Below, in pieces: positions 1 to 64,000 of a stretch of 64,000 bases of DNA. The notes beneath the pieces are model-generated. The model searched no databases, was not told the origin of the DNA, and saw only the letters and a list, made by a program, of their open reading frames with translations. How positions within the stretch are numbered: the first letter of the stretch is position 1; the number at the start of each line of letters is the position of its first letter. Origin of the DNA: Afipia sp. (GTDB taxonomy: Bacteria; Pseudomonadota; Alphaproteobacteria; Rhizobiales; Xanthobacteraceae); assembly GCA_030652315.1 (NCBI GenBank), contig JAUSAX010000038.1, positions 1 through 64,000 on the forward strand, in the 5' to 3' direction. The position numbers and the translations under genes were made by a program.

Positions 1-432
1 GCGCGCAACCGCGATTCGGTTCTCGGTGCCCTCAAGCTGCGCCACCAGGTCGCGGAACAGCTGGTCGGATTTCAGCGTCGGATAATTTTCCGTCACCACC
101 AGCAGGCGCGACAGCGCGCTGGTCAGTTCGCTTTGCGCGGCCTGGAATTTCTGCAGCGCAGCCGGATCGTTCAGCACTTCGGGGGTCACCTGCACGCTGC
201 CAACCTTGGCGCGTGCATTGGTCACGCCGAGCAGCACATCCTTTTCCTGCTGCGCGAAGCCTTTGACGGAGTTGACGAGGTTCGGCACCAGATCGGCGCG
301 GCGCTGATACTGGTTGACGACCTCGGACCAGCCCGACTTCACCGACTCGTCGTTCTGCTGAATCGCATTGTATCCGCAATTGGTGAGGCTCAGCGACGCC
401 AGCGCTGCGAGGACCGTCAAAATCTTGCGCAT
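1..432 (-). CDS. LemA family protein (partial, runs off the window start)
   Basis: Reverse translation from ATG at 432 gives MRKILTVLAALASLSLTNCGYNAIQQNDESVKSGWSEVVNQYQRRADLVPNLVNSVKGFAQQEKDVL..., a LemA-type N-terminus with a lipoprotein-like signal; absent from the ORF track because it is truncated. Confidence 0.85.
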   Translation of the reverse strand, partial: MRKILTVLAALASLSLTNCGYNAIQQNDESVKSGWSEVVNQYQRRADLVPNLVNSVKGFAQQEKDVLLGVTNARAKVGSVQVTPEVLNDPAALQKFQAAQSELTSALSRLLVVTENYPTLKSDQLFRDLVAQLEGTENRIAVAR

Positions 433-638
433 GAATGATCTCCATAAAAACGCCGGACGCCGGCAAACTGAACGAACAGGCGGGTGACCCTACGATGGTC
501 TTGTGACGACGAGCATACACACTCGCGCCGGCCGGGTGAACCATGCGGAACATGACAGGGTTGCGCAAGGTTTCGCTGGCAACGGACCTTGCTTGCGTTC
601 AAAGTTCTGTTTCGAAACCAACGATCGGAATAGCGACC

Positions 639-1490
639 ATGACTGCCATCGCCGCGACCGGCTCCGAAACCGTCATCGACACCGGCACCGAGGAACTGCT
701 TTGCGTGGTGCGCGAGCGCGTCGCGGTCATTACGCTCAATCGCCCGCATGCGCGCAACTCGCTCTCTGACAATCTGACCCCGGCACTGCGCCGCATGATC
801 AAGCTCTGCGGCGAAGATGCGAATGTCGGCGCCATTCTCATCACCGGTGCGGGCGAGGCCTTCTGCGCCGGCGGAGACATCAAGGGCATGGGCGGCAAGA
901 GCGGCGGCAGCAACGCACCCGAACTGACCTTCGACGAGAAGGTCGCGCGGCTGCAGGAACGTCAGCGCACGCTGACCGGCGCGCTAGTTAATGTGCGGAA
1001 GCCGACCATCGCGGCGCTGCCCGGCCCGGCCGCCGGCGCCGGGCTATCGCTGGCACTGGCGTGTGACCTGCGCATCGCGGCAGAGTCAGCCTTTGTCACC
1101 ACAGCCTATGTGAAGATCGGGCTCAGCGGCGATTACGGCATGTCATGGTTGCTGACGCGCCTCGTCGGCACGTCGCGCGCGCGGGAACTGATGTTCTTCG
1201 GCGAAAAGATTGACGCCAAGCGATGCGAAGCGCTCGGCATCGTCAATCGCGTTGTGCCGGACGACAAGCTGCGCGAGGAAGCCTTCTCCATGGCGAAGCA
1301 GCTTGCTGAAGGTCCATCGACCGCGTTGCGCTTTCTCAAAGACAATCTCGACGAAGCGCTGATGAACGATTTCATGACCTCACTCGATCATGAAGCCGAG
1401 CGCATGGTGCGATCCGCAGGCACTGCAGATCACAAGGAGGCCGTGAAAGCCTTCGTCGAAAAGCGCAAGCCGGTGTTCGGGGAAACTTAA
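639..1490 (+). CDS. Enoyl-CoA hydratase/isomerase family protein
   Basis: Crotonase fold motifs (ITGAGEAFCAGGDIKGM, GPAAGAGLSLALACDLRIA); ORF opens at 543, ATG at 639 is the likelier start. Confidence 0.88.
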   Translation: MTAIAATGSETVIDTGTEELLCVVRERVAVITLNRPHARNSLSDNLTPALRRMIKLCGEDANVGAILITGAGEAFCAGGDIKGMGGKSGGSNAPELTFDEKVARLQERQRTLTGALVNVRKPTIAALPGPAAGAGLSLALACDLRIAAESAFVTTAYVKIGLSGDYGMSWLLTRLVGTSRARELMFFGEKIDAKRCEALGIVNRVVPDDKLREEAFSMAKQLAEGPSTALRFLKDNLDEALMNDFMTSLDHEAERMVRSAGTADHKEAVKAFVEKRKPVFGET

Positions 1491-1511
1491 ATCAACTTCC
1501 GGCTCATCAGC

Positions 1512-1596
1512 CGTCATTGCGAGGAGCACTTGCGACGAAGCAATCCAGTTCTTGCTGTTCTCAAGACTGGATTGCTTCGCTTCGCTCGCAATGACG
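1512..1596. repeat. REP-like inverted repeat, family CGTCATTGCGAG...GAAGCAATCCAG...CTGGATTGCTTCG...CGCAATGACG (copy 1)
   Basis: Self-complementary arms; related copies at 26455 and 29088. Confidence 0.85.
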
Positions 1597-1645
1597 ACTG
1601 ACTGGAGGAGCGTTCTTCCTCTCTCCCACAAGGGAGAGGGAAAAA

Positions 1646-3526
1646 TCACACGCCTTCGAACTGCAGCCGGGCCAGCCGGGCATAGAGACCGTTCTCCGCG
1701 ACCAGCGAGGCGTGAGTGCCCTGCTCGACGATGCGGCCGTTTTCCATCACCAGGATGCGGTCGCAGGACAGGACAGTCGCGAGGCGATGCGCGATCACCA
1801 GCGTGGTGCGGTGGCTCATCAGTTCTTCCAGCGCAGTCTGCACCAGCGTCTCGCTTTCGGCGTCGAGCGATGACGTCGCCTCGTCCAGCAGCAGCAGCGG
1901 CGCATCGCGCAGGATCGCACGCGCAATCGCAATGCGCTGGCGCTGGCCACCGGACAACGTGACACCACGCTCGCCGAGTTGCGTGTCGAAGCCGAGCGGC
2001 AACCGCGTGATGAATTCGGTGGCGTGGGCCAGATCGGCGGCACGCGCGACCTCGGCATCGCTGGCGTCGGGGCGTCCGAAACGGATGTTCTCGCGGGCGC
2101 TGGTGGCGAACACCGCCGAATCCTGCGGCACCAGCGCGATGCGTGAGCGCACCGCAGACGGATCGGCCTCACGAACCGGCACGCCATCGACCGAGATCAC
2201 CCCGGAGGCAGGATCGTAGAACCGCAACAACAGATGAAACAGCGTGCTCTTGCCCGCACCCGATGGTCCGACCACCGCGACCTTTTCGCCGGCTTTCACC
2301 GCGAACGACACGCCATCGACAGCAAGATGATCGGGCCGCGTCGGATAGGAGAACCGCACATTGTCGAACACAACGTCACCGCGCGGCGGCACCGGCAGCG
2401 CGCGCGGGCTAGCAGGCGCGGCGATGTCCGGCTTGATGCGCAGGATTTCGAACAGCCGCTCCGACGCGCCGGACGCCTGAGAAATCTCGCCCCATACCTG
2501 ACTGAGTTCGCCGAGCGCGCCCGCCGCGAACGCGGCATAGAGAATGAACTGGCCCAGCGTTCCGGCGGTGATCTGATGGGTCAGCACATCGTGCGAGCCG
2601 ATCCAGAGGATCGCCACCACGCTGGTGAAAATCAGAAAGATCACGGTCGCGGTGAGGAACGCGCGGGCGCGGGTCGAACTGCGCGCCGCGACATAGGCGC
2701 GATCGACTTCCTTGCCGAACCGCGCCTCGGCCAGCCGCTCGTTGGTGAAAGCCTGCAGCGTGCGGATCGCGCCGATCAGTTCGGAGGCATAGGATGATGC
2801 ATCGGCCAGCGTGTCCTGCGCGCCGCGCGACAGTTTCTGCACGCGGCGGCCGAACGCGACCAGCGGCAGCACGATCAGCGGAATCACCGCCAGCACAATG
2901 CCGGACAGCTTTGGGCTGGTGATAACCATCATGGCGGACGCGCCGACGAACAGCACGAGGTTGCGCAGCGCGATCGACACCGACGCGCCGACCGCCGACT
3001 TGATCTGCGTGGTGTCGGCGGTCAGGCGCGAGACCAGTTCGCCGCTGTGCGCGGTATCGAAGAACGACGGCGACAGCGATGTCAGATGTTTGAACACGTC
3101 GCGACGCAGATCGGCGACGATGCGTTCTCCCAAGGTAATGACGAGGTAATAGCGCGCGGCACTGGCGCAGGCGAGCACCGCCACCACCGCGATCATCACC
3201 GCGAAGTAGCTGTTGATCAGCGCGATGCCTTCGGGGCTGAACCCGAAATCGATCATGCGGCGCACCGCAAGCGGCACCGCCAACGTCGCCGCCGAGGCGA
3301 CGATCAGCGCCACCAGCGCACCGAGTGCCTGTCCGCGATAGCGCGCCACGTAGGGCACCAGCGCCATCAGGGGCCGCAGCTTCACGCCGCGGGATTTCTT
3401 CCGCGATGTCTCCGGCGCATCAGGCGACGGCCCCGCAGCAGGCGTGGAGACCCCTTTGACCGCTCCCGCCTCCCGCGCCAGCGCGGATGGCAGACCCGGA
3501 TCTTCAACGCGTTCCACTGCACTCAT
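1646..3526 (-). CDS. ABC transporter, fused permease and ATP-binding protein (MsbA/ABCB-like)
   Basis: TM region plus Walker A GPSGAGKST, signature LSGGQRQRIAIARAIL, Walker B LLLLDEATSSLD. Confidence 0.92.
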   Translation of the reverse strand: MSAVERVEDPGLPSALAREAGAVKGVSTPAAGPSPDAPETSRKKSRGVKLRPLMALVPYVARYRGQALGALVALIVASAATLAVPLAVRRMIDFGFSPEGIALINSYFAVMIAVVAVLACASAARYYLVITLGERIVADLRRDVFKHLTSLSPSFFDTAHSGELVSRLTADTTQIKSAVGASVSIALRNLVLFVGASAMMVITSPKLSGIVLAVIPLIVLPLVAFGRRVQKLSRGAQDTLADASSYASELIGAIRTLQAFTNERLAEARFGKEVDRAYVAARSSTRARAFLTATVIFLIFTSVVAILWIGSHDVLTHQITAGTLGQFILYAAFAAGALGELSQVWGEISQASGASERLFEILRIKPDIAAPASPRALPVPPRGDVVFDNVRFSYPTRPDHLAVDGVSFAVKAGEKVAVVGPSGAGKSTLFHLLLRFYDPASGVISVDGVPVREADPSAVRSRIALVPQDSAVFATSARENIRFGRPDASDAEVARAADLAHATEFITRLPLGFDTQLGERGVTLSGGQRQRIAIARAILRDAPLLLLDEATSSLDAESETLVQTALEELMSHRTTLVIAHRLATVLSCDRILVMENGRIVEQGTHASLVAENGLYARLARLQFEGV

Positions 3527-3691
3527 CTTGTATTGGCCGCCGTGTTGCTTTCTGGCCCTCAGATAGGCCCCATAGCAGGCGCTGGCAAATGACGTTCTCA
3601 GCTTGTTTCACGGCCTGTCCTGCGATATAGAGCGGCCAAATTCGTCCCGAACATTCCCGATCTGTGGGCGCACGGCGCCAGAGGATTTGCC

Positions 3692-3919
3692 ATGAAAGCC
3701 GAAATTCACCCGGATTATCATACAATTAAGGTCGTTATGACCGACGGGACCGAGTACCTGACCCGCTCGACCTATGGCAAGGAAGGCGACACGTTGAACC
3801 TCGATATCGACTCCAAGTCGCATCCGGCATGGACCGGCGGTACCCAGCAGCTGCTCGACCGCGGCGGCCGCGTTTCGCGCTTCCAGAAGAAGTTTTCGGG
3901 CTTCCTCAAGAAGGACTGA
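3692..3919 (+). CDS. rpmE: 50S ribosomal protein L31
   Basis: [50 protein letters not shown]... typical L31. Confidence 0.96.
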
Positions 3920-3951
3920 TCCTTCTCAGGGTTCGGATTGCGCACAAATAC

Positions 3952-3986
3952 AAACGCCCCGGCATGTGCTGGGGCGTTTTTATTTT
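3952..3986 (+). terminator. Rho-independent terminator of rpmE
   Basis: AACGCCCC-GGCATGTGCT-GGGGCGTT followed by TTTATTTT. Confidence 0.85.
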
Positions 3987-4003
3987 GACTGGAAGGTTCG
4001 TTT

Positions 4004-4088
4004 CGTCATGCCCGGACTTGTTCCGGGCATCCACGTTTCGAACAATTCGAACAAGACGTGGATGGCCGGGATAAACCCGGCCATGACG
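4004..4088. repeat. REP-like repeat CGTCATGCCCGG...CCGGGCATCCACG...CGTGGATGGCCGGG...CCCGGCCATGACG (copy 1)
   Basis: Nested palindromes; copies at 11820 and 21910. Confidence 0.87.
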
Positions 4089-4124
4089 CAAACATGGAAC
4101 TGTCGCGATACGGCTTGCGTCTGC

Positions 4125-4631
4125 TTACCGCTCGAAAGCGGCCTTCAGCATGTTCATCTGCGGCACCAGCGGATTGCCGATCGAAAGATGCTCAGAGGCC
4201 GACGTATGGATCGTCATATCGAGCCGGCGCACCTTGGATTGCAGCGCCATCGAGCGCGACACGAGTTCCTGCAATTGCTCTGGCAACTTTGCGAGCATGT
4301 CGTCCGGGCAGGGATCGGCAGCCGTCAGCTTGACCTTGGTCTTTTCGCGATTGGCCTGATGCAGCGTCATCTCGCCTTCCTTGACTGCGCGATGCAGCAG
4401 CAGCCACGAAGCCAGCTGCATCAGCCGCGTCGTCAGCCGCATGCTTTCGGTCGCATAGCTCAGGCTGACCGAACGCTCGAGCACCTTGGCCTCGGTACGG
4501 CCCGGCCCGTCGAGATAGGCAGCGGTCTCTTCGACGAGATCCATCCCTTCGCGGAACAAGGTCCCGAAGGCGGGTGAATTTGTGATCCTCTCACTGAGAA
4601 GAACAAGATCGGCTACGCCCTGGTCGGACAT
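4125..4631 (-). CDS. rcdA: DUF1465 / RcdA-like protein (regulator of CtrA degradation family)
   Basis: MSDQGVADLVLLSERITNSPAFGTLFREGMDLVEETAAYLDGPGR... resembles alphaproteobacterial DUF1465/RcdA. Confidence 0.75.
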   Translation of the reverse strand: MSDQGVADLVLLSERITNSPAFGTLFREGMDLVEETAAYLDGPGRTEAKVLERSVSLSYATESMRLTTRLMQLASWLLLHRAVKEGEMTLHQANREKTKVKLTAADPCPDDMLAKLPEQLQELVSRSMALQSKVRRLDMTIHTSASEHLSIGNPLVPQMNMLKAAFER

Positions 4632-4800
4632 GGTTAACGCCTCACGCTGTTACGCTGATTTTTTTATGATGAACAAATGATTGCGCGCCCGCGGCCGGGA
4701 GTCCAGCCACTTGCGATAACAATGAGGAGATATGGTTTCCAACGGGATGCCGCGCGCGGCAAAACGGGCCCGCAAAGATTAACAGAGCGGGCAAAAAAGA

Positions 4801-4826
4801 GCCGCCGTTTCCGGCGGCTTTTGAAA
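4801..4826 (-). terminator. Bidirectional-looking terminator hairpin
   Basis: AAAAAAGA-GCCGCC-GTTTCC-GGCGGC-TTTTG; T-rich on both strands. Confidence 0.65.
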
Positions 4827-4989
4827 GTTGATAACAGGGAGGCGTCAAACAGAGTGGACAGGAGCCACTCGGTGTCCAAACAAGGACAATCAAAGTCATA
4901 AACCCGAAAGCTTAATACGCCGTAAATGAACGATTCCCTTTACGGTTCCTTTGCAATTGCTCGGAACCCGCACTCACGATTTCCTGCGC

Positions 4990-5181
4990 TTACGATTTGA
5001 AGAACGCATTCGCAGCATCGCGGCTGGCGCGCTTTTTCGTGGCGTCGGCTTTCAACCGTTCGATCTCAGCCGCCAGTGCTGCAATGCGGTCTTCGATATC
5101 CTCGAACGACAGCAGCGACAGGTCCTGCCCGAGTTCGTGGGTGATTTTCTTCCTTGGCTTGTCGTCGTCATCGCCGGCCAT
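4990..5181 (-). CDS. DUF1192 family protein
   Basis: MAGDDDDKPRKKITHELGQDLSLLSFEDIEDRIAALAAEIERLKAD... short coiled protein of the DUF1192 type. Confidence 0.8.
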   Translation of the reverse strand: MAGDDDDKPRKKITHELGQDLSLLSFEDIEDRIAALAAEIERLKADATKKRASRDAANAFFKS

Positions 5182-5251
5182 GCTTCCCTCCCGTCGCTCG
5201 CCCGATTATAGCTGCATCATCATTCCCCGCCCACCGCCGCAAGGACACCTC

Positions 5252-6250
5252 ATGGACAAGCTGCCCGCACAAATGACCGCGATCGCGATTTCGAAACCCG
5301 GCGGCCCCGAGGTGCTGGTGCCCGAACAACGTCCGGTGCCTAAGCCGGGACCGAATGAAATCCTCATCAAGGTTGCCGCCGCCGGCGTGAACCGTCCCGA
5401 CGTGTTGCAGCGCCTGGGACTCTATCCGGTGCCTCCCGGCGCAAGCGACCTTCCCGGTCTCGAAATCTCCGGCGAAGTCGTCGCGCTCGGCGACGGCGTC
5501 ACCAAGCGCAAGATCGGCGACAAGGTGATGTCGCTGGTCGCGGGCGGCGGCTACGCCGAGTACTGCATCACCCACGAGACTCACGCGATGTCGGTGCCAA
5601 AAGGGCTTTCGATGACGGAAGCCGGCGCTGTCGCCGAAACGCTGATGACGGTCTGGCACAACGTGTTCGAGCGCGGCGGATTGAAACCGAATGAGACGCT
5701 TCTCATTCATGGCGGCTCGTCCGGCATCGGCACCATGGCCATTCAAATGGCGAAAGCGCATGGCGCCAAGGTGTTCGTCACCGTCGGCGGACAGGACAAG
5801 GTCGATGCCTGCCTCAAGCTCGGCGCAGATGCGGCGATCAACTACAAGACCGAAGACTTCGTCGAAAAGACCAAGGCCCTGACCAACGGCGCAGGCGTCA
5901 ACGTCATTCTCGACATGGTCGGCGGCGATTACATCGATCGCAACTACGAGGCCGCCGCTGTCGAGGGCCGCATCGTCCAGATCGCGTTCCTCGGCGGTTC
6001 CAAAGCAACGCCGAATTTCGCCAAGCTGATGATGAAGCGGCTCCACCACACCGGCTCGACGCTGCGCCCGCGCTCAGTCGCCGACAAGGCGGCTATGGTC
6101 AGTGCAATTGAGGCCAAGGCCATGCCCTGGTTTGCCGATGGCCGCGTCAAACCCCTGATGGACAGCTCATTCCCGCTGAAAGAGGCTTCAAAAGCCCATG
6201 CGCGGATGGAAACCAGCCAACATATTGGCAAAATTGTGCTAACGCTTTAA
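5252..6250 (+). CDS. NAD(P)H-quinone oxidoreductase (zinc-independent MDR/PIG3-like)
   Basis: AAGVNRPDVLQRLGLYPVPPGASDLPGLEISGEVV, LIHGGSSGIGTMAIQMAKAHGA; ORF opens at 4997 but ATG at 5252 fits homologs. Confidence 0.9.
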   Translation: MDKLPAQMTAIAISKPGGPEVLVPEQRPVPKPGPNEILIKVAAAGVNRPDVLQRLGLYPVPPGASDLPGLEISGEVVALGDGVTKRKIGDKVMSLVAGGGYAEYCITHETHAMSVPKGLSMTEAGAVAETLMTVWHNVFERGGLKPNETLLIHGGSSGIGTMAIQMAKAHGAKVFVTVGGQDKVDACLKLGADAAINYKTEDFVEKTKALTNGAGVNVILDMVGGDYIDRNYEAAAVEGRIVQIAFLGGSKATPNFAKLMMKRLHHTGSTLRPRSVADKAAMVSAIEAKAMPWFADGRVKPLMDSSFPLKEASKAHARMETSQHIGKIVLTL

Positions 6251-6360
6251 CGCTGGGGAACCCATCGAAACCCTTTGATTTGCTTCATATTCGTGGCATT
6301 TATCGCGTTCCTACCGGCGGGTCTTGTTAACCCCGCCGGGCCCAACGCGGAGAGCTGACT

Positions 6361-9300
6361 TTGCGCTCGATCAGAGGCTTCGCGCTGCAAGTGTTCCACA
6401 TCCGAAGTTCGCTTCGTATCGCAGCGCTCTCATTTCTGCTGAGCTTGATGCTCTTCGCCGCCGCACAGCCGGCGCATGCGCTCGACGCCATCAGCGTCCG
6501 CGGCGACGCGCCCGCGATCGATCTCACCGGCGTGCTCGAGTTCCAGCGCAGCGACACTGACCGTATCCAGGTTTCCACCGCGCCCGGCACCGACGGCATC
6601 GTCCGCCGCATCGAAGTGCGCGCGCGCGAAGGCGGCCAGAACTGGATCGTGTTCGCGCTGACCAACAACACCGACGACCAGCTCGACCGCCTGATCGTCG
6701 TACCGCATTACCGCATTGTGTCATCAGGATTGCTGTGGCCCGATCTCGGCCTGTCGCGCATCGCCTCGATCACGCCCTCGACCGGCGACCGCCCTGAGCG
6801 TCAGGACAATGCCACCGCCGACGTGTTCCGCATCACGCTCGACCCCGGCGCGGTGATCACCTTCGTCGCCGAACTGCGCACCGACAAGATTCCGCAGCTC
6901 TATCTCTGGGAGCCGGAAGCCTACAAGGACAAGGTCAACTCGTTCACGCTCTACCAGGGCATCGTCATCGGCATTTCCGGATTGCTGGCGCTGGTGCTGA
7001 CCATCCTGTTCGTGGTCAAGGGCAGCATCATGTTCCCGGCCGCCGCGGCGCTGGCGTGGGCGGTTCTGGTTTACATCGGCGTCGACTTCGGATTCTGGGG
7101 CAAGGTGTTCGACATGTCGGCCGGCGCGGAGCGCGTGTGGCGCGCCTCCGGTGAAGCCATGCTGGCGGCGACGCTGCTGGTGTTTCTGTTCGCCTATCTC
7201 AACCTGTCGCGATGGCACGTGCGCTACTCGCACATCACCATGGGCTGGCTGCTGTTTCTCGGCGCGCTGGTCGCGCTCGCTTTGTTCGATCCTGCGGTCG
7301 CGTCCGGTATTGCGCGCATCTCGCTGGCGCTGATCGCCGTATTTGGCTTCGCGCTGATCGTTTACCTCTCGACCCACGGCTTCGACCGCGCCGTGCTGCT
7401 GATCCCGACCTGGTTCCTGCTGCTCGTCTGGGTCATGGCCGCAGGTATGACCATCGCGGGCGGCGTCACCAACGATATCGTCGGACCGGCGCTGCTCGGC
7501 GGCCTTGTGCTGATCGTGATGCTGATCGGATTCACGGTGATGCAGCACGCCTTCGCAGGCGGCGGCGCCACCAACGGCGTGGTGTCCGACGTCGAGCGCC
7601 GCGCGCTGGCGCTGACCGGCTCCGGCGACCTGATCTGGGACTGGGACGTCTCGGCGGACAAGGTGTTCACCAGCCCCGAAACCGAAGTTCTGCTCGGGTT
7701 GAAGCGCGGCACCCTCGAAGGGCCTGCCGCGAAGTGGCTCGAAGTGCTGCACCCGCTGGATCAGGACCGTTTCCGTGCTGCGCTGGACAGCGTGCTCGAT
7801 CAACGCCGCGGACGTTTGGTTCAGGACTTCAGGCTGCGCACGCCCGACGGCCATTTTATGTGGTTCGCGCTCAAGGCGCGCCCGGTGGTCGGCTCCGATG
7901 GCGAAGTGTCCCGCGTGGTCGGCACGCTCACCGACGTCACCGAAGCCAAGAATTCCGAAGAACGTCTGCTGCACGATTCAGTGCACGACAATCTGACCGG
8001 TCTGCCGAACCGCCAGCTCTTCATCGATCGCCTCGGCTCGGTTGCGATGTTCGCCAAGACCACGCCGAACCTGCGCCCCACCGTGATGGTGATCGATCTC
8101 GACCGCTTCAAGCAGGTCAACGATTCCGTCGGCATCGCGGTCGGCGATTCGATCCTGCTGACGCTGGCGCGGCGGCTCGCGCGCATCCTTAAGCCCCAGG
8201 ACACGCTGGCGCGTCTGGCGGGCGACCAGTTCGGCCTGATCCTGACCTCGGAGCATGAGCCCGCGCGGATCACGGCGTTCGCCGAAACCATTCGCAAGAC
8301 CATCCGCGCACCGATCGCCTTCGACGGCCGCGAGATCTTCCTGACCGCGTCGATTGGCCTTGCACTCAGCGATCCGCAGATCCCGCTGACCGAGGAGATC
8401 ATCAAGGACGCCGAATTGGCGATGTATCATTCCAAGCGCATCGGCGGCGACCGCATCGACGTCTACAAACCGGCCATGCGCGCGCGCAAGACCGACCGCC
8501 TCGCACTGGAAGCCGAACTGCGCCGCGCCATCGAGCGCGAAGAGATCACGATTCTCTATCAACCCATCGTGCGGCTGGAAGATCGCACCATCGCGGGCTT
8601 CGAGGCACTGGCGCGCTGGGATCATCCAAAGCTCGGCCGCATGTCGCCGTCGGAGTTCATTTCGATCGCGGAAGAAATCGGCCTGATCGTCGAGCTCGGC
8701 CTGTTCGTGATGGACACCACCGCCAAGCAGCTTGCGATCTGGCAACGCACAGTCCGGTCGCGCGAGCCGATCTTCGCCAGCGTCAATGTCTCTTCGCGGC
8801 AATTGCTGCGCCACGATCTCATCCACGACGTGCGCGGCGTGCTGTCGCGTTCCGCCGTGGCGCGCGGATCACTCAAGCTCGAGCTGACCGAGTCGCTGGT
8901 GATGGAAAACCCCGAACACGCCTCCCAGATGCTGCACCGGATCAAGGAGCTCGGTGTCGGCCTGTCGCTCGACGATTTCGGCACCGGCCACTCCTCGCTC
9001 GCTTATCTGCAGCGCTTCCCGTTCGACACCATCAAGATCGACCAGTCGTTCGTGCGCACCTCCAGCCGCGGCGCGCGGCCGGTGCTGCTGAAATCGATTG
9101 TCGCGCTGGCGCACGACCTCAACATGGAAGTGGTCGCCGAGGGCGCAGAGACGGACTCCGATGCGGTCGAGCTGTTTCAGTTGGGCTGCGAATATGCGCA
9201 GGGCTTCGCCTTCGGCGAGCCGATCGACGCCGACGCCACGGTTCGGCTGCTCACGGGCGAGAAGGTTCCGCAGCCGCGCAACCGCCGGCAAAGCATCCGC

Positions 9301-9375
9301 AATATCACAACGCCGGCTTCAACAACCGCCCCTGCACCCGCACCCGCCGCCGTGCCCGGCCCCGGACCGGCGTAA
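6361..9375 (+). CDS. Membrane PAS-GGDEF-EAL protein (degenerate GGDEF, intact EAL)
   Basis: TTG start, signal and TM region, PAS/PAC, GGDEF replaced by AGDQF, GFEALARWDHP and DDFGTGHSSLAYLQRFPFDTIKID. Confidence 0.9.
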   Translation: MRSIRGFALQVFHIRSSLRIAALSFLLSLMLFAAAQPAHALDAISVRGDAPAIDLTGVLEFQRSDTDRIQVSTAPGTDGIVRRIEVRAREGGQNWIVFALTNNTDDQLDRLIVVPHYRIVSSGLLWPDLGLSRIASITPSTGDRPERQDNATADVFRITLDPGAVITFVAELRTDKIPQLYLWEPEAYKDKVNSFTLYQGIVIGISGLLALVLTILFVVKGSIMFPAAAALAWAVLVYIGVDFGFWGKVFDMSAGAERVWRASGEAMLAATLLVFLFAYLNLSRWHVRYSHITMGWLLFLGALVALALFDPAVASGIARISLALIAVFGFALIVYLSTHGFDRAVLLIPTWFLLLVWVMAAGMTIAGGVTNDIVGPALLGGLVLIVMLIGFTVMQHAFAGGGATNGVVSDVERRALALTGSGDLIWDWDVSADKVFTSPETEVLLGLKRGTLEGPAAKWLEVLHPLDQDRFRAALDSVLDQRRGRLVQDFRLRTPDGHFMWFALKARPVVGSDGEVSRVVGTLTDVTEAKNSEERLLHDSVHDNLTGLPNRQLFIDRLGSVAMFAKTTPNLRPTVMVIDLDRFKQVNDSVGIAVGDSILLTLARRLARILKPQDTLARLAGDQFGLILTSEHEPARITAFAETIRKTIRAPIAFDGREIFLTASIGLALSDPQIPLTEEIIKDAELAMYHSKRIGGDRIDVYKPAMRARKTDRLALEAELRRAIEREEITILYQPIVRLEDRTIAGFEALARWDHPKLGRMSPSEFISIAEEIGLIVELGLFVMDTTAKQLAIWQRTVRSREPIFASVNVSSRQLLRHDLIHDVRGVLSRSAVARGSLKLELTESLVMENPEHASQMLHRIKELGVGLSLDDFGTGHSSLAYLQRFPFDTIKIDQSFVRTSSRGARPVLLKSIVALAHDLNMEVVAEGAETDSDAVELFQLGCEYAQGFAFGEPIDADATVRLLTGEKVPQPRNRRQSIRNITTPASTTAPAPAPAAVPGPGPA

Positions 9376-9384
9376 GAAATCGGA

Positions 9385-9493
9385 GTCATTCCGGGGCGCG
9401 AGTGAAACGAGCGAACCCGGAATCTCGCGCAACAAACCCACGTCGATGCTGATGGAGATTCCGGGTCCGCGCAAAAGCGCGTCCCGGAATGAC
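9385..9493. repeat. REP-like repeat GTCATTCCGGGGCGCG...GCGTCCCGGAATGAC
   Basis: Terminal inverted arms GTCATTCCGGG/CCCGGAATGAC with internal inverted GAACCCGGAATCTC / GAGATTCCGGGTC. Confidence 0.8.
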
Positions 9494-9513
9494 GGGGTTA
9501 TGCTCGTGAGAAT

Positions 9514-10221
9514 CTAAGCGTGGCCGGCTTGGTTCGACAGCATGGCCAGATCGATGCCGATCTTCTCCAGCGCGCGCTGATACTTGTCCTCGGCATCTAA
9601 TCCGAAAATCAGATCCGCATCGGCGGGACAATGCAGCCAGCCATTGTGCTGGATCTCGTTCTCAAGCTGGCCCGGCGCCCAGCCGGCGTATCCCAGCGCC
9701 AGGACGGCGTGCTTGGGGCCTGATCCGGCGGCGATGGCCTTGAGAATATCCAGCGTCGCAGTGAGACAGATGCCGTCATCGATCGGCAGCGTCGCGTCCT
9801 TGATGAAGAAATCGCTCGAATGAAGCACGAAGCCGCGGCTGGTATCGACCGGTCCGCCTTTCAGGACTTTCATGTCCTCGGCGCTGCCGCGCAGCTTGAT
9901 CTGATCGGCCTTGTTGATGATGTCGAGCTGCACCAGCAGTTGCGGGAAGTCGATGCTACCGGCGGGACGGTTGACGATGATGCCCATCGCGCCTTCGGAC
10001 GAATGGGCGCACAGATAGATCACCGAGCGGGCGAAGCGCTCGTCGTCCATTACGGGCATGGCAATCAGCAACTGACCGTCGAGATAACCAACGCCGGATG
10101 TCTCGCCTTCAGCCACGATCTGACCACCAGCAGGCTTTTCGGTCTTCTTGCGCATGGCCTTCATTCGCAAACGACTCTCATGCTGTTCAACCATCCTGAT
10201 ATCGGGTGTCTGTTCTGTCAA
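9514..10221 (-). CDS. YqgE/AlgH family protein
   Basis: [41 protein letters not shown] characteristic of the family; a downstream start is possible. Confidence 0.9.
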
Positions 10222-10323
10222 TCAAGCGCCGACGCGGCGCGGTGAGCGACGTTTGGCCGCGAAAAAGACCGGATCACGGGCAATTCAATGGTTCACGGGG
10301 ATACCACCCTGTAAGGATGTGTG

Positions 10324-11181
10324 ATGACACTTACGGTTCCCTTTCGCGCAGCTTCCAGCGTCGCACTGGCCACACTCGCTTGCCTCGCTCCCCTGTGCGC
10401 GAGCGCACAGGACGTCTCGCCGTGGATCAAGGACACGCACTCCTCGGTGCGGCTGATCGCCGGTTCGCGCAGCGGCGGCGTGCTGCTCGGCGGCATCGGC
10501 TTCCAGCTGCAGCCGGGCTGGAAAACCTACTGGCGCACACCGGGAGATTCCGGCGTGCCGCCGCGGATCGATTTCGCGAAATCCGACAATGTCGAATCCG
10601 TCAAAATCCTCTGGCCGGTGCCGATGCAGTTCCCCGATGGCGCAGGCGGTATCTCGTTCGGCTACCAGAACCAGGTGCTGCTGCCGTTACGGATCATTGC
10701 AAAGAGTCCTGACAAGCCGGTGACGCTGCGCGCCGAGATCAACTACGCGGTGTGCGAAAAGCTCTGCATCCCCGTCGAAGCGCAGGCGGAGCTTGCCTTT
10801 GTCAGCGTCGCCAGCACCGAGGACAGCGCCATCGCCGCGGCTCTCGAAACCGTGCCGAAGCCGGCCAAGGTCGGCGACACAGGCCCGCTCGCCATTCGCG
10901 ATGTCCGGCGCGAGGGCAAGCTGGTGCTGGTCGATGTCGCCGTGCAGGACGACAAGAACGCGAGCGGCAAGGACAAGGACGTCCGGCTCTTTGCTGAAGG
11001 CCCGACGCCGGACTGGGCCCTGCCCGTCCCCAAGCTCATCAAGCACGACACCGGAGGCGTTCAGCGCTTCGAATTCGAACTCGACGGACTTCCTTCGGGC
11101 GCAAGCGCCGAGGGCGCCACGCTGAAGCTGACGGTCGCCGGACCGGGCGGTGCCGTTGAGGTCAACGCCACCCTGCCATAG
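10324..11181 (+). CDS. DsbD alpha-domain-like protein (thiol:disulfide interchange N-domain type), exported
   Basis: Signal peptide, GFQLQPGWKTYWRTPGDSGVPPRIDF, YAVCEKLCIPVEAQ. Confidence 0.72.
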   Translation: MTLTVPFRAASSVALATLACLAPLCASAQDVSPWIKDTHSSVRLIAGSRSGGVLLGGIGFQLQPGWKTYWRTPGDSGVPPRIDFAKSDNVESVKILWPVPMQFPDGAGGISFGYQNQVLLPLRIIAKSPDKPVTLRAEINYAVCEKLCIPVEAQAELAFVSVASTEDSAIAAALETVPKPAKVGDTGPLAIRDVRREGKLVLVDVAVQDDKNASGKDKDVRLFAEGPTPDWALPVPKLIKHDTGGVQRFEFELDGLPSGASAEGATLKLTVAGPGGAVEVNATLP

Positions 11182-11312
11182 CAGACGGCCTGAGATCGCA
11201 CCGCAGCATGCCGCGGACGGCCGGCGAATTGCGCATCTTCCATTCGCAGAACGTGTTCCCACCCTTGCGGAAACCGCGCTATGACACTGCATCGATCCCA
11301 CGGAGAGTACCG

Positions 11313-11798
11313 ATGACCATCAAAGTTGGCGACAAGCTGCCCGAGTCCAAATTTCGCGTCATGACCGCGGAAGGCCCGCAGGTCAAAACTACCGATGATA
11401 TTTTCAAGGGCAAGAAGGTCGCGCTGTTTGCCGTGCCTGGCGCCTACACCGGCACCTGCCACAAGATGCACATGCCGAGCATTTTCCTGAATGCCTATGC
11501 CCTCAAGGGCAAGGGCGTCGACAGCATCGCCGTCGTGTCGGTCAACGATGCGTTCGTCATGAATGCCTGGAAGCGTGACACCGACCAGCGCGACGAAGCG
11601 GTTTTCCTCGCCGATGGCAATGCCGATTTCGCCAAGGCGATCGGCATGGAACTCGACGCGTCCGGCAACGGACTCGGCATCCGCTCCAAGCGTTATTCGA
11701 TGCTGGTGGAAGACGGCGTGGTGAAGATCTTCAACCTCGAGCCGAATCCCGGCAAGGTCGAGGTGTCTGGCGGCGATACGCTGCTGTCGCAGCTTTGA
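11313..11798 (+). CDS. Peroxiredoxin (Prx5-like)
   Basis: VALFAVPGAYTGTCHKMHMPSI active site; ORF opens at 11208, ATG at 11313 fits. Confidence 0.93.
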   Translation: MTIKVGDKLPESKFRVMTAEGPQVKTTDDIFKGKKVALFAVPGAYTGTCHKMHMPSIFLNAYALKGKGVDSIAVVSVNDAFVMNAWKRDTDQRDEAVFLADGNADFAKAIGMELDASGNGLGIRSKRYSMLVEDGVVKIFNLEPNPGKVEVSGGDTLLSQL

Positions 11799-11819
11799 TC
11801 GGCTGCCAATTCTAAACTT

Positions 11820-11906
11820 CGTCATGCCCGGCCTTGTGCCGGGCATCCACGTCTTTGCGATCGGCGAAATGAAGACGTGGATGGCCGGGACAAGCCCGGC
11901 CATGAC
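11820..11906. repeat. REP-like repeat CGTCATGCCCGG family (copy 2)
   Basis: Same arms and internal CCACGTC/GACGTGG as copy 1. Confidence 0.87.
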
Positions 11907-11909
11907 AAG

Positions 11910-12377
11910 TTACTTGCGATTTTCCGCCAGCCCGTCGCGCGCAAGCTGATCGGCACGTTCGTTCTCGGCGTGGCCGGCGTGACCCTTGATCCAGTGCCAG
12001 CGCACATGATGGGGCTTCAGCGCCGCATCGAGCCGCTGCCACAAGTCGGCATTCTTCACCGGCTTCTTGTCGGCGGTGCGCCAGCCGTTGCGCTTCCAGT
12101 TGTGTATCCAGCTTGTGATGCCCTGACGGACGTACTGGCTGTCCGTGGTCAGATCGACCGACGCCGGCTTCTTCAAGGCTTCCAGCGCCGAAATCGCCGC
12201 CATTAATTCCATGCGGTTGTTGGTCGACGGATTTTCACCGCCCTTCAGTTCCTTCTCGACATCGCCGAAACGAAGGATCGCGCCCCACCCGCCCGGCCCC
12301 GGATTTCCGGAGCACGCGCCGTCGGTGAAGATCGTCACATGCGGCAGGTCTTTATGAGAAGGCTTTGCGTCGCTCAC
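11910..12377 (-). CDS. rnhA: Ribonuclease HI
   Basis: [25 protein letters not shown]...[16 protein letters not shown]...[16 protein letters not shown] start overlaps the thrB stop. The longer 403-aa ORF is read-through of the frame. Confidence 0.93.
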
Positions 12378-13354
12378 GCCACGAACCCGGACTGTTCGAC
12401 GCCGTAGTCGCTCATGCTCTTCACGCCCTGATGGAAGCGCAGCTTGCGAACATATTCGAGCGGGTCCTTCGGCTTCACCATCGCACCGGGTGGCACGTTG
12501 AGCGAGTCCACCAGCCGCGTCAGCAGGAAGCGCATCGCGGCACCCCGCGCCAGCAGCGGCAACGCATCCTGCTCTTCTGCGGAGAGCTTGCGCTCGCGGG
12601 TATAGGCATTGAGGAAGGCGCGCGCCTTGGTGACATTGAAGGAGTGATCGATCTCGAAACACCAGGCGTTGAGACAGATCGCGACGTCGTAGGCGAGCAT
12701 GTCGTTGCAGGCGAAATAGAAGTCGATCAGTCCCGACAGCTTGTCGCCGAGGAAAAACACGTTGTCCGGAAACAGGTCGGCGTGGATCACGCCTTTCGGC
12801 AGATCCCCCGGCCAATGCTGTTCGAGATGATCGAGTTCGGCACCGAGCAGAGCGCACAATCCATGCTGCACGCCGTCCGCACGCGCCGCGGCCTGATCGA
12901 ACAGCGGACGCCAATCCCTCACCGACAATGCGTTGGGACGCGACATTTTGAAATCCGCGCCGGCAAGATGCATCTTCGCCAGTGCAGCACCGACGCCGGC
13001 GCAATGCGTCGCGTTCGGACGGCGCGGCCACATCCCCTCGAGAAAGGTAATGATCGCGGCCGGGCGTCCGGCGAGCATGCCGAGCGCTTCGCCCTGCTTG
13101 TTCACGACGGGTTGCGGGCAAGTGATGCTGTGGGATGCGAGATGGCCCATCAGCCCGAGAAAGAACGGCAGATCGTCCTTGGCGACGCGCTTCTCGTACA
13201 GCGTCAGGATGAAAGAGCCCTGGCTCGTGTGCACGAGATAGTTGGAATTCTCCACGCCTTCGGCGATGCCCTTGTAGGACAACAGATCGCCGATCCCGTA
13301 AGGGGCGAGAAATTCGGTCAGTTCTTCGGCGGTGACGTCGGTGTAAACCGCCAT
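12374..13354 (-). CDS. thrB: Homoserine kinase (ThrB, choline-kinase-like type)
   Basis: [44 protein letters not shown]...[31 protein letters not shown]. Confidence 0.93.
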
Positions 13355-13371
13355 CTGGCGTCTCGATTCCG

Positions 13372-13561
13372 CTAGTGGTCCGATTCTAACATTCGCATCC
13401 CGTCTCAGCAGACATCCTTGCGAAGGTTAGAATCAAAGGAGCACTAGCATTATAAGTTTTGAGTGGAGTTTTGGATTTGACATTCGCGTCGCGAACTCGC
13501 GGTGAACTGGGTCGCGAATGTCAAATCCACTCCACTCGTGGTCAGGATTTGGAATTACTAG
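13372..13561. repeat. CTAG-bounded paired-palindrome element, copy 1
   Basis: Hairpin X 13372-13447 (CTAGTGGTCC GATTCTAACATTCGCA / TGCGAAGGTTAGAATC AAAGGAGCACTAG) and hairpin Y 13461-13537 (GAGTGGAG..GGATTTGACATTCGCG / CGCGAATGTCAAATCCACTCCACTC), AT-rich spacer. Confidence 0.85.
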
Positions 13562-13604
13562 ACGAATTCGCGACAAAGCGACAGAGCTTCAAGTCCGACG
13601 CGGC

Positions 13605-14576
13605 TTACTCCGCTGCGTCGTGCCGCAGCGGGCGCGGCAGCGGGAAGAATTCGTTTTCCTGCGCGGCGGATACGGTCTCGACGCTCAGCTTGTAGTGAGC
13701 GGCGAACGCATCCATGATTTCCTCGACGATGACTTCCGGCGCGGAAGCCCCCGCCGTGATGCCGAGTGTCTTGATGCCTTCGAATTTCGACCAGTCGAGT
13801 TCGGACGCGCGCTGCACCAGCACGGAGACCTTGCAGCCCTCGCGCTCGGCGACTTCGCGCAGGCGCTGCGAGTTCGACGAGTTCGGTGAGCCGACGACGA
13901 TCATGGCTTCAACCTGCGGCGCGACCTTCTTCACTGCGAGCTGACGGTTGGTGGTGGCGTAGCAGATGTCTTCCTTGTGCGGGCCGTCGATCTCCGGGAA
14001 GCGTTCCTTGAGCACGGCAACGATTTCCGCGGTGTCGTCGATCGACAGCGTGGTCTGCGTCACGAAGGCCAGCTTGGAGGCGTCCTTGGGCTCGAAGGTC
14101 CGCGCCGCATCCATGGTCTCGATCAGCACGACCGCGCCCTTCGGCAGCTGGCCCAGCGTGCCGACCACTTCCGGATGACCGGCATGGCCGATCAGGATGA
14201 TCTCGCGGCCGCGCTTAAAATGGATCGCCGCCTCGCGGTGGACCTTGGTGACCAGCGGGCAGGTCGCGTCCAGCGTGAAGAAATTGCGCTTGACGGCCTC
14301 GTTGGGGATCGCCTTGGGCACACCGTGGGCAGAAAACACCACCGGGGCGTTCGTCTCGGGAATTTCGTTCAGTTCCGCGACGAAAATGGCCCCTTTTTCG
14401 CGCAGGCTCTCCACCACATAGCGGTTATGCACGATTTCGTGACGGACATAGACCGGCGCGCCGTAGAGCTTCAGGGCGCGTTCCACGGTGTCGATGGCCC
14501 TCACTACGCCGGCACAGAACCCCCGGGGGGAACAAAGCACGACTGAAAGCTTCGGTTTTTGAGCGTCAGGGGTCAT
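13605..14576 (-). CDS. ispH: 4-hydroxy-3-methylbut-2-enyl diphosphate reductase
   Basis: [24 protein letters not shown]...[18 protein letters not shown]...[15 protein letters not shown]. Confidence 0.95.
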
Positions 14577-14773
14577 TTTTGAGCCGGAATCAAGCATTTT
14601 CGGAGTTATGGATGGGACTTGGGGCCGTGGTCCCCGTTCTGTCAAGGGCGATCAAAACCATTGAACGGTCTGCCCTCCGCAGACTATATAGGGACGAATT
14701 CCCGTCATCACCGATGACCAGACGGCTTTACCCCCCAAAAAATCTGGCGGGCGAAGCGTAAAGGAGATTTGCC

Positions 14774-15475
14774 ATGAGCAATGCACCGCTGATGCCGAAG
14801 GCGACTGCCGTCTGGCTGGTTGATAACACCGCGCTGACCTTCGACCAGGTCGCCGAGTTCACCAAGATGCACCCGCTGGAAATCCGCGCCATCGCCGACG
14901 GCGATGCGGCGCAGGGCATCAAGGGCATGGACCCGATCTCGACCGGCCAGCTCTCCCGCGAAGAAATCGAGAAGGGCGAAGCCGATCCGGACTACCGGCT
15001 GAAACTCGGCGAATCCAAGGTGATCCTGCCGGAAGCCAAGAAGAAGAAGGGCCCGCGCTACACGCCGGTGTCGCGACGCCATGAACGGCCGAGCGCGATC
15101 CTGTGGCTGGTGCGCAGCCATCCCGAATTGAAAGACAGCCAGATCATGCGCCTCGTCGGCACCACCAAGACGACGATCGCCAGCGTGCGCGACCGCACCC
15201 ACTGGAACGCCTCGACCCTGACGCCGATGGACCCGGTGACGCTCGGCCTGTGCTCGCAGATCGAACTCGATTTCGAAGTCCAGCGCGCGGCCAAGGAAAA
15301 GCCTGCGGCCACGCAGTATGGCGGCGCGACCCTGCTGCCGGCGTCCGAGACCACCCGCAAGGAAGCCGAGCACGAGATCGCCACCACCACCGAAAAACAG
15401 CGCGACGACATGAATGTCGATGCCGTGTTCGCCAAGCTGAAGACCATCGGCGGCAAGAAGGCCGAAGACGAATAA
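14774..15475 (+). CDS. DUF1013 family protein (TrcR-like cell cycle regulator)
   Basis: MSNAPLMPKATAVWLVDNTALTFDQVAEFTKMHPLEIRAIADGD... conserved alphaproteobacterial family. Confidence 0.82.
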   Translation: MSNAPLMPKATAVWLVDNTALTFDQVAEFTKMHPLEIRAIADGDAAQGIKGMDPISTGQLSREEIEKGEADPDYRLKLGESKVILPEAKKKKGPRYTPVSRRHERPSAILWLVRSHPELKDSQIMRLVGTTKTTIASVRDRTHWNASTLTPMDPVTLGLCSQIELDFEVQRAAKEKPAATQYGGATLLPASETTRKEAEHEIATTTEKQRDDMNVDAVFAKLKTIGGKKAEDE

Positions 15476-15527
15476 GCTTCGCCCCAAACGGGGTATGACG
15501 TAACCGCGGGGCGAGTGGTACAGGAGT

Positions 15528-15782
15528 GTGATGCGCCACCGCGTCACGCTCCTTTTTGTTGCGGCGACCCTGACCGGCCTAGCGGCCGCGACCGTCAGCG
15601 GTCTCCCGGCGCGCGCCCAAAAGATCGTGGACCCCAAAACGGTCGCGCCCGAATTTCGCGAAGCCGCCGAGAAGCGCCAGGCCGAACAGTTCAAGCTGAT
15701 CGAATGCAACAACGCCGCGAAGGTCGCGAAAATTCAGAAGCGCGACATGGCACAGTACGTGGCGGCGTGTTTCGACAAGTAG
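15528..15782 (+). CDS. Small secreted hypothetical protein
   Basis: 84 aa with N-terminal signal peptide (MRHRVTLLFVAATLTGLAAATVSGLPARAQ). Confidence 0.6.
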   Translation: MMRHRVTLLFVAATLTGLAAATVSGLPARAQKIVDPKTVAPEFREAAEKRQAEQFKLIECNNAAKVAKIQKRDMAQYVAACFDK

Positions 15783-15830
15783 GCTGGCAAGCCGCAGTAA
15801 GGCCTTCCCAAACAAGCTACGACGCACCTC

Positions 15831-15978
15831 GTCGTCCCCGCGAAAGCGGGACCCATAACCACTCGTGAAGAATGGATCGCCGTCATCCTGAGGTGCGAGC
15901 ACTTGTGAACCTCGAAGGATGACGCGGCGTCCTTATGTGTCGCGAAGATCAATGGGTCCCCGCTTTCGCAGGGACGAC
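15831..15978. repeat. Composite repeat: GTCGTCCCCGCGAAAGCGGG...CCCGCTTTCGCAGGGACGAC with another repeat (15881-15924) nested inside
   Basis: Outer inverted arms plus inner CGTCATCCTGAGGTGC...CTCGAAGGATGACG. Confidence 0.8.
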
Positions 15979-16085
15979 ATTGAATTTGTATCAGGCAAAA
16001 TATCCCGACATACCAACACGGTCTCGCGGCGCGAACGAACGCGTCCGAGTTGCGATGGTGTTCCGCGCAGATGCGCGAAGGCGAT

Positions 16086-16249
16086 GGAGCGTCGGGAGGC
16101 GCCGGGGTGTTTGCGAGACACCCGTAAGGAGGCGGACCTTGCGATCGGTCCGCCTGCGCAGCCCGCAGACAAGTTTACGAAGTCTGCGCAAACAAGCAGC
16201 GAGGGCCACGCGCGCCAAATGACTTTGGCGCTGCGCCTCCCGGCGCTCC
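16086..16249. ncRNA. Candidate structured RNA / large palindromic repeat with closing stem and at least four internal hairpins
   Basis: Closing stem GGAGCGTCGGGAGGCGC / GCGCCTCCCGGCGCTCC (17 bp, one G-U); internal hairpins GGGTGT..ACACCC, GGCGGACC..GGTCCGCC, GCAGAC..GTCTGC, GCGCCAAA-TGAC-TTTGGCGC. Confidence 0.5.
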
Positions 16250-16509
16250 ACCGTCGTCACCTCGCTTTGCCGCTCGAATGCCGATCATTCATTCAAGACA
16301 GACGTAGGATTATATTCCGTTAGACGGTTTTGTCAACCGGCACGGGCGCCTCTCGGCCGGTCTCGTTTTCCGTTAACAATTTCGTGCGGTGAGCAATATT
16401 GATCATCGCGGCGCAACCGAAGGCGGCAGGATGGCTCATCACCGCCTGTCCTCGGCAATTTACCGGTGACTGAGAGCGTTGTGCTCCCGCCTCTCAAGAG
16501 GAACCAGCC

Positions 16510-16701
16510 ATGCACAGTCAGGCGCCTTCGCCGGACTCAAGCAACCGCCATCGCATTCCCGCTTTCTTCCAATGCCCGAACTGTGAGAAGCCGACCGCGA
16601 TGAACATCAAGGCGATCCATCGCGCGGTGTTCCGGGGGAAGGATACGATCGTCTATGAGTGCAACAGTTGCGGGACCGAACAGACCGAGATCATGACGTA
16701 A
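16510..16701 (+). CDS. Small zinc-ribbon-like hypothetical protein
   Basis: 63 aa with CPNC...CNSC cysteine pairs. Confidence 0.65.
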   Translation: MHSQAPSPDSSNRHRIPAFFQCPNCEKPTAMNIKAIHRAVFRGKDTIVYECNSCGTEQTEIMT

Positions 16702-16708
16702 GCTGAGA

Positions 16709-16903
16709 ATGGAAAAGCTTCCGCCGCAGCGATCTTCGGAGGGACTTCTCTCTGCCGCCAGGGCCGACGAGGCGCTGGAGGATGCGCGGCAGTTGCCGCA
16801 CGGCGCCGCGCGCACCGAGGCGCTCAGGAAGGCCGGCATGCTTCGCAACGCAGCAGACAAGCATGGGCTGGTCTTTGCGCCGAAGGGACGTCCTGCGAAG
16901 TAA
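16709..16903 (+). CDS. Small hypothetical protein
   Basis: ADEALEDARQLPHGAARTEALRKAGMLRNAADKHGL; weakly similar to the next ORF. Confidence 0.55.
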   Translation: MEKLPPQRSSEGLLSAARADEALEDARQLPHGAARTEALRKAGMLRNAADKHGLVFAPKGRPAK

Positions 16904-16911
16904 TCCCTCGC

Positions 16912-17148
16912 GTGAAAGACTGCGTGAGGTTTGGCACGAAGGGAGTGCTCCAAATGTCTCTCTCCAATCACAATCCGATTTCGGAAAAGTGGAAAGCAAT
17001 AGCGACCATCGCCAAGGACGAAGCGTTGACGTTACCGCCGGGAAAAGACCGGGATGCACTGATCAAGAAGGCCCGGCAGCTGGCAACGGCCTGTCACATC
17101 AACGAGTGGCTGGCATCGCCGGGGTTCAAGGTAACGACAGGCAAATAG
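16912..17148 (+). CDS. Small hypothetical protein
   Basis: AKDEALTLPPGKDRDALIKKARQLATACHINEWLASPG; likely start ATG inside (MSLSNHNP...). Confidence 0.6.
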   Translation: MKDCVRFGTKGVLQMSLSNHNPISEKWKAIATIAKDEALTLPPGKDRDALIKKARQLATACHINEWLASPGFKVTTGK

Positions 17149-17297
17149 GCTGTCGCGAACGCAAAAGACGCCAGCCGCGGAGGCGGAATTTTGCCAATAT
17201 GGTCAGAATTGCTCAGACTCCCAGCTTCGCATCCTCCAAAATTTCTGCCGCCAGGCGTGACAACACGCCCCAAACCTCGTCCGTCTGGAATATAATG

Positions 17298-17325
17298 GGA
17301 GCCCCGTTTCCAACACGGGGCTCCT
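17298..17325 (+). terminator. Stem-loop, possible terminator
   Basis: GGGAGCCCCG-TTTCCAACA-CGGGGCTCC. Confidence 0.5.
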
Positions 17326-17401
17326 ATTCGCGTGTGGTCGTCGCGCACCGTCAAAGCTGAAAGGGTCAGCGTCGCGACAACAGGATTTCAGGGAAAACAA
17401 G

Positions 17402-18079
17402 TTGAGCAAAGCTGCCAAGATACCGTTCGATCCCAAAGTGTTCCTCGCCAGCGTGGGGCCGGGCAAAACAAACTTGAAATTTCGCACCGGTCAAAGCGTT
17501 TTCGCGCAAGGCGATATCGCGGACAGGGTATTCTACATTCAAAAGGGCAAGGTCAAACTGATCGTCCTGTCCAAGGAGGGCAAGGAAGCTGTCGTAGCCA
17601 TTCTGGGTGTAGGACAGTTTTTCGGCGAAGGCTGCCTCAACGGGCAGTCACTCCGGATCGCAACCACCAAGGCGATGGAGGCCTGTGACATTACCGCCAT
17701 CACCAAGAGGGCCATGGTGACCGCTCTTCAACGCGAGCCCAAATTTTCCCAGTTGTTCATGGCGTATCTGCTGACCCGCAACAACCGGATTGAAGAAGAC
17801 CTGATCGATCAGTTGTTCAATTCCAGCGAGAGACGGCTTGCGCGCCTGCTTTTGCTGCTGGCGAATTTCGGAAAGGACAAGAGTCCACAGCCCATCGACA
17901 CAAAAATCAGTCAGGAAACGCTGGCGGAAATGATCGGCACAACGCGCTCGCGCGTGAGCTTCTTCATGAACAAGTTCCGCAAGCTCGGCTTCATCAGCTA
18001 CAATGGAAAAATCGAAGTCCACACATCGCTGCTGCATGCGGTTCTGCACGACAAGCCGGAACTCAAGAGAGACGAATGA
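17402..18079 (+). CDS. Crp/Fnr family transcriptional regulator
   Basis: cNMP-binding fold (FAQGDIADRVFYIQKGKVKL) and HTH (ISQETLAEMIGTTRSRVSFFMNKFRKLGFI); TTG start. Confidence 0.9.
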   Translation: MSKAAKIPFDPKVFLASVGPGKTNLKFRTGQSVFAQGDIADRVFYIQKGKVKLIVLSKEGKEAVVAILGVGQFFGEGCLNGQSLRIATTKAMEACDITAITKRAMVTALQREPKFSQLFMAYLLTRNNRIEEDLIDQLFNSSERRLARLLLLLANFGKDKSPQPIDTKISQETLAEMIGTTRSRVSFFMNKFRKLGFISYNGKIEVHTSLLHAVLHDKPELKRDE

Positions 18080-18124
18080 TGCCGGGCGATGGATCAATGA
18101 TCCGCAGCCCGCACGCCAAATGGC

Positions 18125-18793
18125 CTACTTCCCCTTCGCCCCGTTCTTCGCCGCCTTGCGCGCGTCCGCGATCGCGAGCTTGAACTGCTCCGCGGTCAGG
18201 CCGCCGGGGACGCGGAAGGTGCCGACCACGAACGCGGGCGTGCCGCGAAAGCCGAACTCTTCCGCCTGCTCTTTGTTGCGCTTGAGCAGACCATCGATCG
18301 CGGGCTTGTTGGCCGCGAGATCGGCCTTGGCCTTGGCAAGGTCGACACCGGCCTTCGTCAGGGCTTCATCGATGACACCTTCGGTCAGGCGGCCGACCTT
18401 GGCCATCAGCGCACGATGGGCGGCCTCATATTTGTTCTGATATTTCGCGGCCAGCACCAGCCGTGCGGCATATCCGGACGGTTCGCCGAGGATCGGCCAG
18501 TCCTTAAATATCAGCCGCACCTTCTTGTCCTCGTTCACCACCTGATCGAGCACCGGCGAGATTTTCTTGCAGTAGGGGCACTGGTAATCGAAATACTCGA
18601 CGATGGTGATGTCGCCCTGCGGATTGCCCAGCACCGGATTCTCCGGGTCGCGCAGCACCGCGTCCTTGCTCAGCACATCGGAGGCGGCGCCCTGCTCCTG
18701 CGCCGGCGCGGTTTGCGCGGACTCGAAAGCCAGCAGCATCACCGCAAGCGCCATGACGGCGAGGCTAAGAGCATATCGAGCGACAAGTTTCAT
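18125..18793 (-). CDS. DsbA family thioredoxin-fold protein, exported
   Basis: IVEYFDYQCPYCKKISPVLDQ (CPYC) and FGFRGTPAFVVG. Confidence 0.9.
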   Translation of the reverse strand: MKLVARYALSLAVMALAVMLLAFESAQTAPAQEQGAASDVLSKDAVLRDPENPVLGNPQGDITIVEYFDYQCPYCKKISPVLDQVVNEDKKVRLIFKDWPILGEPSGYAARLVLAAKYQNKYEAAHRALMAKVGRLTEGVIDEALTKAGVDLAKAKADLAANKPAIDGLLKRNKEQAEEFGFRGTPAFVVGTFRVPGGLTAEQFKLAIADARKAAKNGAKGK

Positions 18794-18827
18794 CAGGATC
18801 AGCTTTCAAAGTTCAAAGCGCGGGACG

Positions 18828-19040
18828 TTACGCCTTCTTGAGGAATTCCGTGCGCAGCACGAGGCCCTTGATCTTGTCGGTACGGCCCTCGATCTCGTCT
18901 TCGTTGTCGGTAAGATGAATGTTCTTCACCACCGTGCCACGCTTGAGACCGCTGGATGAGCCCTTCACCTTCAGATCCTTGATGACCGTGACGGTGTCGC
19001 CCTCTTTCAGCTCGGTGCCGTTGCTGTCCCTGACCGCCAT
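18828..19040 (-). CDS. PhnA/YjdM-type protein (alkylphosphonate utilisation domain)
   Basis: VRDSNGTELKEGDTVTVIKDLKVKGSSSGLKRGTVVKNIHLTDNEDEIEGRTDKIKGLVLRTEFLKK. Confidence 0.88.
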   Translation of the reverse strand: MAVRDSNGTELKEGDTVTVIKDLKVKGSSSGLKRGTVVKNIHLTDNEDEIEGRTDKIKGLVLRTEFLKKA

Positions 19041-19076
19041 GATGTGTCCCCCGATAGGCGCGGCATCAGTGCGGCG

Positions 19077-19240
19077 CTAGTGTCCCGTATCCGACGTTCG
19101 CTTGCCTCCGCAGCGCCTTCCGAGCGAACGTCGGATACGGAAGGACACTAGCAAACTATAATTCTAGTGATCCTTTGGTTCTGATATTCGTAAAAGTGCC
19201 TGCGAAAAATACAATACGAATGTCAGAACCGGATCACTAG
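19077..19240. repeat. CTAG-bounded paired-palindrome element, copy 2
   Basis: Hairpins 19077-19151 and 19164-19240, each starting and ending in CTAG, separated by CAAACTATAATT. Confidence 0.88.
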
Positions 19241-19246
19241 CCAGCC

Positions 19247-19516
19247 TTATCGCGGATTGTTGAGCATGTCTTCCGCGAGATTGCGGTGAGCGCGTTCGAT
19301 CCGCGAACCGCCTCCGGACGCCCGGCTGCTCTGGACATCGCGGTCTTTCCGGCAAGCCGCATAGGCCGACGATCCCGGCTCGCCGCTGTTGGCGCGGCAA
19401 TACGCATCGTCATCCACGGTGGCGACCGGCTGGTTGCGTTCGAACTGGGCGCAGCCGCCCAGCAGCACGGCGGCCGTTGCGAGCGCCAGTCCCATTGGTG
19501 ATTTCATCGCGCGCAT
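19247..19516 (-). CDS. Small lipoprotein, hypothetical
   Basis: MRAMKSPMGLALATAAVLLGGCAQFERNQPV lipobox LGGC. Confidence 0.65.
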   Translation of the reverse strand: MRAMKSPMGLALATAAVLLGGCAQFERNQPVATVDDDAYCRANSGEPGSSAYAACRKDRDVQSSRASGGGSRIERAHRNLAEDMLNNPR

Positions 19517-19625
19517 CGACAATCCTGTGGTTCGTTCGCCTGCCGGATGGGGAACCATCGATCCGGCACGCGGGGCTTACAGACCGACAATGGCGGTCTC
19601 GCGGCAGACCTGCCGCAGTGCGGGT

Positions 19626-19832
19626 TTATTCGAGCTCGAGGTCGCCATCGACCGTGAACGTGAGATCGACGCCGCCGACCGTGAGCACCATCTTCGCAGG
19701 CAGCTTTTCGCTGCCCTTGAGCCGGCCAGAAGCGACCGCATCGCGGACAGCCTTCTCGATTTCACGCTGCGAGGTGACGCCGACCTGCTTGAGAAACTTT
19801 CGCACGCTGGTGTTGAAGACATCCTCGTTCAT
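19626..19832 (-). CDS. DUF6494-like small conserved protein
   Basis: MNEDVFNTSVRKFLKQVGVTSQREIEKAVRDAVASGRLKGSEKLPAKMVLTVGGVDLTFTVDGDLELE. Confidence 0.7.
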   Translation of the reverse strand: MNEDVFNTSVRKFLKQVGVTSQREIEKAVRDAVASGRLKGSEKLPAKMVLTVGGVDLTFTVDGDLELE

Positions 19833-19872
19833 TGTGATCTCCTGGTGTGACAGCGATGGGATTCCACTCCCG

Positions 19873-19938
19873 CTCGTCCCCGCGAAAGCGGGGACCCATG
19901 CTTTAAAGTTCTGGATTCCCGCTTTCGCGGGAATGAGC
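19873..19938. repeat. REP-like repeat CTCGTCCCCGCGAAAGCGGGGACCC...GATTCCCGCTTTCGCGGGAATGAG
   Basis: Two adjacent hairpins; related to the outer repeat at 15831. Confidence 0.8.
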
Positions 19939-19972
19939 GGAGAGAGGCGTTTCAATTCAGGTGCATCATACC

Positions 19973-21883
<1,911 letters not shown>

Positions 21884-21909
21884 TGAACGGTCTCCGGGCG
21901 CGACACCTT

Positions 21910-21996
21910 CGTCATGGCCGGGCTCGTCCCGGCCATCCACGCCTTGTTTTCGTCAACGTAGAAGACGTGGATGCCCGGAACAAGTCCGGGCATGAC
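21910..21996. repeat. REP-like repeat CGTCATGGCCGGG family (copy 3)
   Basis: Same arms as 4004 and 11820, in inverted order. Confidence 0.87.
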
Positions 21997-22021
21997 AGAC
22001 GGGAGATTCCCGTCTTTGAAC

Positions 22022-22714
22022 CTACTTACCGGCGTCTTTCCCCTTCAGCGGCATCTGTGCACCGGCGCGCTCGATCTCGCTGAAAAGACTCTTGCGATTG
22101 GCGCGCACTGCTTCGAAATCCGGCTTCAGCTTGAGCGCGGCATCGAAATCCGCCAGCGCCCGGCGGCGATCGCCCTTGGCGCGCCAGGCCATGCCGCGAC
22201 CGTTCAGCGCCTCCGCCAATGCCGGCTCAACCTTCAGCGCCGCATCGTAATCGGCGATGGCGCGGTCGAGTTCGCCCTTGACGTTGAAGTCGTCGCCGCG
22301 CGCCAGCAGCGTTTTCGCGTCCAGCGCCTTCGCGGTCTGGTCCGGCTTGCACACGCTCATCGTCGTAACGCTCGCACCAACTGGCCGTCCGAGAATCGCA
22401 GACAGCTCCTGGCACGTTCCATCGATACAGAGCCGCCGCTCGCCTGCGAGCCCGGATTTTCCCAGCGCGACCTCCGGCAACATCGGCAATTGCGGCTTCC
22501 AGCGAAACCAGCCATCAACCAGCCGCGCGTCCGGCGGCGGCTCCATGCCCGCGCCCGCCCCGTTGACGCGTACCTCGACGATTTCGAGACCCTGTGGCGT
22601 CACGCGCCAGTCCTCCTGCCATTCGACCTTCTCGACCGAATGGGTCCATGTCAGCATGAACGACGCCATCGCCAGCGATTTGACGACGCCCGCGGTAGCA
22701 AGACACAGGCTCAC
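22022..22714 (-). CDS. TPR repeat-containing protein, exported
   Basis: Repeated ARGDDFNVKGELDRAIADYDAALKVEPALAEALNGRG TPR units. Confidence 0.8.
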   Translation of the reverse strand: MSLCLATAGVVKSLAMASFMLTWTHSVEKVEWQEDWRVTPQGLEIVEVRVNGAGAGMEPPPDARLVDGWFRWKPQLPMLPEVALGKSGLAGERRLCIDGTCQELSAILGRPVGASVTTMSVCKPDQTAKALDAKTLLARGDDFNVKGELDRAIADYDAALKVEPALAEALNGRGMAWRAKGDRRRALADFDAALKLKPDFEAVRANRKSLFSEIERAGAQMPLKGKDAGK

Positions 22715-23075
22715 TTCATCACCTCAGAACTCAATTTTCGGTTTTGAATTTTGCGGGAAATTGGACGGATGAGCGGGCCCGGTCAATCCGAAGGACGCGA
22801 AAGAAAGAACTACGAATGCGTCGCCGGCCATAGACGTTCGTCTAGGGGAAGACCGTTCGGTGAAATGCTTTGCTGCGCTGCAATGAGGAACCGCGTCATG
22901 CGGCTGCAACACCGCACCCCGACGATAAGGTTGCCATTAAGGTTGCGGCCCATCTGTCATCATGGCTCACATGGTCAAGGTGACCGGCTTGCTCTAGAAC
23001 GCTGATAGCGTCGAAGCATACGGCGCAACAAGCAAGGCCCGTACAACACACGGGCGGGATGGAGACTTAAAGAAT

Positions 23076-24098
23076 ATGATTAAGCGACCGACTTCCGTAC
23101 TACCTCATTCAGCATCGCGTATCACCCGCCGCTCCGTTCTCGCAGGCGGTGCCGCAGCATTGGCAGCGACGCCATTTCTGAGCCAGACCTCGAAGGCCGC
23201 CGCATGGCCGGATCGCCCGGTGAAATTTGTCGTGCCTTTCTCCCCCGGCGGCACCACCGACATTCTCGGACGGCTTGTCGCGCAGAAGCTGTCGGAAGAA
23301 TACGGCCAGCAGTTCATCGTCGAGAACAAGACCGGCGCGGGTGGCAACATCGCCGCCGACTTCGTCGCGAAGTCCGATCCCGACGGATACACCTTCATCG
23401 TGGGCACGCCCGGCACTCATTCGATCAACAAGTTTGTTCAGAAGAACATGCCTTACGATCAGCTCAAAGACATCCAGCCGGTCACCATCATCGCGCGTGT
23501 CCCGAACCTGATGTCAGTCAATCCCGAGGTCGCGGCGAAATCCGTCGCCGAATTCCTTGCGCTGGCAAAATCGAAACCCGGCCAGCTGTTCTACGGCACG
23601 CCGGGGCTCGGCACCACGGCGCACCTGTCGACCGAGTTGCTCAAGTCGATGACCGGCATCGACATCGTTCACGTTCCCTACAAGGGCAGCGCACCGGCGC
23701 TCACCGATCTGGTGGCGGGCCGCGTTCATGTCATGATCGACAATCTTCCGGCGGTGCTTCCCTTCGCCGAGAACAACAACGTGCGGTCGCTGGCGATCAG
23801 CACCGCCGAGCGCTGGCCGTTGCTGCCGAACATTCCGCCGATCGCCGAAACCGTGAAGGGCTACGACGCCGCGTCGTGGTTCACCGTTGCGGCGCCGGCC
23901 AAGGTGTCGAAGGACATCGTGATGAAGCTCAACGCGAGCATCATCAAGCACATCAAGTCGCCCGACGGGATCGAGCGCATCCGCAAGCTCGGTGGCGAGC
24001 CTATCGGCAACACGCCTGAGGAAATGCAGGCATTTGTCATCTCGGAAATGGAAAAGTGGGGCAAGGTCGCGCAGTTCGCGAAGATCGAGCCTCAGTAA
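23076..24098 (+). CDS. Bug family (TctC-like) solute-binding protein
   Basis: WPDRPVKFVVPFSPGGTTDILGRLVAQKLSEEYGQQFIVENKTGAGGNIAADFVAKSDPDGYT. Confidence 0.93.
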   Translation: MIKRPTSVLPHSASRITRRSVLAGGAAALAATPFLSQTSKAAAWPDRPVKFVVPFSPGGTTDILGRLVAQKLSEEYGQQFIVENKTGAGGNIAADFVAKSDPDGYTFIVGTPGTHSINKFVQKNMPYDQLKDIQPVTIIARVPNLMSVNPEVAAKSVAEFLALAKSKPGQLFYGTPGLGTTAHLSTELLKSMTGIDIVHVPYKGSAPALTDLVAGRVHVMIDNLPAVLPFAENNNVRSLAISTAERWPLLPNIPPIAETVKGYDAASWFTVAAPAKVSKDIVMKLNASIIKHIKSPDGIERIRKLGGEPIGNTPEEMQAFVISEMEKWGKVAQFAKIEPQ

Positions 24099-24179
24099 CA
24101 CCCCGGTTCCGGCGCCGCGGCGGGCATCGTCCGCTGCGGCGCCGGGAACATTCTTGCCGGCCATGCTATTGTCGAGGTC

Positions 24180-24614
24180 ATGGCGCAACCGATTCCAGCA
24201 GACGACGTCAGGCCGCCCCGGCTCATCTGGCCGGTTCTGAGCGGTGTTGTCCTTGTCGCGCTGATCGCAGCGGCGGCGATCCTGCTGTCCTATAGAATCG
24301 AACCGCCGCCCGACAACGCGCGCGTCGTCGCCGACGAGGAGCGGCTGACCTATGCGAGCACGCCGTGCGTGGTGTTCAACAAGCTGGACCGCGAGCTGAT
24401 CGCCAACCGCGCCGAGATCAGCGATTCGTCGAAGCCGCTTCAGCTGTTTTCCTACGCCAGCGAGAAAACCATCGCAGACGTCAAGGCGGACAAGAAATGG
24501 TCGCGCGATACCGCCTGCGATTACATCACCGGCTTCGACCAGATCGTCACGGTCTGGATGCGCCTGATCGGATACCGTTCCCGCTGGACCGATGACGGAC
24601 AATGGCGCTGGTAG
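24180..24614 (+). CDS. Hypothetical membrane-anchored protein
   Basis: Single N-terminal TM segment, continuous ORF. Confidence 0.6.
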   Translation: MAQPIPADDVRPPRLIWPVLSGVVLVALIAAAAILLSYRIEPPPDNARVVADEERLTYASTPCVVFNKLDRELIANRAEISDSSKPLQLFSYASEKTIADVKADKKWSRDTACDYITGFDQIVTVWMRLIGYRSRWTDDGQWRW

Positions 24615-24711
24615 CAAATCTCTTTCCAACACGCTCCGATTGGAACACATTCGTGCTTCATGTCGCGATTCAGCCAGCCCGTTTTCGAATGATGCCCCTC
24701 AAAGGACTCCT

Positions 24712-26412
24712 GTGAGCACGACGACCGACAAGCCCGCCAAACGATCCCTGCTGTCGGCCGATGGGATCACCGCGCCCTTGAGACACGCGGTGTTCCGGCG
24801 AATCTGGCTGGCGAGCCTGCTCACCAATCTCGGGCTGATGATCAACGGCGTCGGCGCGGCCTGGGCGATGACCCAGATGACGTCGTCAGCCAGCATGGTG
24901 GCGCTGGTCCAGACCGCCCTGATGCTGCCCATCATGCTGCTGTCGCTGGCCGCAGGCGCCATCGCGGACATGTACGACCGGCGCGTCGTCGGCCTGATCG
25001 CACTGCTGCTCGGGCTCGTCGGCGCAGTGACGCTGGCCGTCCTCGCCTATTTCAACGCCATCACCCCCAACAGCCTGCTGCTGTTCTGTTTCATGATCGG
25101 CAGCGGCATGGCGCTGTTCGGCCCGGCATGGCAGGCCTCGGTCAGCGAGCAGGTGCCCGCCGAGACGCTGCCCTCGGCCGTCGCGCTCAACGGCATCAGC
25201 TACAACATCGCGCGCAGCTTCGGCCCGGCGCTCGGCGGCATCATCGTGGCGGCGGCGGGCGCGGTGGCCGCGTTCGTCTGCAACGTGCTGCTGTATATTC
25301 CGCTGATCGTCGTGCTTTACTTCTGGCAGCGGACGCTGGAGCCCTCGCGGCTGCCGCCGGAGCGATTGCGCCGCGCCGTCGTGTCCGGCGTGCGCTACAT
25401 TGTCCACTCCCCGCCGATCCGCATCGTGCTGTACCGGACATTGGTGACCGGCATCGCCGGCGGCTCCGTGCTGGCCTTGTTGCCGTTGGTGGCGCGCGAC
25501 ATCCTGCACGGCGGCGCCCAGACCTACGGTATTATGCTCGGCTGCTTCGGCATGGGCGGCGTGCTCGGCGCGCTCAATATCTCCAGCGTGCGCGCGCACC
25601 TGAGCGGCGAGCATGCCGTCCGGTTGTGCGCGCTGACGATGGGTCTCGCGATCGGCGTGCTTGCGCTCAGCCGCTGGCCGGCGCTGACCGGCGCAGCGCT
25701 GGTCGTGGCCGGTGCGTCGTGGATGATCGCGGTCACGCTATTCAACATCGGGGTACAGCTCTCGACGCCGCGCTGGGTCGCCGGCCGCGCGCTGGCGGCG
25801 TATCAGGCCGCGATTGCCGGCGGCGTCGCAATCGGAAGCTGGTTGTGGGGATATGTCGCCAACGGCGTCGGCATCGGCAACGCGCTGCTGATTGCCGGCG
25901 CGGTGATGTTCGTTTCGCCGGTGCTGGCGATCTGGCTGCGGATGCCCTCGACCGAAGGCGCCAACAACGACGCGGTCGACGCGCTTGAAGAGCCCGAGGT
26001 GAACCTTTCTATCTCGCAGCGAAGCGGGCCGATCGTTGTCGAGATCGAATACCGTGTGAGCCAGCAGAAAGCCCGCGCGTTCTACACGACAATGCTGCAG
26101 CTCCAGGCCATCCGGCAGCGCAATGGCGCCTATGACTGGTCGATCGCACGCGACATCGCAGATCCCGAACTGTGGATCGAGCGCTATCACTGCCCGACAT
26201 GGCTGGACTATCTGCGTCAGCGCAACCGCTCGACCCAGTCCGAGCGCGAGATCCAACTCAAGGCCATCGGGTTTCATCTGGGGCCGGAACCGATCAAGGT
26301 TCATCGCATGCTGGAGCGGCCGCTGGGATCGGTACGCTGGAAGGACGAGACGCCGGATCGCACCAGGGCGACCGACGTGCCGATCGAGACGCCGGCCAGC
26401 AGCGGCGTGTGA
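24712..26412 (+). CDS. MFS transporter (EntS-like, with C-terminal soluble domain)
   Basis: Multiple TMs, MYDRRVVGLIALLLG, C-terminal soluble region VEIEYRVSQQKARAFYTTMLQLQAIRQRNGAYDW; GTG start at 24712. Confidence 0.87.
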   Translation: MSTTTDKPAKRSLLSADGITAPLRHAVFRRIWLASLLTNLGLMINGVGAAWAMTQMTSSASMVALVQTALMLPIMLLSLAAGAIADMYDRRVVGLIALLLGLVGAVTLAVLAYFNAITPNSLLLFCFMIGSGMALFGPAWQASVSEQVPAETLPSAVALNGISYNIARSFGPALGGIIVAAAGAVAAFVCNVLLYIPLIVVLYFWQRTLEPSRLPPERLRRAVVSGVRYIVHSPPIRIVLYRTLVTGIAGGSVLALLPLVARDILHGGAQTYGIMLGCFGMGGVLGALNISSVRAHLSGEHAVRLCALTMGLAIGVLALSRWPALTGAALVVAGASWMIAVTLFNIGVQLSTPRWVAGRALAAYQAAIAGGVAIGSWLWGYVANGVGIGNALLIAGAVMFVSPVLAIWLRMPSTEGANNDAVDALEEPEVNLSISQRSGPIVVEIEYRVSQQKARAFYTTMLQLQAIRQRNGAYDWSIARDIADPELWIERYHCPTWLDYLRQRNRSTQSEREIQLKAIGFHLGPEPIKVHRMLERPLGSVRWKDETPDRTRATDVPIETPASSGV

Positions 26413-26454
26413 GCGCAGCTGCGCTAAGATCATCATACAACAGGGGCGTCAACG

Positions 26455-26599
26455 TCGTCATTGCGAGCCAACGGGTCCGCCAAAAGCGCGTTTACGCGCG
26501 TCTTTGACGCGCTATGGCCGGACCAATGACAGGTTCCGCGAAGCGATCCAGCTTTTTGGGAAGCTGGATTGCTTCGTCGCTTCGCTCCTCGCAATGACG
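26455..26599. repeat. REP-like repeat CGTCATTGCGAG family (copy 2, long variant)
   Basis: CGTCATTGCGAGCCAACGGG...GCTGGATTGCTTCGTCGCTTCGCTCCTCGCAATGACG. Confidence 0.8.
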
Positions 26600-26625
26600 A
26601 GCAGAACGGAAGTCGTTCGAGAGCG

Positions 26626-26880
26626 TCAGCCGTTCGATGTCGGTGTTTGGCTTTCGTGCCAACGGTTCGCACGCTCGAACATGCGCCAGTGGATCGCCTC
26701 GGTCTCCGCGAATTTCTCCGGGCTCAACCACGGCTTCAGCGCCTTGAGTGTCTTTTCCCAATCGGCGCGGTCCGGCTTCGGAACGTCGCCGAACAACTTC
26801 GACAACTCACTCGAAACAATACCTTTCGGCGAAACAATTTTGTTCATGATCGTCGCCCCGCACGCGAACGCCACAGTCAC
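26626..26880 (-). CDS. Hypothetical protein
   Basis: 84 aa; likely start at the internal ATG (MNKIVSPKGIVSSELSKLFGDVPKPDRADWEKTLKALKPWL). Confidence 0.55.
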   Translation of the reverse strand: MTVAFACGATIMNKIVSPKGIVSSELSKLFGDVPKPDRADWEKTLKALKPWLSPEKFAETEAIHWRMFERANRWHESQTPTSNG

Positions 26881-27122
26881 GCAAGCTTTATATTTGAAAC
26901 GATCTCGTAGCGTGAAGCGAGAATGATTCGGAAGTGCTTATCAAACGCCTGTTGATAACTCGATTCGGTCAGCTGTACTGACGGATTGAGTCCGCGGTGA
27001 GTCAAAGCAAGTTTATGCGCGATGATGCTTCGCAGGTCTGCCATCATGGGAGCCATGACTAGGACGCCAGCGACTTGCGCGGGTATACCCCGTGAGCAAA
27101 TTTCAGGAACAGGTCCAATACG

Positions 27123-27911
27123 ATGATTGATTTCACCGCACTGATGGCAAGCATGACCGCCGACGGCGACACCAGCTCCGTCACGGCGACGGAAGACTGG
27201 CTTCAGGGCCGCACCATCTACGGCGGCCTCACCGCCGCCTTCTGCCTCGAAAGCGTGGCGCAACAGCTCGGCGACCTGCCGCCGTTGCGCTCCGCACAAT
27301 TCAGCTTCGTCGGACCGGCGGCGGGCACGGTCTTGATCCGCCCGACCGTGCTGCGCAGAGGCAAATCCACGGTGTTCGTCGGCGTCGATCTGTTCGGCGA
27401 GGCGGGTCTCGCAACGCGGGCGACGCTTTGCTACGGCACGGCCCGCGCCTCTTCGGTTGGATACGGCAGTCTGGCCGCGCCGACGGTCCCTGAACCGGAG
27501 ACCTGTCCGCCGTTCTTCCGCAAAATCCCCGGACTGAATTTCATCCAGCATTTCGAAGGACGTTTCGCCGGCGGCAATCCGCCCTTCAGCCAAGGCCAGC
27601 ATCCGATTTTCTCGATCTGGCTGCGCCATCAGGATCCAGCGAAACCGGCATCGACCGCGGCGCTGGTGGCGCTCACCGACGCGCCGCCGCCTGCAGCGCT
27701 CGTATTGTTCGAACGGCCGGGACCGATCAGCACCATGACCTGGGCGATCGACCTCCTGACCGACAGGCTGGAAACCAACGACGGCTGGTGGCTTCTGCAG
27801 ACCAAAGCCGAGAACGTCGTGGGCGGCTATTCCAGTCAGGCGACGACCCTGTGGAATGCTGATAGACAGCCGGTGCTGGTCAGCCGGCAAAACGTCGCGG
27901 TGTTCATGTGA
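27123..27911 (+). CDS. Acyl-CoA thioesterase family protein (TesB-like)
   Basis: LQGRTIYGGLTAAFCLESVAQQLGDLPPLRSAQFSFVGPAAGTVLIRPTVLRRGKSTVFVGVDLFGE double hotdog. Confidence 0.82.
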   Translation: MIDFTALMASMTADGDTSSVTATEDWLQGRTIYGGLTAAFCLESVAQQLGDLPPLRSAQFSFVGPAAGTVLIRPTVLRRGKSTVFVGVDLFGEAGLATRATLCYGTARASSVGYGSLAAPTVPEPETCPPFFRKIPGLNFIQHFEGRFAGGNPPFSQGQHPIFSIWLRHQDPAKPASTAALVALTDAPPPAALVLFERPGPISTMTWAIDLLTDRLETNDGWWLLQTKAENVVGGYSSQATTLWNADRQPVLVSRQNVAVFM

Positions 27912-29053
27912 GATGCCTGCGCTGGACGATGTCGTGCATGGCGGCTGCCGCGATCGCGGCAACGCTGTCGTCCGCAGCCTTCGCCCAGACACCGCAGCAG
28001 ATCGCGGACTATCGCCGCAAGCTTGCCGAATACACCGCCGTCCGCCACCAGTTCGATGAGGCCGCCTCGACCTACTGGACCGCGATCGGCGACAAGCGGC
28101 GCGCGCGCAACGCCAAGCGCCGCAACAACGAGACCATCGTCGCCGAGGACTATGTCCTGACTCAGCCGCCGGTCTATACCGGCCCGCCGAAGCCGGTCGA
28201 TCCCTCACCGCCAGAGAAACCGCCGAAACCCCGCGCCCCGTTGCCGGTCGTGGCGGATTTCCTCAGCCAAGCGCAGGAGCACTTCCACTTCACGCCGCGC
28301 AAGCCCGCCACCGAGATCGACTACAAGCGCGCTTACGCGCGCGTTGCATCGAGTTACGGGCTGACCAGGGACCAGGCGGTGCGGATCTACAGCTTCGAAT
28401 CCGGCGGCAACGGCAAATACGACGTGCAGGCGGGGCTTGAGGGCAACCGGCCCGGCGCCCGCGCGATCTCCACCGCGCTCGGCTACAACCAACTCCTGAC
28501 CACCAACACCATCGGTCTTATCACCGAACATGGCGGCCTCATCCTCAAGGCGCTGCACGAGAAAGCCCATCAGGCCAGCGGCGCGCAGAAGGCCGAGTTG
28601 CAGCGCAAGGCCGCCGTCGTCCAGCAGATGGTCGCGTTCTGCAAGACCGTGCCCAATCAATGGAGCGCGCACGAAAAGCTCGGCGTCACACCGCGCGGCA
28701 TCGCGGTTCACGCGCTCAATCTCGATATCGATGTCGGGCCGCTGCTGCAGACGCTGAAACTGATGGACTCGGTGAACTTCGCCAAACGCAAAGGCTATAC
28801 CGCGCCGCTCACCGCCGCCGAACTCGAGATGATGAACCTGACCGGCGACGGCAACGGATTCGACATGGTGTCAATGCCGCAGGCGATGCGCGCCGTGGTG
28901 CCGACGTCGAACTTCTTCCAGCGCAACGGCTATGAGCGCAATCCGGTGGCGATCCGCAACAACACCGTCTCGAAGCTGCTGGCGGCCACAGATGCCCGGA
29001 TGGACAACCAGATCAATCTTCAGGGCGCGAAGGATCTGGCCTCGGGGTTTTAG
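27908..29053 (+). CDS. Secreted hypothetical protein with transglycosylase-like region
   Basis: Signal peptide; VASSYGLTRDQAVRIYSFESGGNGKYDVQAGLE; overlaps the upstream stop. Confidence 0.7.
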   Translation: MRCLRWTMSCMAAAAIAATLSSAAFAQTPQQIADYRRKLAEYTAVRHQFDEAASTYWTAIGDKRRARNAKRRNNETIVAEDYVLTQPPVYTGPPKPVDPSPPEKPPKPRAPLPVVADFLSQAQEHFHFTPRKPATEIDYKRAYARVASSYGLTRDQAVRIYSFESGGNGKYDVQAGLEGNRPGARAISTALGYNQLLTTNTIGLITEHGGLILKALHEKAHQASGAQKAELQRKAAVVQQMVAFCKTVPNQWSAHEKLGVTPRGIAVHALNLDIDVGPLLQTLKLMDSVNFAKRKGYTAPLTAAELEMMNLTGDGNGFDMVSMPQAMRAVVPTSNFFQRNGYERNPVAIRNNTVSKLLAATDARMDNQINLQGAKDLASGF

Positions 29054-29087
29054 ATTTGTCTGCGCTTGAGCAGCGACAAATCTCAAT

Positions 29088-29171
29088 CGTCATTGCGAGC
29101 GAAGCGAAGCAATCCAGCCTTGGGAAAAGCAGGAACTGGATTGCTTCGTCGCTTCGCTCCTCGCAATGACG
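29088..29171. repeat. REP-like repeat CGTCATTGCGAG family (copy 3)
   Basis: Inverted relative to copy 1. Confidence 0.85.
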
Positions 29172-29207
29172 AGATGGACCCCGCCGTCATGAACCTCGCC
29201 CGGCGGG

Positions 29208-30035
29208 TCAAACCCCATCCAGAACAATCACTGTCGGCTTCTTCGGCAGCGTGTCGCGTGAGACCGTAAAAGATCGTTCGGGACGAATGTCCATCTCGAA
29301 CTGTCCGTTCATGCGCGCGATGAAATCGCTCAGCGGCGTCGCGAACCGGTGCATCGGCAGCACAATGGAGGAGCGCAGCCGCCGCGTGATCTCCGACATG
29401 CCGTCCAGCGACAGCGTGAACGTGCCATCGATCGGCACCATGACGATATCGAGGCGGCCGATCGCGGCGTAGTGCGTCTCATCCAGCGGATGGTGCAAAT
29501 GGCCGAGATGGCCGATGCAAAGGCCCGCCACTTCGAAAATGAAGATCGAGTTGCCGTCCTTCTGCAGAGCTTCGGAGTCGAAACGATAAGCGCGGATGTC
29601 CGTAGTGACGTTCCGGATCAGCACATCGCCAATCATCCTTGCGTGCCGCGCCGGCTGACCGCCCTCGCCCCAGCCGTGCAGTACATGAGCGATGCGCGGA
29701 TCGGGATTGAGTGTGTAGTGCGTCGAATGCGCCCGGTTCATGGTCACGACATTGGGCGATTTGCCGGCGGTGTAGGCGCCGCTGAAATCGGTGGCGATGG
29801 TGACGTTGCGGGGCGTCTCGAGGATGTAGGTCGAGTGGCCCGCATAGGTGATCGTCACCTCGCTCTTTTCCGCCGCCACGCGCGACAGGCCGGCGAACAT
29901 CATGCGCGGTATGGATTGCGCGATCGCGAGACACTCGCTCGGCGGCGGCTTGTCCTGTGCAGACGCCGTGGTGGCTGACAGCATGACGCCGGCACATGCG
30001 GCGCCCAGCCGGACGATAAGACGCAATCGCTGCAT
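29208..30035 (-). CDS. MBL fold metallo-hydrolase (UlaG-like), exported
   Basis: VTITYAGHSTYILETPRNVTIATDFSG, LGHLHHPLDETHYAAIGRLDIVMVPIDG. Confidence 0.87.
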   Translation of the reverse strand: MQRLRLIVRLGAACAGVMLSATTASAQDKPPPSECLAIAQSIPRMMFAGLSRVAAEKSEVTITYAGHSTYILETPRNVTIATDFSGAYTAGKSPNVVTMNRAHSTHYTLNPDPRIAHVLHGWGEGGQPARHARMIGDVLIRNVTTDIRAYRFDSEALQKDGNSIFIFEVAGLCIGHLGHLHHPLDETHYAAIGRLDIVMVPIDGTFTLSLDGMSEITRRLRSSIVLPMHRFATPLSDFIARMNGQFEMDIRPERSFTVSRDTLPKKPTVIVLDGV

Positions 30036-30446
30036 CGAGAGCTCCCGCGAATGACGAGGCGGCGTGCCCGCTGGCCGTCCGCTCCGCGCCGATTGTCTCA
30101 GGGCATGAGCGTGGCGGCAATGACCAACGCGCCGGCGTCGCGGCTGACGCGGGACGGTCTCGGGGCAAAATCAAGAACGTATATACTATTGAAATTGCTG
30201 ATAAATTCTTCGTCGCGCACCTCGCCGGCCAGCCCGAATGAGGAATGCCTTGCGCAGATGCATCGAGGACGGCCCGCACGCGAGCGTTTGCGGTCAATTT
30301 GATCTGCAGCGCTGGAGAGAAAATCTCTCCTGCGTCACAGCGACACGGACTGCGACATAAATGCCGGCAGTGAGCATCGGCGCTAGGGGCGCCGAAAGTG
30401 ATGATTATCTTTTGGTGGTGGAAGAGAGTTTGCGCAGCGAGAGGAG

Positions 30447-30818
30447 GTGAGCATCATGCGTATTTGTCATTGGCAAGATATCGCGAGCCTGTTGCTGGGC
30501 GTGTGGTTGGTTGTGTCGCCGTTCGTCCTGGGCTTCTCCGGGGTGGCGACATGGATAACCATCGTGCTTGGGTTGTTCGTCATTCTGTTTGCCGTCGAAG
30601 GATTCGTCATTCCGTCCTATCTGGAGGAATGGGGAGAGATTCTCCTCGGTCTGGCGCTGCTGGCTGCCCCTTGGACAGTCGGTTATGAGTCGGCGCCGGC
30701 CATGGTCAGCAGTGTGGCGTCGGGCCTGTTGGTGATCCTGTTTGCGATCTGGGAACTGATGACCGATCGCGACTTCGTCACCTGGTGGCACGATCGATGG
30801 CATCATCCGGTCACCTGA
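30447..30818 (+). CDS. SPW repeat protein
   Basis: DIASLLLGVWLVVSPFVLGFSG and EWGEILLGLALLAAPWTVGYES repeats. Confidence 0.85.
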   Translation: MSIMRICHWQDIASLLLGVWLVVSPFVLGFSGVATWITIVLGLFVILFAVEGFVIPSYLEEWGEILLGLALLAAPWTVGYESAPAMVSSVASGLLVILFAIWELMTDRDFVTWWHDRWHHPVT

Positions 30819-31084
30819 TGACCTGGGTCGTTAACCGGCCCCATCAGCGCCGTTGACGGCGGCAGGACGCCGTGTGCCTCGACAGCATGCGGCGTCTCTC
30901 CTGGCCCATCATGTTGGAAGCGCGAGGAGGATCGCGGCCATCGCGCAATTAAATTGGCTGCGCACGAATTGCAGCGAGCGACCTGAAGACCTATGTCGGC
31001 TTTGTAACCACGCGGCCGCCCATCGTGCGGCAAGACCTGCAGGAAACCCTCACGGTGGATGGTTGCATATCGGGAGGTCACGTC

Positions 31085-31558
31085 ATGTCCATTGCTCCCA
31101 CACTCCGGCAATATCTGATTGCTGAAAACATCCAGTACGACGAGATTCCGCACGAACTCACCATGTCGTCCATGCGCACGGCTGAAGCATGCCGCGTCTC
31201 GGGCGACCGCCTCGCCAAGGGCATCGTGCTGCGGCGCGACGGCGGCTATGTGCTGGCTGTCATGCCGGCATCGCATCACCTCCACCTCTTGGAACTGAGA
31301 AAAAAACTCGGTGAAGATGTCGATATGGCCGATGAAACCGAGATCGGTCAGCTGTTTCGCGACTGCGCGCACGGTGCGGTTCCGGCCGTTGGCAAATGCT
31401 ACGGACTGGATCTGATCGTCGATGACAGCATCGAGGCGCAGCCGGAGATCTATATGGAAGCCGGCGATCACGAGACGCTGCTTCATCTCAGTGGTGCACA
31501 GTTTGCGCGGCTGACGGCCAACGCACTTCATGGGCGCTTCAGTTCACATGATGCATGA
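31085..31558 (+). CDS. YbaK/aminoacyl-tRNA deacylase (EbsC/ProX-like)
   Basis: MSSMRTAEACRVSGDRLAKGIVLRRDGGYVLAVMPASHHLHL...GAVPAVGKCYGLDLIVDDSI. Confidence 0.88.
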   Translation: MSIAPTLRQYLIAENIQYDEIPHELTMSSMRTAEACRVSGDRLAKGIVLRRDGGYVLAVMPASHHLHLLELRKKLGEDVDMADETEIGQLFRDCAHGAVPAVGKCYGLDLIVDDSIEAQPEIYMEAGDHETLLHLSGAQFARLTANALHGRFSSHDA

Positions 31559-31692
31559 CTGAGGATTTGTCGTTGTACCTGCGGCGGGCATCCGGATGCC
31601 CGGGAACAGCTCATCGCGTGCCCGGCGCCGAAGCGCCTGCGCGATCGCATGACTTGAAAATCCTGTCATAGATGTTTATGTTCCGGCCTGCG

Positions 31693-31737
31693 TACGGGAC
31701 GACCCGTATTGCTTCAGCTTTCGTCGGGGACGGCCCC
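31693..31737 (+). promoter_or_regulatory. Candidate guanidine-II (mini-ykkC) riboswitch upstream of atpB paralog
   Basis: Two perfect hairpins with ACGR tetraloops: TACGGG-ACGA-CCCGTA (31693-31708) and GGGG-ACGG-CCCC (31726-31737), 17-nt linker. Confidence 0.75.
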
Positions 31738-31858
31738 ACATCTCCTGGAGAGATGTCGGGACGGTCGCTCCGGATAGGAAGCCTTCCCCTCATCATGCTC
31801 CGTTCAGGATCGCTCCGTGCCATCGGATGCGATTGCTTTTGCATGCGACAGGGACATC

Positions 31859-32608
31859 ATGGCCGGGCCGATTGAACAGTTCGAAATCAAGCCGATTCTG
31901 CAACTCGGCGAGATCGCCGGACAGCAGATAAGCATCACCAACTCGACCGTTTACATGTTCGTGACGGTCGGCATCATCGGCTTCTTCATGCTTCTTTCGA
32001 CGCGGCGAAGCGCGCTGGTGCCGGGACGGTGGCAGTCGGCTTCGGAGATGCTGTTCGAGTTCGTCGCAAAAACAGTGCGCGAAAACGCTGGCGAAGAAGG
32101 CATGCGGTTTTTTCCGCTGGTCTTTTCGTTGTTCACCTTCATTCTGGTGGCGAACCTGCTCGGCATGCTCCCCTACGCTTTCACCGTCACGAGCCATCTC
32201 GCCGTGACCTTGGCGATGGCGATGATGGTGTTTCTGACGGTCACCATCTACGGCGTGGCCCGCAACGGTTTCGGCTTTCTGCGGCTCTTCCTGCCGTCGG
32301 GCATTCCGCCATACATCGCGGTGTTCATCGTCCCCATCGAGGTGATTTCCTATCTGTCGCGGCCTGTGAGCCATTCCGTACGTCTGTTTGCGGTGATGCT
32401 CGCGGGGCATATCACGCTGAAGGTGTTCGCGGGTTTCGTCGTCGGTCTCGGCGGCCTCGGAACACTGGGCATTCTCGGGGCAGCAATGCCGTTTCTGATG
32501 GTCCTGGCCCTGACCGCGCTGGAACTCCTGATGTCCGTCATCCAGGCCTACGTCTTCACCATGCTGACCTGCATGTATCTCAACGACGCGCTGCACCCGG
32601 GGCACTAG
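31859..32608 (+). CDS. Orphan F0F1 ATP synthase subunit a paralog
   Basis: 249 aa; 156/249 identical positions to the AtpB at 62500-63249 by ungapped hand count; [18 protein letters not shown] retains the essential Arg. Confidence 0.93.
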
Positions 32609-32636
32609 CTCCAGGCGCACTCCGTATTCAAGTCCA

Positions 32637-32692
32637 GAGGAACGACCTCCCCATTTTGGGCGCAATGACCGGGACGGCCCGGCCCAATGGAG
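32637..32692 (+). promoter_or_regulatory. Second candidate guanidine-II-like element, immediately upstream of sugE
   Basis: GAGG-AACGA-CCTC (32637-32649) and CCGGG-ACGG-CCCGG (32669-32682); linker CCATT(TT)GGG (32651-32660) complementary to CCCAATGG (32683-32690), which overlaps the SD GGAG. Confidence 0.65.
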
Positions 32693-32700
32693 ATTTGAAA

Positions 32701-33021
32701 ATGGCCTGGATCTATCTCGCAGTGGCCGGCATTCTTGAAATCGTCTGGGCCTATTCGATGAAGCAATCGGAGGGTTTCACGAAGCTCGTTCCGAGCACCA
32801 TCACCATTGTCATGATGATTGGCAGCTTCGCGTTGCTGTCCATCGCCATGAGAACACTTCCCCTCGGGACCGCCTATACCATCTGGACAGGGATCGGGGC
32901 CGTCGGCGCATTCCTTGTCGGGATCATCGTCCTCGGCGAGGCGGTGACGGTCATGCGTCTCGCGGCCGCCGCCCTGATTGTTTCCGGTCTCGTCATGATG
33001 AAACTCTCGACGTCGGCGTGA
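32701..33021 (+). CDS. sugE: SMR family exporter, SugE/Gdx (guanidinium exporter) type
   Basis: MAWIYLAVAGILEIVWAYSMKQSEGFTKLVPSTITIVMMIGSFALLSIAMRTLPLGTAYTIWTGIGAVGAFLVGIIVLGEAV matches the SugE/Gdx pattern. Confidence 0.92.
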   Translation: MAWIYLAVAGILEIVWAYSMKQSEGFTKLVPSTITIVMMIGSFALLSIAMRTLPLGTAYTIWTGIGAVGAFLVGIIVLGEAVTVMRLAAAALIVSGLVMMKLSTSA

Positions 33022-33278
33022 TTCAGGAGCGCACGCGGGCGATCGAACGCCCTTTGTGCAAGACATTCGCTCGGCGGCGGCGTGTCGCTGACACGAGATT
33101 GTCTCAGGGTCAGGCGGCCGCGGCAATGGCAAGCTCAGCAGGCAAAGGACGGTTTTGTGAGCAAATGCCGGACGCGGCTTGATGCCCCTTCGATGGCGCA
33201 ACTCTGCTCATCCCTACCAAGGGGCGCATTCGTGCTTTAAGAGTTTCATCGAGGAAACACCCATCGGAGAAACTTTGT

Positions 33279-34553
33279 ATGAAACAAGCTTACGTACCGC
33301 GAACGACCAGTTACGGACTCAATCCGGGCGATGAACTGAACGATCTGCGCATGTCGGATCAGGTCCGTCCGCTTTTTGAGCACGTCAAAAAATTCATCCG
33401 GGAAACCGTCGATCCCATGCTGCTCGAATACACTCGGCACGGTGAGGGCAAAAAGGATCGCTGGAGCTTCACGCCGGGCCAGCTCGATGTCCTTGGGAAA
33501 GCCAAGGCAAAGGCCAAGGAAGAAGGCCTGTGGAACTTCTTCCTGCCCGACAGCGAAACCGGCGAAGGCCTCAAGAATCTCGACTACGCCTATATCGCGG
33601 TAGAGCTCGCGAAAAATCCGCTGGCATCCGAAACCATGAACTGCTCTGCGCCGGACACCGTCAACATGGAAGTGCTGGAGCGCGTCGGCACGAAAGAGCA
33701 AAAGGAAAAATGGCTGAAGCCGCTACTGAACGGTGAAATCCGCTCGGCCTACGCCATGACCGAACCGAATGTTGCATCCTCGGATGCCAAGAACATTTCG
33801 ACCACGGCAAAACTCGTCGGCGATGAGTGGGTGATCAATGGCGAGAAGTATTACATCTCGGGTCTTGGCGATCCCCGCTGCAAGATCATGATCGTCATGG
33901 TGCAAACCAATCCCGACGCGCCGCGGGGCAAGCAGCAATCCCAGATTCTCGTGCCAAAAGATACGCCCGGCGTTGAAATCATCGGCCCGATGCATGTGTT
34001 CGGGGCCGACCACGCGCCTCGCGGACACATGCATATGCGCTTCAACAATGTCCGTGTGCCGAAGGAAAATATCCTGCTCGGCGAAGGCCGCGGCTTTGAA
34101 ATCTCGCAAGTCCGCCTTGGGCCGGGCCGCATCCATCACTGCATGCGCACGATCGGAAAAGCGGAAAAGGCGCTCGACCTGATGGTGTCACGCGGCCTGA
34201 CGCGGGAAGCCTTTGGCAAGCAGATCGCGCATCTCGGCGGCAACCTCCAGATCATCGCGCAGGCACGCTGTGAGATCGAGGCGATGCGACTGATGGTGCT
34301 GAAGGCTGCCAAAGCCATGGATGTGCTGGGCAACAAGGAAGCTCGCGTCTGGGTCAGCATGGTCAAGGCCATGGTGCCCGAGCGCACCTGCAAGATCATC
34401 GACCAGGCGATTCAGATGCACGGCGCGACCGGCATTTCCGAATGGACGCCGCTCGCCGACATGTACGCTGACGTCCGGCATCTGCGCTTCGCCGACGGCC
34501 CCGACGAAGTGCACTGGATGGTGGTTGGCCGCCACGAGCTGAGCATGTCGTAA
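33279..34553 (+). CDS. Acyl-CoA dehydrogenase family protein
   Basis: YAMTEPNVASSDAKNISTTAKLVGDEWVINGEKYYISGLGDPR, IIDQAIQMHGATGISEWTPLADMYADVRHLRFADGPDEVH. Confidence 0.93.
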   Translation: MKQAYVPRTTSYGLNPGDELNDLRMSDQVRPLFEHVKKFIRETVDPMLLEYTRHGEGKKDRWSFTPGQLDVLGKAKAKAKEEGLWNFFLPDSETGEGLKNLDYAYIAVELAKNPLASETMNCSAPDTVNMEVLERVGTKEQKEKWLKPLLNGEIRSAYAMTEPNVASSDAKNISTTAKLVGDEWVINGEKYYISGLGDPRCKIMIVMVQTNPDAPRGKQQSQILVPKDTPGVEIIGPMHVFGADHAPRGHMHMRFNNVRVPKENILLGEGRGFEISQVRLGPGRIHHCMRTIGKAEKALDLMVSRGLTREAFGKQIAHLGGNLQIIAQARCEIEAMRLMVLKAAKAMDVLGNKEARVWVSMVKAMVPERTCKIIDQAIQMHGATGISEWTPLADMYADVRHLRFADGPDEVHWMVVGRHELSMS

Positions 34554-34559
34554 TTCTGC

Positions 34560-34597
34560 ATTGGAGCGCGATGATGTCTTCGTCGTCGCGCTCCAAT
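34560..34597 (+). terminator. Stem-loop downstream of acyl-CoA dehydrogenase
   Basis: ATTGGAGCGCGA...TCGCGCTCCAAT, perfect 12-bp stem, short T-rich tail. Confidence 0.55.
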
Positions 34598-34763
34598 GTT
34601 GCTTGAGGAAACAAAGCGGGTCTTTGGGCCGGACGACATTGCCCCCACGGCCTCACGCAACCCTCTAGACAACAGCGCGCCTGCCGGACTCTCGAAGAGC
34701 CTCGCTGCATGTCTCTTTTTGATTTTGCATGACTCGCGTGAAAACAATCGCTTGGAAAAGCGA

Positions 34764-34839
34764 TGGTGCCCAGGGGCGGGATCGAACCACCGACACTGCG
34801 ATTTTCAGTCGCATGCTCTACCAACTGAGCTACCTGGGC
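34764..34839 (-). tRNA. tRNA-Phe (anticodon GAA)
   Basis: GCCCAGGTAGCTCAGTTGGTAGAGCATGCGACTGAAAATCGCAGTGTCGGTGGTTCGATCCCGCCCCTGGGCACCA, full cloverleaf with encoded CCA. Confidence 0.97.
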
Positions 34840-35003
34840 GCCGCCCCGAACGCTGCCCGGGGAGAGCGCCGGTTTATAGTGAGACAGGGCCGCGCTGTCC
34901 AGCCATCGGCGGAATTTCCCGGTGGGCTGTGAACGGCGGGAGTGCCTCGTAAAATTCCATCGGATTCAAGGGCTTCCGGAGCGGCCGGAAAGCGCCAAAT
35001 GGC

Positions 35004-35198
35004 CTATTTCGGCTCGTCCGGCTCATCCTCGTCGTCGCTCTCCCGCGCCGGAATGGCATAGGAGCCCGACAGCCAGCGATTCAGGTCGACATCGCGGCAG
35101 CGCTCCGAGCAGAACGGCTTGGAGGCCTCGGCCGGCGGCTTGCCGCAGATCGGACAGGGTTTCGCGGCGGACGCGGATTTGGCGCCGTCAGCTGGCAT
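35004..35198 (-). CDS. yacG: DNA gyrase inhibitor YacG (zinc-binding)
   Basis: [36 protein letters not shown]. Confidence 0.93.
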
Positions 35199-35841
35199 TC
35201 AACCAACCGAACCGGATCGGAAAGCCCTCGCCGCCAAGCAGCGCCGTGGTTTCATACAGGGGCAATCCAACGACGTTGGTGTAGGAGCCGACCAGCTTGA
35301 CCACGAACGAGCCGGCGATGCCCTGCACGGCATAGCCGCCTGCCTTGCTGCGCCATTCGCCGGAGCCGATATAGGCTTGAATGTCGTCCTCGCTTAGCCG
35401 CTTGAAGCGCACCCGGGTTTCGACCAGCCGCTGGCGGAAACTCTGCTTCGGGGTCACCAGGCAAATCGCGGTGTAGACGCGATGGTTGCGGCCCGACAGC
35501 AGCCGCAGACACTGCGACGCCTCGTCCACCAGTTCCGCCTTCGGCAGGATCCGGCGGCCGACCGCGACCACGGTATCGGCGGCAAGAATGTAGGAGCCGC
35601 GCAGTTCGTCATCGAGCTGCACCGACTTGAGCGCCGCGTCGGCCTTGGCGCGCGCAAGACGATTGGCGCAGGCGCGGGGCAGCTCACCGCGCTTCGGGGT
35701 CTCGTCGACATCGGCCGGGCGCAACGCGTCGGGCTCGACACCGGCCTGATTCAGCAGGCTGAGGCGGCGCGGCGAGCCGGAGGCGAGAACGAATTTGGGA
35801 CGGCCTAGCATGCGGGATTTATCGATTTCATTCGGGGTCAA
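35188..35841 (-). CDS. maf: Maf family nucleoside triphosphate pyrophosphatase
   Basis: [37 protein letters not shown]...[17 protein letters not shown]; internal ATG start possible. Confidence 0.92.
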
Positions 35842-35901
35842 TGGGCGCGGAAACTATCCGAAGGGCGTGGCGGCGACAACAGCACGGCGGCGCTAATCTT
35901 A

Positions 35902-36047
35902 CTTCCCTCTCCCTTTGTGGGAGAGGGTGCTGAGCGGTGAAGCCGCGAAGCGGGTGAGGGGTCGATGCCCTCCCCGTAAAACACAACCCCTCACCCGGTT
36001 TCTCGCTGCGCTCGAAACCACCCTCTCCCACAAGGGGAGAGGGGAAG
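35902..36047. repeat. Inverted repeat CTTCCCTCTCCCTTTGTGGGAGAGGG...CCCTCTCCCACAAGGGGAGAGGGGAAG
   Basis: Long inverted arms with internal CCTCACCCG/CGGGTGAGG; a short version lies at about 1616-1643. Confidence 0.82.
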
Positions 36048-36075
36048 ATAGAAACCCAGCTCAGCGCCGAATTCT

Positions 36076-36528
36076 TCACTCGTTCGCCATAGCGGCCGGC
36101 GCGAAACGCTCACGGATGCGCTGGCGCAAACTGTCCCGGACATGCCGGTAGGCATCCAGCTGCAGTTCGCGGCGGCCCTCGACCCCGACCGGGTCGGGCG
36201 TCGGCCAGTATTCGACCTCGGTCGCCGATGTCGTGGTCAACTGCAACGCCTTGTGATGCGCCTCCGGCGACAGCGTCACGATCAGATCGAAATTCAGGCC
36301 TTCCCAATCTTCCAGATCCGCGACCGTCCACGGCTTGTGATTCGAAATATCGAGACCGATTTCCTTCATCACGGCGACGGCGAAGGGATCGAGACCGGCC
36401 TTGCTGACGCCAGCCGACTGCACATAGAGCCCGCGCGGAACCAGATGGCGCAACAGGCACGCCGCGGTCGGAGAGCGGACGCTGTTCTGTCCGCACATGA
36501 ACAGGACGGCTTGCGGAGAACGCGCCAT
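36076..36528 (-). CDS. Low molecular weight phosphotyrosine phosphatase / ArsC-like protein
   Basis: VLFMCGQNSVRSPTAACLLRHL resembling the LMW-PTP P-loop. Confidence 0.82.
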   Translation of the reverse strand: MARSPQAVLFMCGQNSVRSPTAACLLRHLVPRGLYVQSAGVSKAGLDPFAVAVMKEIGLDISNHKPWTVADLEDWEGLNFDLIVTLSPEAHHKALQLTTTSATEVEYWPTPDPVGVEGRRELQLDAYRHVRDSLRQRIRERFAPAAMANE

Positions 36529-36588
36529 CTGTCAGGCTCGCCCGTCAGTGATGCGCATGGGACTCTTCAGGATCGTGCATTTTGGCTT

Positions 36589-36637
36589 GCGCATGATCTG
36601 ATCCGAAAACCGGTTTCCACTTTTCGGGATCATGCGC
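36589..36637. repeat. GCATGATC..CCGAAAACCGG..TTTTCGGGATCATGC repeat (copy 1)
   Basis: Palindromic; copies at 39102 and 53490. Confidence 0.82.
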
Positions 36638-37139
36638 CGCTACCGTCGCCCTTCCAGTGCAACACCGAGATCAGGGTGAAAAGCCGGCGCGAGGTCTCGA
36701 AGTCGATCCGCACCTTGCCCTCGAGGCGCTCCATCAGCGTACGCGAACCTTCGTCGTGCACGCCACGGCGGCCCATATCGATGGCTTCGATCTTGTCCGG
36801 CGTCGCGGTGCGGATTGCCTGATAATAGCTGTCGCAGATCATGAAGTAGTCCTTCACGATCCGGCGGAACGGCGTCAGCGACAGCAGATGCACCACGCAG
36901 GGCGTGCCGTCCTCGCGCTTGATGTCGAACATCAGGCGATTGCCGGTGATGCCGATATGCAGGGTGAACGGCCCGCTGTGGCCGCCCTCCGGCACGAACA
37001 GGTTTTTCTCGACGAGATCATAGATCGCAATCGCGCGTTCGTGCTCGATGTCCGGCCCCGATCGCCCGATCGATTCCTCATCGAGCGTCACCGCGACGAC
37101 GCGGTTGTTGGCGTTCTCATCTGGCGGGGGCTTGCTCAT
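36630..37139 (-). CDS. UPF0262 family protein
   Basis: [39 protein letters not shown]...[31 protein letters not shown]. Confidence 0.87.
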
Positions 37140-38431
37140 GTGAGATTGAGCCGCAACCCGACCGAGCGCGCGTGGGCGTCGAGCCCTTCGGCCTTGCCGA
37201 GCGTCATCGCCGCCGGACCCAAAGCGCGGAGCTGCTCGGGTCCGCATTTCAGGATCGAGGTCCGCTTCATGAAATCGAGCACGCCGAGGCCCGACGAGAA
37301 TCGCGCCGAGCGAGCCGTCGGCAGCACGTGATTTGAACCGCCGACATAGTCGCCGATCGCTTCCGGCGTGTGCGCGCCGAGGAAAATCGCGCCGGCATTG
37401 CGGATGCGCGCGCTCAGGCCTTCGGGATCAGCGGTGATGATTTCCAGATGCTCGGCGGCAATGGCGTCGGCGAGCGCAACCGATTCATCGAGCGACTTGA
37501 CCACAATGATCGCACCGAACTCATTCCACGAGGCGCGTGCAATCGCCGCGCGCGGCAGCGTCGTCAGTTGCGCTTCGACCGCACGTTCGACGTCGTTCGC
37601 CAGCGTCTCGTCGTCGGTGATCAGGATCGACTGCGCATTGGCGTCGTGCTCGGCCTGCGCCAGCAGATCGGCCGCAATCCAGTCCGGATTCGCGGTGTGG
37701 TCCGCGATCACCAGCACCTCGGACGGCCCGGCGATCATGTCGATGCCGACCTTGCCAAACACCAGCCGCTTGGCTGCGGCGACATAGGCGTTGCCGGGGC
37801 CGACGATCTTCGCCACCGGCTTGATGGTCGCAGTGCCATAGGCCAGCGCCGCAATCGCCTGAGCGCCACCGACGCGGTAGATTTCCGATACGCCGCCGAG
37901 CTGCGCCGCCGCCAGCACCAGCGGATTGAGCTTGCCATCAGGCGACGGCACCACCATCACCACGCGCCCGACGCCGGCGACCTTGGCGGGAACTGCGTTC
38001 ATCAGAACTGACGAGGGATAGGCGGCGGTGCCGCCCGGCACATAAAGACCGACGGCCTCGATGGCGCTCCAGCGCCAGCCGAGTTCGACGCCGGCCGCGT
38101 CGGTGAAGCGTTCATCCTTCGGCAATTGCCGCTGATGAAAAACCTCGATGCGGTCGCGCGCGAACTTCAGGGCATCGAGCGTCGCTGTATCGCAGGCCTT
38201 CACCGCAGCTTCGGTTTCCGCCGCCGTAATCCGCAATCCGCTCGCGGCCACATCCAGCCGGTCGAACTTCTTTGTCGCCGCGATCAGCGCCGCATCGCCA
38301 TGTTTCGCCACATCGTCGACGATGGCGCGCGCCGCCGCGTCGATATCGGCGGAGGCCTCCCGCTTCATATCGAGAAAGGCGTTGAATCGCTCGCTGAAGT
38401 CGGCGCTGTGGCTGGTGAGGCGGATCGGCAT
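37136..38431 (-). CDS. hisD: Histidinol dehydrogenase
   Basis: [69 protein letters not shown]. Confidence 0.95.
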
Positions 38432-38604
38432 TTCAGGGTCCGGCAGGCTCGCGCATGGCTGTAAAATCATGCGCTCATTCAATCATTTAACGATGTGACT
38501 CCGGGCGGCGATGCCAGATCACCGGCAACCCATAACATTCTCAGGATAAAACCGCGAGCGGGACCGCCCGGATTGGTTGCTAAATGTCTGTGTCCGCAGG
38601 CAGA

Positions 38605-39072
38605 TTAGGTGGATGCGGCGCCGTCCACCAGATCAGCGTCCAGACTGTCCGGGCCGAGATCGGCCAGTTCGCATTCGAGGCATTCGACCTCAAGCCGCAA
38701 CACCCCGCCGCTGGCGAACAGAAGCATCACCTGACCGCCCGGTTTCTTGCCCGGATGGAATTCCAGCCCGAGCAGGGTCAATGGAAGTTCCGGGGCATCC
38801 ATGTCGATCTCGCGCGACTGGCACGACAGCACGCGGTCAAACCGAAGCGCCGAGATCAGCCGCCGCGGGACGCAGTCGCCTGCAATGATGTCCTCGCAGT
38901 CCAGCCGTCGCATAGCGACCACAAGACGGTGCTCGGCTTGCCGCCAGAGAATATCGCCCGCGACCACCGCCGCGTCCTGAATATGCGCCGAGATCACCGC
39001 CAGATCATCGCCATCCAGCGCGGCGAGCTTGCGTTGAGAAAACTTCTGCTGAGCCGTTGTGTTCTGCGACAT
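38605..39072 (-). CDS. DUF2948 family protein
   Basis: KLAALDGDDLAVISAHIQDAAVVAGDILWRQAEHRLVVAMRRLDCED; conserved neighbour of hisD/murA. Confidence 0.82.
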   Translation of the reverse strand: MSQNTTAQQKFSQRKLAALDGDDLAVISAHIQDAAVVAGDILWRQAEHRLVVAMRRLDCEDIIAGDCVPRRLISALRFDRVLSCQSREIDMDAPELPLTLLGLEFHPGKKPGGQVMLLFASGGVLRLEVECLECELADLGPDSLDADLVDGAAST

Positions 39073-39101
39073 GGCCCCACCTGAAAAGACTTTAGTTATC
39101 T

Positions 39102-39173
39102 GCGCATGATCTTTCCCGAAAACCGCTTCCCACCCTCGGGTCAAGCCCTAGGGCATGCTTTTCGGGATCATGC
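39102..39173. repeat. GCATGATC...GGGATCATGCC repeat (copy 2)
   Basis: GCGCATGATCTTTCCCGAAAACCGCTTCCC...GGGCATGCTTTTCGGGATCATGCC. Confidence 0.78.
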
Positions 39174-39174
39174 C

Positions 39175-40464
39175 CTAACCGCTGATACGCTCGATGGTCG
39201 CGCCGCAGGCCGACAGCTTTTCCTCAAGCCGTTCGAAGCCGCGGTCGAGATGATAGATGCGGTTGACCATGGTTTCGCCTTCAGCGGCCAAACCTGCAAT
39301 CACCAGCGACACCGACGCGCGCAGATCGGTCGCCATCACCGGCGCGCCGCGCAGCTTGGCGATGCCGTCGATGATCGCAGTTTCGCCGTCCAGCGAAATT
39401 CGCGCGCCAAACCGCGCCAGCTCCTGCACGTGCATGAAGCGGTTCTCGAAGATCGTCTCGGTGATATGCGACGAGCCTTTCGCGCAGGCCATCAGCGCCA
39501 TCAGCTGCGCCTGCAGGTCGGTGGGGAAGCCGGGGAACGGCGCGGTCGTGACCTTGACCGGGTTGATGCCAGCACCGTTGCGCGTGACGCGAATGCCTTC
39601 GTTGTTCGGCGTGATGGTCGCGCCCGCTTCCGTCAGCACGTCGAGCGCCGATTGCAGCAACTCGGGGCGCGCACCGGCGAGCTGAACGTCGCCGCCGGTC
39701 ATCGCCACCGCCATGGCATAGGTGCCGGTCTCGATCCGGTCCGGCAGCACCGTGTGCCGCGCGCCATGCAGTTTCTTGACGCCCTCGATCACGATACGCG
39801 TGGTGCCCGCGCCGGAAATCTTCGCGCCCATCTTGTTGAGACAGTCGGCGACATCGACGATCTCGGGCTCGCACGCCGCGTTGTTGATGACGGTCGTGCC
39901 CTTTGCGAGGGTCGCGGCCATCAGCGCCACATGGGTGCCGCTGACGGTGACCTTGGGGAAATCGATCTCAGCACCGGTCAGGCCGCCGGGCGCTCTCGCG
40001 ATCACGTAGCCGCCGTCGATCTGCAATTCCGCGCCGAGTTTCTCCAGCGCCATGATCAGCAGGTCCACGGGACGGGTGCCGATGGCGCAGCCGCCGGGCA
40101 GCGAGACCTTGGCCACATGCATCCGCGCCAGGAGTGGCGCGATCACCCAGAAACTGGCGCGCATCTTCGAGACCAGTTCATAGGGCGCCGTGGTGTCGAT
40201 AATGTTGGCCGCGGAAATGTGCAGCGTCTGGCCCTGATACTCATGATCGCCGGGGCGCTTGCCCTTCGACATGATGTCGAGGCCATGGTTGCCGAGAATC
40301 CGCTGCAACTGCGCGACGTCCGCCAGACGCGGGACATTGTCCAGAATCAGGGTCTCATCGGTCAGCAAGCTGGCGATCATCAGCGGCAAAGCCGCGTTCT
40401 TCGCGCCGGAAATCGGGATAGTGCCATTGAGCTTGTTGCCGCCGACAATGCGAATGCGATCCAT
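39175..40464 (-). CDS. murA: UDP-N-acetylglucosamine 1-carboxyvinyltransferase
   Basis: [45 protein letters not shown]. Confidence 0.96.
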
Positions 40465-40638
40465 GCCAAACCTGCCCTGTTGCGGATAACCGGCTTTTAG
40501 CGTGTTTCATCGGAGGTGGAAACCGCGCGCCGGGACGCCCAAAACCCGGCATTTCAGGTTAATACCTGAAAAATCGCTCGAATTGTGTCTGACGGGCGCC
40601 GGAAGGCTTCCTCTTGGAAGCCCCCGCCCAAAACGTTG

Positions 40639-41304
40639 TCAGGCCCCGGCCTTGTGGATGTCCGTCATTTCCAGAATTTGCTTCGGATAGCCATGCTTGG
40701 CGACGGCAAGCATGGCGCGGCCCAGCTCTTCGGTCGTGGTCACATATCGCGGCGCGACCCGATGCAGCAGCGTCAGCAGCGGCGCCAGCCCGACATAGAA
40801 GACCTGATACCAGGCAGTCTTCGATCGCACGCCATGCAGCGGCTGGATCGCGGCGGGGCGGAACATGTAGGCGGCCTTGAACGGCAGCTTGAGCAGATCG
40901 TTCTCGGTCTTGCCTTTCACCCGCGCCCACATCATGCGGCCCTGCTCGGTGCTGTCGGTGCTGGCAGCCGTCACATAAATCAATGTCATTTCGGGATTGA
41001 GCCGCGCCAGCGGCCGCGCGGCCGCGAGCGTCATGTCGTAAGTGATGCGGCGGTAATCGTCCTCGCTCATACCCAGCGAGGAAACGCCGAGACAGAAGAA
41101 GCAGGCGTCATAGCCCGTGATGACGTTTTCGATGGCCGAGAAATCGAGAAAGTCCTTGTGCACGACCTCGCGCAGCTTCGGGTGCGACTGACCGGTGGCG
41201 CTGCGGCCAACCGTCAGCACCTGCGTCACATCCGGATCGCGCAAACATTCGCGCAGGACGCCCTGCCCGACCATGCCGGTCGCACCGAAGACAATGACTT
41301 TCAT
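40639..41304 (-). CDS. NAD(P)-binding epimerase/dehydratase-like protein
   Basis: MKVIVFGATGMVGQGVLRECLRDPDVTQVLTVGRS; ORF-track N-terminus reads into the palindrome element. Confidence 0.85.
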   Translation of the reverse strand: MKVIVFGATGMVGQGVLRECLRDPDVTQVLTVGRSATGQSHPKLREVVHKDFLDFSAIENVITGYDACFFCLGVSSLGMSEDDYRRITYDMTLAAARPLARLNPEMTLIYVTAASTDSTEQGRMMWARVKGKTENDLLKLPFKAAYMFRPAAIQPLHGVRSKTAWYQVFYVGLAPLLTLLHRVAPRYVTTTEELGRAMLAVAKHGYPKQILEMTDIHKAGA

Positions 41305-41320
41305 CGACGCTCCCGTTGCT

Positions 41321-41487
41321 CTAGTGGAGTGGATTTGACATTCGCGACCCGATCGGCTGCGAGCCCGCAAAGCGGGTGTCAAATCCAAACTCCACTAGAA
41401 ACCTATATTTCCTAGCGGTCCTTTGATTCCAACATTCGCAAGAACACCTGCTGAAACGGGATGCGAATGTTAGAATCGGACCACTAG
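41321..41487. repeat. CTAG-bounded paired-palindrome element, copy 3 (inverted relative to copy 1)
   Basis: Hairpins 41321-41398 (CTAGTGGAGTGGATTTGACATTCGCGACCC type) and 41412-41487 (CTAGCGGTCCTTTGATTCCAACATTCGCA type). Confidence 0.88.
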
Positions 41488-41493
41488 CGCGTA

Positions 41494-41979
41494 TCACGCC
41501 GTCTTGAATCGCCTGATGCCGACGAGGATCATGCCTATGAAAAAAACCAGCACAATCCCCTGGGTGATCGCGAACGGCGGCTCGGCCCCGGTCGGCGCAT
41601 AGACGTTCAGCAGCGCCACCTTCTGGAAGCCTTGCGCGATCAGGACGAAGACATTGAACCAGAGCGCGAGCATCGCAGTGACGACATAGACCGTGCGCCA
41701 GACACCGGAAAGACCCTTGCCGTACAGCGCGTAGACCGCAACCGCCAGCAGCACCAGCGAGATGATGGCGACGACATGCGAGGGCAGGATCTTGGTGAAG
41801 GGAAACAGAAAGCCGGTCGCGCTGGTGAGGATCGTCAGGACAAGAAACCAGAGCGTCCAGCCGGGCATCCTGTTCGACGCGAGCATCCCGCCCGCGACGA
41901 CGAAGCCGAGAGCGATAGCGATCATGCTGATGATGAGGTGAAAGACCGTAAACGCCGCTAACGACATACCTAAAATCAT
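41494..41979 (-). CDS. Hypothetical integral membrane protein
   Basis: Multiple TM segments, 161 aa. Confidence 0.7.
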   Translation of the reverse strand: MILGMSLAAFTVFHLIISMIAIALGFVVAGGMLASNRMPGWTLWFLVLTILTSATGFLFPFTKILPSHVVAIISLVLLAVAVYALYGKGLSGVWRTVYVVTAMLALWFNVFVLIAQGFQKVALLNVYAPTGAEPPFAITQGIVLVFFIGMILVGIRRFKTA

Positions 41980-42093
41980 GATGCGCCCCTGTTTAGAATA
42001 AATCCAAGGCTACATCATACGCACGGCCGCGCAACAGAAGTTCCATTTCGCACGCTGCACTCCTGCAAATTTTTCAGGCCGTGCATTGCGCGA

Positions 42094-43020
42094 TCAGCGA
42101 TTGAGGAAATCCACCAGCTTCGGGATCACCTGACCCGGTGCTTCCTCGATCAGCCAATGTCCCGAGCCCTTGATGATGACGCCCTCGACGTTGGTGGCGA
42201 CCAGCTTGCCCTGCTCGATCAGAAAATTGCCGCCCGCCTTTTCGCCGGAGAGAATGAGCATCGGCATCGGTAGCCTGGTTTTTGCGAAGTCCGCGAAATC
42301 GTCGGCGTCCTTCTCGAAAGCGCGAAACACCTCGAACCCCGCCTTCATGCGGCCCGGCTGCGCATAAGCCTTGGCGTAGAACTTCCGGTCCTTCTGAGAG
42401 ATCGATTTTGCCGGGTTGGCGGCGAAATCATTCCAGAAATGTTCGAGATAGATGCGCTCGCGGCCAGTGACCAAAGCCAGCGGCGTCTTTCCGTAGAAAT
42501 GGAAATGCCACAGGTCGCGCAGCAGCCACACGTTCTTCCAGTCACCGACACCGGGGAGAAAGGCATCCATCAGCACGATGCGGTCAACCTCAGCCGGATA
42601 CTGCGCCGCGTAGGCATAGGCGACCATCAAGCCGATGTCGTGGCCGACGATCTTGACCTTCGTGTATCCGAGACTTTTCACCAGCGCGTGGATGTCCTGC
42701 GCCATTTCCTTCTTGGTGTAACCGCCGTCGGGCGCATCGGACTTGCCGAAGCCGCGCAGGTCCGGCGCGATCACGGTGTGCGTGTTCGCAAGTCCGGGAA
42801 ACAGCGGCCGCCACATGTGGCTGGTCTGCGCATAACCGTGCAGCAGCACGACGGGATCGCCCTCGCCGGCGATGAGATAATTCAGCTTCACACCGTTGAC
42901 GACGGCGGACCGGCTTTGCGGCATCGACTGCGCCGCCGCATCGCCGGAGGACGCGATCAGGGTGGACGCCATCATCAGACCGGCGCAGATCGCACCAATG
43001 ACCCGTCGAAAATACCGCAT
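42094..43020 (-). CDS. Alpha/beta hydrolase, exported
   Basis: Signal peptide; PVVLLHGYAQTSHMWRPLFPGLANTHTVIAPDLRGFGKSDAPDGGYTKKEMAQDIHALVKSLGYTKVKIVGHDIG. Confidence 0.9.
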   Translation of the reverse strand: MRYFRRVIGAICAGLMMASTLIASSGDAAAQSMPQSRSAVVNGVKLNYLIAGEGDPVVLLHGYAQTSHMWRPLFPGLANTHTVIAPDLRGFGKSDAPDGGYTKKEMAQDIHALVKSLGYTKVKIVGHDIGLMVAYAYAAQYPAEVDRIVLMDAFLPGVGDWKNVWLLRDLWHFHFYGKTPLALVTGRERIYLEHFWNDFAANPAKSISQKDRKFYAKAYAQPGRMKAGFEVFRAFEKDADDFADFAKTRLPMPMLILSGEKAGGNFLIEQGKLVATNVEGVIIKGSGHWLIEEAPGQVIPKLVDFLNR

Positions 43021-43098
43021 GCTGAAATTCCTTTGAGGATCGGTACGATCCCGAAAATAAAAGGGGCTTGGCAAGCTCAGATAATCGGCAGGCGCAGT

Positions 43099-43401
43099 TC
43101 AATAATAACGCGGAATCGGACCGTTATGCGGGGTCTTGCGTTTCGACAGGTCGAACATGACCTGGTCGATGAAACACCAGCCCCAGCCTTCCGGCGGATC
43201 ATACCCTTCGATAACGGGATGCTGCGTGGCGTGGAAATGTTTGGTGGCGTGCCGGTTGGGCGAATCGTCGCAGCAGCCGACATGACCGCAGGTCCGGCAA
43301 ATCCGCAGATGCAGCCAGGCGCTGCCGGTCTTCAGGCACTCCTCGCAGCCGAGCGCGCTCGGGGTGACGTCCCTGATTTCCGCGATGTGCTTGCAAGGCA
43401 T
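43099..43401 (-). CDS. UBP-type zinc finger protein
   Basis: CEECLKTGSAWLHLRICRTCGHVGCCDDSPNRHATKHFHATQHPVIEG. Confidence 0.9.
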   Translation of the reverse strand: MPCKHIAEIRDVTPSALGCEECLKTGSAWLHLRICRTCGHVGCCDDSPNRHATKHFHATQHPVIEGYDPPEGWGWCFIDQVMFDLSKRKTPHNGPIPRYY

Positions 43402-43453
43402 GGTCAGGATCTCTCGATGAGAGCGTCGTCCGGCACTTCGCAAGCTAGAGAGG

Positions 43454-45160
43454 CTATGCCGGCTTGTCGCCAAGAAAACCGTGCAGCGCAGCCACAACCT
43501 GCGCCCCTTCGCCGATTGCGCCGCCGACGCGCTTGACCGAACCGGCGCGCACGTCGCCGACGGCGAACACGCCGGGCACCGAGGTCTCCAGCGCCGACAC
43601 TGGCCGCCCGCACTGTGCGCCGGTCAGGACGAAGCCGGTGCGATCGAGGGTCACGCCGCAGTCCGCGAGCCACGCGGTGGCGGGATCGGCCCCGACAAAC
43701 AGAAACACGTTGCGGATTTCGCCCTCAGCTTCGACCCCTGACTTCCGGTTGCGCCAGCGCACCCGCTCAAGCCCGCCATCGTCAGGGCCTTCCAGCCCGA
43801 CGATCTCGGTATGGATCATCAGTTCGATGTTCGGCGTCGCCATGATGCGATCGATCAGATAGCGCGACATGCTGTCGGCGAGACCACCGCTGCGGATCAT
43901 CATCCGCACTTTGCTGGCGTGGCTAGAGAGAAACACCGCGGCTTGACCGGCGGAATTGCCGCCCCCGACGAGAACCACTTCCTGTTGCGCGCAGAGCCGC
44001 CCCTCGATCGGCGACGCCCAATACCAGACACCACGTCCCTCGAACGTGTCGAGGTTCTCGATCGTTGGCCGCCGGTAGCGTGCGCCGCTCGCGACGACGA
44101 TGGATTTAGCCTTCAGGAAATGACCGCATTCGGTGGTAAGCCCGAATACGCCGTCACTTTTCGAACAGTCGAGCGACTTGGCTTCGACCGGAATCATCAT
44201 GTCCGCGCCGAACTTCTGCGCCTGATTGTAGGCCCGCCCGGCCAGTGCCTGACCCGAGATGCCGGTCGGAAATCCGAGATAGTTCTCGATCCGCGCGCTG
44301 GCGCCGGCCTGCCCGCCGAAATGGCGCGCATCGAGCACCGCCACCGACAATCCTTCCGACGCGGCATACACCGCGGTCGCAAGGCCGGCGGGACCACCGC
44401 CGACGACGGCGACGTCATAGAGTTTGTCCCGTATCGGACCGCCGATCATTCCCATCGCATACGCAAGATCGACTTCGCTGGGATTGCGCAGCACGGTGCC
44501 ATCCGGGGCCACCACCAGCGGCAGATCGGCGGGCGAGGGCGAATAGCGCGCGATCAGATCGGCCGCGTCCGTGTCGGCGGCGGGATCGAGCACGTGATGG
44601 GGAACACCGTTGCGCGACAGAAAGCCCTGAAGCCGCACCACGCCGCCCAGCGACGGCGAACCGATCAGCACCGGGCCTCCGACGCCGGCCTGGATCAGCG
44701 CAACACGACGCAGAATCAGTGCGCGCATGATGCGCTCGCCGAGATCGGCTTCGGCGACAAGCAGCGCGCGCAGATCGGGCGGCGCAATCAGCAACGTCTC
44801 GACATCGCCCTCGGCGGCGCCGTTCACCAGCGCGCGTCGGCCAGAAAGCTGCCCGATCTCGGCGAGAAACTGGCCCGGCCCCTGATCGATCACCGGCGTG
44901 ACGTGACCCATGCCGTCGCGCTGGGTGATGGCGACGTGCCCGGAGAGAATGACGAACATGCCGGGCCCGACCTTGCCGGTCTCGAACAGCAGCTCGCCAT
45001 CCTTATAGTGATGCACCTCGCCGAACCGGCGCATGCGGCCGATCTCGGCATCCGTCAGCGTCGGGAATGTCTGCTCGTAGCGTGGAAACGACCGCGCGAG
45101 CGCCGATTGCGGGGCCTCTCTATTCGTTGCAGCGGGGTCTGTCGCCGGTTTGGTCGTCAT
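43454..45160 (-). CDS. Cyclic-nucleotide-binding domain fused to thioredoxin-reductase-like FAD oxidoreductase
   Basis: N-terminal cNMP fold (HYKDGELLFETGKVGPGMFVILSGHVAI), YDVAVVGGGPAGLATAVYAASEGLSVAVLDARHFGGQAGAS, VPGVFAVGDVRAGSVKRVGGAIGEG. Confidence 0.88.
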   Translation of the reverse strand: MTTKPATDPAATNREAPQSALARSFPRYEQTFPTLTDAEIGRMRRFGEVHHYKDGELLFETGKVGPGMFVILSGHVAITQRDGMGHVTPVIDQGPGQFLAEIGQLSGRRALVNGAAEGDVETLLIAPPDLRALLVAEADLGERIMRALILRRVALIQAGVGGPVLIGSPSLGGVVRLQGFLSRNGVPHHVLDPAADTDAADLIARYSPSPADLPLVVAPDGTVLRNPSEVDLAYAMGMIGGPIRDKLYDVAVVGGGPAGLATAVYAASEGLSVAVLDARHFGGQAGASARIENYLGFPTGISGQALAGRAYNQAQKFGADMMIPVEAKSLDCSKSDGVFGLTTECGHFLKAKSIVVASGARYRRPTIENLDTFEGRGVWYWASPIEGRLCAQQEVVLVGGGNSAGQAAVFLSSHASKVRMMIRSGGLADSMSRYLIDRIMATPNIELMIHTEIVGLEGPDDGGLERVRWRNRKSGVEAEGEIRNVFLFVGADPATAWLADCGVTLDRTGFVLTGAQCGRPVSALETSVPGVFAVGDVRAGSVKRVGGAIGEGAQVVAALHGFLGDKPA

Positions 45161-45302
45161 GTCTCGAACCCTTGCTTGAATAACGAGCGGACTCTGCGAA
45201 CAGCCGTCAGCATCATGTCAGCCTAGATCGTGCTTGAAGTGGGGATAATCAAGAAAGGTGCCAAGCCGGATGTCATCACCGGGAACGGTCGCAACTGGAC
45301 GA

Positions 45303-45509
45303 TTATCCGCCGCGGTCTCGCGGATCGGAAGGTGCACAGGGAGAAACAGCCTCGTCCCGCGCCCGCGCATCGTCATCCGGCGTGACAATCGCCATTCCTG
45401 CGCGGCCGCGTGCCTGCGACTTGCGCCGTTTCAGGTTGTCACGCAACGCCGATTTCAGCCGCGCCTCGCGCGCGGATTTGGCATCGTTCTTGTCGGGGTC
45501 GTTCGCCAT
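45303..45509 (-). CDS. Small basic hypothetical protein (DUF4169-like)
   Basis: MANDPDKNDAKSAREARLKSALRDNLKRRKSQARGR. Confidence 0.6.
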   Translation of the reverse strand: MANDPDKNDAKSAREARLKSALRDNLKRRKSQARGRAGMAIVTPDDDARARDEAVSPCAPSDPRDRGG

Positions 45510-45602
45510 TCAGCTTTGCTCGCATCTCGCCTTGACCGTCTCGCCGATGACGGTCAGGTGGGATAATATCGGATCCAGCGAACAATGTGACAGGAAGAAA
45601 CC

Positions 45603-46043
45603 ATGACGGATGAAGCGACAGCGCTCGCGCCGGCAGTGCAGGAGACGCTTCGTGGCTGGCATCGGTTTGTCGAAACCAAAAACGAAGAAGTGCTGCGGCC
45701 ATTGTTCGCGGAGACCACCGTGTTCCGCTCACCGTTTGTGCACCTGCCGATTCCGGGACGTCCCGCCAGCGTGCTGATCCTCGGGGCGGTCGTGCAGATT
45801 TTCGAGAATTTCCGCTACCACCGCATGTTCGTGTCCGGCACCCACGATGTGGGGCTAGAGTTCAGCGCCAATATTGGCGAACTGAAACTGAAGGGGGTCG
45901 ATCTGGTGAAATTCGATTCCGCGGGCAAGATCATCGAATTCGAGGTGATGATCCGGCCTTTCAAGGCCCTGGAGGCCCTGAGCACCCGTATGAGCGCCCG
46001 GATCGGTCCGGAGCTTGCGAAATACAAGACGGCGGCGGCCTGA
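45603..46043 (+). CDS. NTF2-like (SnoaL-like) family protein
   Basis: 146 aa, LRGWHRFVETKNEEVLRPLFAETTVFRSPFVHLPIPGRP. Confidence 0.75.
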   Translation: MTDEATALAPAVQETLRGWHRFVETKNEEVLRPLFAETTVFRSPFVHLPIPGRPASVLILGAVVQIFENFRYHRMFVSGTHDVGLEFSANIGELKLKGVDLVKFDSAGKIIEFEVMIRPFKALEALSTRMSARIGPELAKYKTAAA

Positions 46044-46184
46044 GTTCCAGTCCAGGGACCGAAGAATGAGCTGTTCGGCGCTTGCACCATCGGTGGCCTT
46101 ATGGCAAAGGAACGCGCGCCTTTAGAGGCTTTTCAGCTGATTCACGTACACCGTACGGTTCTGGCTTTTTCTCGTCTGGCGTTC

Positions 46185-46259
46185 GCTGCCGTAGCTCAGT
46201 GGTAGAGCACTCCATTGGTAATGGAGAGGTCGACAGTTCAATCCTGTCTGGCAGCACCA
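46185..46259 (+). tRNA. tRNA-Thr (anticodon GGT)
   Basis: GCTGCCGTAGCTCAGTGGTAGAGCACTCCATTGGTAATGGAGAGGTCGACAGTTCAATCCTGTCTGGCAGCACCA, full cloverleaf with CCA. Confidence 0.96.
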
Positions 46260-46457
46260 GCCTACCTCCCTTCAAGATTCAGGACAGGCCGCAGCGTCTT
46301 CGCTGTTTCGCACGGCGCGAAAAGCTCTTTGATTTCAACAACAAGAACCCTTGCCAGAATTTCGCCAAAATCGCTGATTCTTCGCGAAAATTTTAACCAG
46401 CCATCCGGATACTGCGCCCGCACGTAAAAATACTGAAATCCGGGGGGATTTGGAATT

Positions 46458-48605
46458 ATGGCTTTGCGGTTCAAGGTCGGAAAAAATCTGTTTCGCTTCA
46501 AATTACCGAGCCTGAAGCTCGGCGTTCGGGGAAGTCTCTTCCTGGCATTCGCAGTCATCGCCGGCATGGCGATCGCGATCAGCGCAGGAGCGAGCCTGCT
46601 GCTTGGCCAGCTCGGCGGCATGATGACCGAACTCAGCAACCGCGACATTCCTCGCCTGACGGCGAGCTTGCAGCTATCCGCTCTGAGCCAGAGCCTCGCC
46701 TCGCGCGGACCAGCGGTGCTCGCATCGGACGATGAAAGCGTACTTCAAACGCGCGTCAAGGACCTGAAAGACGCTCAGACCGCCGCCATCGAGAAGCTGA
46801 AAGAGATCAAGAATCTCAACGCCGACCCGTCCGTCGTGACGGCGCTCGAAGAAAACGTCAGAATGATCGACGACACCATCACCAGCCTGCAGTCGGCGGC
46901 AAAGGAACGGCTCGATCTCGCCGGGCAGCATACCCAGCAGTTCGAGGCTGCGCGCAAGGCCCACGCCGCGGTCGTCAATATGATCAATTCCAGCACCGAT
47001 CAGGCGAAATCCGTGGTCAACTCCGCACTGACAAACCTGAGCGTCGATGGCCGCGACGCCCTGAAAGCCATGCAGGGCGTCGATATGCTGGCCAGCCTGC
47101 TGGCAGACGTCAACTTTGCCGCAAGCAACATCAGCGCCGCTGCCAGCGCCAACAACGCCGAGACGCTCAGCGATCAGGAATATGCGTTCTCGGTGACGTC
47201 CGACAGCATCGACACTTCTCTTGCTTCGCTTGGCCGCCGCGGCGATGGCGACAAGATGAAGGAAGCCGTCGCGCAACTGTTGGCGTTCGGCAACAAGAAG
47301 ACCGGCGTCTTCAAGCTCCGCCAGAAGGAGCTGGATTCCGCCGATTACGGCCGGCTTATTCTGGAAGAGACCGGCAAGCTCAACCGTGGTCTCGAGATGA
47401 GCATCAAGCGGCTGGTCGATGACGTGCAGACGGCGACGGACACCGCAGCGACCAAGGCGCGCAGCACGATTGCGCTGGGAACGACAACCATGCTCGCACT
47501 CGGCGCGCTCACGCTGATCGGATCCGCGCTGTTCGTCTGGCTCTATGTCGGCCGCAACATCCTGGGCCGCATCAGCAACCTGCAGAACGTGATGCGCCGG
47601 CTGTCCGAGGGCGACCTTGACGCCGAGGTGAAACGCAGCCGCCAGCAGGACGAAATCGCCGTCATGGCCGGCTCGCTCGAGGTGTTCCGCGAGAGCATGA
47701 TCCGCTCGCGTGCGCTGAGCAGCGAACAGGACCAGGACCGCGTCGCCAAGGCCGAGCGCGCGTCGCGCATCGAAACCCAGATCGTGCATTTCGAGGACAA
47801 GGTGCGGGCCGCGCTTGACGGCCTGATGACCTCGGCCAATGTCATGCAATCGACGGCGGAGAGCATGTCGACATCCGCCGAGCATTCGAGCGCTCTGGTG
47901 AGCACCGTCGCGTCCGCCGCCGAGGAAACCTCGGTCAACGTGCAGACGGTTTCGGCCGGCACCGAGGAATTGACCTCGTCGATTCAGGAAATCAGCCGCC
48001 AGGTCACGAACTCGACCAAGATCGCCGCCAACGCGGTCAGCGACGCCGGCAAGACCGACGCCACCATGCAGGGCCTCGCCGACAACGCCAACCGCATCAG
48101 CAGCGTGGTCGATCTCATTCAGGAAATCGCATCGCAGACCAACCTGCTGGCGCTCAACGCCACCATCGAAGCCGCGCGTGCCGGCGAAGCCGGCCGTGGC
48201 TTCGCTGTCGTCGCGTCGGAAGTCAAAAGCCTCGCCGAACAGACAGCAAAGGCGACCGATGAAATCCGCTCGCAGATTGCCAATATGCAGACCGTCACCA
48301 CGTCGGCGGTCGGCGCAATCCGCAGTATCGGCGCTACCATCGGCGAGATCAGTGAAGTAACCACCGCCATCGCCGCAGCGGTCGAAGAGCAAGGCGCTGC
48401 AACGCGCGAGATTGCCCGCAACATCCAGCACGCCGCCAGCGGCACCTCGGAAGTCTCGAGCAACATCGTCGGCGTGAGCCGCGCCTCGAGCGAGGCCGGA
48501 GTTGCAGCGGGCGATGTGCTGAACGCATCGAACGAACTTCGCCGCGAAGCCGACACGCTTCGCGCAGAGGTCGATGCCTTCCTGCTGAACATCCGCGCCG
48601 CATAA
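46458..48605 (+). CDS. Methyl-accepting chemotaxis protein
   Basis: HAMP and MCP signalling domain EIASQTNLLALNATIEAARAGEAGRGFAVVASEVKSLAEQTAKATDEI. Confidence 0.94.
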   Translation: MALRFKVGKNLFRFKLPSLKLGVRGSLFLAFAVIAGMAIAISAGASLLLGQLGGMMTELSNRDIPRLTASLQLSALSQSLASRGPAVLASDDESVLQTRVKDLKDAQTAAIEKLKEIKNLNADPSVVTALEENVRMIDDTITSLQSAAKERLDLAGQHTQQFEAARKAHAAVVNMINSSTDQAKSVVNSALTNLSVDGRDALKAMQGVDMLASLLADVNFAASNISAAASANNAETLSDQEYAFSVTSDSIDTSLASLGRRGDGDKMKEAVAQLLAFGNKKTGVFKLRQKELDSADYGRLILEETGKLNRGLEMSIKRLVDDVQTATDTAATKARSTIALGTTTMLALGALTLIGSALFVWLYVGRNILGRISNLQNVMRRLSEGDLDAEVKRSRQQDEIAVMAGSLEVFRESMIRSRALSSEQDQDRVAKAERASRIETQIVHFEDKVRAALDGLMTSANVMQSTAESMSTSAEHSSALVSTVASAAEETSVNVQTVSAGTEELTSSIQEISRQVTNSTKIAANAVSDAGKTDATMQGLADNANRISSVVDLIQEIASQTNLLALNATIEAARAGEAGRGFAVVASEVKSLAEQTAKATDEIRSQIANMQTVTTSAVGAIRSIGATIGEISEVTTAIAAAVEEQGAATREIARNIQHAASGTSEVSSNIVGVSRASSEAGVAAGDVLNASNELRREADTLRAEVDAFLLNIRAA

Positions 48606-48647
48606 TTGCGTCTACATGCTATGCCGACTGGCATGGCTGCGTTCTGT

Positions 48648-48680
48648 TTGGGGTTCGGTGCCTTGTGCTCCGAACCCCAA
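48648..48680 (+). terminator. Stem-loop downstream of chemoreceptor
   Basis: TTGGGGTTCGG-TGCCTTGTGCT-CCGAACCCCAA, perfect 11-bp stem. Confidence 0.55.
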
Positions 48681-48930
48681 TTCGTTGATGGCGCGCGCCA
48701 TATCGAAAATGCAGGCTCCACGTTCCATGGAACAGCATGATTCCTTGGTGCTTTTGGCTCCTGCGTCCGCGCACCGAACCACACATCAGATTGACTCTTC
48801 TGGACCTCCATGGTCCTTGCTAGTTTCGATGCGGGGAAATCGCGCGTGCCGTCAAGACATCGCCTTCTGCCCGATCAGTTGAGCTAACGGCGTCTTCAGG
48901 GCGACGTCTTTACATGCAAGGAGACAGCGC

Positions 48931-50022
48931 ATGAGCATAGTGCCGGGTTCGGATGTGAATGGCGGAGTGTCGGTCGGCCGGGATGCGCTGATCGCGCCGC
49001 GCAACGACTGGACCCGCGCGGAAGCGCAGACGCTTTACGATCTTCCGTTCGCGGATCTGATCTTTCAGGCGCAAAGCATTCATCGCCGTAACTTCGATCC
49101 CAACCACGTCGAGACCGCGAGCCTGCTCAGCATCAAGACCGGCGGCTGCCCCGAGGATTGCGGCTACTGCTCGCAGAGCGCCAAGTACGACACCGGCCTC
49201 AAGGCCTCCAAACTGATGGATCACGACGACGTCGTTGAGACCGCAAGGCGTGCCAAGGAAGCCGGCGCAGAACGCTTCTGCATGGCGGCTGCGTGGCGCA
49301 ATCCGAAGGACAAGGATCTCGACAAGGTTTGCGACATGGTCAGCGCCGTGAAGGGTCTCGGCATGGAGACCTGCGTCACGCTCGGCATGCTGACCGACAA
49401 GCAGGCGAAGCGGCTGCACGATGCCGGCCTCGACTTCTACAATCATAACGTCGACACCTCGCCGGAATTCTACGACAAGATCATCACCACGCGCACGATG
49501 CAGGATCGCATCGACACGCTGGCGCATGCGCGTGAAGCCGGATTGAAGGTCTGTTGCGGCGGCATCATCGGCATGGGCGAGCAGGTCGATGATCGTCTCG
49601 GCATGCTGGCGCTGCTGGCGAACCTCCCCGAACATCCCGAGAGCGTTCCGATCAACATGTGGAACGAGGTCAAGGGCGTGCCGGTCAACGACACCGCCGA
49701 GCGGCCCGATCCGATCGCGCTGGTGCGGATGATCGCTGTGGCGCGCATCATGATGCCGCGAAGCGTGGTTCGCCTTTCCGCTGGCCGCCAGTACATGACC
49801 GATGAACTGCAGGCGCTGTGCTTCGTTGCCGGTGCCAACTCGATCTTCATCGGCGACGTGCTGCTGACCACCAAGAATCCGCAGACCGAACGCGACGCCA
49901 ACCTGCTCGATCGCCTCGGTATCAAGTCGAAGCTCGACGATGGCAAGCACAGTTGCCATACGCATGCCGATGCGCAGCCGGCAGCCGCCACAGTGTCGAT
50001 CAGCGGCGCAGCGGCGTCCTGA
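48931..50022 (+). CDS. bioB: Biotin synthase
   Basis: [30 protein letters not shown] radical SAM signature. Confidence 0.96.
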
Positions 50023-50167
50023 CGCCGTTTCAAACGTCCGTCAGCATGGCCGCCTGCATGGCAACCATGCTGACGCAGTCCGTAAAACGCGCCTTTTCGG
50101 CTGGCGGACACTAGCGCGGCGAGGTTTGCCGCGTTAAGCCGAGCCTGAAAACTGCGATTGCGAGACG

Positions 50168-51232
50168 ATGCACACCAAAACAGCCCCACTGCCCGTAGCC
50201 CCTGACGGCCTGCGCTATCCGATTGAGACCCCGCCCAAACCGGACGAAGCGATCGAACTCGCGCCCGGCCTGATATGGGTGCGCATGACTCTGCCGTTCC
50301 GTCTCAACCATGTGAACATCTACCTGCTCGCCGACGGCGACGGCTGGACCATGGTCGATACCGGCATCGGCAACGACGCCACCATCGCGGCATGGACGAC
50401 CTTGTTCGAAGGCCCGCTCAAGGGCTTTCACATCACCCGGCTGATCGTGACGCATTCGCACCCGGACCACGTCGGGCTCGCGGGCTGGATCGTCGAGCGT
50501 TTCGGCTGCCCGCTTCTGATGTCGCAGGTCGAATATCTGCAGGCCGCGTATCACCAGCATCGCGGCTCGCCGGAACGTAAGCTGGAGCAGCGGCTGTTCT
50601 TCCGCCGTCACGGCATGGACGAAGAGATCACCGAAGCGCTGCTCGGCAAGGGCCAGGATTACCTGACGCGCGTGTCGATCCTCCCCGCATCCTATTATCG
50701 CCTGTCCAAGGGCGACGAGATCACGATCGGCACGCGGACGTTCAAGGTCCTCACCGGTGGCGGTCACGCGCTCGATCAGGTCATGCTCTATTGCGAAGCC
50801 GACAACATCTTCCTGTCGGCGGATCAGGTGCTGAGCAAGATTTCGCCGAATGTCAGCGTGTGGGCGGTGGAACCCGACGCCAATTCGCTGGGCGAATACC
50901 TGACCTCGCTCGAGGAGCTCGCAGGCCTGCTGCCGGATGACGTTCTGGTGCTGCCCGGTCACGGCGTGCCGTTCTACGGCGCAAAGACGCGCATCAAGCA
51001 ACTCGCGGATCACCACGAAGAACGGTGCCAGCTGATCGCGGCTGCATGCCGTGCATCGCCGAAGACCTCCGCAGAACTGGTGCCGGTGGTGTTCCACAAG
51101 CACGTCCTCGACGCCCACCAGACCGGCTTCGCCGCCGGCGAGCTGATCGCGCACGTCAATCACATGCTGGCCGGAGGCCGGCTGACGTCCAGTCTTGGCG
51201 CCGATGGTGTGCTGCGTTTCGCCACCGCCTGA
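50168..51232 (+). CDS. MBL fold metallo-hydrolase
   Basis: MVDTGIGNDATIAAW, LIVTHSHPDHVGLAGWIVERFGCP. Confidence 0.9.
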   Translation: MHTKTAPLPVAPDGLRYPIETPPKPDEAIELAPGLIWVRMTLPFRLNHVNIYLLADGDGWTMVDTGIGNDATIAAWTTLFEGPLKGFHITRLIVTHSHPDHVGLAGWIVERFGCPLLMSQVEYLQAAYHQHRGSPERKLEQRLFFRRHGMDEEITEALLGKGQDYLTRVSILPASYYRLSKGDEITIGTRTFKVLTGGGHALDQVMLYCEADNIFLSADQVLSKISPNVSVWAVEPDANSLGEYLTSLEELAGLLPDDVLVLPGHGVPFYGAKTRIKQLADHHEERCQLIAAACRASPKTSAELVPVVFHKHVLDAHQTGFAAGELIAHVNHMLAGGRLTSSLGADGVLRFATA

Positions 51233-51272
51233 CTGGACCCCAATGCGCTGATTGAACGGAATTGATCCCGAG

Positions 51273-51286
51273 ATGATCTGGATCAA
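51273..51286 (+). promoter_or_regulatory. Candidate FNR/FixK-type site upstream of hemA
   Basis: ATGAT-CTGG-ATCAA, one mismatch to TTGAT-N4-ATCAA, 133 bp upstream of the hemA ATG. Confidence 0.55.
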
Positions 51287-51419
51287 GTTTTTGTCGCATA
51301 CGAGCCCGGCGAAAACGGCCTCGACATCAAAGCTGGAAAAGCTCTAAAAAGGCCTCGCGCACGGCGGAAGGCCCTTGGCCTGGTTGCCGTATTCCGGGTT
51401 CCCATCCAGGATTTTTGTG

Positions 51420-52646
51420 ATGGATTACAACAAGTTCTTCGACGATGCCCTCGGGCGGCTTCATGACGAGCGGCGCTACCGCGTTTTCGCGGATCTGGAG
51501 CGGATCGCTGGCCGCTTCCCCCACGCGACATGGCACTCGCCCAAAGGCCCGCGCCCGATCGTGATGTGGTGCTCGAACGACTATCTCGGGATGGGTCAAC
51601 ATCCGAAAGTCGTCGGCGCCATGGTGGAGACCGCGACCCGCGCCGGCACCGGTGCCGGAGGCACCCGCAACATTGCCGGAAACAACCACTCTCTGATCCA
51701 GCTTGAGCACGAACTGGCCGATCTGCACGGCAAGGAAGCGGCGCTGGTTTTCACCTCGGGCTATGTGTCCAACCAGACCGGTATCGCGACACTGGCGAAG
51801 CTGATTCCGAACTGCCTGATCCTGTCGGACGCGCTGAACCACAACTCGATGATCGAGGGCATCCGTCAGTCCGGCACTCAGTACCTCGTGTTTCGCCACA
51901 ACGACGTCGGGCATCTTGAAGAATTGCTGCGCGCCAATCCGGGCCGTCCGACGCTGATCGTCTGCGAAAGCCTGTACTCGATGGATGGCGATGTCGCGCC
52001 GCTGGCGAAGATCTGCGATCTCGCCGAGCGTTACGGCGCGATGACCTATGTCGATGAAGTTCATGCGGTCGGCATGTACGGCCCGCGCGGCGGCGGCATT
52101 GCCGAGCGCGACGGCGTGATGCACCGGATCGATATTCTCGAAGGCACGCTGGCAAAGGCGTTTGGCTGCCTCGGCGGCTACATCGCCGGCAGCGCCAAGA
52201 TGGTCGATGCGGTGCGCTCCTATGCGCCGGGCTTTATCTTCACCACGGCCCTTCCGCCTGCGATCTGCTCGGCCGCGACCGCCGCGATCAAACATCTGAA
52301 ATCGTCGTCATGGGAGCGCGAGCGTCATCAGGACCGCGCCGCGCGGCTCAAGGCCATTCTCATTGCCGCCGGCCTGCCGGTGATGTCGAGCGATACGCAC
52401 ATCGTCCCGTTGTTCGTGGGCGATCCGGAGCGCTGCAAGAAGGCATGCGACCTGCTGCTCGAACAGCACGGCATCTACATCCAGCCGATCAACTATCCGA
52501 CGGTGCCCAAGGGTACGGAGCGCTTGCGCATTACCCCGTCGCCGTATCACGAGGACGCGCTGATCGACGGCCTCGCCGAGGCGCTGGTCCAGGTCTGGGA
52601 ACAGCTCGGCCTGCCGCTGCACGCCAAATCCATGGCAGCTGAATAA
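51420..52646 (+). CDS. hemA: 5-aminolevulinate synthase
   Basis: [31 protein letters not shown]...[20 protein letters not shown]...[17 protein letters not shown]. Confidence 0.95.
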
Positions 52647-52679
52647 ATAGCAGCTGAATAAAACTACGGTCTTCTGACA

Positions 52680-53330
52680 CTAAACGGCTTTGGCGTACCG
52701 TGCCGGCGTGTGCGACAACACGATCCGCATCAGGTCGGCGGCGTTGCGCGCACCCAGCTTGTCCATGATACGCGCGCGATGAACCTCGATGGTGCGGGGG
52801 CTGATGCCGAGCCGCCGTCCCGCTTCCTTGTTCGACGCACCGTGCGTGACCTGCGCCAGCACATCCCGTTCGCGCCGTGTCAAAAGCGCAAGGCCCGGGA
52901 AATCGGCGAGACCATCGATCCGTCCCACCATTGATCCGCGATAGATCAGGACGGCCTCGCGCACCCGGTCGATCATGGCTCCCGCCGAAAACGGCTTCTC
53001 AAGAAAATCCACCGCGCCGAGCTTCATGGCTGCGACGGCCATCGCGATGTCCGACTGACCGGAGATGACGAACACCGGCGGCGCAAACCGCGTATCGGCC
53101 AGTTGCTTCAGCACCGCCAGGCCGGAACGGCCCGGGAGCTGAAGATCGAGGATCACGCAGGACGGCGTGGACGACTGCAGCGATTCAAAGAACGACTCGC
53201 CGTCCGCGAACGCCCTCGCCTCAAACCCGTCAATTCTCAGCAGCAGCAGAAGGGCGTCGCGCACAGAAGGGTCGTCATCCACAACAACGACCGGGGCATC
53301 CTGCATAACGAAAGGCAGCATCTGACCCAT
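52680..53330 (-). CDS. FixJ-type response regulator (REC-LuxR HTH)
   Basis: VVVVDDDPSVRDALLLLLRIDGFEARAFADGE; LTRRERDVLAQVTHGASNKEAGRRLGISPRTIEVHRARIMDKLGARN. Confidence 0.92.
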   Translation of the reverse strand: MGQMLPFVMQDAPVVVVDDDPSVRDALLLLLRIDGFEARAFADGESFFESLQSSTPSCVILDLQLPGRSGLAVLKQLADTRFAPPVFVISGQSDIAMAVAAMKLGAVDFLEKPFSAGAMIDRVREAVLIYRGSMVGRIDGLADFPGLALLTRRERDVLAQVTHGASNKEAGRRLGISPRTIEVHRARIMDKLGARNAADLMRIVLSHTPARYAKAV

Positions 53331-53489
53331 GGCCCGCTCCTTGGTGCGTTACGTCTGTATTGCAACTTTTACGTGTATATGCTGATTCGGCTGATCCGCC
53401 AACATTTTTTGCCGCCAGACGAACCCGACCGGAGTCCGGATGCGTCTGATCTCGGACCGGGCTAAGGTCGCAACCGGGCGTTGGCCGCG

Positions 53490-53536
53490 GGCATGATCCC
53501 GAAAAGTGGGTACCGGTTTTCGGAGAGGATCATGCC
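53490..53536. repeat. GCATGATCCCGAAAAGTGGGTACCGGTTTTCGGAGAGGATCATGCC repeat (copy 3)
   Basis: Palindromic; same family as 36589 and 39102. Confidence 0.82.
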
Positions 53537-53559
53537 CAAACGACAACAGGCGACTTTCG

Positions 53560-56500
53560 ATGCTGCATGACTGGGGCGTGATCGCAGCCGCGTTCGGCTA
53601 CATCGGCCTTCTGTTCGTTGTCGCGAGCTATGGCGAGCGGCTGACGCAGGTTCAGCGCGGCCGCCTCGGCACCATCATCTATCCGCTGTCGCTCGCGATC
53701 TACTGCACGTCCTGGACGTTCTTCGGCTCGGTCGGGCTTGCAACGCGGACCAGCGTCGAGTTTCTCGCGATCTATGTCGGCCCGATCCTGATGATCGCGT
53801 TCTGCACGCCGCTGTTGATGCGCGTCATTCAACTGGCGAAATCGCAGAACATCACCTCGATCGCCGACTTCATCGCCGCGCGCTACGGCAAGAGCCAGGC
53901 CGTCGCCGCAACCGCCGCCGCCATCGCCATCATCGGCTCGGTGCCCTACATCGCGCTTCAGCTAAAGGCCGTCGCGTCATCGCTGGAAACCATCCTCAAT
54001 CAGGATCAGGACGTCTCCGGCATTCCCTACATCGGCGACATCGCTTTCATCGTCACCATTACGCTCGCCGCGTTCGCGGTGCTGTTCGGCACGCGCCAGA
54101 CCGACGCCACCGAGCACCAGCACGGCCTGATGCTGGCGGTCGCGACAGAATCGCTGGTCAAGCTGGTGGCATTCATCGCCGCGGGCGTGTTCGTCACGTT
54201 TTTCATGTTCGGCCCGACCGAACTGATCGAACGCGCCATGAAGACGCCGGAGGCGGTGCGCGCCATCGAGGCCACGCCGTCGATCGGCAATTTCCTCGCC
54301 ATGACGCTGCTGTCGTTTCTGGCGATCATGCTGCTGCCGCGGCAGTTCCACGTCAGCGTCGTCGAGAACTCGACCGAGGCCGAGGTTCGCCGCGCACGCT
54401 GGCTGTTTCCGCTCTATCTGATCGCGATCAACCTGTTCGTGATCCCGATCGCCATCGCGGGTCTCGTCACCTTTCCGTTCGGCGCATCGGACAGCGACAT
54501 GTACGTGCTGGCGCTGCCGATCGAGGCCAAGGCGACGACGCTCAGCGTGATCGTATTTATCGGCGGCTTGTCGGCGGCCACCGCCATGGTGATCGTAGAG
54601 TGTGTGGCGCTCGCCATCATGGTGTCGAACGATATCATCGTGCCGCTGGTGCTGAAGCGGCGGCCCTCGTCGCAGCCCGGCGAGGTGAATTTCGGCGGCT
54701 TCCTGCTCAAGGTCCGGCGCGTCGCAATCTTCGTCATCATGGCGATGGCCTATTTGTATTATCACGCGCTGGGGAATGCGCAGCTTGCGGCCATCGGCCT
54801 GCTGTCATTCGCCGCCGTTGCCCAGCTTGCGCCGGCCTTTTTCGGCGGACTGTTCTGGCGGCGTGCGACCGCGCGCGGCGCCATGGGCGGCATGCTGATC
54901 GGCTTTGCGGTGTGGGCCTACACGCTGTTTCTGCCAAGTTTCGCCGAGGTCGATCCGCGCGGCGCGGTCTGGCTGAAGGAAGGGCTGTTCGGCATCGCCG
55001 CGCTTCGGCCCCGCGCGCTGCTCGGCACCGAAATGGCGCCACTGATCCACGGCGTGTTCTGGAGCCTTTCGCTCAACCTCTTGACCTACATCGTGCTGTC
55101 GCTGATGCGCCAGCCGACATCGATCGAACGGGTTCAGGCCGACCTGTTCGTGCCGAGCGAACTGGCGCCGATCGCTCCGAATTTCAGGCGCTGGCGCACG
55201 ACGGTGACGGTGCAGGATCTGCTCAGCACCGTCGCGCAATATCTCGGCCCCGAGCGCGCGCAGGTGTCGTTCGAAACCTTCGCCGCAACCCATCACATCA
55301 ATATCGATCGCGCGGCCCCTGCCGATTTCCGCCTGCTGCGCCACGCCGAACACCTGATCGCGTCGTCGATCGGCGCGGCCTCCTCGCGCCTCGTGCTGTC
55401 GCTGTTGCTGCGCAAGCGCGCGGTGTCCGCCAAGGCGGCGCTGAAACTACTCGACGACGCGCACACCGCGCTGCATTTCAACCGCGAGATGTTGCAGACC
55501 GCTCTCAACCACGTCCGGCAAGGCATCGCGGTGTTCAATCCGGAACTGCAGCTCATCACCTCCAACCAGCAGTTCGGCGAGATCCTCGACCTTCCGGCGC
55601 AGTACTCGCAGATCGGCATCCCGCTGGTCGAGATTCTCGAATTCATCGGCAGCAACGGACAGTCAGATTCGGACACAGATCCGGCCGCCCTGCAGCGGCG
55701 GCTTGCCGCCTACACCACCGAGGGCGAGCCCTATCTGGAGCGGCTGGCCGATCGCAACATGGTCGTCGAGGTTCGCGCCAACCGCATGCCGGGCGGCGCG
55801 CTGGTCATCACCTTTTCCGACATCACGCCGAGCTTCGAGGCGGCGGAAGCGCTGGAGCGCGCCAACGCGACGCTGGAAAAGCGCGTCCGCGAGCGCACCG
55901 AACAGCTGACCCGGCTCAACAGCGAGCTTGCGCTGGCCAAGAGCACCGCCGAAGAGGCCAACATCTCCAAGACCCGCTTCCTCGCAGCGGCCAGCCACGA
56001 CATCCTGCAGCCGCTCAACGCGGCGCGTCTCTATGTCACCAGCCTGGTGGAACGGCAGGACGGCGGCGAGGATGCCCGCCTCGTCGGCAACATCGACGAC
56101 TCGCTGGAAGCCATCGAAGAAATTCTCGGCGCGCTGCTCGACATCTCGCGGCTGGATTCCGGCGCGATGACACCGTCGATCTCCAGCTTCCGCATGAGCG
56201 ACCTGATGCGCTCGCTCGAAGTGGAATTCGCGCCGATCGCGAAAGCGCGAAAGCTGAAGCTGACCTTCGTGCCGTGTTCGCTGCCGGTGTCCTCGGATCG
56301 CGTGCTGCTGCGCCGGCTGCTGCAAAACCTGATTTCGAACGCCATCAAGTACACGCCGAAAGGCCGCGTCCTGGTCGGCTGCCGCCGCAAGGGAAAATCC
56401 CTCGAAATCGCCATCTACGATACCGGGGTCGGAATTCCGGTTCAGAAGCGCACGGAGATCTTCAAGGAATTCCACCGGCTCGATCAGGGCGCGCGAATCG

Positions 56501-57069
56501 CGCGCGGGCTCGGGCTCGGACTGTCGATCGTGGAGCGGCTCGCGCGCGTGCTGAACCACGGCATCGTGGTCGGGTCGAACCACAGTGGCGGCTCACACTT
56601 CACCGTGATGATGCCGATCGCCAAGACCGTGACGCATACCGGCGCACTGGCCGGCGCGAGCATTTCCTCGAAAGCGCCGATGAGCGGCACCCTCATCGTC
56701 TGCATCGAGAACGACCGCGCCATTCTCGACGGCATGAAGACGCTGCTGACCGGCTGGGACGCCAAGGTGATCGCCGCCGTCGACCCGGCGGCGGCCGCGG
56801 AAGCGATCGCGGCGACCGACGAGCGCATCACCGGCCTCCTGGTCGATTATCATCTGGATCGCGGCAACGGCATCGCCGCGATCCGCGACATCCGGCAGCG
56901 ATTTGGCGAGGGAATTCCCGCGATCCTGATCACCGCCGATCGCAGTCCGCACGTCCGTGACGCCGCGCGTGAGGACGGAATTGTGGTGCTCAACAAACCG
57001 CTCAAGCCGGCGGCGCTGCGCGCGCTGCTCGGACAATGGCGGGCGCAGCAGGCGGTGGCGGCGGAGTAG
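53560..57069 (+). CDS. Hybrid histidine kinase with N-terminal sodium:solute symporter (SSS/SLC5) domain, PAS, HisKA, HATPase, REC
   Basis: PutP-like TM module (LAIYCTSWTFFGSVGLATRT), AASHDILQPLNAARLYVTSL H-box, GLGLGLSIVERLARVL, C-terminal receiver LLVDYHLDRGNGIAAIRDIRQ; ATG at 53560 preferred over 53506, which lies in a repeat. Confidence 0.92.
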   Translation: MLHDWGVIAAAFGYIGLLFVVASYGERLTQVQRGRLGTIIYPLSLAIYCTSWTFFGSVGLATRTSVEFLAIYVGPILMIAFCTPLLMRVIQLAKSQNITSIADFIAARYGKSQAVAATAAAIAIIGSVPYIALQLKAVASSLETILNQDQDVSGIPYIGDIAFIVTITLAAFAVLFGTRQTDATEHQHGLMLAVATESLVKLVAFIAAGVFVTFFMFGPTELIERAMKTPEAVRAIEATPSIGNFLAMTLLSFLAIMLLPRQFHVSVVENSTEAEVRRARWLFPLYLIAINLFVIPIAIAGLVTFPFGASDSDMYVLALPIEAKATTLSVIVFIGGLSAATAMVIVECVALAIMVSNDIIVPLVLKRRPSSQPGEVNFGGFLLKVRRVAIFVIMAMAYLYYHALGNAQLAAIGLLSFAAVAQLAPAFFGGLFWRRATARGAMGGMLIGFAVWAYTLFLPSFAEVDPRGAVWLKEGLFGIAALRPRALLGTEMAPLIHGVFWSLSLNLLTYIVLSLMRQPTSIERVQADLFVPSELAPIAPNFRRWRTTVTVQDLLSTVAQYLGPERAQVSFETFAATHHINIDRAAPADFRLLRHAEHLIASSIGAASSRLVLSLLLRKRAVSAKAALKLLDDAHTALHFNREMLQTALNHVRQGIAVFNPELQLITSNQQFGEILDLPAQYSQIGIPLVEILEFIGSNGQSDSDTDPAALQRRLAAYTTEGEPYLERLADRNMVVEVRANRMPGGALVITFSDITPSFEAAEALERANATLEKRVRERTEQLTRLNSELALAKSTAEEANISKTRFLAAASHDILQPLNAARLYVTSLVERQDGGEDARLVGNIDDSLEAIEEILGALLDISRLDSGAMTPSISSFRMSDLMRSLEVEFAPIAKARKLKLTFVPCSLPVSSDRVLLRRLLQNLISNAIKYTPKGRVLVGCRRKGKSLEIAIYDTGVGIPVQKRTEIFKEFHRLDQGARIARGLGLGLSIVERLARVLNHGIVVGSNHSGGSHFTVMMPIAKTVTHTGALAGASISSKAPMSGTLIVCIENDRAILDGMKTLLTGWDAKVIAAVDPAAAAEAIAATDERITGLLVDYHLDRGNGIAAIRDIRQRFGEGIPAILITADRSPHVRDAAREDGIVVLNKPLKPAALRALLGQWRAQQAVAAE

Positions 57070-57095
57070 AGTCCGTTGGTACGTTCCGGCGGCGC

Positions 57096-57743
57096 TCAGG
57101 CGTGCGCGCGGTCGCTCAGCGTCAGGCCGGTGGCGGCTTCGAGTTCCCTGATGGCCTGAGGTCCGTCGATCACCTTGATGGTGGTCATGCCCATGTCGCG
57201 CGCGGGCTTCAGATTGACGCCCAGATCGTCGAGATAGACGCAATTCTTCGGATCGACATTGAGTGCCTCAACCATCATCCGGTAGATTCGCGGATCGGGC
57301 TTGCGCATGCCTATTTTTGCCGATTCGATGACAAAATCGAACAGCGCCATCGTTTCCGCGACGTAGATCGAACGGCCGCCGGAACTGCCGATGGCGTTGG
57401 CGGGAAGATTGTTGGTGATGCAGCCGGTCTTGAAGTGCTGCTTCACACGCCGCAACGCCTCGACCATCTCCGGGCGCGGATCGCCGGCGAGCAGCGGCAA
57501 GACATCCCGCCCCCGCACCTCGGCTCCCAGTGCGAGCGATTCGGCGGCGAACAGTTTGTCGAAGGTTTCGATATCCACTTCGGCGCGTTCGAATTTCGCC
57601 CATGCATTCTGGAAATGGTTCGCGGCGTTGGTCCGCCGGATGATATCGACGGGAAGGCCGCGGTTGGCTTCAAACCGCGCAAAGGCCTCGAAAGGCGACG
57701 TGGTGAGCACTCCGCCGAAATCCCAAATCACCGCCTCAACCAT
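57096..57743 (-). CDS. HAD-IA family hydrolase
   Basis: VIWDFGGVLTTSPFEAFARFE, GCITNNLPAN, KIGMRKPDPRIYRMMVEALN. Confidence 0.92.
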   Translation of the reverse strand: MVEAVIWDFGGVLTTSPFEAFARFEANRGLPVDIIRRTNAANHFQNAWAKFERAEVDIETFDKLFAAESLALGAEVRGRDVLPLLAGDPRPEMVEALRRVKQHFKTGCITNNLPANAIGSSGGRSIYVAETMALFDFVIESAKIGMRKPDPRIYRMMVEALNVDPKNCVYLDDLGVNLKPARDMGMTTIKVIDGPQAIRELEAATGLTLSDRAHA

Positions 57744-57799
57744 GATCGATTGCCTTCACTTCGCTGTATTGCGCATGGCTCATGCGGGCGCGACCGCCG

Positions 57800-58474
57800 C
57801 TACTTCGCCGTATCGGACTGTTTCCACTCTCCACCTGCGATCTTGGCGGCGGCGATCACCGCCTGCGTCCGGCTTTCGACGCCGAGCTTCTGCAGGATGG
57901 CGGAGACATGCGCCTTGATGGTGGCTTCGGAGACGCCGAGTTCGTAGGCGATCTGTTTGTTGAGCAAACCTTCGGACAGCATCATCAGCACCCGAACCTG
58001 CTGCGGTGTCAGTGTGACCAGGCGATCACGCAGTCTGGTCATGTCGGGATCGGCCGCCACGGAGAGATCGACGTCGGCCGGCACCCAGACATCGCCGTTC
58101 ATGACCTTGCCGATGGCCTCGCGCAGGGTCTCGACGCCGAACCGCTTCGGGATGAAACCCGACGCCCCGAAATCCATTGAGCGGCGGATCGTCCCGGCGT
58201 CGTCGCTGGCGGACACGATGACCACCGGAATCGCCGGAAACTGCGCGCGCAGGTAGATCAGCCCGGAAAAGCCGCTGATCCCTGGCATCGACAGATCAAG
58301 CAGGATCAGATCGACGTCGGATTCGCGATCGAGCAGCGCCGTCAGTTCCTCGAACGATCCCGCCTCATCGATCCGGGCCGTCGCGACGACGGTCGCGACC
58401 GCTTGTCGCAGAGCATCGCGGAAGAGTGGGTGATCGTCGGCGACGACGAGATGCATACTGGCAGCGCTGGTCAT
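57800..58474 (-). CDS. NarL-type response regulator (REC-LuxR HTH)
   Basis: LVVADDHPLFRDALRQAVATVV...LILLDLSMPGISGFSGLIYLR...LTPQQVRVLMMLSEGLLNKQIAYELGVSEATIKAHVSAILQKLGV. Confidence 0.92.
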   Translation of the reverse strand: MTSAASMHLVVADDHPLFRDALRQAVATVVATARIDEAGSFEELTALLDRESDVDLILLDLSMPGISGFSGLIYLRAQFPAIPVVIVSASDDAGTIRRSMDFGASGFIPKRFGVETLREAIGKVMNGDVWVPADVDLSVAADPDMTRLRDRLVTLTPQQVRVLMMLSEGLLNKQIAYELGVSEATIKAHVSAILQKLGVESRTQAVIAAAKIAGGEWKQSDTAK

Positions 58475-58768
58475 TGATCCCGCTTGCAGAAGCTGAGTGA
58501 GCCTGACGGCCACATTGAATTCCCAGTGTTTACTGTCGTGTTTAGTCTTGCAAGTCATGGCCCGAAACCAAAAGCAGTCCGTGTGCTTAACGCGCCGATT
58601 GTGCACTGCAAGGTATCCCCGTTTCGCAGTTTATTCGGCCAAAAGTCTTATAGGGCGATGTTTCACGCCGATGTTACCTTGGCCGCGAACTTCTCGCGCT
58701 TATGAGCCGGCCAAAGAACGGCGCGCAGAGGCGATTTTATCAGCAACGTTTTTTGGGGAGAGCATCAA

Positions 58769-60436
58769 ATGGCCACCATCACTACAACCTCGCCGCGGGC
58801 GGGCGGCATGACGAAGGACGAACGTTTCGTCATCTTCGCATCGTCGCTCGGCACCGTCTTCGAATGGTACGATTTTTACCTCTACGGCTCGCTGGCCGCG
58901 ATCATCGGCGCGCAGTTCTTCAGCGCCTATCCGCCGGCCACCCGCGACATCTTCGCGTTGCTTGCATTCGCAGCGGGCTTCCTGGTTCGTCCGTTCGGCG
59001 CCATCGTGTTCGGCCGCATCGGCGACATCGTCGGCCGCAAATACACCTTCCTTGTTACCATTCTCATCATGGGCATCTCGACCTTCATCGTCGGCCTGCT
59101 CCCGAACGCAGCCACCATCGGCATCGCAGCTCCGATCATCCTGATCATCCTGCGCCTGCTGCAGGGTCTCGCGCTCGGCGGCGAATATGGCGGCGCAGCC
59201 ACCTACGTCGCGGAGCATTCGCCTCCCGGCAAGCGCGGCTACTACACGTCGTTCATTCAGACCACCGCGACGCTCGGCCTGTTCCTGTCGCTGCTGGTCA
59301 TTCTGTTCACCCGCACGATTCTCGGCGAGGCGGACTTCGCAGCCTGGGGCTGGCGCATTCCGTTCCTGCTCTCGGTCGTTCTGCTCGGCGTTTCTGTCGT
59401 GATCCGGCTGAAACTGAATGAATCGCCGGTCTTCCAGAAGATGAAGGACGAGGGCAAGGGCTCAAAAGCTCCGCTGACCGAATCCTTCGCGCGCTGGAGC
59501 AACGCCAAGATCGTGCTGATCGCATTGTTCGGCGGCGTGATGGGTCAGGGCGTGGTCTGGTACACGGGCCAGTTCTACGCGCTGTTCTTCCTGCAATCGA
59601 TCCTGAAGGTCGACGGCTACACCGCAAACCTTCTGATCGCGTGGTCGCTGCTGCTGGGTACCGGCTTCTTCATCGTGTTCGGCGCGCTGTCGGACAAGAT
59701 CGGCCGCAAGCCCATCATTCTCGCAGGCTGCCTGATCGCGGCGCTGACCTTCTTCCCGATCTTCCGCATGATCTCGACCAACGCCAACCCGGCGCTGGAA
59801 AAGGCCATCGAGACCGTGAAGGTTTCGGTTGTTGCGGATCCGAAGGGCTGCGGCGACTTGTTCAATCCGGTCGGCACCCGCGTGTTCTCGGCACCTTGCG
59901 ATCTTGCCCGCGACTTCCTCGCGAAGTCTTCGGTCAAGTATGACACCGTCGCCGGTCCCGCCGGCTCGCCGGTGAAGATCTCGATCAACGGCACTGAGGT
60001 GCCTTACACCAAGCCTGCGGACTCCAATGCCGGCGCGACCGCTGCCCTCCAGGCGGCCGGTTATCCAAAGCCCGGTGCCGCCAATACGACGATCGTGAAG
60101 ATGAACAGTCCGATCGACATCTTCCGTCCGCAGGTGGCTGCCATCATCGGTCTTCTGTTCGTTCTGGTGCTGTTCGTCACCATGGTGTACGGGCCGATCG
60201 CCGCGATGCTGGTCGAACTATTCCCGACCAAGATCCGGTACACGTCGATGTCGCTGCCCTATCATATCGGCAACGGCTGGTTCGGCGGTCTGTTGCCCGC
60301 GACATCGTTCGCGATCGTGGCATCGACCGGCGATATCTACTCAGGTCTCTGGTATCCGGTGATCTTCGCATTGATCACCGTGGTGGTCGGCTTCTTCTTC
60401 CTGCCGGAAACCAAGGACGTCGATATCTCCAAGTAA
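58769..60436 (+). CDS. MFS transporter (metabolite:H+ symporter type) with large inserted loop
   Basis: GTVFEWYDFYLYGSLAAIIGAQFF, ALLAFAAGFLVRPFGAIVFGRIGDIVGRKYTFL. Confidence 0.9.
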   Translation: MATITTTSPRAGGMTKDERFVIFASSLGTVFEWYDFYLYGSLAAIIGAQFFSAYPPATRDIFALLAFAAGFLVRPFGAIVFGRIGDIVGRKYTFLVTILIMGISTFIVGLLPNAATIGIAAPIILIILRLLQGLALGGEYGGAATYVAEHSPPGKRGYYTSFIQTTATLGLFLSLLVILFTRTILGEADFAAWGWRIPFLLSVVLLGVSVVIRLKLNESPVFQKMKDEGKGSKAPLTESFARWSNAKIVLIALFGGVMGQGVVWYTGQFYALFFLQSILKVDGYTANLLIAWSLLLGTGFFIVFGALSDKIGRKPIILAGCLIAALTFFPIFRMISTNANPALEKAIETVKVSVVADPKGCGDLFNPVGTRVFSAPCDLARDFLAKSSVKYDTVAGPAGSPVKISINGTEVPYTKPADSNAGATAALQAAGYPKPGAANTTIVKMNSPIDIFRPQVAAIIGLLFVLVLFVTMVYGPIAAMLVELFPTKIRYTSMSLPYHIGNGWFGGLLPATSFAIVASTGDIYSGLWYPVIFALITVVVGFFFLPETKDVDISK

Positions 60437-60442
60437 CGATTG

Positions 60443-60518
60443 AAGGTCAGGCGGCACGGTCCGCCTGACCTTCCATCCAAACACATCGGCCGCGGATCGC
60501 TCCGCGGCCGTTTTTTTT
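60443..60518 (+). terminator. Tandem stem-loops, second a strong Rho-independent terminator
   Basis: AAGGTCAGGCGG-CACGGT-CCGCCTGACCTT then CGGCCGCGGA-TCGC-TCCGCGGCCG-TTTTTTTT. Confidence 0.9.
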
Positions 60519-60536
60519 GTTACGAGTTGCGCTCGC

Positions 60537-61094
60537 TCAGATCTCGGACAAGCGCTTCTGGAGACGAACCGCCATCTCGATCAGGCGATCCCAGACGCGA
60601 TCGATCAGCGCCAGCAGCTTTTCGTGTTCGGGCGGCAGTTGCAGCTCGATCTTCCTGTCTGGCGACGCCTTGCTGTCCGGCGACGCCTGCGCGCTCTTTT
60701 TTGAATCTTCCTTGGCGAGCGGCGCGTCAGTCTTACCGGTGACGGTGTCGCGCTGGGCCAGTTGCTCCCGCAATTGCTTGTTATCGGTCTGAAGCCGGCC
60801 AATCTCGGTATCGAGCGCTGCACGCTCGTCCGGCACCAGCCGGCAGATCCAGCCGCTCTTGTTGGTGCAGATCGACACCACACCGTTGCGGGTATCGAGC
60901 CGCAGGAATCCGTCCGTGACCGGCGACAATGTGTAACGGCCATTTTCGGTATCCGGCGCAGTCTGGGCAGACGCCCCGTGACCCAGCATCAGCGTCGCCG
61001 CCAACGCTGCAAGACCGGTCCGGCGGATTGCCACCATAGAGAATGCCTCAACGATCATCCTGTCTGAACGCATGGGCTCGGCCCTCCCGCGCAA
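60537..61094 (-). CDS. Hypothetical exported protein with coiled-coil
   Basis: Signal peptide (GLAALAATLMLGHGASAQ), RLQTDNKQLREQLAQRD; an internal start is likely. Confidence 0.7.
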   Translation of the reverse strand: MRGRAEPMRSDRMIVEAFSMVAIRRTGLAALAATLMLGHGASAQTAPDTENGRYTLSPVTDGFLRLDTRNGVVSICTNKSGWICRLVPDERAALDTEIGRLQTDNKQLREQLAQRDTVTGKTDAPLAKEDSKKSAQASPDSKASPDRKIELQLPPEHEKLLALIDRVWDRLIEMAVRLQKRLSEI

Positions 61095-61111
61095 TCGCCC
61101 CCGTCTTCGTC

Positions 61112-61735
61112 TCAGACGGCAGAGGTGTAGGCTTTGCGACCGGATTTCAACGCGTCCGCAAGCAATTCGATCCGATCCTGTCCCCAGAAAACCTCGCCGT
61201 CGAGAACCCAGGCCGGCGAGCCGAACACACCGGCCTCAATCGCATCCTGACGGTTCTGGTCATAGATCGCGCCGACTTCGTCCGACGCTGCGTGCCCCAC
61301 GATGCTGGCGCCCGGCAGCCCTGCCTCGTCGGCCAGCCGCGCGACCGTGGCGGCGTCGGCCAGATCGAGCTGCTGCTCCCAGACACCGATGAAGGCGCGG
61401 CGCAGGAACGGTTCGGGATTCAATCCCGCCGCCATCGCAGCGATCACTGCGCCATCTGCAAGCCGCACATTGAACGGCCAGTGCTTCGGCTGAATATGGA
61501 AGTTGAGGCCGCGCTTCTCCCGCCAGCGCTGCATTTCCATGAAACGATAACGCTGCCGCGCCGGATGCCGCTTCGCCAGCGGCAGACCGCCGGTTTCGGA
61601 AAACAGATCGACGAGGACGACCGGCTTGTAGTTGATCTTCAACTGATGCGTGGCGGCCAGGTCCTGAAATAACGCATGGCCGATGTAAGCCCATGGCGAC
61701 TGGATGGAAAAATAGTAGTCAATCTGGCGCGCCAT
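61112..61735 (-). CDS. 2-hydroxychromene-2-carboxylate isomerase family protein
   Basis: IDYYFSIQSPWAYIGHALFQDLAATHQLKINYKPV...GVFGSPAWVLDGEVFWGQDRIELLADAL. Confidence 0.9.
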   Translation of the reverse strand: MARQIDYYFSIQSPWAYIGHALFQDLAATHQLKINYKPVVLVDLFSETGGLPLAKRHPARQRYRFMEMQRWREKRGLNFHIQPKHWPFNVRLADGAVIAAMAAGLNPEPFLRRAFIGVWEQQLDLADAATVARLADEAGLPGASIVGHAASDEVGAIYDQNRQDAIEAGVFGSPAWVLDGEVFWGQDRIELLADALKSGRKAYTSAV

Positions 61736-62013
61736 CGGTCCTCCGGCTGCACGATTTCAGGAGGCTTCGGTCTTATCACAACCGAACCAAATCGCACCGA
61801 GAGGCGCGACATTGTGTGTCACGATTATCGCAGTGCGGCGAGTGCGCGCAGCGGTTGGATTTTTTCTTCAATTTCATAAATTATTTCAATGTGATACCTG
61901 TCAATCAGGCAATCTTGACTTGCCCGTATGCCGTCAGTATGGTCCGCGCGGTTTCCGTGGGTGGCGGGGCGTTTTTCTCTGAAATCGCGCGACGGGGGTG
62001 GGTGTCGACAGCA

Positions 62014-62397
62014 ATGGCGAACGGCACGCACAACAACAGTCGCGGCGAGGGGGAACGAGACAAACCGCCTGCCGACGAAGCTGCGCTCTCCGCAAGGCTC
62101 AACCGTCTGAATCATCGGCTTTCCGACCTCCGGAAAGATCGCAAGAACCAGACAGATCAGTCAGGAAGCGGGGCAGCCTCCGCCAACGCATCAGCGATGG
62201 CCCGGGGGTTTCGCCTCTCCTCCGAATTGATTGCAGGTGTCGTTGTCGGAGCGGTCATTGGCTGGGGTATCGACCGTCTCTTGTCGACATCCCCCTGGGG
62301 TCTGATCGTGTTTTTTCTGCTCGGCTTCACCGCCGGCGTGATCAACGTGATGCGGGCAGCCGGCGTCGCAAACCGCGATGAGTCTGATCGTTCCTGA
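62014..62397 (+). CDS. atpI: ATP synthase protein I
   Basis: ARGFRLSSELIAGVVVGAVIGWGIDRLLSTSPWGLIVFFLLGFTAGVINVMRA. Confidence 0.9.
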   Translation: MANGTHNNSRGEGERDKPPADEAALSARLNRLNHRLSDLRKDRKNQTDQSGSGAASANASAMARGFRLSSELIAGVVVGAVIGWGIDRLLSTSPWGLIVFFLLGFTAGVINVMRAAGVANRDESDRS

Positions 62398-62499
62398 CAA
62401 GGTCCCGCGACCGGTCCTGGGAATCGCTTGGAATTTCAAGCCAGCTCGCTGGCGGGTGTTACTGTCCGGCACGCCGGCAAAGATGAAAGACGAACGTGG

Positions 62500-63249
62500 A
62501 TGGCCGATCCGATCCATCAATTTGAGATCCAGAAGATCTTCTCGCTGGGCCACATCGGCGGTCAGGAGATCGCGTTCACCAACTCATCGGCCTACATGTT
62601 CGGCGCGGTTGCCGTCGTCTCATTGCTGATGATCGGCGGCAGCGCCGGACGCCATCTGGTCCCCACCCGTTTCCAGTCCGTCGCGGAACTGTCCTATGAA
62701 TTCGTCGGGAACACGCTGAGAGAAAGCGTCGGCGACGAAGGCATGAAGTTCTTCCCCTTCGTGTTCTCGCTGTTCATGTTCATCCTGACCGCAAACATGA
62801 TCGGCATCATTCCCTACACCTTCACCGTGACCAGCCACCTCATCGTCACGCTGGCGCTGGCGCTGATGGTGTTCCTGACCGTGCTGCTCTACGGCATTTA
62901 CAAGAACGGCTTCAAATTCTTCAAGCTGTTCGTGCCCAGTGGCATTCCGCTTTATATCCTGCCGCTCATCATGGTGATCGAGGTGATCTCGTTCCTGTCG
63001 CGGCCGGTGTCCCACTCCGTGCGTCTGTTCGCGAACATGCTGGCAGGTCACATCACCCTCAAGGTGTTTGCGGGATTCGTAACATCGCTGAGCGCGCTCG
63101 GCGCTGTGGGCATCTTCGGTTCGATATTGCCGCTGGCGATGACGACCGCGCTCACCGGCCTCGAAATTCTCGTGGCTTTCCTGCAGGCCTACGTCTTCAC
63201 CATCCTGACCTGCATCTACCTCAACGACGCACTTCATCCCGGACACTGA
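62500..63249 (+). CDS. atpB: F0F1 ATP synthase subunit a
   Basis: [23 protein letters not shown]; followed by atpE and atpF'. Confidence 0.96.
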
Positions 63250-63312
63250 CCTCAGACACTGGCCGGATTTCACTCATCCACTGACACCAACATCCCAAGA
63301 AGGAGTTTCACC

Positions 63313-63540
63313 ATGGATCCAGTTGCAGCAAAGTACATCGGCGCCGGCATCGCTTGTCTCGGCATGGGCGGCGCAGGTATCGGCGTCGGCATGATCTTCA
63401 GCCAGTTCCTCAACGGCGCGCTTCGCAACCCGTCGGCCTCGCAGGGCCAGTTCGCGAATCTGATTTTCGGCTTCGCCGTGACGGAAGCGCTCGGCATCTT
63501 CTCGCTGCTCGTCGCGCTGCTGCTGTTGTTCGCCGTCTGA
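63313..63540 (+). CDS. atpE: F0F1 ATP synthase subunit c
   Basis: [75 protein letters not shown]. Confidence 0.97.
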
Positions 63541-63605
63541 TTTCAGATGATGCGTTCGCCGCGGGGCCGTTAACGCGCCGCGGCTGACGCCTACAGGAGA
63601 CGCTC

Positions 63606-64000
63606 ATGGCGACGGGTCAGGGCACTGCAAAGGGCACGACCGCCCACACCGCGGCAGACGGACATGGCAAGGCGGGGTTTCCGCCTTTCCAGAAGGAGAC
63701 GTTTGCCTCGCAGCTGGTGTCGTTCGCGATCGCCTTTGCGTTGCTTTACTTCATTGTGTCGAAGTTCGCGCTTCCGCGCGTCGGCGGCATTATCTCGAAC
63801 CGCGAAAGCGTGATCGAAAACGATCTCGCCGAGGCGCAGAAGCTGAAAGACGAGTCCGATCAAGCTCTGAAGGCTTATGAAACCGAGCTTGCCGATGCGC
63901 GGGCGCGGGCTCAGGCCATCGGATCCGAGACTCGCGACAAGCTGAACGCGCAGGCCGAAAGCGACCGCAAGGCGCTGGAAGCCAGCCTCGCGGCCAAACT
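63606..64000 (+). CDS. F0F1 ATP synthase subunit b' (partial, runs off the window end)
   Basis: [68 protein letters not shown]. Confidence 0.92.

Follow-up and report, generated by a model that had tools for sequence, protein, structure and literature searches.

The window, by which we mean the whole 64,000-nucleotide stretch of Afipia DNA analyzed here, carries the only two genes of its source genome that match PF00119, the profile of ATP synthase subunit a. One is the canonical atpB, and the other is a paralog that lies some 30 kb away from the housekeeping atp genes, in a unit in which a first guanidine-II switch, the atpB paralog, a second guanidine-II switch and a gdx gene follow one another. 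The features are as follows:

31654..31682, + strand: putative sigma-70-like promoter (TTGAAA, 17 nt, TATGTT), from a consensus scan only (9/12 matches)
31691..31738, + strand: guanidine-II aptamer no. 1, 5' of the atpB paralog (RF01068; covarying and kept in relatives)
31738..31760, + strand: putative expression platform, hairpin ACATCTC-CTGGA-GAGATGT followed by GGG (fold energies)
31753..31875, + strand: possible 40-codon upstream ORF entering the atpB start, with putative translational coupling (through-ORF statistics)
31859..32608, + strand: AtpB paralog, F1Fo ATP synthase subunit a with Val179 replacing Asn (PF00119, NF004482)
32633..32682, + strand: guanidine-II aptamer no. 2, 5' of gdx (23.8 bits, below the cut-off of 32)
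32701..33021, + strand: SugE/Gdx-type SMR transporter, a guanidinium exporter by homology (PF00893, 100 bits)
62500..63249, + strand: canonical atpB with Asn at the diagnostic position, in an atpI-atpB-atpE-atpF-type cluster (PF00119, 220.8 bits)
63337..63525, + strand: ATP-synt_C domain of the c-subunit gene (PF00137, one match in the whole assembly)

The original prediction, made from the letters alone, had placed an AtpB paralog and then a SugE/Gdx-type SMR gene downstream of the first aptamer, and profile matches agree on both. The paralog is full-length and scores well above the cut-offs of NF004482 (361 bits against 225) and PF00119 (220 bits against 33.9). The SMR gene exceeds the PF00893 cut-off, and its best NCBIfam match, NF008512 (SugE), falls just under threshold (118 bits against 126); by homology, its product is predicted to be a guanidinium exporter of the Gdx type. 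Elsewhere in the window, the minus strand at 4792-4933 codes for the Alphaproteobacterial sRNA BjrC1505 (RF02356, 141.5 bits).

The guanidine-II aptamers and the atpB leader

The first aptamer is composed of the stem-loops P1 (31693-31708, TACGGG-ACGA-CCCGTA) and P2 (31726-31737, GGGG-ACGG-CCCC), the pair of perfect hairpins (loops ACGA and ACGG, linker 17 nt) that the original prediction had picked out, and their sequence is exactly as it described. It had assigned them to the guanidine-II (mini-ykkC) class and named a covariance-model search as the check. Such a search of the whole window with cmscan recovered RF01068 above threshold, at 37.4 bits against a cut-off of 32 (E = 7e-4, scaled to 64 kb x 4227 Rfam families). 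Both stem-loops have ACGR loops closed by G-C pairs, a defining feature of RF01068 that is kept in relatives, and at orthologous loci the hairpins are retained 5' of atpB paralogs in many genera. Neither of the sequence-based refutations foreseen in the original prediction, a sub-threshold covariance score and unconserved hairpins, was thus borne out. Across 63 of these loci, the third pair of P1 is G-C in 32, A-T in 20, T-A in 9 and G-T in 2, being paired in 63/63 as against 59% on shuffling. Such compensatory changes extend to P1 pairs 3, 5, 6 and 7 and P2 pair 4, all of which vary with pairing above that of the shuffles. The preservation of the hairpin pair at orthologous loci, the covariation within P1 and P2, and the near-empty controls described below together make chance a poor explanation, and on sequence evidence we regard the identification of a guanidine-II riboswitch at 31691-31738 as secure. 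In its two ACGR hairpins, stem consensus, spacing, score and nearby Gdx partner, the element is a conventional member of its class. It departs from that class in that the first gene downstream codes for an ATP synthase a-subunit paralog, whereas the reviews consulted list genes for efflux and guanidine degradation and none for ATP synthase, and in that its long-leader members place an extra hairpin and an upstream ORF between aptamer and gene.

The second aptamer, absent from the original prediction, is found between the atpB paralog and sugE/gdx, providing gdx with an aptamer of its own. Its match is weak (E 0.039 in 1.8 kb) and its sequence is conserved. As the equivalent gap scores above the cut-off in the relatives G182, G156, G252 and G200, where both switches exceed the RF01068 threshold, we take the weak match to be real. 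The order of predicted switch, atpB, predicted switch and gdx is itself conserved in relatives. The P1 of the second aptamer (32640-32653) has a 5-nt loop, GAGG-AACGA-CCTC, in 4/4 Afipia sequences, and the corresponding loop at the related locus L073 has the normal 4 nt; the Afipia stem-loop may be either decaying or tuned.

The putative promoter stops just 5' of the first aptamer. Beyond P2, the original prediction had envisaged an alternative-fold switch, in which the 3' arm of P2 would instead extend the downstream hairpin. The geometry of this proposal is valid, with the 3' CCC of P2 and the GGG at 31758-31760 being able to lengthen that hairpin, and the alternative fold (-22.4 kcal/mol) comes within 0.5 kcal/mol of the P2 fold (-22.9 kcal/mol). 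When the equivalent hairpins of ten relatives were folded, most likewise took in the final C's of P2. The pairing possibility thus stands as near-isoenergetic and recurrent, and switching between the two folds is still a prediction of the folding models.

We found no intrinsic terminator at 31540-33100, which favors a translational expression platform. The leader of the window belongs to a long type, with 121 nt from P2 to the atpB start. Among the long leaders, as thinned, an ORF runs through into the atpB start in 17/23, against a mean of 3.9 and a maximum of 9 in 300 shuffles. In short-leader members, the start codon lies about 25-30 nt past P2 and is accompanied by a purine-rich ribosome-binding site able to pair with the 3' arm of P2, as at L066. 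This layout matches the translational ON model described for the guanidine-II class (PMC12186494). We infer that control is translational, with the long leaders probably coupled to atpB via the upstream ORF. The latter part of this proposal is weak for the window's own leader, as the frame is not conserved among Afipia species; a conserved leader peptide in Afipia was likewise not supported, with indels breaking the frame between species, and it is the general through-ORF pattern that finds support across genera. Several Devosia loci (L131, L192, L169, L187, L197) possess a different small ORF of 57-59 aa between switch and atpB (from -182 to -8 relative to atpB in L131 and from -203 to -23 in L192). 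Its hydrophobic product probably forms two membrane helices, and the one representative tested had no NCBIfam match.

A distinct clade of AtpB proteins

Comparison of the paralog with canonical AtpB proteins revealed a motif, RLFA(V)ML(A/G)GH, in which the canonical proteins have Asn in place of the Val. The substitution N179V is found in 83/83 full-length proteins with the motif (hereafter Val-type) and in 0/22 canonical ones, all of which (22/22) have Asn, as do the two aligned solved structures 5dn6 and 6b2z. When E. coli residue numbers are assigned from the distances to the essential Arg and Gln, position 179 corresponds to aN214, which is in the half-channel for H+ entry, one turn beyond the essential Arg. 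Thus, of the residues expected of a subunit a, the paralog has the essential Arg (aR210) and Gln (aQ252) and lacks the Asn. Other states specific to the Val-type proteins are V225M (83/83), L228I (82/83), Pro159 and Y165 (79/83), of which the first two map beside aQ252 and the latter two next to aE196 and aS199; together with N179V, these clade-specific changes fall in both half-channels, next to where the subunit contacts the rotor. R175, Q229, H184, E161 and S164 are kept in the Val-type proteins, with R175 and Q229 conserved in at least 98% across both clades.

In phylogenetic analysis, the Val-type AtpBs form one clade against the canonical AtpBs (SH-aLRT 99, in an unrooted reading), and the grouping survives removal of the 14 diagnostic columns (SH-aLRT 96), which rejects an artefact of those residues. 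Among 395 genomes of the class, no canonical AtpB was found to have Val, the window's own paralog being the one occurrence. The tree fits a single origin of the Val-type clade, with Val not having been re-invented. Low dN/dS values of 0.06-0.10 among close orthologs point to purifying selection, and suggest that the gene is selected as a working subunit; together with the intact residues they rule out a decaying pseudogene. Thus, the paralog resembles other members of the subunit a family (NF004482/PF00119) in length, score, and catalytic and channel residues, but is set apart as the product of a stand-alone gene of a separate clade, with Val for an otherwise invariant Asn and apparently under riboswitch control.

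With what partners might such a protein act? Exactly two AtpBs, one of them canonical, were present in 30/30 genomes checked, and a single c-subunit gene in 22/22, as also in the Afipia source genome; wherever both coordinates are known, the latter adjoins the canonical atpB. No Val-type gene adjoined atpI among the loci examined and, given the single c gene beside the canonical atpB, none adjoins atpE. An alternate F1F0 ATPase (altF1/N-ATPase) was also considered as a source and rejected: the paralog scores 82 bits against a cut-off of 302 with the subunit a profile TIGR03306, and the hallmarks of an altF1 operon, namely an atpE or atpI neighbor and a second c gene, are wanting. Given the single c gene, a Val-type protein in ATP synthase must use the ordinary c-ring, and exchange of subunit a would be the simplest route. 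We give only the slenderest chance to the contrary idea that the subunit works outside the ATP synthase, for instance in a guanidinium/proton path with Gdx or another carrier. Such a role would account for the location of the gene away from other atp genes and often beside gdx, but not for the retention of c-ring-facing residues, and we know of no stand-alone transport role for subunit a.

Studies on E. coli offer a guide to what the Val could do upon such an exchange. In simulations, aN214 lies between aH245 and cD61, near aR210, and relays H+ toward cD61 (PMC11121307), and single-molecule work places aN214 and aQ252 at the protonation step of the leading cD61 (PMC8754430). The aN214V/L/Q/E mutants lose much of their ATP-coupled H+ conductance and keep growth on succinate (PMC11121307, PMC8754430). 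The paralog has the same type of substitution as the laboratory aN214V/L mutants at the equivalent site, but its Val is natural, fixed, found in a second gene and accompanied by other clade-specific changes. One could posit from the importance of this Asn to the inlet that the paralog acts as a decoy or negative regulator, displacing the normal a-subunit and turning the ATP synthase down in guanidine stress. The breakage of the simulated proton chain by nonpolar substitution (PMC11121307) and the lack of partner genes accord with this idea. Against it, the essential Arg is intact, as are other channel residues, with purifying selection acting on them, and growth of aN214V strains on succinate indicates that Val is not simply dead (PMC11121307); hence, we hold it to be improbable, and favor a replacement subunit that works.

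Phyletic distribution and gene neighborhoods

An exact degenerate-DNA scan for the Val motif in 85,488 species genomes yielded 89 stretches. They are spread over about 20 genera of Hyphomicrobiales plus Reyranella: Afipia, Tardiphaga, Brucella, Pseudochrobactrum, Ensifer, Shinella, Rhizobium, Agrobacterium, Mycoplana, Phyllobacterium, Mesorhizobium, Aminobacter, Pseudaminobacter, Nitratireductor, Aquamicrobium, Aquibium, Kaistia, Devosia and Reyranella. The distribution is nevertheless patchy, with the motif in 4/298 genomes sampled evenly across the order and 1/395 in the class, implying that most bacteria possessing guanidine-II switches do without a Val-type atpB. Spread by plasmids was examined and set aside: a single plasmid copy was found in Phyllobacterium, at 69% identity, and the other 16 matches, all below 60%, were left out. 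A record labelled Bacillus subtilis SK6B4 (L177, JAHREI010000002.1) holds a rhizobial Val-type atpB and is probably contaminated or mislabelled.

Of the Val-type loci, 75 had 310 nt or more of upstream sequence, and the leaders of 63 of these pass a strict test for tandem ACGR hairpins; 9 of the other 12 have either P2 only or both hairpins with a weaker pair, such that at least P2 is present just upstream in 72/75. The same test was passed by 0/21 canonical atpB leaders and 14/3375 random windows. A cut-off-passing RF01068 match lies directly 5' of the Val-type atpB in 19/22 genomes searched. No aptamer was recognizable 5' of the Val-type atpB at L134, L164 (Pseudochrobactrum) and L148 (Shinella), which are apparent losses of riboswitch control. 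As far as comparative genomics goes, the guanidine-II switch is thus securely associated with a distinct AtpB clade whose channel is modified.

Approaching the question from the riboswitch gave a concordant picture. RF01068 is present above cut-off in 122/300 genomes of the GTDB family, and most of the loci inspected lie 5' of gdx. Of 16 sampled loci without gdx, most precede genes for urea-carboxylase-associated-like (carboxyguanidine deaminase-type) proteins, one of them profile-confirmed. An AtpB paralog follows RF01068 at 8 loci, with gdx next in 7 of these: L048, L049 and L051 belong to the same genus as the window and L066, L073, L075 and L033 to a second, and L110, in a third, is without gdx. 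All riboswitch-linked AtpBs, 9/9 when these 8 relatives and the window are taken together, have the Val.

Across the Val-type loci as a whole, gdx is found 3' of atpB in about a third. This might be read as hitchhiking, with atpB having been inserted into a gdx operon such that the switch in front is without function for it. That each gene has its own aptamer already weakens the idea; moreover, in most long-leader loci the aptamer is followed by atpB alone, without gdx, and the association of switch and atpB spans the whole clade. Accordingly, we deem hitchhiking very unlikely.

A second recurrent neighbor is a gene for a ChaA-like cation/H+ antiporter, found just 5' of the guanidine-II switch and atpB in several Devosia (L131, L192, L210, L187, L197), Rhizobium and Agrobacterium loci (these and further occurrences include L154, L167, L171, L174, L188, L189, L190, L195 and L027); in Devosia and L027, it has a guanidine-II switch of its own. 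This linkage widens the picture to cation/proton balance, and lends the main support to an alternative in which Fo is not a guanidinium target at all. Here, the Val-type subunit, once in F1Fo, would lower ATP-driven proton pumping or leak, and thereby spare the proton motive force on which Gdx draws. Gdx is an antiporter which costs 2 H+ per guanidinium (PMC12186494), and the reduced ATP-coupled H+ conductance of aN214V/L mutants that still grow on succinate (PMC11121307) is what such management of the proton circuit would call for; the ChaA-like genes adjoin many of the long-leader loci. However, gdx is missing beside many loci, it is left unexplained why guanidine, rather than pH or the proton motive force, should be the signal, and the support is indirect. 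We consider this alternative a serious one, albeit on balance unlikely.

Guanidine and the ATP synthase

We propose that the two guanidine-II switches would govern a two-gene guanidine-response unit, switch 1 acting on the atpB paralog and switch 2 on the Gdx-type exporter. On accumulation of guanidinium, the kissing ACGR hairpins would be stabilized and the 3' arm of P2 withheld from the translation-hindering downstream hairpin, allowing the paralog subunit to be made. As it comes with no b, c or F1 genes, this subunit would take the place of the housekeeping a-subunit in the ordinary F1Fo complex. The inlet half-channel would be altered by the change of Asn to Val at aN214 and the further fixed changes, with the essential Arg, Gln and His kept. 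The benefit could be a guanidinium-tolerant ATP synthase, as the cation might, in an unaltered enzyme, pass into the aqueous inlet and compete at the carboxylate of the c-ring. The guanidine response, the subunit exchange and the tolerance are each steps that we infer, and a guanidine-induced replacement a-subunit that confers guanidinium tolerance on the ATP synthase is offered as a tentative reading, a little short of probable. The patchy distribution, the three aptamer-less loci and the 121-nt distance from P2 to atpB in the window count against guanidinium tolerance.

Guanidinium is the head group of arginine, and it is its identity with the head group of the a-subunit arginine that motivates the hypothesis of target protection. 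At the c-ring carboxylate, bedaquiline mimics the arginine of subunit a; acylguanidine amilorides are weak inhibitors (PMC8873251), and the mitochondrial ATP synthase is inhibited by biguanides (PMC4148174). We found no report in the literature of free guanidinium inhibiting bacterial Fo at physiological levels. The proposed system is comparable to drug-insensitive target duplicates, in which a second copy of the target is altered at the suspected ligand site, and is, as we propose here, induced by the ligand; it differs in that Fo as the target of guanidinium is a hypothesis of this work. Taken to its conclusion, the guanidinium-sensing RNA would swap in an a-subunit with a resistant inlet, guanidinium would inhibit Fo as an endogenous mimic of arginine, and this inhibition would be a main reason for its toxicity, a stronger claim that we find possible but rather doubtful.

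More generally, the most economical reading of the locus is a guanidine-induced refitting of the ATP synthase, whose benefit may be either guanidinium tolerance or proton-circuit control. Our best reading of the Val-type subunit is accordingly that it would keep the ATP synthase in operation, or free of leaks, during guanidinium stress. This suggests that, in the presence of guanidine, some bacteria associated with soil and plants refit their main energy machine; if true, it would be a natural case in which a small molecule prompts remodelling of the rotary ATP synthase. Bacteria possess four classes of guanidine riboswitches for reasons that are largely open, and the link between RNA and AtpB bears on this question, as its connection to a modified proton-channel subunit names a concrete candidate for what guanidine harms. 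In the literature consulted, we found no published report of a guanidine-II riboswitch paired with an ATP synthase, though an earlier gene list may mention one. The idea is testable with the E. coli atpB mutant series already in the literature, and the natural Asn-to-Val channel variant is in itself a resource for studies on the mechanism of Fo. Public annotation can conceal such paralogs under a generic subunit name: the one annotated Val-type copy examined is named plainly "F0F1 ATP synthase subunit A".

Follow-up and report, generated by a model that had tools for sequence, protein, structure and literature searches.

Why should the gene for a second F0 subunit a of the ATP synthase lie behind a guanidine-sensing RNA and beside a gene for a Gdx-type exporter? 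The question is raised by an Afipia locus in the window analysed here, a stretch of 64,000 nucleotides whose features are collected in Table 1. A preliminary description had read the locus as hairpins, atpB paralog, hairpins and sugE, and our matches to Rfam, PF00119, NF004482 and PF00893 place the same elements in the same order at the same positions. It had also proposed a guanidine-responsive unit joining the subunit-a paralog to a Gdx exporter, with proton leak or adjustment of the proton-motive force (PMF) as the outcome. The genomic part of this proposal is strongly supported by conserved linkage in other genomes; leak or PMF adjustment found no specific support, the residues for coupled rotation being kept and no private c subunit being found in the genome.

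Table 1. Features of the riboswitch-atpB-gdx unit, reference genes in the window and riboswitch-linked neighbours in relatives.
Feature	Position	Strand	Basis or remark
Guanidine-II (mini-ykkC) riboswitch, aptamer 1	31691-31738	+	Rfam RF01068, 37.4 bits against a cut-off of 32
Aptamer 1, P1 stem, loop ACGA	31693-31698/31703-31708	+	
Aptamer 1, P2 stem, loop ACGG	31726-31729/31734-31737	+	
Hairpin ACATCTC-CTGGA-GAGATGT, directly 3' of P2, first GGAG inside	31738-31756	+	Sequence and fold; putative expression platform
uORF, 40 codons, 17-nt overlap with atpB start	31753-31875	+	Possible translational coupling
Paralogous F0F1 ATP synthase subunit a (second atpB), 249 aa, intact	31859-32608	+	PF00119/NF004482
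Second guanidine-II-like tandem hairpin, 5' of sugE; P1 loop A-ACGA, P2 loop ACGG	32633-32682	+	RF01068 23.8 bits, below cut-off
sugE/gdx-like SMR transporter, 106 aa	32701-33021	+	PF00893 E=8.2e-29; NF008512 118.3 bits
Housekeeping atpB, start of F0 operon, reference outside unit	62500-63249	+	63% identity to paralog
Housekeeping atpE (c subunit)	63313-63540	+	Only c-subunit gene found in genome
Guanidine-II-linked neighbourhood genes (ChaA-like antiporter, divergent MrpF)	L150, L152, L159, L163, ~760-1190	-	
Guanidine-II-linked neighbourhood genes (ChaA-like antiporter, divergent MrpF)	L150, L152, L153, L159, L163, ~1300-2520	+	

Aptamer 1 is the sole match to the Rfam model RF01068 in the whole genome at E<=0.001, and it adjoins the SD-containing hairpin and the uORF, not atpB itself. 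The gdx-side element is below the cut-off in the window, and its equivalents in many relatives are above it. This element has a five-base P1 loop, with an extra A before ACGA, which is shared by five Afipia units including the window and by one Mesorhizobium unit (window 32633-32682; L088-L090 and L111, downstream of atpB). The score of the SMR gene against NF008512 (the SugE equivalog) falls slightly below the cut-off of 126 bits and is its top one among all SMR subfamilies; by these matches its product is an SMR protein of the SugE/Gdx kind, with guanidinium export as the predicted activity. Elsewhere in the genome, a stand-alone gdx (L205 244-320, G000:C143) has a guanidine-II P2 hairpin broken by inserted sequence, the copy in G065 being intact. 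Because of this interruption, the unit in the window may be the strain's sole working guanidine-II. Immediately 5' of the unit, at 31085-31558, lies a gene for a YbaK-like aminoacyl-tRNA editing domain (PF04073).

By its matches to PF00119 (E=4.5e-65) and NCBIfam NF004482 (361 bits; cut-off 225), the paralog is an F0 subunit a of full length. A structure model built from a 51-sequence alignment reached a pLDDT of 71.4 (47.5 for a first model from 8 sequences) and superimposed on yeast mitochondrial subunit a (6b2z) with a TM score of 0.85 (E=9.9e-13). When 86 paralogs were compared with 43 housekeeping genes, the paralogs formed a single branch (support 100/98, present in 100% of bootstrap trees), separated from the housekeeping genes by a divergence that leaves 60-65% identity. 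Purifying selection acts on them, dN/dS being 0.03-0.11 across nine pairs; with the gene intact, a pseudogene is ruled out. Alternate F1F0 operons of the N-ATPase kind (TIGR03306, altF1_A) likewise add a subunit a to that of the housekeeping operon, but each of them is a complete operon that includes its own c-subunit gene, whereas the paralog is a lone subunit a. Its TIGR03306 score of 82 bits against a cut-off of 302, together with the absence of atp genes beside it, rules out an N-ATPase origin. A second c-subunit gene was not found in the genome, which rules out a private rotor; for the same reason the housekeeping atpE is left as the sole candidate rotor partner for the paralog.

Residues were numbered by alignment to solved subunit a and by the E. 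coli numbering of the literature. The paralog's R175, E161, S164 and Q229 correspond to aR210, aE196, aS199 and aQ252, and H184 occupies the position of aE219, E222 that of aH245 and V179 that of aN214. R175, E161, S164, H184, E222 and Q229 do not vary across the 86 paralogs and 80 housekeeping genes compared. Two positions separate the groups. At the aN214 position, beside the essential Arg, Val occurs in 86/86 paralogs against Asn in 80/80 housekeeping genes, the paralog count being partly ascertained by the scan pattern: the peptide LFAVMLAG, used to collect 78 of the loci, contains V179, and only the eight seeds are unbiased at that residue. At residue 225, one helical turn before Q229, all 86 paralogs have Met and the housekeeping genes Val or Ile; M225 is absent from both scan patterns. 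A literal proton leak, as first suggested for the locus, finds nothing to recommend it in the sequence, all residues for coupled rotation being retained in the paralog.

Similarity searches and riboswitch-model searches were run on the same genomes, 120 of the family and 398 of the order, so that their coordinates are comparable. In these surveys the closest relatives of the window protein were those of G065 (96%), G408 and G321 (both 75%), G045 (74%), G434 (67%), G316 (66%) and G506 (64%). In each of the seven, RF01068 matches the strand that carries the paralog, 18 to ~280 nt 5' of its start, and each of these genomes also has a separate housekeeping atpB. All eight unbiased closest paralogs, from four families, have a guanidine-II riboswitch just upstream. 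Direct reading of the loci placed gdx downstream of the paralog in G065, G434, G506 and G316, the last of which belongs to another family and has the complete arrangement riboswitch-atpB-riboswitch-gdx. In G045, G408 and G321 the atpB unit stands alone, and gdx, at another place in the genome, is preceded by a guanidine-II riboswitch of its own. Because many units have no adjacent gdx, the paralog appears to respond to guanidine in its own right and not as a helper to the exporter.

When the eight-paralog alignment was used to scan GTDB genomes, 80 loci were retained, comprising 78 paralogs and two housekeeping genes. RF01068 exceeded its cut-off upstream of 69 of the 78 paralogs and scored exactly 32.0 at one more (70/78 at the cut-off); four further paralogs have sub-threshold matches (31.6, 31.6, 31.6 and 25.0), giving 74/78 with the weaker ones included. 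No recognisable RF01068 switch was found upstream of the remaining four (L109, L135, L141 and L145), three of which are one Pseudochrobactrum cluster, nor upstream of the two housekeeping loci. The L135 contig is labelled Bacillus subtilis SK6B4, but its atpB paralog resembles those of Pseudochrobactrum; the assembly is probably mislabelled or contaminated. Among the hosts, many of them soil and plant bacteria, are Afipia, Ensifer, Brucella (former Ochrobactrum species), Pseudochrobactrum, Shinella, Aminobacter, Mesorhizobium, Phyllobacterium, Agrobacterium, Rhizobium, Kaistia and one Reyranella MAG (L155); by family they are mainly Rhizobiaceae, Brucellaceae, Phyllobacteriaceae, Nitrobacteraceae and Kaistiaceae besides the one Reyranella. 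As to spread outside Hyphomicrobiales, the best matches listed for a class-wide sample of 387 genomes included no additional paralog; that Reyranella MAG does have one. The paralog is an accessory gene, present in two of five sampled species of the window's genus and plasmid-borne in one Phyllobacterium. Co-occurrence in other genomes, on which the preliminary description had staked its proposal, was found for riboswitch and paralog in at least six families, with gdx next in many. Guanidine co-regulation of the paralog is, as a prediction from this linkage, well supported. With all the paralogs in a single clade, the linkage may have arisen independently only a few times.

The adjacency of gdx, in some units only ~30 nt downstream of the atpB paralog with no riboswitch between, could also mean that the paralog has left F1F0 and been recruited, still as a membrane protein, for a guanidinium-related task such as partnering Gdx or forming a conduit of its own. 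No F0 partner genes lie near the paralog, as such a recruit would have it, but the rotor-contact and proton-transfer residues are all invariant, selection is strongly purifying, the fold is unchanged and units without an adjacent gdx exist. To our knowledge, moreover, a lone subunit a has no transport activity without a c ring, and we consider recruitment quite unlikely.

The stems of the RNA itself are conserved and covary. In 62 distinct atpB-linked switches, P1 pairs 1-7 are 97-100% paired (GC, AT, UA and GU types), P2 pairs 1-4 are 100% paired and the loops are ACGA or ACGG only. The units follow two layouts, close-spaced and distant, the window being of the distant type. Where the spacing is close, ~20-27 nt separate the end of P2 from the start codon, and in many such units the 3' arm of P2 is able to pair with the SD region or an adjacent purine tract, which is the usual ON-switch logic of guanidine-II; by a strict criterion, the SD-pairing fold was computed in 11 of 20 close-spaced units. 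Distant units have P2 followed immediately by an ATCTC..GAGAT hairpin with an SD-like sequence, as the window does. uORFs ending at or just past the atpB start occur in 20 of 45 distant units against 7.5 +/- 2.2 in shuffles, a comparison that is indicative only, the units being related, and their peptide sequence is not conserved. Translation in the distant units would be coupled from uORF to atpB. In Kaistia-type units (L064 2277-2324, L065 and L148, downstream of atpB) the loops of the pre-gdx riboswitch are AUGA and ACAA where ACGR is usual, changes that preserve the complementary loop-loop kissing pairs (U-A, G-C). Because both loop changes keep these pairs complementary, the Kaistia-type switch may be a variant form whose ligand binding has changed.

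The window alone might suggest that atpB is there by chance or hitchhiking, merely downstream of a riboswitch that serves gdx, since the weak one of its two switches is that near gdx, and 120 nt lie between the strong one and atpB. This is countered by the solo atpB units with their own riboswitch, whose gdx is elsewhere under another (G045, G408 and G321), by the SD pairing directly before atpB in close-spaced units and by a regular expression for tandem ACGR hairpins, which matched 67/78 paralog upstream regions against 0/77 for housekeeping atpB and 1/1170 background windows. These controls led us to reject chance placement, to which we attach next to no probability.

In Agrobacterium and Rhizobium, guanidine-II riboswitches in the same neighbourhood also precede a gene for a ChaA-like Na_Ca_ex antiporter and, in divergent orientation, one for the antiporter subunit MrpF, here an orphan (Table 1). 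The ChaA-like unit recurs in L108, L112, L115, L120 and L157, and in L039 it is found in a genome without an atpB paralog. Between two guanidine-II riboswitches, 5' of the atpB paralog, L150 has a small ORF at 2585-2800 (with equivalents in L152, L153, L159 and L163) that begins MMWKTPQ.../MMWNAP... and encodes one hydrophobic segment. The ChaA-like/MrpF neighbourhood is compatible either with a guanidinium-tolerant F0 or with a modified form of the earlier idea, PMF or pH tuning, whereby altered proton affinity or conductance of F0 would balance ATP synthesis and the gradient during proton import by Gdx. Tuning of this kind draws on that proton/cation theme, on the two protons that Gdx takes in per guanidinium exported (PMC12186494) and on the E. 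coli substitution aN214L, which keeps synthase-direction stepping and raises the half-channel pKas by 0.7-0.9 (PMC8754430). Yet no channel residue that would predict a leak is lost, adjacent gdx is often missing from the unit and other gdx-bearing lineages, E. coli included, cope without the paralog; we judge PMF tuning somewhat unlikely. A modified, still coupled F0 fits the retained residues and the single half-channel change at least as well.

Another alternative is one of assembly or dosage: guanidine, as a denaturant, would harm membrane complexes, and the unit would supply extra, stabler subunit a with its channel function unaltered. Guanidine is indeed chaotropic and, in E. coli, triggers the heat-shock response (PMC12186494), but extra dosage leaves unexplained both the clade-wide fixed change at the aN214 position and the long divergence from the housekeeping gene, and seems to us very unlikely.

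The reading that we favour over proton leak, tentatively but as a real possibility, is that the unit is a guanidine-inducible alternative F0 stator that makes F0 guanidinium-tolerant. Guanidinium would bind the riboswitch and turn on translation of the second subunit a; the Gdx guanidinium/proton antiporter would likewise be turned on, by its own riboswitch or as second cistron. The paralog would then replace the housekeeping subunit a, assembling with the ordinary c ring and b subunits. Its entry into F1F0 we infer from gene content, because no other rotor was found in the genome for it to join. Free guanidinium is the same chemical group as the side-chain head of the essential Arg, the residue in contact with the c-ring carboxylate, and would disturb the ordinary half-channel or Arg site; the Val/Met-altered interface would tolerate it, and exporter and resistant target would be induced together.

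The purpose assigned to the paralog, guanidinium tolerance, is the most speculative part of this scheme. aN214 sits with aQ252 next to aR210 (PMC8754430). By analogy, free guanidinium is a plausible competitor at the Arg site, because Arg offers a guanidinium group to the c-ring carboxylate, because Arg mimics act there (bedaquiline mimics the subunit-a Arg at this carboxylate, and arginine-mimetic acylguanidines inhibit F1F0 weakly; PMC8873251) and because the half-channels let in Ag+ near N214 (PMC6377231); the exchange of the polar Asn for Val beside the Arg could plausibly be the countermeasure. Two points from the same literature count against tolerance: steric limits have been argued to bar many guanidine mimics from the a-c interface (PMC8873251), and aN214 is among the less essential channel residues, with glycine or a hydrophobic residue there naturally in T. 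thermophilus and T. gondii (PMC8754430). The full proposal, a stator-subunit exchange under riboswitch control in which guanidinium mimics the essential Arg and the cell builds a tolerant Asn-to-Val F0 in addition to efflux, we regard as possible but doubtful.

Inducible alternative-target resistance, such as a second isoleucyl-tRNA synthetase against mupirocin, offers a works-like comparison, a stressor-tolerant copy of the component that is hit being made. The component proposed here differs in that it belongs to the stator of a rotary motor, as one of its subunits, and would be controlled by a stressor-sensing RNA. With the guanidine-II switches of gdx/sugE (RF01068), of which gdx is the classical target, the Afipia unit shares the aptamer, the tandem ACGR hairpins and the translational layout, but the first gene under its predicted control is that of an F0 subunit a. 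The paralog, in turn, has the fold, length, essential Arg and other half-channel residues of an ordinary subunit a (atpB, PF00119, NF004482) and differs in being an orphan outside the atp operon, in its predicted guanidine control and in the fixed changes of N to V at the aN214 position and V/I to M at 225.

A 2025 review of guanidine biology does not mention the ATP synthase and gives efflux as the only known guanidine-specific stress response (PMC12186494). In open-access full text we came across no account of such a subunit a, whether orphan or under riboswitch control, and in the open-access literature none that connects guanidine with ATP synthase or a guanidine riboswitch with ChaA/MrpF; the remark that no system with this gene pair had been described thus holds for that text. 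A second subunit a behind a guanidine RNA switch, often beside the exporter gene, suggests that part of the motor is rebuilt when guanidine is present. The ATP synthase would thereby join the guanidine response, and the paralog would offer a genetic handle on why guanidine is toxic. It carries a natural, clade-fixed substitution at the very residue that biophysicists have mutated in E. coli to study proton transfer. If our reading is true, a metabolite-sensing RNA would here decide which isoform of a motor subunit is used, an unusual arrangement.

Follow-up and report, generated by a model that had tools for sequence, protein, structure and literature searches.

Guanidine-II riboswitches (mini-ykkC, RF01068) found before sugE/gdx genes are the closest described systems to the leader analysed here. 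The class is defined by ACGR tetraloops, and the direct contacts with guanidine sit within single loops (PMC5486947). In the model of its action, the linker carries an anti-Shine–Dalgarno (anti-SD) sequence, and guanidine-induced kissing of the loops frees the Shine–Dalgarno sequence (SD), turning translation ON (PMC9300104, PMC9094411, PMC12186494). Tandem guanidine-II aptamers have also been published, and a review reports no stacking of complete guanidine-II switches (PMC9481103).

Organization of the locus

The window, that is, the whole stretch of 64,000 nucleotides of Afipia sp. DNA that was analysed, contains atpB2, an orphan gene for the F0 subunit a of the ATP synthase, and, downstream of it, sugE. 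Each gene is preceded by an RNA element, and the locus comprises the following features:

31654–31682, + strand: promoter-like TTGAAA-17-TATGTT ahead of element 1 (consensus scan only)
31691–31738, + strand: element 1, canonical-loop guanidine-II riboswitch in the atpB2 leader (Rfam RF01068, 37.4 bits)
31859–32608, + strand: atpB2, orphan gene for a second F0 subunit a (63% identity with the housekeeping AtpB)
32637–32649, + strand: P1 hairpin of element 2, GAGG-AACGA-CCTC (read from the sequence)
32650–32668, + strand: linker of element 2, CCCATTTTGGGCGCAATGA, 19 nt, candidate anti-SD segment
32669–32682, + strand: P2 hairpin of element 2, CCGGG-ACGG-CCCGG (P1–P2: Rfam RF01068, 23.8 bits; model R1, described below, 43.9 bits)
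32683–32692, + strand: post-P2 segment, CCCAATGGAG, which may pair with the linker and includes the SD GGAG (32689–32692)
32701–33021, + strand: sugE/gdx, predicted SMR-family exporter of the Gdx (guanidinium) type (Pfam PF00893)

The coordinates given in the earlier note for the hairpins, the SD and the ATG were all borne out by re-reading the sequence. P1 of element 2 consists of GAGG (32637–32640), the loop AACGA (32641–32645), which is the ACGA motif plus one extra A, and CCTC (32646–32649). This 5-nt loop, already recognized as one nucleotide above the canonical size, is AACGA in all five Afipia-group genomes carrying the locus. P2 has an ACGG tetraloop and the sugE ATG (32701) lies 18 nt past its end; the SD comes directly after P2, at a spacing of 8 nt from the ATG. 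Element 2 shares with guanidine-II leaders of sugE/gdx the two GC-rich hairpins, the ACGR motif in both loops, the short 19-nt linker and a position directly before the SD of a guanidine-related gene, that of a predicted Gdx-type SMR exporter. It differs from them in the 5-nt P1 loop (A+ACGA), in its score under the Rfam gathering score of 32 bits, which makes it visible at a relaxed threshold only, and in being the second switch of a module that starts with an orphan F0 subunit a. Because it departs from the tetraloop rule and falls under the Rfam cut-off, element 2 is filed as a variant and not as a canonical member.

The solved structures nearest to the sugE product are 8vxu (5e-30) and 6wk5 (3e-29), which we take to be Gdx proteins, the entries themselves being labelled SMR family; EmrE follows at 4e-12. 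The best model for the product is NCBIfam SugE (118.3 bits, just under the cut-off of 126). Being nearer to the Gdx structures than to EmrE, the protein is predicted to be a Gdx-type exporter. Its nearest named homologue, from Afipia massiliensis, is 98% identical. A second gdx-like gene, 52% identical, is found in the source genome (L003, contig C143:244–420), and the guanidine-II P2 3′ strand in its leader is apparently split by an insertion of ~110 bp relative to sister leaders.

Element 1 is the only Guanidine-II match above the Rfam cut-off in the window. The two switches within about 1 kb that had been proposed for this locus are both present, but they serve different genes, element 1 atpB2 and element 2 sugE; the locus would have two switches because each controls its own gene. 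Element 1, atpB2, element 2 and sugE would form a guanidine-responsive two-gene module, probably on one transcript, and a consensus scan detected no promoter-like site on the + strand between the two genes. As in the tandem aptamers, two hairpins would act as a pair; unlike in the tandem aptamers, there are here two complete switches ~940 nt apart, each with its own gene and not in one leader (PMC9481103).

Several observations concern the region behind element 1. Its P2 is followed at 31738–31760 by a hairpin, ACATCTC-loop-GAGATGT, with GGAGAGATG, conserved in Afipia (L155, L157, L158). The atpB2 start in Afipia is ~120 nt downstream of element 1, much farther than in most other genera. At L123:1280–1504, a 73-codon upstream open reading frame (ORF) between the guanidine-II element and atpB2 ends on the start codon (TGATG), which suggests that it may be translationally coupled to atpB2. 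The idea that a conserved upstream ORF separates element 1 from atpB2 was rejected, there being no such conservation in Afipia.

Identity and conservation of element 2

Leaders were sampled from 80 loci around sugE homologues in public genomes and from loci of 29 genomes of the genus. An automatic parser recognized an ACGR double hairpin immediately before the start codon in 96 of 100 sugE-homologue leaders; it mis-parses a few P1 choices, for example in L065 and L087, both excluded from later tests. From 28 leaders of other genera (25 preceding sugE homologues and three preceding atpB2), without Afipia and with 4-nt P1 loops only, a covariance model, R1, was derived. In the alignment of these leaders, 99.6% of the stem cells pair, slid controls being far lower, and the P1 and P2 stems covary, with changes on both sides at five of nine pairs. 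When the covariance search suggested in the earlier note was carried out with this held-out model, element 2 scored 43.9 bits and was the top match in the window (E 1.2e-7), the extra A of P1 being accepted as an insert; genome-wide, it ranks first (E 8.3e-6).

In the five Afipia-group genomes carrying the locus, identity from P1 to the ATG is 94–100%, compared with 40–82% in the 24–35 nt spacer adjoining P1 upstream and 68–90% at sugE third positions. This near-identity beside a drifting spacer points to selection acting on element 2, beyond recent ancestry alone. Loss of the hairpins in relatives keeping sugE, named beforehand as an outcome that would speak against a switch, was not seen across these genomes.

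GC-rich hairpins are easily found in a GC-rich genome and the Rfam score is under the cut-off, both of which would fit hairpins that arose by chance or have no regulatory role, for instance a repeat element or an intergenic relic. Such an origin is extremely improbable, since a relic would drift like the spacer, which contradicts the near-identity in five genomes, and since element 2 ranks first in its genome with the held-out model and the same position is occupied before sugE homologues in many other families. Only three GGGACGRCCC sites exist in the 64-kb window, all within elements 1 and 2; a genome repeat was rejected on this count and on the genome-wide R1 ranking. The reading of the sugE leader as a guanidine switch, first made from the letters alone, is supported by the held-out scoring, the conservation in sister species and the recurrence in other leaders, and the stretch before sugE is almost certainly, judging by its sequence, a guanidine-II-type RNA switch in a loop-enlarged form.

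Loop variants of P1

In the 96 parsed leaders, the P1 loop is of 4 nt in 61, 5 nt in 24 and 6 nt in 11, counts that are inflated by related strains, and the P2 loop is of 4 nt in all. The 5-nt loop, A+ACGR, occurs in Afipia, Stenotrophomonas and two Mesorhizobium loci, and the 6-nt loop, CC+ACGA or CC+ACGT, in Bosea, sphingomonads and others. The sphingomonad loci L051, L058, L073, L107 and L114 have a CCACGT loop, conserved before sugE, which is not only enlarged but also departs from ACGR by a T in the fourth place of the motif. When 397 genomes of the phylum were scanned by pattern, 5-nt P1 loops turned up in the source genome and in three genomes of one other family, 6-nt P1 loops in five genomes, and GGAACGR P2 hairpins in none. 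Enlarged P2 loops were discarded as a control, as the pattern also caught ordinary G-extended stems.

The leaders of Stenotrophomonas and Mesorhizobium (L046, L072, L106, L111) are the most direct comparison, with the extra A at the same place of P1, a CCC...GGG linker, a similar P2 and sugE as the gene. They differ from element 2 in that no atpB2 match was found in their loci, and the Stenotrophomonas P1 stem is of 5 bp.

At its gathering score, Rfam misses nine of nine 5-nt and seven of seven 6-nt sugE leaders submitted and detects three of four with tetraloops, while R1 recovers the 16 of 16 enlarged-loop leaders that Rfam missed. Since all 16 escape the standard threshold, the guanidine-II class is undercounted there: a loop-variant switch is systematically missed before sugE, the best-known target of the class. 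The variant may already be drawn in the figures of the 2025 updated consensus (PMC12335538).

The enlarged loop also raises the question of ligand recognition. A guanidine-II descendant might have kept the ON logic while its enlarged P1 loop weakens or changes recognition, whether by favouring a related ligand, by binding at one site only or by a shift in cooperativity. The enlargement is confined to P1 and affects several lineages (in the parser's count, 24 five-nt and 11 six-nt P1 loops but no enlarged P2 loop), the 6-nt type often has ACGT instead of ACGR, and the class itself is defined by tetraloops with guanidine contacts inside single loops (PMC5486947). In the 5-nt type, however, the ACGA motif is intact and the rest is canonical, with linkers, P2 and spacing resembling those of tetraloop leaders, and the same Gdx-type exporter follows, so that a change of recognition in element 2 is very unlikely. 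Element 2 is, with high probability, an ON-type guanidine-II leader of sugE/gdx, one of two in the module.

Probable control of sugE translation

The part CCATTTTGGG of the linker (32651–32660) can pair with CCCAATGG (32683–32690) in a helix of eight pairs with two bulged U, which covers the GG of the SD, is present in the predicted fold and agrees with the published anti-SD model. The helix claimed in the earlier note therefore exists, but 10–24% of shuffled linkers pair as well: pairing equal to or better than the native one was reached by 101 of 1000 mononucleotide and 243 of 1000 dinucleotide shuffles. In consequence, SD masking was dropped as an independent proof of the switch. Compensatory changes in this pairing, which had been put forward as a check, did not appear in Afipia sp. 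OHSU_II-C1, where one linker–SD pair is lost without compensation. The predicted SD accessibility of 78 leaders does not differ from that of linker-shuffled controls (Wilcoxon p 0.68). A similar but stronger helix is found in Bosea sp. Root381, where 28 of 1000 dinucleotide shuffles do equally well.

The P1 3′ strand is also able to pair with the SD, a pairing that the earlier note does not mention. In fold predictions, once P1 is opened, this strand extends the pairing across the remaining SD, and P1 would thus preclude the full masking helix and vice versa. Forcing P1 and P2 in the prediction does not alone free the SD, from which it follows that switching must depend on a tertiary contact. 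By analogy with the known class, the following mechanism may be proposed. Without bound ligand, the linker would join the C-rich 3′ strand of P1 in pairing with CCCAAUGGAG around the SD, and expression would be held down. Guanidinium bound in the ACGA and ACGG loops would lock P1 and P2 in a loop–loop (C-G/G-C) contact, which would stretch the linker and release the ribosome site, so that the Gdx exporter would be made as guanidine accumulates. The specific masking helix, as modelled, is an unproven candidate.

A guanidine switch could also act without masking the SD, by controlling mRNA stability, transcription attenuation or translational coupling from atpB2. The masking helix is statistically indistinguishable from chance, and sugE is 92 nt downstream of atpB2, probably on its transcript according to the consensus scan. 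Nevertheless, no terminator-like structure was found in 31550–33300, which speaks against an intrinsic terminator as the platform and fits translational control; the SD is placed right after P2, 8 nt from the ATG; many leaders likewise contain strands complementary to the SD; and the linker–SD duplexes of the leaders are stronger than those with permuted partners (a strength reached in 2 of 2000 permutations, relatedness uncontrolled). Control by these other routes is unlikely, and translational control is the most likely mechanism of element 2.

Distribution of the module and the AtpB2 subunit

The order guanidine-II, atpB2, guanidine-II, sugE is also present in Phyllobacterium, Rhizobium setariae, Tardiphaga, Nitratireductor, Bradyrhizobiaceae PARB1 and one further genome, and the double-switch arrangement repeats across several Hyphomicrobiales families. 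Kaistia has the same order, its second element being similar, if less regular; in Bosea, sugE comes first, followed by guanidine-II and atpB; a Phyllobacterium plasmid carries guanidine-II and atpB2 without an adjoining sugE. Clear atpB2 genes were found only in the source genome and two others among 199 genomes of the order, and in five of 29 genomes of the genus. In Mesorhizobium sp. YM1C-6-2 (L070:2772–2900), only the last 43 atpB2-matching codons were detected, perhaps a decayed atpB2, with guanidine-II and sugE intact downstream.

The housekeeping AtpB is encoded at 62500–63246 of the window. Nine genomes reached via these loci have, besides the guanidine-II-linked AtpB, an extra full-length AtpB without a guanidine-II pair; in a tenth genome with a guanidine-II-linked atpB, the second AtpB copy is divided between two contigs. 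A tree of 80 sequences places the 13 AtpB2 proteins in one clade (support 100/97), with this bacterial family's housekeeping AtpB as its sister; related loci of the group are L053, L048, L056, L085, L110, L123, L124 and L247. Three Bosea orphan AtpB fall apart from it. Their placement within the AtpB2 clade was rejected, since the well-supported branches are compatible only with two or more origins of guanidine-II-linked atpB; judging from the tree, Bosea placed an orphan atpB under guanidine-II independently. This second recruitment suggests real selection for the module. The atpB genes on plasmids of Sinorhizobium, Shinella and Methylobacterium were discarded as AtpB2, as those read (L248–L250) keep Asn at the N214 site; the Sinorhizobium gene belongs to an atpI-atpB-atpE-atpF operon and is not preceded by a guanidine-II pair.

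Four substitutions, F165Y, N179V, V225M and L228I, are fixed in AtpB2 (13 of 13, against 0 of 64 housekeeping copies). An alignment on the RLFxN and QAY motifs, which is not structural, gives aR210, aN214 and aQ252 of E. coli as the counterparts of R175, N179 and Q229. The aR210 residue is the essential stator arginine of E. coli subunit a, and guanidinium resembles the arginine side chain. Guanidinium might act at the aR210 site, around which AtpB2 is altered by the change of aN214 to Val, of two residues near aQ252 and of Phe165 to Tyr. The aN214 residue belongs to the proton inlet (PMC11121307; see also PMC8754430), and Val at this position in E. coli is reported to give a much lower ATP-coupled proton conductance, with growth on succinate kept (PMC11121307). 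AtpB2 may be swapped into the ATP synthase while Gdx draws on the proton-motive force for export. It is conceivable, if rather doubtful, that the guanidine-induced module pairs the Gdx exporter with a replacement F0 subunit a and that AtpB2 makes the ATP synthase guanidinium-tolerant or less proton-leaky. Explanations resting on the substitutions alone are weakened by the Bosea orphan AtpB, which lack all four. If true, this would be a first clue that the ATP synthase proton channel is a guanidinium target.

The orphan ATP synthase subunit under guanidine-II is the more surprising part of the locus, and through the module a spare ATP-synthase subunit would become part of the guanidine response. 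Text searches combining guanidine riboswitches and ATP synthase gave no relevant paper, most subscription journals being beyond their reach, and, as far as could be found, the guanidine-II-controlled atpB2 is apparently without an earlier report of a guanidine link. Elsewhere in the window, Rfam identifies the sRNA BjrC1505 at 4792–4933 on the − strand (141.5 bits).
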